In this document: positions 1 through 34,325 of the stretch, piece after piece | How the letters are laid out: each line of letters starts with the position of its first letter | Position numbering within the stretch: position 1 is the stretch's first letter | Origin: a virus | Direction: 5' to 3' (one strand) | DNA length: 34,325 nt | IMG/VR virus record: IMGVR_UViG_3300040811_000096 | Location: 1-34,325 of that record | Program-made: the position numbers and the translations under genes | Notes under the pieces: generated by a model | Database searches by the model: none | Seen by the model: the letters and a program-made list of their open reading frames with translations, nothing else | Told to the model about the DNA's origin: nothing

Positions 1-251
1 GTATACCCTGATGTTTTCCACGTAGAGTAATCAGCATTTGTCTTATCTGATAGTGCAGAGTCTATATTGTTAGGGTGTACAAACCACTCAATAGTAATGT
101 TAGTGTTACCTGTAGTGTTATGAATGTGTAGATACGTAATCTCTGCAGTACAGTTATTAGGGCAAATATACACGTCTTCTGTAGTCGTGCCAGTGTTATG
201 ACCGAACAGAGATTTTGAACGTGCTGCTTTACCCTGATTAAATAGTGACAC
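1..251 (-). CDS. Virion structural protein, N-terminal part (cut by left edge)
   Basis: An open frame runs off the left edge on the minus strand. It starts at a GTG at 251 that overlaps the upstream gene by 14 nt, with an AGG-type ribosome site just before it. The 83 visible residues begin VSLFNQGKAARSKSLFG and continue with many Thr, Asn and Ile residues in alternating patterns typical of a beta-sandwich. The style resembles small head or tail accessory proteins of marine phages, but no named family is assigned. It closes the run of coupled small genes. The frame is in phase with the partial gene at the right edge if the two ends are joined, which is discussed separately. That it is a gene is fairly sure; its role is inferred from style and position. 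Confidence 0.7.
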   Translation of the reverse strand, partial: MSLFNQGKAARSKSLFGHNTGTTTEDVYICPNNCTAEITYLHIHNTTGNTNITIEWFVHPNNIDSALSDKTNADYSTWKTSGY

Positions 252-477
252 TTTGATCTACCTTTTTCTTGTAGGTACGTTTCTTAGGCTTGGGCTTACT
301 AAGCTCTTCTTCAGCCTTACGACAAATGTTAGTTACATTAGCATCATCACAATATACATTTCCGAAACGGTCTTCTGAAGCAGAACGATTACCTCGTCTG
401 TCAAACACATGACCATTATCTTTAACTGTATAACCGTGCTCTTCTAAAGCCTTCTTATATTTGTGAAAGTATTTCAT
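238..477 (-). CDS. Small basic phage protein, unknown function
   Basis: A 79-residue protein starting at ATG 477, with AGAAG upstream as a plausible ribosome site. It has a central stretch with FDRRGNRSASEDRFGNVYCDD and two cysteines (residues about 43 and 52), and ends in a lysine-rich tail (KPKPKKRTYKKK). The basic tail suggests contact with nucleic acid, as in its neighbours, but this is inference. It lies 3 nt after the stop of the preceding gene and overlaps the next gene by 14 nt, so the three are probably translated together. I do not recognise the family. Confidence 0.7.
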   Translation of the reverse strand: MKYFHKYKKALEEHGYTVKDNGHVFDRRGNRSASEDRFGNVYCDDANVTNICRKAEEELSKPKPKKRTYKKKVDQSVTI

Positions 478-480
478 ATG

Positions 481-717
481 TTACTTCTTATAGCCTTTTG
501 CTGGACCTGTACAGAAGCCGCCATCTTTGTAGCCCTTCTTAGCCATACCACCTTTAGACATGTAACCCATTTTGTTACGTACTGCTGTAGGTAGCTTTTT
601 CAATCCTTTTTGTGCATCACCGGGCATCTTTAACCCACCTGCTGCATAACCCTTTTTAAGACATTTACCTGCTGCTTTACATTTTGCAGGTGTTTTACAT
701 GTTGCACAAGTTTTCAT
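481..717 (-). CDS. Small Cys- and Lys-rich protein with GY(A)xGG motifs
   Basis: A 78-residue protein. An ATG at 717 overlapping the previous stop (ATGA) is preferred over an upstream start at 750, because it fits the coupling seen through this operon. Cysteines at residues 4, 7, 13 and 19 (CATCKTPAKCKAAGKC) could form a small metal site. After them come GYAAGG, GYMSKGG and GYKDGG, separated by basic residues. The same short motif appears in the next gene upstream and in the N-terminus of the 672-residue virion protein at 31507-33525. It may be a virion or DNA-packaging accessory protein. The family is not firmly recognised. Confidence 0.7.
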   Translation of the reverse strand: MKTCATCKTPAKCKAAGKCLKKGYAAGGLKMPGDAQKGLKKLPTAVRNKMGYMSKGGMAKKGYKDGGFCTGPAKGYKK

Positions 718-1043
718 TTCCGTTTCTTCCCTGATGCTGTTGTTGACCATTTGACCTTTTTAGGGCCAGTTTTCTTTGCTGCTTCTTTTTTAGTAATCTT
801 ACTAGCTACCGCTTTTGGGCGACAGGCTGGGTAAGGACGTTTGCTCTTTGAAGCACTAGAGCGACCACAAGGCTTACCAGTCTTAACGTCAGTCCACTCT
901 TCACCGAACCATTTTCCAAGACCGCCTTTAGCATAACCACTAGCGTATATAGCTCTACCTTGTCTTTCTGCTGCAGCTTTAGTTTTGTAGACTTTACCAG
1001 TCTTACCCCACTTGTAGCCACCTTTTACTTTATGTACAGGCAT
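714..1043 (-). CDS. Small basic protein, DUF5872-like C-terminal half
   Basis: A 109-residue, strongly basic protein. The N-terminal half (about residues 1-41) has VKGGYKWGKTGKVYK followed by AERQGRAIYASGYAKGG, a pattern common in small phage proteins. The C-terminal half has WTDVKTGKPCGR, then KRPYPACRPKA and a lysine-rich end, which resembles DUF5872 as I remember it. The two cysteines sit in CGR and ACRP contexts. The start at 1043 overlaps the upstream stop as TAATG and the end overlaps the downstream start as ATGA, so translation is probably coupled on both sides. The molecular role is unknown. Confidence 0.75.
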   Translation of the reverse strand: MPVHKVKGGYKWGKTGKVYKTKAAAERQGRAIYASGYAKGGLGKWFGEEWTDVKTGKPCGRSSASKSKRPYPACRPKAVASKITKKEAAKKTGPKKVKWSTTASGKKRK

Positions 1044-1210
1044 TACTTCTTTTTCACTTTATTTTCTGTGGAGCCGCTATACTTACCACCACGTGCTTTA
1101 TAGGTTTTAGTTAACCAAGCAGATGCATATGCGCTAGGCCATACGTCAAACTTTTTCTTGGCTTCTGCTTTTACTCTAGCGTAGAGCTTTTTGTTGGTTG
1201 GTGTTGGCAT
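1043..1210 (-). CDS. Small basic phage protein (55 aa)
   Basis: A 55-residue frame starting at ATG 1210 (TAATG overlap with the gene before) and ending in a TAA that forms TAATG with the gene after. It begins MPTPTNKKLYARVKAEAKKK, continues FDVWPSAYASAWLTKTYKARGGKYSGS and ends in lysines. The NKKLY...WPSAY.S.WL...Y...GG.Y pattern recurs in small proteins of phages and giant viruses, often near DUF5872-type proteins like its neighbour. It fills the only gap in the run of coupled genes. Function unknown. Confidence 0.7.
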   Translation of the reverse strand: MPTPTNKKLYARVKAEAKKKFDVWPSAYASAWLTKTYKARGGKYSGSTENKVKKK

Positions 1211-1488
1211 TACCACTTTTCCTTGTTAGCCCAGTATGCGGCAGACATCTTACCCTTTTTGATGTTCTTTGCATGACGAGCCTTAAAGCTTGCACGTTTC
1301 TTCTTCATACGGTCCGACTCACCAGCTTTGGGTTTACCTGCAGTCTTAGCACCCTGCTCACCAAAGCGAATCATCTTAATTGTGTCACCTTCTTTAGCTA
1401 ACACTACATGTGATTTAGTAGGGTGGTTAGGTGTACGTTTAGGCTTGTTGTAGCCACTAAACTTTTCACCTCTATATTCTACTGCCAT
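1210..1488 (-). CDS. Conserved small basic phage protein
   Basis: A 92-residue protein starting at ATG 1488 in a TAATG overlap. It contains KSHVVLAKEGDTIKMIRFGEQ, then a basic stretch and a C-terminal KARHAKNIKKGKMSAAYWANKEKW. I recognise this layout as a widespread phage protein of unknown role, often near virion or HNH genes. The HAKN...KGKMSAAYWA segment is the most distinctive part. No catalytic site is evident. It is probably co-translated with the genes on both sides. Confidence 0.75.
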   Translation of the reverse strand: MAVEYRGEKFSGYNKPKRTPNHPTKSHVVLAKEGDTIKMIRFGEQGAKTAGKPKAGESDRMKKKRASFKARHAKNIKKGKMSAAYWANKEKW

Positions 1489-1751
1489 TACGCTTTCCTA
1501 TTCCCGCTTGTACGTTTGACGCTGCGGTTCTTAGACTTAGCCATCACACGTAGGTTCTTACTTTTGTTGTTACGTGGGTTACCGTCTTTATGATCCACGT
1601 CTTTACCGTCACCCTTACGTACCTTGCCTTTAGCTGCCATAGCTTTACGTGCAGCATTTCGGGAAGCACGGTCCTTCTTTACAGAGGGGCGCGAGTCGTA
1701 CTTTTCGTTCTGTTTCTTGTAGTCGCGTTTTCCGTCTTTCTGGTATGGCAT
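1488..1751 (-). CDS. Small HNH-type endonuclease-like protein
   Basis: An 87-residue protein starting at ATG 1751, overlapping the upstream stop as TAATG. Residues about 52-70 read DVDHKDGNPRNNKSKNLRV, the core of an HNH nuclease (D-H pair, N-N segment, NLR strand), followed by SKNRSVKR. The N-terminal half is very basic (MPYQKDGKRDYKKQNEKY). HNH nucleases metal-dependently nick or cut DNA. Small ones beside head genes often help terminase during packaging, and that role is possible here. It could also be a freestanding homing nuclease, but it is shorter and fits the operon tightly. Confidence 0.75.
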   Translation of the reverse strand: MPYQKDGKRDYKKQNEKYDSRPSVKKDRASRNAARKAMAAKGKVRKGDGKDVDHKDGNPRNNKSKNLRVMAKSKNRSVKRTSGNRKA

Positions 1752-2074
1752 TACTTTTTACCTTTCGTGTAGGCTTGTCCACCGTAGAATGCCGCCACAA
1801 TAGCAGCCACAGAAACAAAGTAAGTAGGTGCCATATCTCCGAGTGTACCTGAAGCAGTTTCGATACCAAGGCCAGCAGATACAACAACAGCAAAGGGGTA
1901 AAGAAGCATACCAAATAAAGCAAACCAAGCCATATTACGTTGCGCATCTTCTTTCTTATCCTCATTCTCGAAACGTACCCTACGTTCATACATAGCCATT
2001 TCATCATCTGTAATGATGCCATCACCATCAGCGTCTGCTGCGTCCCAAGCACTACCTTCTTCTAACTGCTTCAT
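1751..2074 (-). CDS. EF-hand membrane protein, possible holin
   Basis: A 107-residue protein starting at ATG 2074 (ATGA overlap with the gene before). Residues 14-25 form a canonical EF-hand calcium loop, DADGDGIITDDE, with ligands at D14, D16, D18, T22 and E25. A charged helix follows, then two hydrophobic segments at about residues 48-71 and 81-102 that look like membrane helices, and a short basic end. A small protein with two membrane helices in this setting could be a holin, with calcium as a possible modulator. Holin activity is inference; the EF-hand and the hydrophobic helices are seen directly. Confidence 0.75.
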   Translation of the reverse strand: MKQLEEGSAWDAADADGDGIITDDEMAMYERRVRFENEDKKEDAQRNMAWFALFGMLLYPFAVVVSAGLGIETASGTLGDMAPTYFVSVAAIVAAFYGGQAYTKGKK

Positions 2075-2583
2075 AGGGGGTTATCCACTAGTTCGTCGTA
2101 GGCTCTCCAGATATCGTCAATCTCTGTCTGTAGAACGTCTAGAGTATCACCTAGCCCATCTGTTATTGTTGTTGCTTTATCTACTTGGCTACGTAGGTCC
2201 AGTAGTACCTTCTGCTGCTCAAGTATCTGTGTCATGTTAGTACTTAACTGTGCCAGCTTTTGGTTCAACCCACGTACATCATTATCAGCTATAGCTTGTT
2301 CTAGCGTCTGAATACGTACAATAAGGGCTGCTTCTGTCTGGGATAGGCTACGCTGTGCTTCTGTCTCTACAGCCGTTACACGCTTGTCTAGAGTAGCGTT
2401 ACGACCATCTAGGTCATCTACCCCAGCTAGAGCCTCTTCTACACCAGCCTCTGCGCCGTAGAAACGGTTTAGAGTATCATAGCCAAAGTAGATACCACCA
2501 GAAATAGTTGAGAGGATGGGTACACCTACTGCAACCATCCACCCTTTTACGTTAAAGCCACCTATGCTAAATTCCATACTCAT
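2071..2583 (-). CDS. Membrane-anchored coiled-coil protein
   Basis: A 170-residue protein starting at ATG 2583 in a TAATG overlap; an internal ATG at residue 3 is also possible. A hydrophobic segment at about residues 14-32 (WMVAVGVPILSTISGGIYF) would anchor it. After it come long helices with heptad-like spacing rich in Leu, Val, Gln and Asp (about residues 48-165), which suggest a rod-shaped coiled coil. That shape fits an inner-membrane spanin or another cell-envelope protein acting in lysis. It also resembles coiled-coil accessory proteins of unknown role. No enzyme motif is present. Confidence 0.7.
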   Translation of the reverse strand: MSMEFSIGGFNVKGWMVAVGVPILSTISGGIYFGYDTLNRFYGAEAGVEEALAGVDDLDGRNATLDKRVTAVETEAQRSLSQTEAALIVRIQTLEQAIADNDVRGLNQKLAQLSTNMTQILEQQKVLLDLRSQVDKATTITDGLGDTLDVLQTEIDDIWRAYDELVDNPL

Positions 2584-3425
2584 TACTGTGTTGGATACCC
2601 GCCATATGTATTAATGTATTCACCTGCACCGTATACGTCTGCTGCAGATTTCATATCGTTTACTAGATAACCTTGGAAGCCACCCTCAAAGCCTGAGTCT
2701 GCCCAAGTAATTACAAACTCATCTACACTCTGTGTGTAAGTAATAGCTGTGTAAGAGCCTACCATAAAGTTACCTTGTGTAGCATACGTATCAATCGTAG
2801 CTGTTAGTTCATCGTTATTAGCTGCAGCCATAAACGCACCCGCTTGTTGTGCGTAACCTTCTACTGCTGCTACAGCATCATTATAAGCATCTACCTCTGT
2901 TGAGTCAATGCTGTACTCTGCTGTGGCTACCATGTCCTGTAGGGCTACTTGCTCTGGTTTAGTGTCTGCTGCCGCTGCTACATCCATAACCTCTACTGCT
3001 GTCATGATTACAGATGTTGCTGCTGTCAAGTTATCTACTGCTGCAGTCAAGTCATTCATGTTAGCTGCGTACTCTTGCATAAACATCTGCTCTGCTGTCT
3101 CAGCAATAGCGTAGTCATGATCAAGCACAAGGGTTTTAGCTTGTAGGTAGTCGTTTAACTCTTGACTAGAGATAAGTCCATCTGCCATAGCATCATCATT
3201 AATGACACCACCAATGTTAGCGTAACCTACAGCACCTACAGTAAGTACAGAGCCATCTGTGATACGTGTCTTGATAGCATCAAGGCTGTTGATCAGGTAG
3301 TCGATCTTCTCCTGACCCGACATCGACACCGCTAACTCTTCTGTTGTTGCTGCGTTTACTGGTACGGAACCTATCAGAAAGGCTGAGAGTAGGGCCGTTG
3401 TCTTCAATAGCTGCGATTGTTTCAT
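2583..3425 (-). CDS. Exported phage protein with signal peptide
   Basis: A 280-residue protein. The start at ATG 3425 has an AGAGGA ribosome site 4-5 nt upstream and yields a textbook signal peptide: MKQSQLLK, a hydrophobic core, and probable cleavage after VPVNA (residue 25). The mature part is acidic, rich in Ala, Asp and Thr, and helical, with one possible EF-hand-like acidic stretch near INDDAMADGLISSQEL. It has no cysteine in the mature region that I can see. Its first 146 nt overlap the end of the upstream gene in another frame. Release into the periplasm seems likely; function unknown. Confidence 0.75.
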   Translation of the reverse strand: MKQSQLLKTTALLSAFLIGSVPVNAATTEELAVSMSGQEKIDYLINSLDAIKTRITDGSVLTVGAVGYANIGGVINDDAMADGLISSQELNDYLQAKTLVLDHDYAIAETAEQMFMQEYAANMNDLTAAVDNLTAATSVIMTAVEVMDVAAAADTKPEQVALQDMVATAEYSIDSTEVDAYNDAVAAVEGYAQQAGAFMAAANNDELTATIDTYATQGNFMVGSYTAITYTQSVDEFVITWADSGFEGGFQGYLVNDMKSAADVYGAGEYINTYGGYPTQ

Positions 3426-4056
3426 TGTTTTCCTCTTCTACCTTTAACAAGGCATCCCAAAATTCTTTGTCCAGTTCGTAACCTACAATGTACTGCTCTG
3501 GATTCTCTCTATATTTATTTATAGCTTTCTTGCCCATCAGTAGTTTGCCTGTATTAGTGTCAGCTATAGGGCAAGGTGTGTTAGCTAACATCATACTACG
3601 GAACACAGTAGGGTCTTGGCATAATACAGATATAGCTGATACCTGTAACCCTAAGCCACCTACTTGTTGTGGTAGCCCTAGTAGTCGGGCGTTCTTACGT
3701 CTATTACAATGCTCATCTTGTACGGTTGTACCAGCACTAAGACCAAATAGGGTTACCTGTAGTCCAGCCTGTCTAGAGATAAGGCAGCTATCGTTACCAC
3801 CACCACCCATTACTGTAGGGGCTATTGCAGACATCACAGGGGCTTGTTGTCCAGCACCCGCACCGTTGTAGTTATTCGTTACAGTCTCTTGATTGTTGTT
3901 ACTGTCTACGGTGCTATTGTTATTAGCGAAGTCACCTACTGTTGTCGTGTCCTGACCCAGCGCACTTGTCGCTAATAGTATGGCGAATAGACTGGTCTTC
4001 ACAAAGTAATTGTAGAGCCGCCTCTTCTTGTCCGATAATAGCGAGGGTTTGTGCAT
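3280..4056 (-). CDS. Exported protein with signal peptide, unknown function
   Basis: A 258-residue protein if started at ATG 4056, which gives a basic N-terminus, hydrophobic core FVKTSLFAILLATSALGQ and likely cleavage near residue 35. An earlier ATG at 4083 would add nine residues and weaken the signal peptide. After cleavage comes an Asn/Thr-rich stretch and then PVMSAIAPTVMGGGGNDSC, with four or so cysteines and a Gly-rich middle. The last part is charged. The gene overlaps the lipoprotein gene before it by 125 nt and the exported protein gene after it by 146 nt, in different frames. Family not recognised. Confidence 0.65.
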   Translation of the reverse strand: MHKPSLLSDKKRRLYNYFVKTSLFAILLATSALGQDTTTVGDFANNNSTVDSNNNQETVTNNYNGAGAGQQAPVMSAIAPTVMGGGGNDSCLISRQAGLQVTLFGLSAGTTVQDEHCNRRKNARLLGLPQQVGGLGLQVSAISVLCQDPTVFRSMMLANTPCPIADTNTGKLLMGKKAINKYRENPEQYIVGYELDKEFWDALLKVEEENNETIAAIEDNGPTLSLSDRFRTSKRSNNRRVSGVDVGSGEDRLPDQQP

Positions 4057-4156
4057 TTTGGTTTCTCTGGCATACTGCATCATCAGGTCTACAAGACGCA
4101 GTATATGTTACGGTGTTACAAGCGCACAGTAGTAAGGGTAACAATAGGTACTTCAT
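3932..4156 (-). CDS. Small lipoprotein, possible outer-membrane spanin
   Basis: A 74-residue protein starting at ATG 4156. It begins MKYLLLPLLLCACNTV, a short lipoprotein signal with Cys13 as the likely lipidated residue (LCA|C); Cys11 is a second option. The mature part of about 60 residues has four more cysteines (in SCRP, VCQR, LLCED and DKCAG), mostly hydrophilic and helical. A tiny phage lipoprotein whose gene overlaps that of another exported protein resembles the arrangement of Rz/Rz1 spanins, although here the lipoprotein comes first. The spanin role is inference. Confidence 0.65.
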   Translation of the reverse strand: MKYLLLPLLLCACNTVTYTASCRPDDAVCQRNQNAQTLAIIGQEEAALQLLCEDQSIRHTISDKCAGSGHDNSR

Positions 4157-4413
4157 CCTACGCCATCACGTTCTCTGTCAGGCTCAAACACGTCTTTTCT
4201 ATCAAGCATACCTTCGAGGTACATAGCTCTTTCTACATGATCCAATGTGTATCGCTTTCCTGTGTCAGCCTCTATAGCTGCTCTTACATAAAAGACATCA
4301 CTCTTAGGGATATGTACACGGTTAATTCTGTTAGCGTCACCAGAAGCTAAAGCTTTGTAAAACTCTTCAATAACGTCATCTGATGCGTATAGTTGTATTC
4401 GGTTATTACTCAT
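4153..4413 (-). CDS. Conserved phage protein, first gene of leftward operon
   Basis: An 86-residue protein. ATG 4413 is preferred over a GTG at 4422, because the GTG would lie inside a likely promoter -10 box. The sequence runs MSNNRIQLYASDDVIEEFYK, then DANRINRVHIPKSDVFYVRAAIE, then KRYTLDHVERAMYLEGML and an acidic/basic tail. The HIPKSDVFYVR...TLDHVERAMYLEGM pattern looks like a conserved phage family, but I cannot name it. The end overlaps the lipoprotein start by 4 nt. Function unknown; its position makes it the first protein of the late leftward transcript. Confidence 0.7.
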   Translation of the reverse strand: MSNNRIQLYASDDVIEEFYKALASGDANRINRVHIPKSDVFYVRAAIEADTGKRYTLDHVERAMYLEGMLDRKDVFEPDRERDGVG

Positions 4414-4423
4414 TGTCAACACA

Positions 4424-4453
4424 TTTATAGGGAAAATGTGGTACGTGTCGCAA
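4424..4453 (-). promoter_or_regulatory. Candidate promoter for the leftward operon
   Basis: On the minus strand TTGCGA (4453-4448) and TATAAA (4429-4424) are 18 nt apart, close to the bacterial sigma-70 pattern. Transcription would start only about 4 nt before the ATG at 4413, implying a nearly leaderless first message. No clear Shine-Dalgarno sequence precedes that ATG, which agrees with a leaderless start. Predicted from sequence alone. Confidence 0.35.
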
Positions 4454-4627
4454 ATACAGGTATTAGAGAGAGGAAACGAGGGAGGGTGCTACACTATAGA
4501 TGCTACACGTACCAGTTAGTAACACTTATTATAGTTATTACAGGAGAGAGTGTGTTACAAGAAACAGAGTAGCAGGTTATTTGCAACTTTGCAATAGTTA
4601 AATTTGCATATTTACAACTTTGCTAGT

Positions 4628-4753
4628 GTTATAACTTTTCCTATGTCCACTGATCCATTTACAACACTCAAAGAATAGTTATAACTTTCTATAGTTTCTA
4701 CTTTACTTATATGTATTACTTATTTAGAGAGTTAAAACACTTAATGTTATAAC
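4628..4753. repeat. Three GTTATAAC palindromes
   Basis: GTTATAAC occurs at 4628-4635, 4678-4685 (extended to the perfect 10-mer AGTTATAACT at 4677-4686) and 4746-4753. Spacings between centres are 50 and 68 bp. They sit in very AT-rich DNA on the side nearer the leftward operon, and could be protein-binding sites for control of that operon or of replication. Confidence 0.5.
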
Positions 4754-4824
4754 TATAGGCTGCTACTGCTACGCAGTTATATGGAAAAACACCCCCCTGT
4801 CAATCCCTAAAATGCTAAATCTTC

Positions 4825-4849
4825 ACATATTGTAACATATTGTAACATA
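4825..4849. repeat. Short tandem repeat, 10-bp unit
   Basis: The unit ACATATTGTA occurs twice head to tail (4825-4834 and 4835-4844), followed by a half copy ACATA. With one unit per roughly one helical turn it could be a small iteron-like site, or simply AT-rich slippage. Confidence 0.5.
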
Positions 4850-5112
4850 AAGTTACTACTAGATGGTCCATACACCCCCTGTGTACACGTTTTAGTTGCA
4901 TCCTCAAAAAGCCCCTTCTGTGTATTTGTACATATACGTAATACCACACACCCCCGGGTGGCCCTCGCACGGTGCCTTTCTAGGGTCATTCGTGCCAAAA
5001 TGCAGAAATAATAAGGTAAAACCCTGTTAAATCATTGAAATATATAGCTTTTATAAGTGCTATCTGATCAATTAATGCCGTATAGTGGTAAAAAAAGCTT
5101 ACCAATTTAGGG

Positions 5113-5227
5113 TGTGATCACAAAATAGAGAAACGTGTACGATATACCCACCTTGTGATCACAAATATATGCCACCCCTCATTATGTGATCACATTCCAT
5201 TTGTTGCATGTATCTTTTGTGATCACA
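5113..5227. promoter_or_regulatory. Operator array: four TGTGATCACA palindromes
   Basis: The perfect palindrome TGTGATCACA occurs at 5113-5122, 5154-5163, 5185-5194 and 5218-5227. Three copies extend further as perfect palindromes: TTGTGATCACAA (5153-5164), ATGTGATCACAT (5184-5195) and TTTGTGATCACAAA (5216-5229). Centres are 41, 31 and 33 bp apart, close to 4, 3 and 3 helical turns, so bound dimers would lie on about the same face of the DNA. A degenerate TGATCA is at 5065-5070. No ordinary coding constraint explains this; it is best read as a binding array for a phage or host regulator of the divergent operons. Confidence 0.75.
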
Positions 5228-5605
5228 AATGTAATACATTCCAGTAATTGCATGTTAGCTATAACATTCATGCATTCACATATATGAATACACTTATCTC
5301 ACGCTTTGTTTCACATTGTAACATTGTGTTACTGAAACAGAACAAAGTTGAAACACTCATAAGAACAAAACGTGAAATAGCTCTGGGACGCCCTAAAACG
5401 GCCCCTAGAAGCGCGAAAGCATTTTTTCCAAGGTCTAGATCATATTTTTGCGTTTGGCGTTTTGTACACTTTTGTTCTACTTTTGTTCTTTCTCGCGTAT
5501 ATATACATTATAAATATAAATAACATATTCACATATTCAGATATGTATTGACTGTTCACGAATTGTTACAAAGCAAAATTTTTTCTTGTTTCATACGTCA
5601 ATGTA

Positions 5606-5633
5606 TTGTCAACGTTCGATAGGCGGTAATGAT
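5606..5633 (+). promoter_or_regulatory. Candidate promoter for the rightward early genes
   Basis: TTGTCA (5606-5611) and TAATGA (5628-5633) are 16 nt apart, and about 37 nt separate the second box from the ATG at 5671. A second weak -35-like TTGACT lies at 5548-5553 without a good -10 partner. The match is modest, so this is a pointer rather than a firm call. Confidence 0.3.
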
Positions 5634-5670
5634 ATCGCATTCCAAAACTTGAATATAAGGATACACAAAA

Positions 5671-6327
5671 ATGAAAACTCAATTCGCAATCACCAATGAT
5701 GCAATCACACTCAATTCTTATGCGCGTGATGTTGCAGCTATCCGCGACATATCAGACGCTAAAAAATCTGTTGTGCCTGTTGTGCTATTTGTTCTGTCAA
5801 CAATCCAAGCGGGTCTATCAACATGCAAAGGCCAAATTGATGATGTAAACGAATTAGGCGCACAATCTCGCTTTATGTGGGGTCAAAAAGGTAATGGCCT
5901 AGAATACGCCAAGGCGCATGATGGTTTTCTATATGGCAAAATCAAACATATCGAACAAACATATGGCCTAGACAGCGTTGATGGGTGCGTTGAAGCTATC
6001 GAGCTATTTTTGAATGTGCCTAATCTCGGCATGGTTAAAGCTGCATTCGTTGCGCAGATGTTTGGTTTCAACGTTGCATGTATTGACAGTCATAATCTCA
6101 AACGCCTTGGCCTAAACGCAAACGCGGTAAAGCTTGGAAAGGTCAAACCCGCTACACGCCGCGCTAAAATTGCGGATTATGTCAAAATGACACAAATCCA
6201 AGGGTCCGCTTTTTGGTGGAATTCATGGTGCGATTTTGTGGCAGGAAACCGCGCCAACAAAGCTTTAGACAATGGCGACATTGTTTCACGCTATCACGTC
6301 GAATGCGTCGACGCGGTAAAAGTTTAA
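5671..6327 (+). CDS. HhH-GPD-like DNA glycosylase family protein
   Basis: A 218-residue protein with a ribosome site AAGGA about 9 nt before ATG 5671. Residues 112-141 (FLNVPNLGMVKAAFVAQMFG then FNVACIDSHN) resemble the helix-hairpin-helix and the catalytic VDTHV segment of EndoIII/MutY-type glycosylases. D139 would be the catalytic Asp. The lysine used by bifunctional lyases is not in its usual place (V122 there, K123 next to it), and no Fe-S cysteine cluster follows. It could therefore be a single-function glycosylase or a DNA-binding relative. As the first rightward gene it should be made very early. Arg codons are almost all CGC (7 of 8), unlike later genes. Fold is likely; activity is inferred. 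Confidence 0.65.
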   Translation: MKTQFAITNDAITLNSYARDVAAIRDISDAKKSVVPVVLFVLSTIQAGLSTCKGQIDDVNELGAQSRFMWGQKGNGLEYAKAHDGFLYGKIKHIEQTYGLDSVDGCVEAIELFLNVPNLGMVKAAFVAQMFGFNVACIDSHNLKRLGLNANAVKLGKVKPATRRAKIADYVKMTQIQGSAFWWNSWCDFVAGNRANKALDNGDIVSRYHVECVDAVKV

Positions 6328-6350
6328 TCAATTAGGAAAGGACTAGATCA

Positions 6351-6566
6351 ATGTCTAAATATTACACGCTGTTCGTATATGAACCAGATCATCAACGTTG
6401 GTACAATTATTTCGGGGATTATGACAATTCGGTTGTCGCGGATGAAATGGATGATCTGAATTATGGGTGGGACGGTATACCTATGCAATACATGCGCATT
6501 GTCAAAACATCTGACGATCAAACCGACATTGACGCGGCACTAGATAAACTAAATGGCAAAATATAG
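6351..6566 (+). CDS. Small early protein, unknown function
   Basis: A 71-residue acidic protein with a strong ribosome site (AGGAAAGGA) upstream of ATG 6351. It is rich in aromatic residues: YYTLFVYEPDHQRWYNYFGDY, then YGWDGIPMQYMRIVK. The alternating strands suggest a compact alpha/beta fold. Acidic small early proteins of phages often bind and inhibit host proteins or mimic DNA, but nothing specific is visible. Family not recognised. Confidence 0.65.
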   Translation: MSKYYTLFVYEPDHQRWYNYFGDYDNSVVADEMDDLNYGWDGIPMQYMRIVKTSDDQTDIDAALDKLNGKI

Positions 6567-6580
6567 GAAAGGGGTCTGTC

Positions 6581-6805
6581 ATGGTGGATATTAGAGTAGG
6601 ACAAGCTTACGTGGGTGATGATGGGCAATGGTGCTATTACACTCAACAGGATTGCGATGCATATAACCAAGGCGGGAAAGATGCCTATTATGGGCGCGGC
6701 AATCGCTTACATGATGGGGATTATGCCCAGAAACTAACAGCCAAGGCGCGGGAACTATATCGCTTGGCTTACAATGATGAGCCATTTGGTAGAAAGGACT
6801 ATTGA
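6581..6805 (+). CDS. Small early protein, unknown function
   Basis: A 74-residue protein with AGGAAAGGGG upstream of ATG 6581. It has VGQAYVGDDGQWCYYTQQDC, then a run rich in Gly, Asp and Tyr (GGKDAYYGRGNRLHDGDYAQ) and a C-terminal helix ending LYRLAYNDEPF. Two cysteines (about residues 18 and 25) are seven apart. The last part resembles small phage proteins with an ARELYRLAY-type helix, but no family can be named. Confidence 0.6.
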   Translation: MVDIRVGQAYVGDDGQWCYYTQQDCDAYNQGGKDAYYGRGNRLHDGDYAQKLTAKARELYRLAYNDEPFGRKDY

Positions 6806-6806
6806 T

Positions 6807-7016
6807 ATGAGTGTACCTACTAGACTATATTTTGAGATTGAACGCCGCGCGGGTGGTGTGGGTCAGCCTCGTAAACGTTGGATCAAAGCGATCCACAGCA
6901 TGTTGAAACCTGAAACCAAAACACGTGTAGCGCGTGACATGCGGCACGAAATTATTCGCGGGGTGCTAGACATGCGTGATGCAAATTTGCAACAATATAT
7001 TGATTGGCGGTTTTAA
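6807..7016 (+). CDS. Small basic early protein
   Basis: A 69-residue protein. ATG 6807 is chosen over a start at 6774, because AGAAAGGA lies about 9 nt before it and the longer form would overlap the previous gene by 32 nt. It is basic, with repeated Arg and Lys (RRAGGVGQPRKRWIKAIHS, KTRVARDMRHEIIRG), and looks helical. DNA or RNA binding is possible. Its stop forms TAATG with the next start. Confidence 0.6.
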   Translation: MSVPTRLYFEIERRAGGVGQPRKRWIKAIHSMLKPETKTRVARDMRHEIIRGVLDMRDANLQQYIDWRF

Positions 7017-7264
7017 TGTCTAGGCAAATCAGAAAAGACATTCTAAATGTCAGAAAACACAAGCCACAGCGTCATAAAGGCGTGAGCTTGTTTCACGGAA
7101 CGTTGGGGTGGTATCACCACCTCGACAAATTAGAGAGAGGTAAAAAGTATGAACTATTTAGTGCGGCAAAAGCTGATCGACGTATCAAACAACGCGAAAA
7201 ACAAGAACAAGAACGTTTGCGCCTTGGCGGTAGCGAAAACCCTTGGTGTGGATGGTGCAACTAG
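7016..7264 (+). CDS. Small basic early protein ending in WCGWC
   Basis: An 82-residue protein starting at ATG 7016 in a TAATG overlap. It has a basic N-terminus (RQIRKDILNVRKHKPQRHKG), a middle HGTLGWYHHLDKLERGKKYELF, a highly charged helix and a C-terminal NPWCGWCN whose CxxC could bind metal or be redox active. The last 116 nt are shared with the next gene in another frame. That is unusual, and only one of the two frames may be conserved in this stretch. Confidence 0.5.
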   Translation: MSRQIRKDILNVRKHKPQRHKGVSLFHGTLGWYHHLDKLERGKKYELFSAAKADRRIKQREKQEQERLRLGGSENPWCGWCN

Positions 7265-7634
7265 ATACCTGCATACGTGGGACGATCTAGCACGTGCTGT
7301 GCGTTCTATGTGGTCATTCCGCAGCGTTAAAAGCGCAATCAAATTAAAGCGGGGTGATACTGTCGGCAGCATCCGCAAACGTGTGGGGCAGCATTTCAAA
7401 GACAACGAACACAAAGGCATCTTTATGTACGCTGTGCGTGTTAATGGTCACGTTATCCTGATGGGAACCAAAGGCGAGACATGGATAGACACAGCCCCAA
7501 AGAAACGCGACAGGCGCGAGGTGTTGGAAATCTATGGGGTGTATGCTGCACTAAATGACCCTATCAAAATGAGAATGTTAAAACGTTTTCTAAAAAGCAA
7601 AGGATGGTTTAAAGAAGAAGGAGTAAACCAATGA
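7149..7634 (+). CDS. Possible papain-like cysteine protease or amidase
   Basis: A 161-residue protein with GAGAGAGG about 8 nt before ATG 7149. The layout fits small papain-fold enzymes of phages: Cys in a helix start (NVCALAVAKTLG, C24), a mid region, then VRVNGHVILMG with H101, and ETWIDT with D115. Cys, His and Asp in this order and spacing could form a catalytic triad. The C-terminus is basic and helical. A peptidase might cut a host or phage protein early in infection; the target is unknown. The fold call rests on motif spacing only, and a non-catalytic protein with chance residues is possible. The gene overlaps the one before by 116 nt. Confidence 0.5.
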   Translation: MNYLVRQKLIDVSNNAKNKNKNVCALAVAKTLGVDGATRYLHTWDDLARAVRSMWSFRSVKSAIKLKRGDTVGSIRKRVGQHFKDNEHKGIFMYAVRVNGHVILMGTKGETWIDTAPKKRDRREVLEIYGVYAALNDPIKMRMLKRFLKSKGWFKEEGVNQ

Positions 7635-7843
7635 AAACCATAGCAGTCAGACTTAACAAGACAATCGAATATGAGCTGCACCTGATGGTGCCTGACGATA
7701 GAGATGATGAGTATTGTCTGCAATTAGCGTTGGCGTGTGAACCACTAGACCTTGAAGAGGTGGACAAACAAACACCAAACGAACAATGCAAAATGATTGC
7801 AGCGTATAACGACATGCTAGACTGGAGAGAGGTAACACAATGA
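7631..7843 (+). CDS. Small acidic early protein
   Basis: A 70-residue protein in an ATGA overlap with the gene before, with GAAGAAGGAG upstream. It begins MKTIAVRLNKTIEYELHLMV, a strand-rich start, followed by acidic stretches (PDDRDDEY, EPLDLEEVDK). No motif is recognised. It looks like a small phage accessory protein and is translated together with its neighbours. Confidence 0.6.
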   Translation: MKTIAVRLNKTIEYELHLMVPDDRDDEYCLQLALACEPLDLEEVDKQTPNEQCKMIAAYNDMLDWREVTQ

Positions 7844-8151
7844 AGCTATACACAAACGACAACGGCGAGTGGTTTGGCACACAAGCATTAGCCAAACAGC
7901 GATCCTATCATTGGTGGCCTGTCGAAGTACCAACAGACAAGCCAAACCTGATTGAATGGCTAAACAGCAGGGCCACACAAAATCCTGCGGAACCCCCAAA
8001 GGTAGAGGCTTCCCATACTAGTAACGATAAGCAGCACCCTTGGCAGAGCGTTCGAGAGATGGCAGAGCAAGCAAGCTTACGCGATCTAGGCGTGGCCTTG
8101 GCTGTAGTAATGAACCGACTAGAAGAGGCGGCAGAACGTGAAGAAGCATAG
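7840..8151 (+). CDS. Early protein, unknown function
   Basis: A 103-residue protein in an ATGA overlap with the gene before. It starts MKLYTNDNGEWFGTQALAK, has WWPVEVPTDKPNLIEWLNS, a polar linker rich in Pro, Ser and Thr, and an acidic helix at the end. The N-terminal part (YTNDNGEWFGTQA...) resembles small phage domains that read like a beta-hairpin plus helix. No catalytic motif is visible. Confidence 0.6.
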   Translation: MKLYTNDNGEWFGTQALAKQRSYHWWPVEVPTDKPNLIEWLNSRATQNPAEPPKVEASHTSNDKQHPWQSVREMAEQASLRDLGVALAVVMNRLEEAAEREEA

Positions 8152-8305
8152 AATTACTATTCGTTGGGGCCAAGACCCCGAATATTGGGAAATCAAATCA
8201 TATGAGTTTGATACTGAGGCAGAACTAGCAGCGTTTAGACTAGGGGTAGATGAAGCTTACCAAGAACTAGACGCATTGGAGTTGGAAAATGCGGAACTAT
8301 CTTAA
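8138..8305 (+). CDS. Small acidic protein with GTG start (55 aa)
   Basis: A 55-residue frame with GTG at 8138, overlapping the previous gene by 14 nt, and AGAGG upstream. It reads VKKHRITIRWGQDPEYWEIK, then SYEFDTEAELAAFRLGVDEA, YQELDALELENAELS. The pattern, a strand then FDTEAELAAFRLGVDEA, is a recurring style of small phage proteins in which a hairpin is followed by a helix. It fills what would otherwise be a gap in a tightly packed operon. Confidence 0.6.
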   Translation: MKKHRITIRWGQDPEYWEIKSYEFDTEAELAAFRLGVDEAYQELDALELENAELS

Positions 8306-8501
8306 ACGCATAGCAATAGCTGCATCCGTATTGATCAACGTCATATTGGGTGGATCATCAAACCAGACATTCTCTGCACGTAACAAGGTGTGGCAGAAAA
8401 ACAACAAACCAAACCTAGTCTGGTTAATAGACTTGATCTGTGGCAAGGATCATTGTACAGAGTGTTATGCCTACTGGCTAATTCGTAATCACAAATGGTA
8501 A
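8289..8501 (+). CDS. Conserved small phage protein with NQTFSARN motif
   Basis: A 70-residue protein with GGAG about 10 nt before ATG 8289. The N-terminal hydrophobic part (YLKRIAIAASVLINVILGG) leads into SSNQTFSARN, followed by PNLVWLIDLICGKDHCTECY. The h-LN-h-LGG-x-x-QTFSARN pattern occurs in many small proteins of tailed phages and prophages. One membrane segment is possible. Two cysteines plus a third (CGKDHCTEC) could bind metal. The function of this family is not known to me. Confidence 0.65.
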   Translation: MRNYLKRIAIAASVLINVILGGSSNQTFSARNKVWQKNNKPNLVWLIDLICGKDHCTECYAYWLIRNHKW

Positions 8502-8518
8502 AAACAGGAGAAAATACC

Positions 8519-8731
8519 ATGACAAATCAAAACCAAAAAATCCTTACTCACCTTCGTGCAACAAAGGGTCTAACCCTGCGTGAAGCAATGTTGGATTACT
8601 CTATCCAGTCGTTCACCAAGCGTATCTCTGAACTACGCAAAGCGGGTTACCGTATTGATGGTGTAAAGGGTAAGCACCCTGTGACTGGTCAACAGTACAC
8701 TCGCTATGTCTTGATTGAAGAGACTGCATGA
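8519..8731 (+). CDS. Winged-helix DNA-binding protein (HTH_39-like)
   Basis: A 70-residue protein. ATG 8519 has AGGAG 8 nt upstream and is preferred over an earlier start at 8495. The sequence QKILTHLRATKGLTLREAML, then QSFTKRISELRKAGYRIDG and a wing with YTRYVL closely fits the small winged-helix family known as helix-turn-helix domain 39. The first helix is about residues 6-14, the recognition part about 28-42. It should bind DNA. It is the only clear DNA-binding regulator in the window, so it is a candidate for the palindromes at 5113-5227; that link is inference. Confidence 0.75.
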   Translation: MTNQNQKILTHLRATKGLTLREAMLDYSIQSFTKRISELRKAGYRIDGVKGKHPVTGQQYTRYVLIEETA

Positions 8732-8925
8732 TGCGAGATTACTGCGACACGATGTTGTCTTATGGTCATACTCTGAACTATGAGACACTCATTAACAAAG
8801 CAGAGTGTGGCACGTTGGTTGCCACACACGCTACACACACACTAGAAGAGGCTGAACGCTTGGCCTCACGCTACAATAAAATGAATGGACTAAAGGCTAA
8901 CATCAATATAAAGGTCAGCCCATGA
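8728..8925 (+). CDS. Small phage protein, unknown function
   Basis: A 65-residue protein in an ATGA overlap with the winged-helix gene. It contains NYETLINKAECGTLVATHAT, then HTLEEAERLASRYNKMNGLK and a final strand. A hairpin followed by the EEAERLASRYN helix is a common small alpha/beta layout. Function unknown; co-translated with both neighbours. Confidence 0.55.
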   Translation: MMRDYCDTMLSYGHTLNYETLINKAECGTLVATHATHTLEEAERLASRYNKMNGLKANINIKVSP

Positions 8926-9113
8926 ACAAGACACCACAAAGCAATCCAGTAGGGCATGTAGTGCCGCTACGCAGAGTAATCATCAATCGTACCAAGCTTG
9001 CTAATGATATGGAATGGCAGGGTGAATTGGACAAAGCAGATCGCTTGTATGCAGAAATCGAAGAACTAAAAGCACAAGAACGTAGAGGTGAAGTTTGGTA
9101 TCCACTATTTTAA
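8922..9113 (+). CDS. Small phage protein, unknown function
   Basis: A 63-residue protein in an ATGA overlap with the gene before. It starts MNKTPQSNPVGHVVPLRRVI and continues with a long helix (LANDMEWQGELDKADRLYAE, IEELKAQERRGEVWYPLF). The helical half could be a coiled coil. No family is recognised. Confidence 0.55.
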   Translation: MNKTPQSNPVGHVVPLRRVIINRTKLANDMEWQGELDKADRLYAEIEELKAQERRGEVWYPLF

Positions 9114-9181
9114 GTTGGCTGTGGTCAGCATTTATTCTGTGGCCTTTTGGGTATATGATCTATGTGTACGTGGCTTACTGA
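9095..9181 (+). CDS. Possible 28-residue membrane peptide
   Basis: A frame with TTG start at 9095 and a GAGG 6-7 nt upstream encodes VSTILSWLWSAFILWPFGYM then IYVYVAY after the first residue, almost wholly hydrophobic. Such single-helix peptides are common in phage operons. The non-ATG start and small size keep confidence low. Confidence 0.3.
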   Translation: MVSTILSWLWSAFILWPFGYMIYVYVAY

Positions 9182-9305
9182 TGACAACACCCCATTCGAT
9201 GATGTAACACATTGGGTGGGGAATATGAGAGAGGAACGAGATGAAACTAAAGAAACTGATAGAGGAATACCTGAACAGCCACCCATTCAAACGTCTGAAG
9301 GGTAG
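9162..9305 (+). CDS. Possible 47-residue protein overlapping integrase start
   Basis: A frame from ATG 9162 encodes MCTWLTDDNTPFDDVTHWVG and NMREERDETKETDRGIPEQ, acidic and protein-like. Its last 65 nt overlap the start of the integrase in another frame. No good ribosome site is seen. It may be a real small gene that couples integrase translation, or chance. Confidence 0.3.
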   Translation: MCTWLTDDNTPFDDVTHWVGNMREERDETKETDRGIPEQPPIQTSEG

Positions 9306-10134
9306 CACTCAGAGCCAATATGAGCGTCACCTGATGCGGGTATCTGAAACCAAGGTAGGGTACAAGCTTCTAGGCAATACACGCCTACAGGACATCAAAG
9401 CAGGGGCGTTGAATAAAGCTTACGAGATGTGGGTAGAACAGTATGGCATTCGATCAGCCAACTACATGAAACAATCCCTGTCTGTCGCTTGGAAACACGC
9501 TTTACGTCATGACATGGTTATGCATGACCCTGTGCGCGTCATTAAAACGATCCAGACAAAGCCACGCAGACAGCTATGGACACGTGATCAGGTTAAAGCA
9601 TTCCTGTCCACAGCATACAGCCAAGAACGTTGGCACGGTATCGGGCTGCTAGTGCATATGGCGTATGAGTGGGGTCAGCGTGTCGGTGATATGCGCAAGC
9701 TTACGTGGGACTATGTAGACCTAGACCAATGCCGCACAGACCTGACGCAATCAAAGCGGAACGCAGAGGTACACCTGCCTATCAGTCAGAATTTGTGCAA
9801 CATGCTACGTCAACAGAAAGAGATGTTTGGCTTTCAGGATATCGTTGCACCCAAGTACAACATCAAACGTGGCCTCATTAGAGCCTATCAAGAACAGGAA
9901 ATAGCCCCTGCAATCAACGAAGTACTAGACGAAGCTAATCTACCACGTGAACTAAATGCGCAGGACTTACGCCGCACAGCTATCACAGAAGCAGTAGAAG
10001 CAGGGGTAGATTTGGTTGGCATTATGCAATTCTCTGGACACCAGAACCCCAGTAGTGTAAAGCCTTATCTAGTGAATACATTTACTGGTGCATCAAACGC
10101 ACTAGCAGCAAGAGGAATAGATAGTGATGACTAG
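9241..10134 (+). CDS. int: Tyrosine recombinase / integrase
   Basis: A 297-residue phage integrase with GAGAGAGGAACG before ATG 9241. An N-terminal core-binding domain (about residues 1-105) is followed by the catalytic domain. Visible catalytic residues are R147 (GQRVGDMRKLTW), K172, R244 (QDLRRTA), H267 (FSGHQ) and the nucleophile Y276 (VKPYL). The His usually three before the second Arg is Gln241, a tolerated variant. The enzyme would cut and join phage and host attachment sites, which suggests this phage can be temperate or descends from one. It begins the replication block, overlapping the primase start. The usual excisionase and CI-like repressor are not recognisable nearby. Confidence 0.9.
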   Translation: MKLKKLIEEYLNSHPFKRLKGSTQSQYERHLMRVSETKVGYKLLGNTRLQDIKAGALNKAYEMWVEQYGIRSANYMKQSLSVAWKHALRHDMVMHDPVRVIKTIQTKPRRQLWTRDQVKAFLSTAYSQERWHGIGLLVHMAYEWGQRVGDMRKLTWDYVDLDQCRTDLTQSKRNAEVHLPISQNLCNMLRQQKEMFGFQDIVAPKYNIKRGLIRAYQEQEIAPAINEVLDEANLPRELNAQDLRRTAITEAVEAGVDLVGIMQFSGHQNPSSVKPYLVNTFTGASNALAARGIDSDD

Positions 10135-10918
10135 TTGGCAGAAACAAAGAGCATTTGCCTCTGACTTAACAACACATGGTGACTACCGTGGCGACTGTCC
10201 CTTCTGTGGTGGCAAGAATACCTACACAGCTACGATAGGCAGCGGGTCATTAAAATGGAATTGCTATAAGATGGACTGTCATGTGTCAGGCATTCATGAC
10301 ACAGACATGACCGCAGAAGAGATCATGCAACTTATGAGCAAGACTGTAAAGCAAACTAGACAACAGGAAGCTGAGACTATGGAGATACCTGTGTTCGTGG
10401 TAAAGCCTACATCGTTTCACGATAAGTTTCACCGCTTCACTAAGCGTTATGGTTTAGCTGTAGGTGGGCTGCTGTACGATGTAAAAGATGAACGTGTTGT
10501 GTTTCCTATCAAGCATAAGGGCCGCATTATTGATGCTATCGGACGCGCTGTTGGTAAGAAAAGATTTCCAAAGTGGTATCGTTATAGTGGTACAGCTAAC
10601 TACTTCACTATGGGTTCAGGTAAAAAACTACTAATTGTTGAAGATGTTGTGTCAGCTATTGTTGCGTGGCAAGAATTTCCTGATATAACTAGTATGGCTA
10701 TTCTTGGCACTCAGCTAACGACTAACCATCTTGAGAAAATTCGAGAGTATGATAAAGTTATTATTGCTCTTGATCCTGATGCTGCTAAAAAGACTATACA
10801 GTATCGGAGAGAGATCGAACAATGGACAGGCGTACCCACTAAAGCCTTGTCTCTGTTTGATGACATCAAGTACCGTGTCGATGATGACATGGACAAACTA
10901 AAGGACATGCTTGCATGA
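10127..10918 (+). CDS. DNA primase with zinc-binding and TOPRIM domains
   Basis: A 263-residue protein; ATG 10127 is used (a GTG lies one codon earlier), overlapping the integrase end by 8 nt. The N-terminus has a zinc site of four cysteines (CPFC about residues 24-27, then C46 and C51), as in T7-type primases that recognise template DNA. The TOPRIM part shows KKLLIVEDVVSAI with the catalytic Glu at about 172, and VIIALDPDAA with Asp at about 216 and 218. It makes RNA primers for the lagging strand. It is separate from the helicase at 12943-14163, whereas T7 has both in one protein. Confidence 0.9.
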   Translation: MTSWQKQRAFASDLTTHGDYRGDCPFCGGKNTYTATIGSGSLKWNCYKMDCHVSGIHDTDMTAEEIMQLMSKTVKQTRQQEAETMEIPVFVVKPTSFHDKFHRFTKRYGLAVGGLLYDVKDERVVFPIKHKGRIIDAIGRAVGKKRFPKWYRYSGTANYFTMGSGKKLLIVEDVVSAIVAWQEFPDITSMAILGTQLTTNHLEKIREYDKVIIALDPDAAKKTIQYRREIEQWTGVPTKALSLFDDIKYRVDDDMDKLKDMLA

Positions 10919-11412
10919 TACAACTAGACTTTTTTATCGACGTGGAAAGAAGAGAGATAGACACAGAGTGTGTAGATTTATCTACCTTATCATGTGATAT
11001 TATACCAGACACGCAATCGAAAACAGACATCAAACGTTCTATGGACTTAGTGTTGTTAGTACCAAAAGGTAAGCTTATAGCTTATAAAACTGGTGCATAT
11101 CATCCGCTTAGAGATAAATACCCTGATCCCATATTTCCTTACTTGGTTAATACTTACACAGGTAGAGAGTTAGCTATAAATACTACTAGGGGTGGTTATC
11201 CTTCTATGGATGTCACTTTAGCTGACACCTCTTCTGAAAGACGTAAAGTAACTGTGACCGCACATAAACTGTTTGCTTGGTGTTTTGTACATAACCCAGA
11301 TCAAAACGTAAATATAGTTGTTGATCATATAAATGGTGATAAACAGGACTACAGTGTCAAAAACTTAGAATGGGTTTCTCAGAATGAGAACCAAAGGAGA
11401 ATACATAGATGA
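10915..11412 (+). CDS. HNH homing-type endonuclease
   Basis: A 165-residue protein in an ATGA overlap with the primase. The N-terminal two thirds carry a domain with IFPYLVNTYTGRELAINT, and the C-terminal part reads VTAHKLFAWCFVHN, VVDHINGDKQDYSVKNLEWV, SQNENQRR, the HNH_3/NUMOD pattern (V-D-H-I-N-G-D...N-L-E-W-V...N). Such enzymes cut DNA at a specific site and spread their own gene. It is more AT-rich and uses AGA and TTA codons more than the primase and ThyX genes around it, which suggests recent insertion between them. Confidence 0.85.
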   Translation: MIQLDFFIDVERREIDTECVDLSTLSCDIIPDTQSKTDIKRSMDLVLLVPKGKLIAYKTGAYHPLRDKYPDPIFPYLVNTYTGRELAINTTRGGYPSMDVTLADTSSERRKVTVTAHKLFAWCFVHNPDQNVNIVVDHINGDKQDYSVKNLEWVSQNENQRRIHR

Positions 11413-12086
11413 TTGACGTAACTTACATTGATCACATGGGCAGTGACTTGTCTGTTGTCAACGCCGCACGTGTGTCGTTTGGTAAGAAGAGCGAACTTGT
11501 GGAAGGCACAGTAAAACAGGACGAACAAGGTGAATACCTTGAGATGGTTCTGTCAGAACGTGACACCAAGCTAATCCGCTACCTAGCCAAGCACAAGCAC
11601 ATCAGCCCATTCGGACATGCCTTTGCATCCTTCCATGTGAAAGCACCAATCTTTGTAGCACGACAGTTAGTGAAGCATAAGTTTCTACGTTGGAATGAGA
11701 TCAGTCGTAGGTATGTGGATGAAGACCCAGAGTTCTATGTGCCTGATGTTTGGCGTGGACGTAGTGAAGATAAGAAGCAAGGTAGTGATGGTGTTATTGA
11801 TAGTGACCCTATGAACACAAAAGGTTTTTATGCAATGATCAAGAATGAATATGCCTTGCTTTTACAAGCAGGCGTAGCACCAGAGCAAGCACGTATGGTA
11901 CTGCCACAGAGCATGATGACTGAGTGGTACTGGTCTGGATCACTAGATGCGTTTGCTGATATGTGCCACCTACGCTGTAAGCCTGACACACAGGCAGAGA
12001 CACGCGAAGTAGCAGAGAAGATCGAAGACTTAATGATGAACCATTTCCCTGTATCTTGGGAAGCATTAAGGATGTATGCAGAATGA
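11409..12086 (+). CDS. thyX: FAD-dependent thymidylate synthase (ThyX)
   Basis: A 225-residue protein that methylates dUMP to dTMP using folate and FAD. ISPFGHAFASFHVKAPIFVA leads into the ThyX signature region KHKFLRWNEISRRY at residues 89-102. The usual RHR-x7-S motif is KHK-x7-S here (S99), a conservative change seen in some phages. The C-terminal half has the MLPQSMMTEWYWSGSL segment and HLRCKPDTQAETRE, with Arg that binds substrate. The length is normal. It starts 4 nt before the stop of the HNH gene and supplies dTTP for phage DNA. Confidence 0.93.
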   Translation: MIDVTYIDHMGSDLSVVNAARVSFGKKSELVEGTVKQDEQGEYLEMVLSERDTKLIRYLAKHKHISPFGHAFASFHVKAPIFVARQLVKHKFLRWNEISRRYVDEDPEFYVPDVWRGRSEDKKQGSDGVIDSDPMNTKGFYAMIKNEYALLLQAGVAPEQARMVLPQSMMTEWYWSGSLDAFADMCHLRCKPDTQAETREVAEKIEDLMMNHFPVSWEALRMYAE

Positions 12087-12307
12087 TGAGTGGTAAGATT
12101 GGTGTAGAATCCATAGAAGAACATGAGGATGGTAGCGCAACCTATCAATTTCATTTTGACAGCGACACAAGAGGCATGTTAGCAGAGGAAGGTCTAAAGC
12201 TAATCATATATTGTGCAGCAGCACAGATGGACTTACAGAAGGTGTATGACTTCATAGAAGAAAACATGGGCCTTACAGAATACAAATTTGGAGAAAACGA
12301 TGACTAA
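12083..12307 (+). CDS. Conserved small phage protein
   Basis: A 74-residue protein; ATG 12083 (ATGA overlap with thyX) is chosen over a start at 12056 inside thyX. It reads GKIGVESIEEHEDGSATYQF, HFDSDTRGMLAEEGLKLIIY and CAAAQMDLQKVYDFIEEN. The strand-strand-helix layout and DSDTRGMLAEEG are familiar from marine phage genomes, where the protein has no known role. It is likely a cytoplasmic protein made with thyX. Confidence 0.65.
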   Translation: MMSGKIGVESIEEHEDGSATYQFHFDSDTRGMLAEEGLKLIIYCAAAQMDLQKVYDFIEENMGLTEYKFGENDD

Positions 12308-12548
12308 AAAATATGCACTAATGATCGACGTTGATGGTGACTGGATGTATGTACCACAGAACCCAACACAATTTCATAACTTCCCAGAGCCACGCCTATT
12401 CGATACGCTTGAAGAAGCCCGGGTAGAGCAAGACAACTGGCTGACTGCTGTTGTTGTGGACTATGAGACAAAGCAAATCAAACCAATGACTGAAGAAGAA
12501 CGTAAGGCATCTGTGCAACGTGCAAAGGCTAACAATGTTCACGGTTGA
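12300..12548 (+). CDS. Small phage protein, unknown function
   Basis: An 82-residue protein; ATG 12300 has GGAG about 7 nt upstream and overlaps the gene before by 8 nt. It contains KKYALMIDVDGDWMYVPQ, NFPEPRLFDTLEEARVEQDN, then TAVVVDYETK and a basic end. The strand-hairpin followed by FDTLEEARVEQD helix is a recurrent phage layout similar to the protein at 8138-8305. Function unknown. Confidence 0.6.
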   Translation: MTKKYALMIDVDGDWMYVPQNPTQFHNFPEPRLFDTLEEARVEQDNWLTAVVVDYETKQIKPMTEEERKASVQRAKANNVHG

Positions 12549-12774
12549 GTTTGAGAGTGACGCATCTATCATTACTGTCCTAGATGAAACAGGGCAGTAT
12601 GATGATGTTGAGGTTATCATAGGCGACGATAGCGAGGTGTTCATTCGACAGTTTGATGCTGATGCTAACACCTACGATATGATTATATTAACATATGCAC
12701 AGCTTGTAGAAATACTGGCATCCTTGAATAGTACAGAAGGAATGCATAAAGTAATAGCGAAAGGTGTGCTATGA
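12535..12774 (+). CDS. Small acidic phage protein
   Basis: A 79-residue protein; ATG 12535 gives a 14-nt overlap with the gene before and is preferred over a start at 12520. It is acidic and strand-rich: MFTVEFESDASIITVLDETG, VEVIIGDDSEVFIRQFDAD, and a C-terminal helix. It could be a small beta-sheet protein; no family is recognised. Confidence 0.55.
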   Translation: MFTVEFESDASIITVLDETGQYDDVEVIIGDDSEVFIRQFDADANTYDMIILTYAQLVEILASLNSTEGMHKVIAKGVL

Positions 12775-12965
12775 TTGATTACATTACAGGGGCATTGTTT
12801 ATGTATATCTTTGCTATGCCTTTGTTACTATACATAACAGAAGAAGTAGAAGACGGTAGTGGGTGGGGCCGTATTCTATTTGCAGTACTGTGGCCTTTGG
12901 CTAGTCTTGAGGCACTAATTAAAATGTTACGAGGAAACGAAGATGATCGAACTGGGTCTAATTAA
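12771..12965 (+). CDS. Small membrane protein with two helices
   Basis: A 64-residue protein in an ATGA overlap. Two hydrophobic segments at about residues 4-21 (YITGALFMYIFAMPLLLY) and 33-49 (GRILFAVLWPLASLEAL) would span the inner membrane, with a charged end overlapping the helicase start by 23 nt. Its role is unknown; small membrane proteins in replication operons may attach complexes to the membrane. Confidence 0.6.
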   Translation: MIDYITGALFMYIFAMPLLLYITEEVEDGSGWGRILFAVLWPLASLEALIKMLRGNEDDRTGSN

Positions 12966-14163
12966 ATCACTACTAAACAAAGAGTTTTATGAGCAGCACA
13001 AGAACCTGCTATCACGCAACGAACTATTCACAAAAGACGTGCGTAAGATTAAGCAAGCCCTTGATGGTGCGATGGAACAGTATGGCACAGACCTGACACC
13101 ACAGGATTTACAGGCTGTGTTCCTTACACAAAACCAAACGCTCACTACAGCTAACAAAAGTACATATGATGATATGTTTAAGAAGCTAGAGATTATTGAG
13201 CCAATCAATCCTGAGATTGCTACGGATACATTCTCTAAGATGTTCCAACAATTCTTGGGTGAGAAGATAGCGAACATAGGTTTCGAGTGTGTCAATGGAT
13301 CACTAGATACGCTTGAGCCTCTGCGTCGATTACTAGAGGATTACAAAGATGATTTTACTCCTGATGTCCGTGTCGAGTGGGATGACCATAGCTTTGACAC
13401 TTTACTTGATGCCGCTGATCTGGAAGCACAATGGAAATTTAACATTCCAACTCTCACTAGAAAAGTGGAAGGTGTTACTGGCGGTCATCTTGTTGTGGTT
13501 GGCGCTCGGCCTAATACTGGCAAAACTTCTTTTCATGCCTCTCTGGTAGCAGCAGAGGGCGGTTGGGCGCATCAGGGTGCCAAGGTAGTCGTGCTGTGTA
13601 ACGAAGAGAAATACACACGTGTCGCTTCTCGCTACTTATGTGCCGCTTCTAACATGAACATGAAAGAGATACGTGAGAACCCTGTACTAGCACGTAAGCG
13701 TTACGATGTTGTCAAAGAGAATGTGCGTATCAAAGATAGCACAGGCAAAGACATGAAATGGGTTGAGTCAGTAGTGAAGCATTCCAAGCCTGACGTGTTG
13801 ATCCTAGACATGGGTGATAAGTTTGCCGACACATCTAGTGAACGCACAGACCTGACGTTAAAAGCAGCAGCCATCCATGCACGTAACATAGCCAAGCAGT
13901 ATGACTGTGTGGTTCTGTGGATGTCACAGCTATCAGCCGTAGCCGAAGGACGTGTGGACTTAGATCAGTCTATGATGGAAGGATCGAAGACAGGTAAGGC
14001 AGCAGAAGCAGACTTGATGCTACTGATCGCCAAGACAAAAGATGTTGAGGGTGAGGGTATCAACCCAGAGCGTCATATCAATTTTGCTAAGAACAAGATT
14101 AATGGGTTTGACGGACGTGTTGTTTGTATGCTAGACGGTGATCGTGCGATATTCCGCGCGTAA
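12943..14163 (+). CDS. Replicative DNA helicase, DnaB/T7 gp4 type
   Basis: A 406-residue protein with GAGGAAACGAAG before ATG 12943. An N-terminal helical region (about 1-165) is followed by a RecA-like motor. Walker A is GARPNTGKT (187-195), the catalytic Glu is in CNEEK (E221 or E222), Walker B is DVLILD (284-289), and the DNA-contact loop and sensor include WMSQLS (326-331) and KNKINGFDG near the end. It forms a ring that unwinds DNA 5' to 3' ahead of the polymerase, with the separate primase at 10127-10918. Length is typical for the helicase half of a gp4 protein with an added N-terminal domain. Confidence 0.92.
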   Translation: MIELGLIKSLLNKEFYEQHKNLLSRNELFTKDVRKIKQALDGAMEQYGTDLTPQDLQAVFLTQNQTLTTANKSTYDDMFKKLEIIEPINPEIATDTFSKMFQQFLGEKIANIGFECVNGSLDTLEPLRRLLEDYKDDFTPDVRVEWDDHSFDTLLDAADLEAQWKFNIPTLTRKVEGVTGGHLVVVGARPNTGKTSFHASLVAAEGGWAHQGAKVVVLCNEEKYTRVASRYLCAASNMNMKEIRENPVLARKRYDVVKENVRIKDSTGKDMKWVESVVKHSKPDVLILDMGDKFADTSSERTDLTLKAAAIHARNIAKQYDCVVLWMSQLSAVAEGRVDLDQSMMEGSKTGKAAEADLMLLIAKTKDVEGEGINPERHINFAKNKINGFDGRVVCMLDGDRAIFRA

Positions 14164-14174
14164 GAGAGGGAAAC

Positions 14175-16238
14175 ATGAGAGCAGTACTAGACTTAGAAAC
14201 AAGCGTTACTTGGCGCGAGAATGCCAAAGGCAAGTCAATTATCTTCAACGATCCATATGAGAAAGATAACAGCCTTACTCAGTTTGGCTTGGTGAATGTA
14301 GATAACACAGACGAAATGCACATCATCAACCTAGACCACAATGAAGAGAAAGACATTGATGGTTCAGGCCGTGCATTCATTCAAGCTTTGTTGGACAAGA
14401 CAACCCTGCTCATCATTCACAACGCTAAGTTCGATATGATGTGGCTATGGGAATGTGGCTTCGTCTACGATGGTCCTATCTATGATACCATGATCGCAGA
14501 GTATATACTGGATCGTGGGCAGCGTAACCCTGTCGGGCTTGCTGCGTCTGCTATACGTAGAGGTTTGGCAGAGCAGAAAGAAGATTACCTATCAACGTGC
14601 CTCAAGAAAGGAATTAACACCAATGAAACCGATCTCGCTTCTCTTAGCCTTTATCTTAGGGCTGATCTGCTCACAACTACTGAGTTGTTCCACCAACAGG
14701 AACGAGACTTTGCCCAAGCCGACAGTAAGTCCCTTCATAACGTTAGACAAGTTACCTTCGACACCTGTAAAACCCTCACCCAAATGTACATGTCAGGATT
14801 CAAAGTAGACCTAGATGTACTAGAAGAGGTGCGTCAGGAGTTTGAGCATGAACGTGCTACGATTGAGACACGGCTGCAAGACAAGATACGTGACCTGATG
14901 GGTGACACCCCAATCAACCTACGTTCATCAGAGCAGAAGTCTAAAGTTATCTTCTCACGTGAGATGAATAATAAGAAGGACTGGAAGGGTCTATTCACAT
15001 TCGTTAAGGATGCTAAAGAGTTCAAGAAGACTGTCGAAGCTAACTCTACTCTAATCCGTAAGACAGAGGCGTTCACCTGCCCTACGTGTGAGGGTCAGGG
15101 TAAGACGTTTAAGGTAAAGAAGGATGGCACAAAGTATTCTAAGCCTAACAAATGCAAAGACTGTGATGCACGTGGCTACCAACTACGTAAGACAAACAAG
15201 ATGGCAGGACTTGGGTTCTTTCCACCTAACAAAGATTGGGCTAGTGACAACGGCTTCAACACAGGCAAGAAAGAACTAGACGTTCTGATCGCAACAGCGA
15301 AGAACAATAACATGCAGGACGCTATCGACTTGCTTACAGACATGAAACGTTTGAACGCAGTCAACAGCTACATCTCTAACTTTGTGAACGCTATTGAGCT
15401 ACACACCAAAGCTGATGGCCTACTGCACGTTAACCTGACACAGACTGTTACAGCTACAGGCCGCTTCTCTGGTAAAGACCCTAACATGCAGAACATGCCA
15501 CGCGGTAACACATTCCCTGTGAAGAAGGTGTTCGTTTCACGTTGGGATGGTGGCTACATTATGGAAGCAGACTTTGCACAGCTAGAGTTTCGTACCGCTG
15601 CATTCCTAGCACAGGATGAAGTAGCCATGCAAGAAATCGCAACAGGGTTTGACGTACACAGCTACACCGCCAAGGTTATCACAGATGCGGGACAATACAC
15701 CACACGTCAGGAAGCAAAGGAACACACCTTCGCTCCGCTATTTGGTGCTACAGGGTTTGGACGTTCCAAAGCGGAGAAAGCATACTACGAACATTTTACA
15801 GAGAAATACAAAGGTGTCGCTGCTTGGCACCAGAACTTAGCTGATGAAGCTATTCGGTTTAACAAGATTACTAACATTTCTGGTAGGCAGTACGCATTCC
15901 CAGACGTAGAGCGCAGAGCTAATGGCACAGTATCTTATTTTACCAACATCAAGAATTACCCTGTTCAGGGTTTTGCCACCGGGGATGTTGTCCCTGTGGT
16001 GCTTAATGAAATGCATAAACGTCTACAGCCTTACTACTCATGCATAGTTAATACTGTCCACGACTCTGTGGTAGTAGACATACACCCAAACGAGAAAGAT
16101 ATTGTATTACAATTAGTAAATGATATGAATGATGGGTTGACAGACATGGTAGAAAAAGTGTATGGCATTCGTATGAATGTTCCACTCTTATTAGAGGCTA
16201 AAATTGGCCCTAATTGGCTTGACACAGTGGATGTATAA
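14175..16238 (+). CDS. polA: DNA polymerase I (family A) with DnaJ-type zinc finger insert
   Basis: A 687-residue replicative polymerase with GAGAGGGAAAC before ATG 14175. The 3'-5' exonuclease shows D6 and E8 (LDLET), HNAKFD with D87, and Y160-x3-D164. Residues about 300-334 carry CPTCEGQG (C302, C305) and CKDCDARG (C327, C330), half of the DnaJ zinc region. Polymerase motif A is EADFAQLEFR (D466), motif B RQEAKEHTFAPLFG (R511, K515, F519, F523) and motif C VHDSVVVD (H629, D630). F519 corresponds to E. coli F762, F523 replaces Y766, and Ser631 replaces the usual Glu. From memory the insert marks the HMO-2011 phage group. It copies the genome with the neighbouring helicase and primase. Confidence 0.95.
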   Translation: MRAVLDLETSVTWRENAKGKSIIFNDPYEKDNSLTQFGLVNVDNTDEMHIINLDHNEEKDIDGSGRAFIQALLDKTTLLIIHNAKFDMMWLWECGFVYDGPIYDTMIAEYILDRGQRNPVGLAASAIRRGLAEQKEDYLSTCLKKGINTNETDLASLSLYLRADLLTTTELFHQQERDFAQADSKSLHNVRQVTFDTCKTLTQMYMSGFKVDLDVLEEVRQEFEHERATIETRLQDKIRDLMGDTPINLRSSEQKSKVIFSREMNNKKDWKGLFTFVKDAKEFKKTVEANSTLIRKTEAFTCPTCEGQGKTFKVKKDGTKYSKPNKCKDCDARGYQLRKTNKMAGLGFFPPNKDWASDNGFNTGKKELDVLIATAKNNNMQDAIDLLTDMKRLNAVNSYISNFVNAIELHTKADGLLHVNLTQTVTATGRFSGKDPNMQNMPRGNTFPVKKVFVSRWDGGYIMEADFAQLEFRTAAFLAQDEVAMQEIATGFDVHSYTAKVITDAGQYTTRQEAKEHTFAPLFGATGFGRSKAEKAYYEHFTEKYKGVAAWHQNLADEAIRFNKITNISGRQYAFPDVERRANGTVSYFTNIKNYPVQGFATGDVVPVVLNEMHKRLQPYYSCIVNTVHDSVVVDIHPNEKDIVLQLVNDMNDGLTDMVEKVYGIRMNVPLLLEAKIGPNWLDTVDV

Positions 16239-16280
16239 TGTATAACTACAGATTCCGAAACTGCTCATAGGAGAAAATAA

Positions 16281-17144
16281 ATGAGTAATGAACTAGCAAT
16301 CGCAACAGAACGCGGTCAATCAATGGCAGAACTAATGGGTGTATCAAACGCCCCTGCCCAGTCAGCTACACCTGCTGTGGCACGACTGAACGTTAACCAA
16401 GAGGTTATCGAAAAAGAGGTGGAGATGGATGGCGACATCCTTATGAAGCCTGTTATGCCAAAGGGTGCATACAAACTCACACAAGGTGATAACGTAGTCT
16501 ACAGCAAGACTGCATCTATTCGTGTGTTTGCTGTACGTAACCAATGGCAGCGTTGGAATGGTGACTCAGGCGAGATGGAAAAGTCTGTGTTGTCTAACTC
16601 ACTAAACGGTGACTTGAAAGACAGCATTGGTGGCGTAAACTTAGGCCGACCATCTGGTTACATCGAAGATTTTAATGCACTACCAGAGGCAACAAAGTCT
16701 CTGATCCGTAGCGTCAAACGTGTTAAGGTTTACTTTGGTCTTGTCACTCTGGATAACCCAGTAGACGCGCAGGGTAACCCCGTAGATGGTGACTTCGTGG
16801 ATGTACCATTTGTGTTCGACGTAAAGAACCGTGACTCACTAAAGTCTCTGGATGCTGTGCTAGGTAAGATCGCCAAGCAGAATATGCTTCCACCTATGGC
16901 AACAATCAAGCTGTCACCTGCTATGGGTAAAATCCCTACTGGTGCTACATTTGGTTACGTTGCTGCTGAGATGGGTGACAAGGTTGACCTTGGTGGTGAT
17001 GACAATGAAACACTAGCTAACTTCCTAGAGTTTATTGAGTACATCAACGGTACTATCTTGGATAAATATAATGAGCGTAGTGGCGATGGTCTGTCATCAG
17101 CAGACAACGAACTTATTGCTTCTATTGTTGAGGTAGAAGAATAA
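16281..17144 (+). CDS. Probable single-stranded DNA-binding protein
   Basis: A 287-residue protein with AGGAG before ATG 16281. It follows the polymerase and precedes a nuclease, the usual place of a T7 gp2.5-type protein. The middle is strand-rich with aromatic and basic residues (ASIRVFAVRNQWQRWNGD, IRSVKRVKVYFGLVTLDN), and the C-terminus is acidic, ending in VEVEE, as in many ssDNA-binding proteins. A Gly/Asp-rich loop (DKVDLGGDDNETLANFLEFI) comes before it. Direct family motifs are weak, so the name rests on position, size and tail. It may instead be a conserved phage protein of another role. Confidence 0.55.
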   Translation: MSNELAIATERGQSMAELMGVSNAPAQSATPAVARLNVNQEVIEKEVEMDGDILMKPVMPKGAYKLTQGDNVVYSKTASIRVFAVRNQWQRWNGDSGEMEKSVLSNSLNGDLKDSIGGVNLGRPSGYIEDFNALPEATKSLIRSVKRVKVYFGLVTLDNPVDAQGNPVDGDFVDVPFVFDVKNRDSLKSLDAVLGKIAKQNMLPPMATIKLSPAMGKIPTGATFGYVAAEMGDKVDLGGDDNETLANFLEFIEYINGTILDKYNERSGDGLSSADNELIASIVEVEE

Positions 17145-18004
17145 TGAACCACCCCGCAGAATTAGCAGTCTTTGCATTCTTGCAAAAAGCTATGGCAGGT
17201 GAAACCACAATGTCAAAAGAGGTAGCCCAACAGGTTGCCTCTGATGTTGAGGCGGCTTTGTACAAACAGTTTGATAGTGGGCCACGTGATGAATTTCGCC
17301 TACGTATGTCAAACATTGGCAAGCCAAAATGTCAGCTATGGTTTGAGAAGAATGATCCAGAAGACAAGACACCTCTGCCACCACATTTCCTGATGAACAT
17401 GATCCTTGGCGATATTGTTGAGGCTGTGTTCAAAGGGTTATTACGTGCAGCAGGTGTCGAGTTTAAGGATAACGACAAATGCACACTAAAGCTTTCCAAT
17501 GGTCATGAGATCAATGGTGAGTATGACATGGAACTTGATGGTAAGATTGATGATGTAAAGTCTGCATCACCTTGGTCATACCGTAACAAGTTTGAGAACT
17601 TTGAAACACTCAAGTCTGGTGATGCATTTGGCTATATCGCACAGCTTGTAGGTTACGCACAGGGCGCAGGTAAAGAAGTCGGCGGTTGGTGGGTAGTCAA
17701 CAAAGCTAATGGCGAGTTTAAGTATGTCCCTGCAGAAGGTGTTGATGTAGACGAAGAGCTTGGAAAGATCGAAGCACTAGTGGACTACATCGAAAGTGAT
17801 GCACCCTTTGAGCGTTGCTTTGAGCCAGAGCCAGAGACATTCTATAAGAAGCAGACAGGGAACCTTGTGCTGCCTCAAGAGTGTAAGTTCTGTAGCTTTA
17901 AGCATAAGTGTCATACAGGCTTAAACACTCAACCTAGTCGCCCCTCAAAGGCACTAAACCCCCCCTTAGTAGATTACGTTTATATTGGAGATGGCAATGC
18001 CTAA
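17144..18004 (+). CDS. PD-(D/E)XK exonuclease, Cas4/RecB-like, with Fe-S cysteines
   Basis: A 286-residue protein; ATG 17144 overlaps the previous stop. A nuclease core includes GEYDMELDGKIDDVKSA with D128, D137 and K139, and the QxxxY motif YIAQLVGY (Q167, Y171). One cysteine near the start (C63, KPKCQLW) and three near the end (C247, C250, C256 in CKFCSFKHKC) match the four-cysteine iron-sulphur cluster of Cas4 and AddB-type nucleases. It probably degrades DNA ends or makes 3' overhangs for recombination, replacing the T7 gp6 exonuclease. No CRISPR genes are nearby, so a Cas4 role in adaptation is not implied. Confidence 0.88.
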   Translation: MNHPAELAVFAFLQKAMAGETTMSKEVAQQVASDVEAALYKQFDSGPRDEFRLRMSNIGKPKCQLWFEKNDPEDKTPLPPHFLMNMILGDIVEAVFKGLLRAAGVEFKDNDKCTLKLSNGHEINGEYDMELDGKIDDVKSASPWSYRNKFENFETLKSGDAFGYIAQLVGYAQGAGKEVGGWWVVNKANGEFKYVPAEGVDVDEELGKIEALVDYIESDAPFERCFEPEPETFYKKQTGNLVLPQECKFCSFKHKCHTGLNTQPSRPSKALNPPLVDYVYIGDGNA

Positions 18005-18233
18005 ACTAACTATCAATGACAAAGACTATTACACAGATGACTTCAACGAAGATCAGATGAAAATGTATAATGAGATCAACCTAGCTCGTGAGGAGATGGG
18101 GCGCATGGATTACTTGATGCGTGTGCTTGATGCACGTTGCAATCAACTAGGTGGTATGATCGTACAGATCGCAGAAACACCTGCAGAAGATCAGATCAAG
18201 AAATTACCAGATCAAGAGTCTGATGGTGACTAA
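17997..18233 (+). CDS. Conserved small helical phage protein
   Basis: A 78-residue protein; ATG 17997 has GGAG about 9 nt upstream and overlaps the exonuclease end by 8 nt; a start at 17985 is less likely. It begins MPKLTINDKDYYTDDFNEDQ followed by a long helix with MYNEINLAREEMGRMDYLMR. The short strand start plus YYTDDFNEDQ and a coiled-coil helix resembles the small DUF6447-type proteins of phages. Function unknown. Confidence 0.65.
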   Translation: MPKLTINDKDYYTDDFNEDQMKMYNEINLAREEMGRMDYLMRVLDARCNQLGGMIVQIAETPAEDQIKKLPDQESDGD

Positions 18234-18657
18234 GCGTAGACATCTAAGTAAAACTTATCGTAGTGGCCTCGAACAAGAGGCCGCTGCATTCCTCAAGACA
18301 CGACAAAAGAAAGTCGAGTATGAGAAGCTTAAAATCGAGTGGGAAGACCTCAAGTATCGAACCTACACGCCAGACTTTGAGCTAGACAACGGTATCATAA
18401 TCGAAACTAAAGGGATATTTAGTGCAGCAGATAGACGCAAACACGTTGAAATTGCGAAACAGCATCCTACATTAGATATTCGTTTCGTATTCAGTAATGC
18501 AAACGCAAAACTCTATAAAGGTGCTAAATCACGTTATTGCGATTGGTGCGAACAAAAGGGTTTTAAATGGGCGCATCGTGTGATACCAGAAGAATGGCTA
18601 AAAGAAAAAGGTAGTCGTATGAAAGAGCAACGTGTAAAAGTAGATCGGAGAGTATGA
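18223..18657 (+). CDS. Endonuclease I, T7 gp3-like Holliday junction resolvase
   Basis: A 144-residue protein, normal for the family. It has E18 (GLEQEA), YTPDFELDNGIIIETKG with D51, E61 and K63, the four catalytic residues of phage endonuclease I, then VFSNANAKLYKGAKSRY and the conserved end YCDWCEQKGFKWAHRVIPEEW. It resolves branched DNA during replication and packaging and may help break down host DNA. It overlaps the preceding gene by 11 nt. Confidence 0.93.
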   Translation: MVTKRRHLSKTYRSGLEQEAAAFLKTRQKKVEYEKLKIEWEDLKYRTYTPDFELDNGIIIETKGIFSAADRRKHVEIAKQHPTLDIRFVFSNANAKLYKGAKSRYCDWCEQKGFKWAHRVIPEEWLKEKGSRMKEQRVKVDRRV

Positions 18658-19013
18658 TGGGTTATGTATTAGGTAGTGATGAAGTAGCTGTTCTAATTAA
18701 GCCTGTACTTGATGATGATGGTGAATGGACAATGGAACTAAAGACAGGTATTACTTTTGGTTCTGATGTTAATGGTGTAGCAGGTCAGGCAGCAGTAGAC
18801 GCAGCTTTGACTATGGCAGCAGCACTAGCGTTTGTACAAGATAATGTAGATATTCTGGATTACCTTGACGAATACAAACACGACATGCTAAAGGAGTTAT
18901 ACCCTGATCAGTATGCAGAAGCATTAGCGGAGCATGAGGAAGCAGAGGGTTACACAACAGATGGCAATGTCATTAGATTAAACGCTTGGACAAAGACTGA
19001 GGGGAGTGCATGA
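18654..19013 (+). CDS. Conserved acidic phage protein
   Basis: A 119-residue acidic protein in an ATGA overlap with endonuclease I. It starts MMGYVLGSDEVAVLIKPVLD, has GEWTMELKTGITFGSDVNGV, and a helical second half with DILDYLDEYKHDMLKELYPD. The first half looks like a beta-rich fold and the second like a helix bundle. No family name can be given; it is a likely DNA-metabolism accessory. Confidence 0.6.
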   Translation: MMGYVLGSDEVAVLIKPVLDDDGEWTMELKTGITFGSDVNGVAGQAAVDAALTMAAALAFVQDNVDILDYLDEYKHDMLKELYPDQYAEALAEHEEAEGYTTDGNVIRLNAWTKTEGSA

Positions 19014-19237
19014 GCGATCCAGTAAACAAGCCAGTACATTACAATCAGGCAGGTATAGAGTGCATCGAAGCTATACGTGCTATGACAAGCAGTATGGATG
19101 GAACATCAGCATACATGGCAGGTAATGTGCTAAAGTATTTATGGCGACACGAATATAAGAACGGCTTAGAAGACTTAGAAAAAGCACAAGTCTACTTAGG
19201 GTGGCTTATAGATAACTATAAAGAGAAGCATAAATGA
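19010..19237 (+). CDS. DUF3310 family protein
   Basis: A 75-residue protein in an ATGA overlap. NKPVHYNQAGIECIEAIRAM, then AGNVLKYLWRHEYKNGLEDL and EKAQVYLGWLI match the DUF3310 phage family (the H-Y...G-I-E-C-I-x-x-I and N-V-x-K-Y-x-W-R-...G-x-x-D-L-x-K-A-x-x-Y-L pattern). The family sits near nucleotide and replication genes, but its role is not established. Length is normal. Confidence 0.88.
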   Translation: MSDPVNKPVHYNQAGIECIEAIRAMTSSMDGTSAYMAGNVLKYLWRHEYKNGLEDLEKAQVYLGWLIDNYKEKHK

Positions 19238-19398
19238 GAAAGTTTAGCGTAACGTTTCTTATGACAATAGATGAAGACAACAACATTCTATCATCATATG
19301 AAGACAACCATGAAGAAGATGTACACGATCTTTTGAAAGATGTTATGTATGATGTTGATGATGTAGAAATAGAAAACTTGGTGGTGAAAGAACGATGA
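19234..19398 (+). CDS. Small acidic phage protein (54 aa)
   Basis: A 54-residue frame at ATG 19234 in an ATGA overlap with DUF3310, ending in an ATGA overlap with MazG. It reads MRKFSVTFLMTIDEDNNILS, SYEDNHEEDVHDLLKDVMYD, VDDVEIENLVVKER. A strand-helix-strand layout with many Asp residues. Precise coupling at both ends supports expression; function unknown. Confidence 0.65.
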   Translation: MRKFSVTFLMTIDEDNNILSSYEDNHEEDVHDLLKDVMYDVDDVEIENLVVKER

Positions 19399-19775
19399 TA
19401 AGCGAGAAAGACTTAGAGAGTATGGGGTATTATGATATGTTCCCAGATGCTGACCCTGTTAATTGGGCAGACTTTTACTCTGGTTGGGTAGAGAAGAAAA
19501 TCCTGACAGAGGGGCAAGAGCGTTTGTATGAGAATACTCTTGGCCTTGTTGGTGAGGCAGGTGAAGTAGCGGAGAAGATGAAGAAGCTTGTTCGTGACAG
19601 CAGCCGTTTTACTAATGAGGAAATTATGAAAGAGCTTGGTGATGTAGTATTCTATGCTACTGCACTAGGTAACATCTATGGGCGTGGGCTACAGGAAATC
19701 CTAGAGCTTAACATCCAGAAGCTAGACGATAGACAAAAACGTGGGAAACTAAAGGGTTCAGGAGACAACAGATGA
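19395..19775 (+). CDS. mazG: MazG-like nucleoside triphosphate pyrophosphohydrolase
   Basis: A 126-residue protein in an ATGA overlap with the previous gene. The all-alpha NTP pyrophosphatase motif is clear: GLVGEAGEVAEKMKKLVRD with E54 and E57, then EIMKELGDVVFYATAL with E80 and D83 (EXXE...EXXD). These residues bind magnesium. The enzyme cleaves nucleoside triphosphates to monophosphates and may adjust nucleotide pools or (p)ppGpp signalling during infection. Length fits phage single-domain MazG proteins. Confidence 0.9.
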   Translation: MISEKDLESMGYYDMFPDADPVNWADFYSGWVEKKILTEGQERLYENTLGLVGEAGEVAEKMKKLVRDSSRFTNEEIMKELGDVVFYATALGNIYGRGLQEILELNIQKLDDRQKRGKLKGSGDNR

Positions 19776-19921
19776 AGATTAGGCGTTTTTACTTTACGAA
19801 AGAAAGTGAATGGTCTCGAAATGTCCGTAGAGAGGATAAGGATGGGCCTTGGTGTCGTTATGAAGATGTAGAGAAACTACTGGAACGCATCGAAGAGCTG
19901 GAAAAAGGAGAAAACAGATGA
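19772..19921 (+). CDS. Small phage protein (49 aa)
   Basis: A 49-residue frame at ATG 19772 in an ATGA overlap with mazG and ending in an ATGA overlap with the RNR start. It reads MKIRRFYFTKESEWSRNVRR, EDKDGPWCRYEDVEKLLERI, EELEKGENR. The end is a clear helix. It fills the space between mazG and RNR and its AAGGAG supplies the RNR ribosome site. Function unknown. Confidence 0.6.
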   Translation: MKIRRFYFTKESEWSRNVRREDKDGPWCRYEDVEKLLERIEELEKGENR

Positions 19922-21819
19922 ATAACTATTTACCAACAGACTATCAGTCATTCATTCACAAGTCACGCTATGCCAAGTACTTCGATGGCAAAGGGCGTGA
20001 GAATTGGGACGAAACAGTATCACGTTACATGGATAACATTGTACGTCCAGTAGCAGGTGATGACTCTTACATTAATCAGATTGAAGAAGCTATTCTTAAC
20101 CTAGATATTATGCCATCCATGCGCTCTATGATGACCGCAGGAGCCGCAGCAGCACGTGACAACACATGTATGTACAACTGTTCTTACGTGGCTGTAGATA
20201 AGCCTACACGCTTTGATGAGGCTATGTTCATCTTACTGTGTGGTACAGGTGTAGGGTTCTCTGTAGAACGTCAATACATCAGCAAGCTACCAGAGGTGCC
20301 AGAACAACTGTTTGATAGCGAGACAACCATTGTAGTCAAAGACAGCAAAGAAGGTTGGGCTAAGGCATTCCGTCAGCTACTAGCATTGCTGTGGTCAGGT
20401 GAGATTCCAAAGTGGGATGTGTCAAAGGTACGCCCTGCAGGTGCAAGACTAAAGACATTCGGTGGACGTGCCTCTGGCCCTGCACCACTAGTAGAGCTAT
20501 TCAACTTTGCTGTTAACACATTCAAAGGCGCACAAGGACGTAAGCTATCATCACTAGAATGTCATGACCTTATGTGTTTCATTGGTCAGATCGTTGTTGT
20601 GGGTGGTGTACGCCGTTCTGCTATGATCTCTTTGTCTAACCTGAGTGATGACCGTATGCGTCATGCCAAGTCTGGGCAATGGTGGGAAACAGCAGCGCAT
20701 CGTGCATTGGCTAATAACTCTGTAAGCTATACTGAGAAGCCTGATGTAGAGACATTCATGCGTGAGTGGACTGCTCTTGTAGAGTCAAAGTCTGGTGAGC
20801 GTGGCGTGTTCAATCGTCAAGCATCTAAGAAGCAAGCAGAGAAGTTTGGTAGACGTGATAGCAACTATGAGTTCGGGACAAATCCATGTTCAGAAATCAT
20901 CTTGCGATCCGCGGAATTTTGCAACCTTTCTGAGTGTATCATTCGTGCTACAGACAGTATTGAGGATATCGAGCGTAAGGTTAAACTTGCTACGATCTTG
21001 GGTACAATCCAGTCTACTTACACAAAGTTCCCATACCTATCTAAAGACTGGCAGCGTAACACAGAAGAGGAACGTCTACTAGGTGTGTCTCTTACAGGCA
21101 TCATGGATAACCCTCTTATGACTGCCAAGAACAAAGGACTGGAGAAAACTCTTGAGCATCTACGATCCATTGCCGTTGCTACTAATGCTGAGTGGGCTGA
21201 ACGCCTTGGCATCCCTGCCTCTGCTGCTATCACGTGCGTTAAACCGTCAGGTACTGTCTCACAGTTGGTTGATTCTGCTTCTGGGATTCATGCTCGTCAT
21301 AGCCCCTACTATATTCGTACTGTCCGTGGCGATAACAAAGACCCACTAACACAGTTTATGAAGGATCAAGGTATCCCTAATGAGCCATGCGTATTCAAGG
21401 GTGATACTACTACAGTATTCAGCTTCCCTCAGAAGTCACCTGATCTTGCTGTGACACGTAACGACATGACAGCTATTGAGCAGCTAGAGATGTGGCTAAC
21501 ATATCAGCGTCATTGGTGTGAGCATAAACCATCTGTGACTATTTCAGTACGTGAGCATGAATGGCTAGAGGTGGGTGCATTTGTGTACAAACACTTTGAT
21601 GAGATGTCTGGTGTATCATTCTTGCCTCACTCTGATCATACATATCAGCAAGCACCATATCAGGACTGTGACAAAGGTGAGTATCAGCGTCTACTTAAAC
21701 TTATGCCAAAGTCTATTGATTGGACTAAGCTATCAGAGTATGAGCAAGAGGATAACACCGTGTCTATGCAGACTATGGCTTGCTCTGGTGACTCATGCGA
21801 AATCGTAGACCTAGTGTAG
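19918..21819 (+). CDS. nrdJ: Ribonucleotide reductase, class II (adenosylcobalamin-dependent)
   Basis: A 633-residue enzyme that reduces ribonucleotides to deoxyribonucleotides. NPCSEI (322-327) carries the thiyl radical Cys324 and E326. Cys88 (YNCSY) and Cys335 (EFCNLSE) are the redox pair; the 11-residue gap between 324 and 335 matches C408/C419 of the Lactobacillus enzyme. CVKPSGTVSQLV is a substrate phosphate loop. The C-terminal C622-x4-C627 (ACSGDSC) passes electrons to the active site. No small subunit or nrdE/F gene is present, which supports the B12-dependent monomeric class. Glutaredoxin at 22608-22832 may be the electron donor. ATG 19918 overlaps the preceding stop. Confidence 0.93.
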   Translation: MNNYLPTDYQSFIHKSRYAKYFDGKGRENWDETVSRYMDNIVRPVAGDDSYINQIEEAILNLDIMPSMRSMMTAGAAAARDNTCMYNCSYVAVDKPTRFDEAMFILLCGTGVGFSVERQYISKLPEVPEQLFDSETTIVVKDSKEGWAKAFRQLLALLWSGEIPKWDVSKVRPAGARLKTFGGRASGPAPLVELFNFAVNTFKGAQGRKLSSLECHDLMCFIGQIVVVGGVRRSAMISLSNLSDDRMRHAKSGQWWETAAHRALANNSVSYTEKPDVETFMREWTALVESKSGERGVFNRQASKKQAEKFGRRDSNYEFGTNPCSEIILRSAEFCNLSECIIRATDSIEDIERKVKLATILGTIQSTYTKFPYLSKDWQRNTEEERLLGVSLTGIMDNPLMTAKNKGLEKTLEHLRSIAVATNAEWAERLGIPASAAITCVKPSGTVSQLVDSASGIHARHSPYYIRTVRGDNKDPLTQFMKDQGIPNEPCVFKGDTTTVFSFPQKSPDLAVTRNDMTAIEQLEMWLTYQRHWCEHKPSVTISVREHEWLEVGAFVYKHFDEMSGVSFLPHSDHTYQQAPYQDCDKGEYQRLLKLMPKSIDWTKLSEYEQEDNTVSMQTMACSGDSCEIVDLV

Positions 21820-22001
21820 GTAGCCAACAGTCACCCTGCGTACTCGTATGCCGCATAGAAAACGGTGAGTGCGTGGGGTGTAACAGAACTATAGATGAAA
21901 TACGTGATTGGATTATAATGTCTGATTACGAACAGAAAAAACTGTTACATGAACTAAAGTGGAGAAAACTAAATGCCACCAATGTCAGAAGAAGAACGTA
22001 A
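21795..22001 (+). CDS. DUF1289 family Fe-S-type protein
   Basis: A 68-residue protein that overlaps the RNR end by 25 nt. SPCVLVCRIENGECVGCNRT followed by IDEIRDWIIMSDYEQKKLL matches DUF1289, small cysteine-rich proteins (C15, C19, C26, C29) common in proteobacteria and their phages. A metal or iron-sulphur site is probable; the function is unknown. Its place right after RNR suggests a link with nucleotide reduction, which is inference. Confidence 0.8.
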   Translation: MRNRRPSVGSQQSPCVLVCRIENGECVGCNRTIDEIRDWIIMSDYEQKKLLHELKWRKLNATNVRRRT

Positions 22002-22617
22002 GGCTAGAAAAAGAGAGCATAATAAGGCTTACCGTGAAGCTAATAAAGAAAAGATAGCAGCGCGTAATAAAGCGTACTATGAAGCTAATAGAGAGAAAAT
22101 ATTAAAGGAGAGAAAAGCTTACCATGAAGCTAATAGAGAGAGAGTATTAAAGAAGAGAAAAGCTTACCGTGAAGCTAATAGAGATAGTATATTAGATTAT
22201 AATAGAAAGTACCTTAAAACTTACCGTGAAGCTAATAAAGAAAAGATAGCAGCGCGTAATAAAGCGTACTATGAAGCTAATAAAGATTCCTATTTAGCAA
22301 GGACTAGGAAACGTCAATGCCTAATAAAAAAGGTTATACCTAAACCTCTCAGAAAGTGTCCTATAGAAACAGACAGACTTGTAAAGATATACAAACTACG
22401 ATCTATTATAAGCGAAGCCACAGGAGTAGAGCATCACGTAGATCATATGTGGCCTTTATCTGATGGTGGGCCACATTGGAGTGGTAATCTACAGATTATA
22501 ACAGCAACAGAGAACTTATCTAAGAGTGCATCTGTTTGTGAAGAGACTAAAAAGGTAATAAAAGAGAGCTTAGAGTATGCCCTACAAGAATATAAAAAGG
22601 AAAAAGAATGTACGTGA
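21973..22617 (+). CDS. HNH endonuclease with basic repeats
   Basis: A 214-residue protein starting at ATG 21973, overlapping the previous gene by 29 nt. The N-terminal half is made of repeats of about 13-16 residues of the type KAYREANKEKIAARN, highly basic and helical. The C-terminal part, HVDHMWPLSDGGPHWSGNLQ then IITATENLSKS, is a nuclease core (H-V-D-H...P-L...G-G-x-H...N-L-Q). Cuts or nicks DNA and likely spreads itself. The repeats hold an exact 63-bp direct repeat. AGA- and AAA-rich codon use unlike RNR suggests recent arrival. Confidence 0.85.
   Translation: MPPMSEEERKARKREHNKAYREANKEKIAARNKAYYEANREKILKERKAYHEANRERVLKKRKAYREANRDSILDYNRKYLKTYREANKEKIAARNKAYYEANKDSYLARTRKRQCLIKKVIPKPLRKCPIETDRLVKIYKLRSIISEATGVEHHVDHMWPLSDGGPHWSGNLQIITATENLSKSASVCEETKKVIKESLEYALQEYKKEKECT
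22028..22090 (+). repeat. 63-bp direct repeat, copy 1
   Basis: Identical over all 63 bases to 22220-22282, exactly 192 bp (64 codons) later in the same frame of the HNH gene. It encodes the YREANKEKIAARNKAYYEAN segment. Confidence 0.9.
22220..22282 (+). repeat. 63-bp direct repeat, copy 2
   Basis: Second copy of the repeat at 22028-22090. The stretch between them holds three diverged versions of the same coding unit, which suggests either recent duplication or homogenisation by recombination. Confidence 0.9.
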
Positions 22618-22832
22618 TAATCACACGTGATCAATGTAACTTCTGCGATGATGCCAAAGCCTTGATGAAGGGTAAAGGTATTCAATACGTAGAATATAAT
22701 ATTCAGTCGGACAGCAGTAAATGGTTGTTGTCTTTATTGAAGCGTTCCAGTATAACTACCGTGCCGCAGGTGTTTAACGATAAAGGAACTCACATAGGCG
22801 GCTATACCGATCTAAAGGAGTATCTATCATGA
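22608..22832 (+). CDS. grx: Glutaredoxin
   Basis: A 74-residue protein starting at ATG 22608 with AAGGAAAAAG upstream. It has the active site CNFC (C10, C13) in MYVIITRDQCNFCDDAKALM, the TVPQVF motif with the cis-proline, and GGYTDLKEYL at the end, all typical of glutaredoxins. It reduces disulphides with glutathione and probably feeds the ribonucleotide reductase encoded just upstream. It overlaps the HNH gene end by 10 nt, consistent with insertion of the HNH gene between two older neighbours. Confidence 0.92.
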   Translation: MYVIITRDQCNFCDDAKALMKGKGIQYVEYNIQSDSSKWLLSLLKRSSITTVPQVFNDKGTHIGGYTDLKEYLS

Positions 22833-22984
22833 TCGAATTTTTTGTAACTACAGTAGTGGCACTAGGTCTAACTATGGGTGTTATTACAGAGGTTGTAGAA
22901 CCAGCAGCTAACTATGCCATTGACCAAGGTAAAGCAGGTGTCGAGTACATCGAAGATAAGCTAGCCCAAGAGAGTCTAGACTAA
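22829..22984 (+). CDS. Small membrane-associated protein (51 aa)
   Basis: A 51-residue frame at ATG 22829 in an ATGA overlap with glutaredoxin and ending as TAATG with the next gene; GGAG lies upstream. MIEFFVTTVVALGLTMGVIT is a likely membrane helix, followed by EVVEPAANYAIDQGKAGVEY and an acidic helix. Coupling at both ends supports it. Function unknown. Confidence 0.65.
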   Translation: MIEFFVTTVVALGLTMGVITEVVEPAANYAIDQGKAGVEYIEDKLAQESLD

Positions 22985-23172
22985 TGTGGGTTCTAGTAGT
23001 TGTATTGATTGATGGTACAGCAATGTTCTCTTATGCAGAGGGCTTTCCCTACCGTGACTTAAATCAATGTCAGAAAGATGCAGAGGCTACGTACTACAGT
23101 CATATGGCTACTCGCCCCAACCCCGAAGCTTATGTAGTAGCGTACTGTTCTGAAGTACCGAAAGGAACATAA
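22984..23172 (+). CDS. Small exported or membrane protein
   Basis: A 62-residue protein in a TAATG overlap. Begins MWVLVVVLIDGTAMFSYAEG, hydrophobic at the start, with two cysteines (C29 and C54) that could form a disulphide, and AVAY-type strand VVAYCSEVPKG at the end. It resembles small phage proteins secreted to the periplasm or anchored in the membrane. Function unknown. Confidence 0.6.
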   Translation: MWVLVVVLIDGTAMFSYAEGFPYRDLNQCQKDAEATYYSHMATRPNPEAYVVAYCSEVPKGT

Positions 23173-23882
23173 TGAATGTAACAGACTTCCCAAAGAAACA
23201 AACTAGAACTAGACGGAAGACTAACTACAAGAACGCAGCAGCCAAAGAGGTGTCTGGTCTTGTACCTATAAACGACAAACAGAAAGAGTTGCTTGATAGC
23301 TTAAAGACTAGCAATCAGATATTCATTCTTGGTCCTGCAGGTACAGGCAAAACCTACGTCACAGCGACATACGCAGCAGACTTGTATACGCTCAAAGAAA
23401 TTGACAGAATTGTTATCACACGCCCACATGTAGCTGTAGGTAAAGATATAGGCTTCTTGCCGGGAACGCTTGAGGAAAAGACATACCCTTGGGCGTTACC
23501 TGTGCTTGACGTACTACAGAAGCATCTTGGTAAAGGTACTGTTGATACCGCTATCAAGAATGGTAACATAGAGATGGCTCCGCTTGCGTTGATGCGTGGG
23601 CGTAGCTTTGACAATGCTTTCATCATCGTAGACGAAACACAGAATATAACTATTCATGAGTTAAAGATGTTGTTGACTCGCGTTGGTGAAGGTAGTAAAA
23701 TTGTGCTTAACGGTGACGCGCAGCAGTCTGATTTAAAAGAGGGTGACGGTTTATCTAAAGCCATACACCTTGCAAAGAAACACATGCTGCCTGTCCCTGT
23801 TGTAGAGTTTGGTGTAGATGACATTGTGCGTAGTGACATCTGTGCTGAGTGGGTAAAAGTATTTATGGCAGAAGGACTTTGA
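23172..23882 (+). CDS. phoH: PhoH-like ATPase
   Basis: A 236-residue P-loop protein in a TAATG overlap with the gene before. Walker A is GPAGTGKT (54-61), Walker B includes IIVDETQN (151-158), and the conserved TRVGEGSKIVLNGDAQQSD follows. PhoH proteins are very common in marine phages; the RNA- or nucleotide-related role is not settled, and control by phosphate starvation is not shown by this sequence. The N-terminal 25 residues are basic. Length is normal for the family. Confidence 0.92.
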   Translation: MNVTDFPKKQTRTRRKTNYKNAAAKEVSGLVPINDKQKELLDSLKTSNQIFILGPAGTGKTYVTATYAADLYTLKEIDRIVITRPHVAVGKDIGFLPGTLEEKTYPWALPVLDVLQKHLGKGTVDTAIKNGNIEMAPLALMRGRSFDNAFIIVDETQNITIHELKMLLTRVGEGSKIVLNGDAQQSDLKEGDGLSKAIHLAKKHMLPVPVVEFGVDDIVRSDICAEWVKVFMAEGL

Positions 23883-23883
23883 T

Positions 23884-24063
23884 ATGCCTAATAAAGAAGT
23901 AACTAAAGAAGTAACAGACTTTCGAGTAGAGTTTGCAGATAATGGTTTTGTGGTTGAGTTTAGTGGCTATGATAAAGATGGTGACTATGCAAGCAACAAA
24001 CGTGTTGTTATGAGTCCACAAGAGCTACATGCAGCAATCGACAAGATCATAGCAATGGCATGA
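23884..24063 (+). CDS. Small acidic phage protein (59 aa)
   Basis: A 59-residue frame at ATG 23884, one base after the phoH stop, ending in an ATGA overlap with the next gene. It reads MPNKEVTKEVTDFRVEFADN, GFVVEFSGYDKDGDYASNKR, VVMSPQELHAAIDKIIAMA. A beta-hairpin plus helix layout, with a YDKDGDY turn. No family recognised. Confidence 0.6.
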   Translation: MPNKEVTKEVTDFRVEFADNGFVVEFSGYDKDGDYASNKRVVMSPQELHAAIDKIIAMA

Positions 24064-24263
24064 AGCTCGAACTCGAAGCACACGAATTTGTCGAGTCTAA
24101 AAAGAAACAGTTTAATAATGGACTACGTGAAGCTGTACAAGACTTAGACTCATACATATACGATAATCTATATGAGTGTGAACAGAGGGAGAATGCTAGG
24201 GAACGTCTGATAGAATCTATGATGTGGGCTAAATTAGCAGCCAATGATCATGGTATAAAATAA
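24060..24263 (+). CDS. Small helical phage protein, last rightward gene
   Basis: A 67-residue protein in an ATGA overlap. MKLELEAHEFVESKKKQFNN is followed by AVQDLDSYIYDNLYECEQRE and ARERLIESMMWAKLAANDHG, nearly all helical and charged. It is the last gene before the terminator. Function unknown; similar helical proteins occur in marine phage replication operons. Confidence 0.6.
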   Translation: MKLELEAHEFVESKKKQFNNGLREAVQDLDSYIYDNLYECEQRENARERLIESMMWAKLAANDHGIK

Positions 24264-24267
24264 AAGA

Positions 24268-24283
24268 GGGGCCGATTGGCCCC
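24268..24283. terminator. Bidirectional terminator between converging operons
   Basis: GGGGCC (24268-24273), loop GATT, GGCCCC (24278-24283). The flanks are A-rich on the left and CTTTCTTT on the right, so a stem can form on either strand. It sits just after the last rightward stop (24263) and just before the last leftward stop (24290), which fits ending both transcripts. Confidence 0.8.
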
Positions 24284-24289
24284 CTTTCT

Positions 24290-27200
24290 TTATCTTGTTG
24301 CTGACTCTTTAATGGCTTTCGTCCTAGTCTTGCCACCTTGGATAAACCAGAGTGTGAGTATCGAAGCCCTAGTGTCTTTTTCCATTTCGTCATAGTCACT
24401 AGCATCAATCTCTTTAAGAGCCTCTACATAAGTCTTACCAGAGAAGCCATAACGCTCTGCCTGTAATGCCCAAGCATTCTCAGCTTGTTCTTTTTCATTA
24501 CGTGATAGAGCCTTGTACTCGCCACGCACATACGCATTAAAGTCACCACGGTACTCTTCATGCTTACGCGCCCAATCTGACAGGATTGTTCTGGCATCTG
24601 CACGTGTCTCACGAATGTTAGCTTGTAGACGCTGCTTCAGTAGGTCACGCTTGGTAGCCATATCAGCATTCACATACACAGAGTCAGACTTGATGTAAGC
24701 AATAGCATCATCAGCAAGCTTACCCTGCAGCATCTGTTGAGTCATTAACTCTAGTGCTGTGTTCTTCTCTTTGTATTCGTTGTACACTTTGAATGCATCT
24801 AGTTGAAGCTTAGACATCTCCATCTCTAGCTCATTCTTTGGTGCGTTCTTGGTGAAACCTGTGATCTGCTTCATGAATGGATCAAGCTGACGTAGAGGAC
24901 CATCACCAAAGATGTTGTGACGTACAGCGTCATAGCCTGTGTCACGGTTACGCTCTTCCATAAGTTGGAATTGTGTACGTGCCGAACCACCCATCCACTT
25001 TAGCAAGCCTTGCATACCATCTGTGCTGATCTCAATACCTGTGTCTTCCTGTAGACGACCTGTCATTTCATCTAGGTTAAAGTCTGGTAGTGACTTACCA
25101 AAACGCTGTAGCAAGTATGTGCTGTTAAAGTCCATACCACCCATGTCCCACAAGGATACAGTAGCGTCACGTGTCTGTGGTAGGTAAGATGAACGTGCAT
25201 CAAACTGACCATAGAAGTCTTTGACTACTGCAGCAGGGTATGTGAAGGAACTCAGGTAATCACCTACAACCTTCAGTCCTTGCTCTGGTGTGCCATTTAC
25301 AAAAGCGTTCTCAAGATCGCCTAAAGCACCACCCCCGGGACGGAACTCTGTACCAAGCAAGATAGCTTGTGCATCTTTACGTACTTCATTCCACTCTTTC
25401 GTAGGTAGGCCATTAGCTTTACGCAAAGCCCAGTTAGATGCAAAGTGAATGAATGCTGCTGGACCCATAGCCGCTTGTGCGTTGGTTGTCTCACCAGATG
25501 TCATACGCTCTTCATACCACTCTAGGCCATTCTGAATGTTATCCATCTGCATGTAAGCAGCACCAGCAAACATAGCTGAACCAGTCATAAGCTTTGATAC
25601 GTCTTCAGCAGTAGCTTCACGACCAAATGCTTTTTTACGCATCAGGTTCAGTACTGTGTAGTCATTCAAGAACTTGGCTTGTGAAGCAATGTAGCGTGGG
25701 AATGGGATAATTGTAGTAAGTCCATACTTGTGAACGCCACTAACAATCTTGCCTACAGCTTTACTCTCTGCTGTGGCACCTTTACCACCAAACCTACGTT
25801 GGAAGGTAAATGCTAAAGCTTCATCAAGTGCTTCGTTTACCATGTCATCAGGCAGATCAGCGATACGCCCCTGTGCCATGTAATCCATCAAAGATGAACC
25901 CTCTTGTGCCAACTTACGGTCAATGTAAGAAGCAATCACAGCTTTCTTGAACACGTGGTCAGAGATAGTGTTGAGAGCGTTGGCTGCTGTACCTGCTTTA
26001 GCTAGTGCAGTATTACGTACCAAGCTTGCCTCTGCTGTAGCAGCATCCATAAATACACGTGACACAAGCTCTGGTGAATCTTCTTTAAGCATAGTCACAA
26101 GAGCGTCAGCTACATATGCATCCTTGGTAAGATACGTCAAGGTATCTAAAGAACCTTTGAGTGTAGCACCTGCGTTCTTCTTTTCACCACCGAAACCTGC
26201 AGCCTGTAGGATAGACAGGTTAATCTGATCCAGCATATCAATACCAGTCATAGCAACACCAAAGATGTTGTTACGCATAGTTGTAGCAGGTTGTGATGTC
26301 ATGAATGCACGTCTAGCATCCTCTAGCCCTTTAAGAGCCTTTAGAGCGCGTCTACCAGATGTCATAGACAAACGTGCAGCATCTAGTTCTGCAGCTTCTT
26401 TGCCTGACACAGTAGACATACCTTGGTCATACAGCTTGGTCAACTTATCAGCAAAGTCTTTAGATGCGTCGATAGCTTCTTGACCAGTAATTCTAGCACC
26501 ACGATTGTTTAGCCACGATCCTTGTTGTTGCAACAAACGCGCAGCTTCTGATACCTCTGCTGCATATACTGCTGATAGTTGGCGGCGAGTAAGGCCATAA
26601 CGCTTACGAACAATATCAAATACGTTATCATCACCTGTCTCCACCTGACGAGCTAAAAACTCTGTAATACGTTGGCCCTTCTCAGGCTTAATCTCTAGGG
26701 CTTCTGCTAGGTCTACTGCAGCAGCACTCAAACGCTTCATCGTACCTGCGTCTAGTCCACCAATAAGTCCATCTGGTAAGTCTTCACTCAGGATGTCTAC
26801 CTTTGCAGCTTTACCCTCTTCCACAAGTTTAGGATCAATGGAGGCCAGAAGCTTGTTCTGTGTCCACTTAATCATCTTGCGGCCCTCTGGGGTAGCAGCT
26901 TGCTCTTTAAGCGACTGTGAGGCTCTCTCTACGGCCTCTGCTTCACGTGCAGCCTTTTGTGTAGCACCCTCTTGTAGTTTATTAACTAGACGTTCTGCAC
27001 CTTTGTATTGCTGACGTGTTGGGATAGCGTAAGCTGCACCACCGATGGCACCACCTAGAACACCAGCAGCAGCAATGTTTGTACCGCTAATGTCATAGTC
27101 TTCATCAATAGTCTTACCAGCTTTCTTTTTATTTATCTCAATACCAAGCTGTGACCCTGCTGCTACAGAACCATCTAGTGCTGCAGTTAGCGCACCACGC

Positions 27201-27697
27201 TTAATCTGACTTTTAGCAAACTGTTTTAGTGCTTGCTGTGTAGCTACTTTAGAAGCTTGTACGGCTGCTGTACCTGCACCTGCTGTAAGAGGCGCGGCTG
27301 CTGCTGACAGGTATGTGCTTGGTGCTGTAGCAACACCCTCTGCGTAGTCACGAATACCTGCAAAGCCACCGTCTAGGATACCTTCACCCTTGGCATTATC
27401 AAAGGCGTACATAAGACGTGCGTAAGACTGCTTCTCTTTTTCAGACGTATTATCGTCATCCATAAAGTAGTAGTCTTTTGCCATAGTGACTTCGTTTGTG
27501 TTCATCACACGAAAGTGTTCTAGCACATCGTACACAACATCTTCTGTCGTATACTTGGATAGCTTTTCATCATCGTAACCCTTACGGCGACTTTTTAGAA
27601 AGGTAATAGCATCATTCAAAAAGGCATCGTTGTCTTTAAGGTCAGATAGCTTTTTATCTTTCATACTCTCTTGTGTGTAGTATGTTGTATCAGCCAT
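24290..27697 (-). CDS. Large internal virion / DNA ejection protein (1135 aa)
   Basis: A 1135-residue protein starting at ATG 27697 in a TAATG overlap with the gene before. It is mostly helical and charged, with an Ala/Gly-rich hydrophobic part near residues 110-230 (GILDGGFAGIRDYAEGVATA, AAAAPLTAGAGTAAVQAS, AAGVLGGAIGGAAYAIPT) that could enter membranes. Central parts carry Ala- and Asp-rich helices and the C-terminus is basic helical. In short-tailed phages the last large gene of the virion operon commonly encodes an internal protein ejected with DNA. No transglycosylase motif is obvious. Function follows from size, composition and position. Confidence 0.75.
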   Translation of the reverse strand: MADTTYYTQESMKDKKLSDLKDNDAFLNDAITFLKSRRKGYDDEKLSKYTTEDVVYDVLEHFRVMNTNEVTMAKDYYFMDDDNTSEKEKQSYARLMYAFDNAKGEGILDGGFAGIRDYAEGVATAPSTYLSAAAAPLTAGAGTAAVQASKVATQQALKQFAKSQIKRGALTAALDGSVAAGSQLGIEINKKKAGKTIDEDYDISGTNIAAAGVLGGAIGGAAYAIPTRQQYKGAERLVNKLQEGATQKAAREAEAVERASQSLKEQAATPEGRKMIKWTQNKLLASIDPKLVEEGKAAKVDILSEDLPDGLIGGLDAGTMKRLSAAAVDLAEALEIKPEKGQRITEFLARQVETGDDNVFDIVRKRYGLTRRQLSAVYAAEVSEAARLLQQQGSWLNNRGARITGQEAIDASKDFADKLTKLYDQGMSTVSGKEAAELDAARLSMTSGRRALKALKGLEDARRAFMTSQPATTMRNNIFGVAMTGIDMLDQINLSILQAAGFGGEKKNAGATLKGSLDTLTYLTKDAYVADALVTMLKEDSPELVSRVFMDAATAEASLVRNTALAKAGTAANALNTISDHVFKKAVIASYIDRKLAQEGSSLMDYMAQGRIADLPDDMVNEALDEALAFTFQRRFGGKGATAESKAVGKIVSGVHKYGLTTIIPFPRYIASQAKFLNDYTVLNLMRKKAFGREATAEDVSKLMTGSAMFAGAAYMQMDNIQNGLEWYEERMTSGETTNAQAAMGPAAFIHFASNWALRKANGLPTKEWNEVRKDAQAILLGTEFRPGGGALGDLENAFVNGTPEQGLKVVGDYLSSFTYPAAVVKDFYGQFDARSSYLPQTRDATVSLWDMGGMDFNSTYLLQRFGKSLPDFNLDEMTGRLQEDTGIEISTDGMQGLLKWMGGSARTQFQLMEERNRDTGYDAVRHNIFGDGPLRQLDPFMKQITGFTKNAPKNELEMEMSKLQLDAFKVYNEYKEKNTALELMTQQMLQGKLADDAIAYIKSDSVYVNADMATKRDLLKQRLQANIRETRADARTILSDWARKHEEYRGDFNAYVRGEYKALSRNEKEQAENAWALQAERYGFSGKTYVEALKEIDASDYDEMEKDTRASILTLWFIQGGKTRTKAIKESATR

Positions 27698-29514
27698 TAG
27701 TCTTCCTGTGCCAACAGAGTTAATGTTTGTTTCATAGATTTAGCAACGTCTTCTGCTGTAACTTCTGCACCTACGTTTACAGTTGGGTTAGCACCAAACC
27801 ATGCAGCTACAGCATCTTTGATATCCTCAAGAGAGTCTTCTGCTGTAAGCTCTTCTTCGTCCATCAAGTAGTTAAGTAGTGCCAATCCATCATCTGATGT
27901 CTGGAACTCTGAGCGTGTCATAGGTGCTTCAGATTTTGGTTCTTCTTCTACTGCAGCATCAGGTTCAGGTGCAAAGTATTGCTCTGGGTTCATGACACCA
28001 AACGCTAATGCACGGTCTTTACCAGTACGGAACTTTTGTGTGGGTAGACCCATCTCTTTAAGCTTCTCACGTCCTGCTTTAGTTTTAAGCATACGCTGAT
28101 ACGCAGAGTAAGTAATCTTGGATGCAGCTTCACGTGTTTTCTCAATATAGTCTTCTTGCTGTTGTGCTACTGTAGCAGCATTACCTGCAATCATACCGCT
28201 TGGTAGGATACCACTATCCTGTGACTCTTGGTTTGACTTGATAGTGTCAATCAAGCTCTTCGCTTCGGGTTCTGGCTCTGCTGCTGCAGCATCAACCTCA
28301 TCCTTTGGCATTACAGGCATTGATGGTCTGTCATCTACATCAGGCCCACCGACTGTACCGCCACCTAGTGTTGGCGTAGCAGGGTCTGATAAGAACGCAG
28401 GAGTATCTTGTGCTGCTGCTGTTACGTTATCAGCTTCTACCTGCTCTACTTCACGGTTAGACAGGATAGCATCAATGTATTCCTGTGTAAGCTTACCGTT
28501 CTTATTTAGTGACTCTTCGATCATACGCATAGCAAGACCGCTATCAACAGCTTCATTAAGGGATACCATCTCTGAACCCATGTTAACCTCAGATGCTAGA
28601 CGTACAAGCGCACGGTCACGATTGATCTTACGCATACCGTTGTTGGCTAGGTCTAGCTCTAGGTCTGCCATAGACACACCTGCTGCTGTAGTAGATTTAG
28701 CTAACTCTTCTGTACTATCTACACCCATAACCTTCATAGCTTCATCTAGGGTATCTGCACCAGCTAGTGCTAGGTCTTCTGAGCCTGATATAATGCTGTT
28801 GAATGTACGAGTGAATGAACGTGAGGATGTCTCGAAGTCACCGTCTTTATAGTCATCAGAGAAGTCTAGAACACCAGTACGTGTTACGTTCTGTAGTGGC
28901 TTATATGTACCACCTGCTGCAGCTTGGTATTGTAGAATCTCTTGTACAGGTACACCAGCAATTTTCATAGCAGAGATTTGCTCTTCTGCAGATGCACGTG
29001 GGTTTAGTGCAAGTACATTAGAGATGGACTTAGCCCAAGACCTATTCTTGTGTGACTCTGATACATCGTCAGGTTTTTCGCTAACAGTTTGAGCATAACC
29101 TAGAACCATGCTACGGACAGCATCCTCTGCTGTCATACCTTCAGGAAGCTTGGCACCTTCTGGTACTTTTAATGCACTAAGGATGTTACCTCTAACGTCT
29201 AGCTTTTGCCCATCACGTAAACCTTGTTCAGCTATTTGGATAGCCTCATATACCTTGTTAACATCATGTACCTGAGACATAGCGATGAACTCTTCGTTAG
29301 AAACACCATATCGAGTTTCAAACTCATTCATCAAACTAACGGTAGCATCCGCTGTAGCCTTGTCTTGTGCATACTTTGGAGCAAAACGTCTAGCATTCTC
29401 CATCATGTTATCAACATAACGCTGCTGCTGATCGAAACGCTTTTCTACGCGCTTTTCCATACTGTTAGCAAAGCCTTTTACAAACCCTGCTCCATATGCT
29501 CCTGAAATAGCCAT
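27697..29514 (-). CDS. Virion structural protein, probably internal (605 aa)
   Basis: A 605-residue protein starting at ATG 29514 and overlapping its neighbours by TAATG on both sides. The N-terminus MAISGAYGAGFVKGFANSME leads into a helical, charged region; the middle (about residues 370-430) is a Pro/Asp/Ala-rich linker with PTLGGGTVGGPDVDDRPSMP; the C-terminus is acidic and helical. N-terminal AYGAGFVKGF is a style seen in internal virion proteins of marine phages. It is expected to work with the 1135-residue protein during DNA ejection; no enzyme motif. Confidence 0.7.
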   Translation of the reverse strand: MAISGAYGAGFVKGFANSMEKRVEKRFDQQQRYVDNMMENARRFAPKYAQDKATADATVSLMNEFETRYGVSNEEFIAMSQVHDVNKVYEAIQIAEQGLRDGQKLDVRGNILSALKVPEGAKLPEGMTAEDAVRSMVLGYAQTVSEKPDDVSESHKNRSWAKSISNVLALNPRASAEEQISAMKIAGVPVQEILQYQAAAGGTYKPLQNVTRTGVLDFSDDYKDGDFETSSRSFTRTFNSIISGSEDLALAGADTLDEAMKVMGVDSTEELAKSTTAAGVSMADLELDLANNGMRKINRDRALVRLASEVNMGSEMVSLNEAVDSGLAMRMIEESLNKNGKLTQEYIDAILSNREVEQVEADNVTAAAQDTPAFLSDPATPTLGGGTVGGPDVDDRPSMPVMPKDEVDAAAAEPEPEAKSLIDTIKSNQESQDSGILPSGMIAGNAATVAQQQEDYIEKTREAASKITYSAYQRMLKTKAGREKLKEMGLPTQKFRTGKDRALAFGVMNPEQYFAPEPDAAVEEEPKSEAPMTRSEFQTSDDGLALLNYLMDEEELTAEDSLEDIKDAVAAWFGANPTVNVGAEVTAEDVAKSMKQTLTLLAQED

Positions 29515-30068
29515 TACATTTGCTCCTTCGCCATAATACCTTGTTCAGGTGCCATTGTCTCTGCCTCTGGTGCCATCTCTTCTTGTGGCTCATCCATAAG
29601 CATCTCTGCTACGTCTGCTTCAAGCATGTCGCCTTTATCTTTAGGCTTACCACCAGTAGCAGCTTGCATCTTTAACTTTGCAGCAATATACTTTTGGCGT
29701 TTAAACTTAGCCATCTCATCTTTATCGTCATAATCAGATAGGTATTCTTTGTAATCAATACCTGCTACTTCTGCTAGTGCTTTTAGTTGCGTATGCATCA
29801 CAGGCTTTAGTAGCATCTTTACGTCTACAGAGTGGATGCCATTCATGATAGCAGAACTTAACATAGTGTCAGCAACTACAGATACTGGTACACCAAGGTC
29901 CATCATACCTAGTACGTTATCTGTAATGTTTTCATCCGTAAGCTGCTCCATATGCCATTCTAATGCATCCATAGGATCAGCATGTAGAGGGGGCTGCTCC
30001 CAAGGGTAGTTGCCGGGTTCTGCTGTAAGCGATTCGCCGGGGATGGGTCCATTAAATACGTCTGCCAT
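29514..30068 (-). CDS. Virion-associated protein (184 aa)
   Basis: A 184-residue protein starting at ATG 30068. It opens with MADVFNGPIPGESLTAEPGN then YPWEQPPLHADPMDALEWHM, continues with helices (DNVLGMMDLGVPVSVVADTM) and ends with an Met/Glu-rich tail with repeated PEAETMAPEQ-type segments. The IPGESLTAEPGNYPWEQPP start is familiar from marine short-tailed phages, where it accompanies internal virion genes. Role unknown. Confidence 0.7.
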   Translation of the reverse strand: MADVFNGPIPGESLTAEPGNYPWEQPPLHADPMDALEWHMEQLTDENITDNVLGMMDLGVPVSVVADTMLSSAIMNGIHSVDVKMLLKPVMHTQLKALAEVAGIDYKEYLSDYDDKDEMAKFKRQKYIAAKLKMQAATGGKPKDKGDMLEADVAEMLMDEPQEEMAPEAETMAPEQGIMAKEQM

Positions 30069-30077
30069 AGTAATATC

Positions 30078-30524
30078 CTATTTAGTAAATCCTGCACCAA
30101 AGTACAAACCAACAATAGCTGATACGATGTGCGTGTCTAGCGGGGTGATAACAAAGCCTTGGGCATACTTCCATTTAACGACTTCTTCACCCGGTCCAAA
30201 GATAAAGTCAAAGAAACCTGTTTGGATTTCTGTGTAGCCTACATATACACCAACTTCTGGGTAGAATACTGCGACTAGTTTTGGTAACACAATAATAGCA
30301 AATACAGCAGACAATGCAATAAGTCTTCGCGTCCAAGCGAAATGTTTATCGTTCTTACCTGCTTCACGTGCTTGCTGTACGAACCCTGCGTTAGCGTTAG
30401 CACGTTCCATAAGCATTTTCTGCTCTGCTTGTCTGGCCTTTATACTCTGGCCCCATATGCTCATGACCCCACCTAATACGGTAGAGCCTAGCATTGTAAT
30501 TAGTTCTAAAGGTAAGCCTAACAT
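30078..30524 (-). CDS. Membrane protein, GTA_holin_3TM-like
   Basis: A 148-residue protein starting at ATG 30524 in a TAATG overlap with the lysozyme gene. Hydrophobic segments at about residues 5-22 (PLELITMLGSTVLGGVMS), 67-87 (RLIALSAVFAIIVLPKLVAVF) and 128-146 (DTHIVSAIVGLYFGAGF) give three possible membrane helices, with a charged helix between the first two (KARQAEQKMLMERANANAG). The layout matches holin-like proteins with three membrane helices that occur in gene transfer agents and marine phages. Beside a lysozyme it is a good holin candidate, though a virion role is also possible. Confidence 0.65.
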   Translation of the reverse strand: MLGLPLELITMLGSTVLGGVMSIWGQSIKARQAEQKMLMERANANAGFVQQAREAGKNDKHFAWTRRLIALSAVFAIIVLPKLVAVFYPEVGVYVGYTEIQTGFFDFIFGPGEEVVKWKYAQGFVITPLDTHIVSAIVGLYFGAGFTK

Positions 30525-31489
30525 TATTTCTCATTCCTTAGTGCATCAGCTACTGCATCCATTCTAGGTATGATACCTGCACGGCCTCTCTCTCTAGCTG
30601 TTCTATATTCATCGTTGTTTAGAAACTCTTCAGCAGCTTCTTCAAACTTACCCTTGTTTATAAGCTTGATTGTTTTAGGGCTACCTGACATACCGCCTCT
30701 AAACCAGCTTTGTGCAATCTCAACCTTCAAAGTATCTGACAAATCATTAAAGGCAGGTATAGCTTTACGTATAGCTGGTATTCTTTTATCTATATCTTTA
30801 CGAAGCAAGGCTAAGGCTTCTTTTTGTGTGATAGTATCGCCCTCTTTAACGTCTTTACCATAGTGACCGTAGCCAATAGTTAAATGCTCTTCTCCTTTGG
30901 TGGCACGATAAGCTTTTCCTTTGAATTGCTCTTCGTCAATAAGGCGTTTAAGAAGCATGTCTTCAAAGTTAGAGGGTGCCTGAGAGCGTGACATCAAGCC
31001 TAACTCTTTAGTCTCAATAGTACCGGGATCAATCTCTTTAGCCATATCATATAGAGGCTCTGGATTAGATAGTTTACCTTGGTCTGTATCTGTAACGTCT
31101 ATAGGTGTTTGTGGGATTACACCTTCTTCTTCTAGCATATCAGGAGCATCACCTAACACTTGGGTAATACCAAACTTATCACGATACGATTGTGCTTGCT
31201 GGATACCTTCTAGCATACTCTGTTGATACTCTGGAGATAGACCACTAGTGTCTACACCCATAGAAGCTAATTCTTCTTGTACCCGAGCTATGTTCTCTTG
31301 TGTCTTCTGGCGTGTGTAGCCATTCAACCAAGCCCACCACGATCCAGCATCAACTTGCTCACCTTTAGGTGCTTTCATAATACCTTCGTCATTAGAGGGC
31401 TTACCCTTTGAGTACATATCAGATATATTAGCTAAGTCATTTATCATGACTTTTGTATCTTTATAATCTGAGCCAAACATTCCAGCCAT
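30524..31489 (-). CDS. Phage lysozyme (GH24-like) with long N-terminal extension
   Basis: A 321-residue protein; ATG 31489 with AGGA 8-9 nt upstream is chosen over a TTG at 31519. Residues about 1-165 form a helical, acidic extension without a recognised domain. The C-terminal part is a T4-type lysozyme: IDEEQFKGKAY (E186 or E187 as the acid), then GEEHLTIGYGHYG (T204) and QSWFRGG further on. The usual catalytic Asp of E-x8-D-x5-T is Ala196 with a two-residue longer loop. It should cut peptidoglycan, either in the virion during entry or at lysis. The extension and its place among virion genes favour a virion-attached enzyme. Confidence 0.82.
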   Translation of the reverse strand: MAGMFGSDYKDTKVMINDLANISDMYSKGKPSNDEGIMKAPKGEQVDAGSWWAWLNGYTRQKTQENIARVQEELASMGVDTSGLSPEYQQSMLEGIQQAQSYRDKFGITQVLGDAPDMLEEEGVIPQTPIDVTDTDQGKLSNPEPLYDMAKEIDPGTIETKELGLMSRSQAPSNFEDMLLKRLIDEEQFKGKAYRATKGEEHLTIGYGHYGKDVKEGDTITQKEALALLRKDIDKRIPAIRKAIPAFNDLSDTLKVEIAQSWFRGGMSGSPKTIKLINKGKFEEAAEEFLNNDEYRTARERGRAGIIPRMDAVADALRNEK

Positions 31490-31506
31490 TACTATTAATC
31501 CTACTT

Positions 31507-33525
31507 TTAAAATACCCAATCTAAAACTGCATCCAATACTTTATCAACGATTTTACCTGTACCTTCGCCTCTAGCCATATCAATTTGAGATTGTATTTCA
31601 GTTTCTTTCATCTCATTACGCATGCCCTGCAAGGTAATTTCTAGTTCGCGTCTAAGCTCTGACTCAGCCGCTCTGTATGCATAGCTTAGTGTATCACGTT
31701 CTAATTGTACAGCAGCATTATATGCAGTCTCAGTCATCTTATTAGCTTGAATGGCTGCATCACGGTTCATCTGGTTCTGTGCTGCTGTTTCTGCTGTAGT
31801 AATAGACTGGAACCACTGTGCATTAGCTTGAGCGATTATAAGCGCATTACTCGCGTTAAACTGCTCACGCGCTGCTTTTTGCGTAACGTTAAATTGATCT
31901 ATAGCGTTTGCTTCACCTGCATTAAAGCGGTTTATCTGGTTAGCTTGCTCTGTGTTGAAACGCTCTACTTGGCTTGCTAGGTTAGCAAAGAACTGATTAG
32001 TCTGATTTTCTGATGATGCGTTGAACTGACGTGCAGCATTCTCTGCAGCCGCATCAGATAGCAACGTACTAGTCATCTGCTGTGCTTTAAAGATAGCAGT
32101 TTGTTGCTTGTTATCTAGGTTAGCCATATCCATCTGCAAGAATGCCTTAGCATTTTGTACTTGTGCTTGCTGACGGTTATTCAAGTTAGTCAAATCCATC
32201 TGTGACATAGCAGCAGCATCTGCCATTACTTTAGCTTGACGGTTAGACAAGTTTGCTAAGTTCATGGTCTGAGCCATCTTAGCATTCTCAAGAGCTACCT
32301 GCTGTTCAGCAGTAAAGTTCATGTTAGCAATTTCGCTAATCTTTGCAGCGTTACGAACCTTAGTCTCAAACTCTTGGTTAAACTCCATCTGTAGGAATGA
32401 AGCGCGTTGTTTGGCTGACTCAATAGCGACTTGCTGTTTGTTAGCTGCATCCATCTGTGCAATAGGTAGTGCAGACTCCATAGCAGCTTGTACAACAGCC
32501 ATACCTGCCATAGATGATGCAGATAGGCCACGTGCAGCCATCTGAGCGTTAGCGGCTCTCATAGCCCCTGAAGCCCAAGCAGGTGTAGCACCACCCTCAA
32601 AGTCTTGCATAAGAGCATCTAACTCTGTTGCTACAGATGCAGCCTCTAAGGGTTCTGTGCCATAAATTTGTTTTACTGCCCCTTGGTCTACAGTAGAACC
32701 AGAGATTAGCTCTGCTTGATCTAATTCACGTGTTGGCGCACCTTCTACTTTAGCAGCTTCACCTTGCGCAGCCTCTAATTCTAATTGGGCTAGTTTTGTT
32801 GGGTCACCCTGTGCAGCTTCAACCTGCGCCTCTTTGCTCACCTCACCTTGTGCAGCCTGTGTTTCATCCATTACTTTCTGTACGCCCTCTTCAGCAGTAG
32901 CAGTAGTAACGGTAGCAGCAGGTGTTACTGTAGGTGCAGCAGCATCTGGAGCAGCAGTAGCTTTTGTAACTGTAGCCTGTGGCGCAGTAGCACCAGCTTG
33001 ACCTACGCCCTCTGCAATAGTACCTTCGGTTTTTTTAGTTTCATCAACAGTTGATACAGTACCTGTAGTAGCCATAGCTGTTGGATCGCCTGTGGCAGTA
33101 GCTTGCATCTCTCGTAAGCTTTTACCTGTAGTAGCAGAATAAGCAGCCGTAGCATTATTTAGCTCTGATTGTGCAGCAGTAATATCCGCCTGTGCTTTGG
33201 TTACAGCATCTACAAGGCTTTGATCTTCTGGGTTAGCACTTAAATTTTGTTGTGCTACTGTGAGAGCATTTTGCTTATCAGCTAGCTTTTGTTTAGCTGC
33301 GTCTAGAGTAGCTTGACCACCTTCGGCGTAACCTTTTGGTTTAACCATACCACCGTATGCCATACCAATACGTTTCTGAGCCGTTTCAGCCATCTTACCT
33401 ACACGTGCTGCAGCAGCAGGGTTAGCAGCCAAGAACTTAGCTTGTTCATCACCTTGCATACCTTGCATCTCAGGTACAATCTTACCTAGCTGTTCTGGGG
33501 TAAACCCTGCAAATCGTTTAGCCAT
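31507..33525 (-). CDS. Repetitive virion / internal protein (672 aa)
   Basis: A 672-residue protein starting at ATG 33525. The N-terminus has MAYGGMVKPKGYAEGG (residues 55-70), the motif shared with small basic proteins near the left end. Residues 145-215 are Ala/Thr/Pro-rich. From about 358 to 484 the chain repeats 22-residue units of the type QMDLTNLNNRQQAQVQNAKA, and from about 500 to 562 11-residue units of the type RFNAGEANAID. These should form long helical rods. The C-terminus is basic and helical. Its place between the tail-fibre end and lysozyme, and its repeats, suggest an internal or tail rod protein. Function unproven. Confidence 0.72.
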   Translation of the reverse strand: MAKRFAGFTPEQLGKIVPEMQGMQGDEQAKFLAANPAAAARVGKMAETAQKRIGMAYGGMVKPKGYAEGGQATLDAAKQKLADKQNALTVAQQNLSANPEDQSLVDAVTKAQADITAAQSELNNATAAYSATTGKSLREMQATATGDPTAMATTGTVSTVDETKKTEGTIAEGVGQAGATAPQATVTKATAAPDAAAPTVTPAATVTTATAEEGVQKVMDETQAAQGEVSKEAQVEAAQGDPTKLAQLELEAAQGEAAKVEGAPTRELDQAELISGSTVDQGAVKQIYGTEPLEAASVATELDALMQDFEGGATPAWASGAMRAANAQMAARGLSASSMAGMAVVQAAMESALPIAQMDAANKQQVAIESAKQRASFLQMEFNQEFETKVRNAAKISEIANMNFTAEQQVALENAKMAQTMNLANLSNRQAKVMADAAAMSQMDLTNLNNRQQAQVQNAKAFLQMDMANLDNKQQTAIFKAQQMTSTLLSDAAAENAARQFNASSENQTNQFFANLASQVERFNTEQANQINRFNAGEANAIDQFNVTQKAAREQFNASNALIIAQANAQWFQSITTAETAAQNQMNRDAAIQANKMTETAYNAAVQLERDTLSYAYRAAESELRRELEITLQGMRNEMKETEIQSQIDMARGEGTGKIVDKVLDAVLDWVF

Positions 33526-33527
33526 AA

Positions 33528-33782
33528 TTATTTATTCCCTATTTGCATCCACACAGATGCAGCTATGAATGATAGCAATGCTACTGTTGATATTCTTACT
33601 ACTGTTGTCCAAATGCTTTTCTTTGTATCACGATAAGCTTCGAGTAGAGTACGCATCTCATATAAGTCTTTATGTGCGTCATCATCTTGTAAGCCAAGCG
33701 ACTTGAGTGCTTCTCTAGCACCACGTCTAGCTGCACGATCAAGCATAGCTTCTAGCTCTTCTGGTGTCAAGTTTATACTCAT
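33528..33782 (-). CDS. DUF6127-like small membrane protein
   Basis: An 84-residue protein starting at ATG 33782 in an ATGA overlap with the gene before. It has LTPEELEAMLDRAARRGARE, LGLQDDDAHKDLYEMRTLLE and one C-terminal membrane helix (VVRISTVALLSFIAASVWM). The AREALKSLGL-x-D-D-D-A-x-K-D and E-M-R-x-L-L-E pattern fits DUF6127, known from alphaproteobacteria and their phages as I remember it. It supports an alphaproteobacterial host. It may act as a holin partner or anchor; role unknown. Confidence 0.75.
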   Translation of the reverse strand: MSINLTPEELEAMLDRAARRGAREALKSLGLQDDDAHKDLYEMRTLLEAYRDTKKSIWTTVVRISTVALLSFIAASVWMQIGNK

Positions 33783-34325
33783 GCTACTGACCCATAAACT
33801 GTGCCGTAGTTAGTGTATGTTGCGATAGCTGTACCAGAAATAGCTGCACCACCTGCACCGCCACTGTCACCACCAGCCGCACCCCAGCCGCCACCGCCGC
33901 CTGTACCATTACTACAGCCTATACCGCCGGGGTTATTACCGATACCACCAGAACCAGCACCATAGCCGAATGCTCCTATGTCGCATATACCACCACCGTC
34001 TGCGAATACACTGCTTAGGATACGACCGCCGCCTGATCCGACTGGGTTTTCAAAATCGCTACCAGAGTTGTTTCTAAAGTTACCGCCTGAACCACCATGA
34101 TATGAATTACCGCCGCCGTTACCTACATCACCTGCTTGGCCTATTGCACCGCCGTATTTAGTTCCATAAGTACTAATAGAGTCGCCCCCACCCGCACCGC
34201 CGCCGCCTACGGTTGTACCACCACCACCGCCGCCTCCAGCAATATATGCATCTTCTTCATTTGTTAGAGTAACGCCAGTAGCATTATTAACTAGAGCAGG
34301 ACCGCCATCATTACCGCCGCTGTCA
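33779..34325 (-). CDS. Glycine-rich C-terminal part of a probable tail fibre (cut by right edge)
   Basis: An open frame without a start in the window runs from the right edge to a TGA at 33779. The 181 visible residues are glycine-rich (GGPALVNNATGVTLTNEEDA, YIAGGGGGGGTT, GGAGGAAISGTAIATYTNYG). GGPALVNN followed by GGGGGGG stretches is typical of glycine-rich tip domains of phage tail fibres, which contact the host. The stop overlaps the next gene as ATGA. The missing N-terminal part lies outside the window, or is the protein at 1-251 if the molecule is circular. Confidence 0.7.
   Translation of the reverse strand, partial: DSGGNDGGPALVNNATGVTLTNEEDAYIAGGGGGGGTTVGGGGAGGGDSISTYGTKYGGAIGQAGDVGNGGGNSYHGGSGGNFRNNSGSDFENPVGSGGGRILSSVFADGGGICDIGAFGYGAGSGGIGNNPGGIGCSNGTGGGGGWGAAGGDSGGAGGAAISGTAIATYTNYGTVYGSVA

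Follow-up and report, generated by a model that had tools for sequence, protein, structure and literature searches.

Phased palindromes in the control region of a Roseobacter phage relative as probable operators of a host TCA-cycle regulator

Introduction

Several phages have promoters that read regulators of their host, among them LexA at CTXphi and coliphage 186 and IHF at Mu, and cAMP-CRP has effects on lambda. The control regions of such phages contain operators of a host regulator that reports the state of the cell. A second well-described design is that of the lambda-type OL/OR operators, in which clustered palindromes between divergent operons are phased for cooperative dimers. The locus described here shares features with both designs. 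Like OL/OR, it has clustered and phased palindromes between divergent operons, but their sequence is that of a host operator and no phage regulator gene tracks the sites. Like the LexA-, IHF- and CRP-reading phages, it appears to carry operators of a host regulator; however, the regulator would here be one of the TCA cycle, and the design is common to unrelated marine phage groups.

The closest described operators are those of AkgR, a GntR-family regulator of Rhodobacter sphaeroides, whose binding sites include GTGATCAC according to excerpts of PMC6365646. The same excerpts attribute AkgR operators in R. sphaeroides and other Alphaproteobacteria to Imam et al. 2015 and give 32% identity between R. 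sphaeroides AkgR and a GntR-like protein of Pseudomonas. AkgR is described as an activator in the literature excerpts searched. A related case is PS417_07240, a GntR-like protein of deoxyribonate catabolism in Pseudomonas simiae, whose proposed operator has the same GTGATCAC core; it differs from the present locus in that, in the excerpts of PMC6365646, the operator was proposed from sequence and is a single site in another organism and pathway. Judged by title, none of the searched papers naming AkgR appears to concern phages, and a search for the 10-mer TGTGATCACA returned unrelated subjects only.

Results

The four palindromes and their surroundings

The DNA analyzed here (the window) is a virus record of 34,325 nucleotides. 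Its DNA polymerase has 65-68% identity with those of Roseobacter phages CRP-603, CRP-2 and CRP-207 and 52% identity with that of HMO-2011. Judged by this similarity, the window is an HMO-2011-type podovirus and kin to the Roseobacter phages. The 34-kb record is probably a fragment because complete relatives are about 54 kb long. The closest isolates infect Rhodobacteraceae, a family to which the host of the window may also belong. The literature excerpts on this phage group count HMO-2011-type phages among the most abundant viral groups of the ocean and report lysogeny for CRP-3; the words "repressor" and "promoter" are absent from the same excerpts. An integrase is encoded in the window.

Four exact copies of TGTGATCACA, and thus of the GTGATCAC core of AkgR-type operators, were found at positions 5113-5227, and these are the only exact matches in the window (Table 1). 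A sequence-only reading had placed four palindromes between divergent operons, and this is confirmed. The extension to 12-14 bp that it gave for three of the four comes to 12 bp in copies 2 and 3 and 14 bp in copy 4, and copy 1 has none. In dinucleotide shuffles of the window, 0.06 copies were expected and none of 100 shuffles reached four, which rules out a chance origin. The centers of the palindromes are 41, 31 and 33 bp apart, i.e., 3.9, 3.0 and 3.1 turns of DNA at 10.5 bp per turn. The array lies inside an ORF-poor gap of about 1.25 kb between the leftward gene start at 4422 and the rightward gene start at 5671. Its distance to the start codon is 443 bp on the right and 690 bp on the left, more than for the corresponding sites in hosts. 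The same array recurs in contigs L002 and L071, which represent the same or a near-identical phage.

Table 1. Coordinates of the palindromes and neighboring features in the window
Feature	Position	Strand	Basis or remark
Palindrome copy 1, TGTGATCACA	5113..5122	no strand	exact match; no extension beyond 10 bp
Palindrome copy 2, 12 bp with flanks, TTGTGATCACAA	5154..5163	no strand	exact match
Palindrome copy 3, 12 bp with flanks, ATGTGATCACAT	5185..5194	no strand	exact match
Palindrome copy 4, 14 bp with flanks, TTTGTGATCACAAA	5218..5227	no strand	exact match
Divergent control region without long convincing ORFs	4423..5670	no strand	ORF map; equivalent place in CRP-2, CRP-603, CRP-1 and CRP-345
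First gene of leftward operon, 89 aa	4153..4422	-	next to the array in 41 of 69 non-redundant loci; matches neither Pfam nor PHROG
First gene of rightward early operon, 218 aa	5671..6327	+	no Pfam or PHROG match
HTH_39 winged-helix protein	8495..8731	+	Pfam HTH_39, E 3e-13
Second conserved block, TGTGTATTTGTACATATACGTA...CACCCCC..TGGCCCTCGC	4917..4975	no strand	alignment of 13 array-bearing relatives
Third conserved block, TAA...TTGA.ATAT...TATAAGTG.TAT..TCAAT	5025..5072	no strand	alignment of 13 array-bearing relatives; putative promoter element

In the alignment, no part of the array region is as well conserved among distant relatives as the palindromes. The second conserved block (also seen at 3580-3640 of L107) is common to the control regions of the HMO-2011-type group, including that of the palindrome-free HMO-2011; TACRTATAYGTA, a near-palindrome, lies inside it, and the block might serve as a promoter or a further operator. 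A sigma-70 promoter scan of the gap gave two weak matches, fewer than the mean of shuffled sequences, and none of them at the third conserved block. HMO-2011 and CRP-1 have a common stretch with inverted repeats (TTTCG...CGAAA) directly before the early operon (L107 3960-4030, L113 3840-3920), a putative attP-like or RNA element.

Arrays in other phages

Viral sequences were scanned for at least three copies of TGTGATCACA separated by gaps of 10-40 bp. Such arrays are carried by 99 viral contigs, and 69 arrays were left after removal of near-duplicates. The same scan returned no array for the reversed palindrome and none for TCTGATCAGA, a palindrome of equal composition that was added as a second control because many bacteria have few CTAG tetranucleotides and the reversed palindrome includes one. 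Two flanking bases on each side show a preference, with T before the palindrome and A after it.

The 149 spacings within the 69 non-redundant arrays fall at 20-26, 30-34 and 38-49 bp, mostly at 22-23, 30-33 and 39-44 bp, and none falls at 27-29 or 35-37 bp. A period scan of these spacings peaked at 10.4-10.5 bp (R 0.555, phase +0.3 bp, Rayleigh p ~1e-20), and the largest R at any period among 2000 random sets was 0.39. This phasing is strong evidence that the bound proteins lie on one face of the helix, and it supports the cooperative binding by a dimeric regulator that had been proposed from the window.

Arrays are found in at least three phage types that are unrelated to one another; for each of the three, the hosts of the nearest isolates belong to the Rhodobacteraceae. 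Type A consists of HMO-2011-type contigs with the 89-aa leftmost gene, whose closest isolates are CRP-603, CRP-2 and CRP-207; this gene is conserved from HMO-2011 to the window. The second type has a terminase closest to that of CRP-6 (81% identity in TerL), and the third has a structural gene closest to that of CRP-4 (84%, Cobavirinae). The expectation that close relatives would share the palindromes held in part. CRP-603 has four in its control region, 32, 46 and 31 bp apart, CRP-1 and CRP-345 have two each, 74 and 75 bp apart, and CRP-2 has one; in contrast, exact copies are absent from CRP-207 and HMO-2011, as they are from the more distant CRP-3, CRP-212, CRP-235, CRP-738 and HTVC033P and from CRP-4, CRP-5 and CRP-6. 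Other phages of the hosts of CRP-4 and CRP-6 have copies, whereas these two are palindrome-free, so the site is dispensable. By eye, the corresponding region of CRP-4 resembles decayed half-sites.

Among the arrays that were read, all except that of L050 lie between genes. In L050, a contig of 67% GC, five copies of TGTGATCACA at 4804-4951 are located within a gene whose product is similar to phage O-type replication proteins and which is followed by a DnaC-like ATPase gene; these copies are possible iterons, and L050 may be an unrelated high-GC outlier. L053 and L098 have tandem copies of the palindrome with a 23-bp period and look unrelated as well.

The palindrome in host genomes

When genome contigs of 84,980 species were scanned for three copies, 11 places were found; six of these are in Rhodobacterales, and all six have 21-bp spacing. 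Four of the six (L127, L130, L132 and L134) were read directly as upstream regions of sucC. Repeats in Amycolatopsis and Opitutaceae look unrelated.

In 80 Rhodobacteraceae genomes, the palindrome occurs 394 times, compared with 155 times for the control palindrome of equal composition. Of 94 distinct host sites, 55 lie at most 350 bp upstream of sucC (33), sdhC (14), gntR (7) or fumC (1), where about 0.04% would be expected; the 94 are not a random sample, because they are the sites that were printed or fetched and paired sites were favored. The names of these four genes were confirmed by Pfam and NCBIfam. The distance from site to start codon is about 100-180 bp for sucC and about 10-18 bp for the GntR/FCD gene.

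At a threshold of E<=1e-30, 72 of the 80 genomes encode a relative of the product of the latter gene (P0001), 69 of them with at least 65% identity. Among the 30 best copies of the gene, 24 have an exact palindrome directly upstream of their own start, and four more have one with a single mismatch. Genomes without the GntR/FCD protein have 1.9 palindromes on average and those with it have 5.3 (p 0.004), and the control palindrome is equally frequent in the two groups. We infer from its family, motif and targets that this host protein would be AkgR.

The layout of the sites differs between hosts and phages. Exact pairs at 21 bp were found in 46 of the 80 genomes of the family and in 2 of 190 genomes of the class, and 24 of 27 adjacent host pairs are 21 bp apart, whereas a spacing of 21 bp occurs in 0 of the 149 phage spacings. 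Read locus by locus, this spacing is seen almost always in hosts (L126-L134, L155-L224) and never in the phage arrays (L001-L098), which instead keep to multiples of whole turns. The contacts between dimers may thus differ in phages.

Candidate binding proteins

The sequence-only reading had named the HTH_39 protein and a host factor as candidate regulators. The HTH_39 protein was rejected: a 91% identical copy is encoded by CRP-207, which lacks the palindrome, and the fetched loci of the other two types (B and C), which have palindromes, yielded no relative of it. The product of the 89-aa gene was rejected likewise, since it is present in CRP-207 and HMO-2011 without the palindrome and was not found in the fetched type B and C loci. 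Among these two candidates, there is therefore no phage regulator that co-occurs with the sites. A search of 20 phage records, five of them complete isolates, gave no match to the GntR domain (PF00392). The evidence favors the host factor.

A CRP/FNR site was also rejected. The halves TGTGA and TCACA recall such a site, as had been noted, but a CRP-type site needs six bases between the halves and here the halves abut. CcrM methylates GANTC, which the palindrome lacks, so the CcrM-like methylation that had been considered does not apply to it. The idea of a new regulator is unsupported, because GTGATCAC is already reported as a GntR-family motif in the excerpts of PMC6365646.

Discussion

The four palindromes are likely to be operators of the host's AkgR-type GntR/FCD regulator of the TCA cycle, bound cooperatively and controlling the divergent transcription of the phage. 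In the mechanism that we propose, the AkgR-type host protein would bind the phage array, its dimers on the four sites would bind cooperatively along one face of the helix, and the bound dimers would control transcription of both divergent operons, so that phage gene expression would follow the carbon and energy state of the host. The likeness to AkgR operators lies in the core GTGATCAC palindrome, which in hosts stands upstream of sucC, sdhC, fumC and the GntR/FCD gene. The differences are that the sites are here on a phage, four in a row, spaced by 31-41 bp and not 21, and far from start codons. Our confidence is lowered by three of the observations, i.e., the absence of the 21-bp host spacing from phages, the relatives that infect the same hosts but lack the site, and the 443-bp distance to the start codon.

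We infer that the AkgR-type protein has a role during infection, with activation, repression or titration as its possible effect. The array might be a decoy that titrates a scarce TCA-cycle regulator of the host and shifts host carbon flow in infection while driving no phage promoter. With only about five copies in a host genome, four copies per phage genome multiplied by replication could compete for the protein, and the strong conservation of the palindromes within the array region of distant relatives would fit such a role. However, a decoy could sit anywhere, whereas the type-A arrays are in the main control region and are helically phased, as expected for regulation of a neighboring promoter; we consider the decoy unlikely. 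Because of this phasing and position, a promoter function, i.e., activation, or repression until a metabolic signal changes, is preferred over mere titration. The third conserved block, about 40-90 bp to the left of the array, could be a promoter whose transcript runs into the array. This arrangement would mean repression, and AkgR has been called an activator.

A dimeric regulator encoded by the phage, in a role like that of CI or Cro, might also bind the palindromes, and their likeness to a host operator would then be copied or coincidental. The integrase of the window, the lysogeny reported for CRP-3 and a group literature whose searched excerpts mention no repressor leave room for such a protein, and conservation is seen both in the HTH_39 gene and in the 89-aa leftmost gene, which belong to the early or control region. 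The distribution of the two proteins does not follow that of the palindromes, however: CRP-207 has both and HMO-2011 has the 89-aa family, with no palindrome in either phage, and the fetched type B and C loci yielded neither. Moreover, three unrelated phage types would all need the specificity of one host regulator. We therefore regard a phage-encoded regulator as quite improbable. It is very improbable that the palindromes serve as origin iterons or as packaging sites instead of transcription operators, because the replication-gene copies of L050, which would fit it together with the tandem copies of L053 and L098, belong to a high-GC outlier that may be unrelated, the other arrays read are intergenic, and the same sequence marks TCA-cycle promoters of the hosts.

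Control by the host's AkgR-type regulator, the reading that we prefer, suggests a virus wired to a host regulator of carbon metabolism in place of one of its own. On a wider scale, control of the main control region by the host TCA-cycle regulator may have arisen independently in several unrelated roseophage lineages, some from groups abundant in the ocean, through whole-turn arrays unlike the 21-bp layout of the hosts; the carbon state of the host would then decide when infection proceeds or whether lysogeny is chosen. We see the case for and against this broader view as evenly balanced. The reading of host regulators by a phage has precedents. The use of a TCA-cycle regulator through phased arrays in several unrelated roseophage groups would be new, as far as the searched literature shows. 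If true, the shared host operator in unrelated roseophages would offer a way to study how such phages switch on and would tie infection directly to the carbon metabolism of the host.

One further observation concerns L019 (4196-4230) and also L089, in which a copy of TGTGATCACA adjoins TGTTTCACGTGAAACA near a terminase-like gene. We take TGTTTCACGTGAAACA to match the bacterial parS site, and it is possibly a second borrowed host operator.
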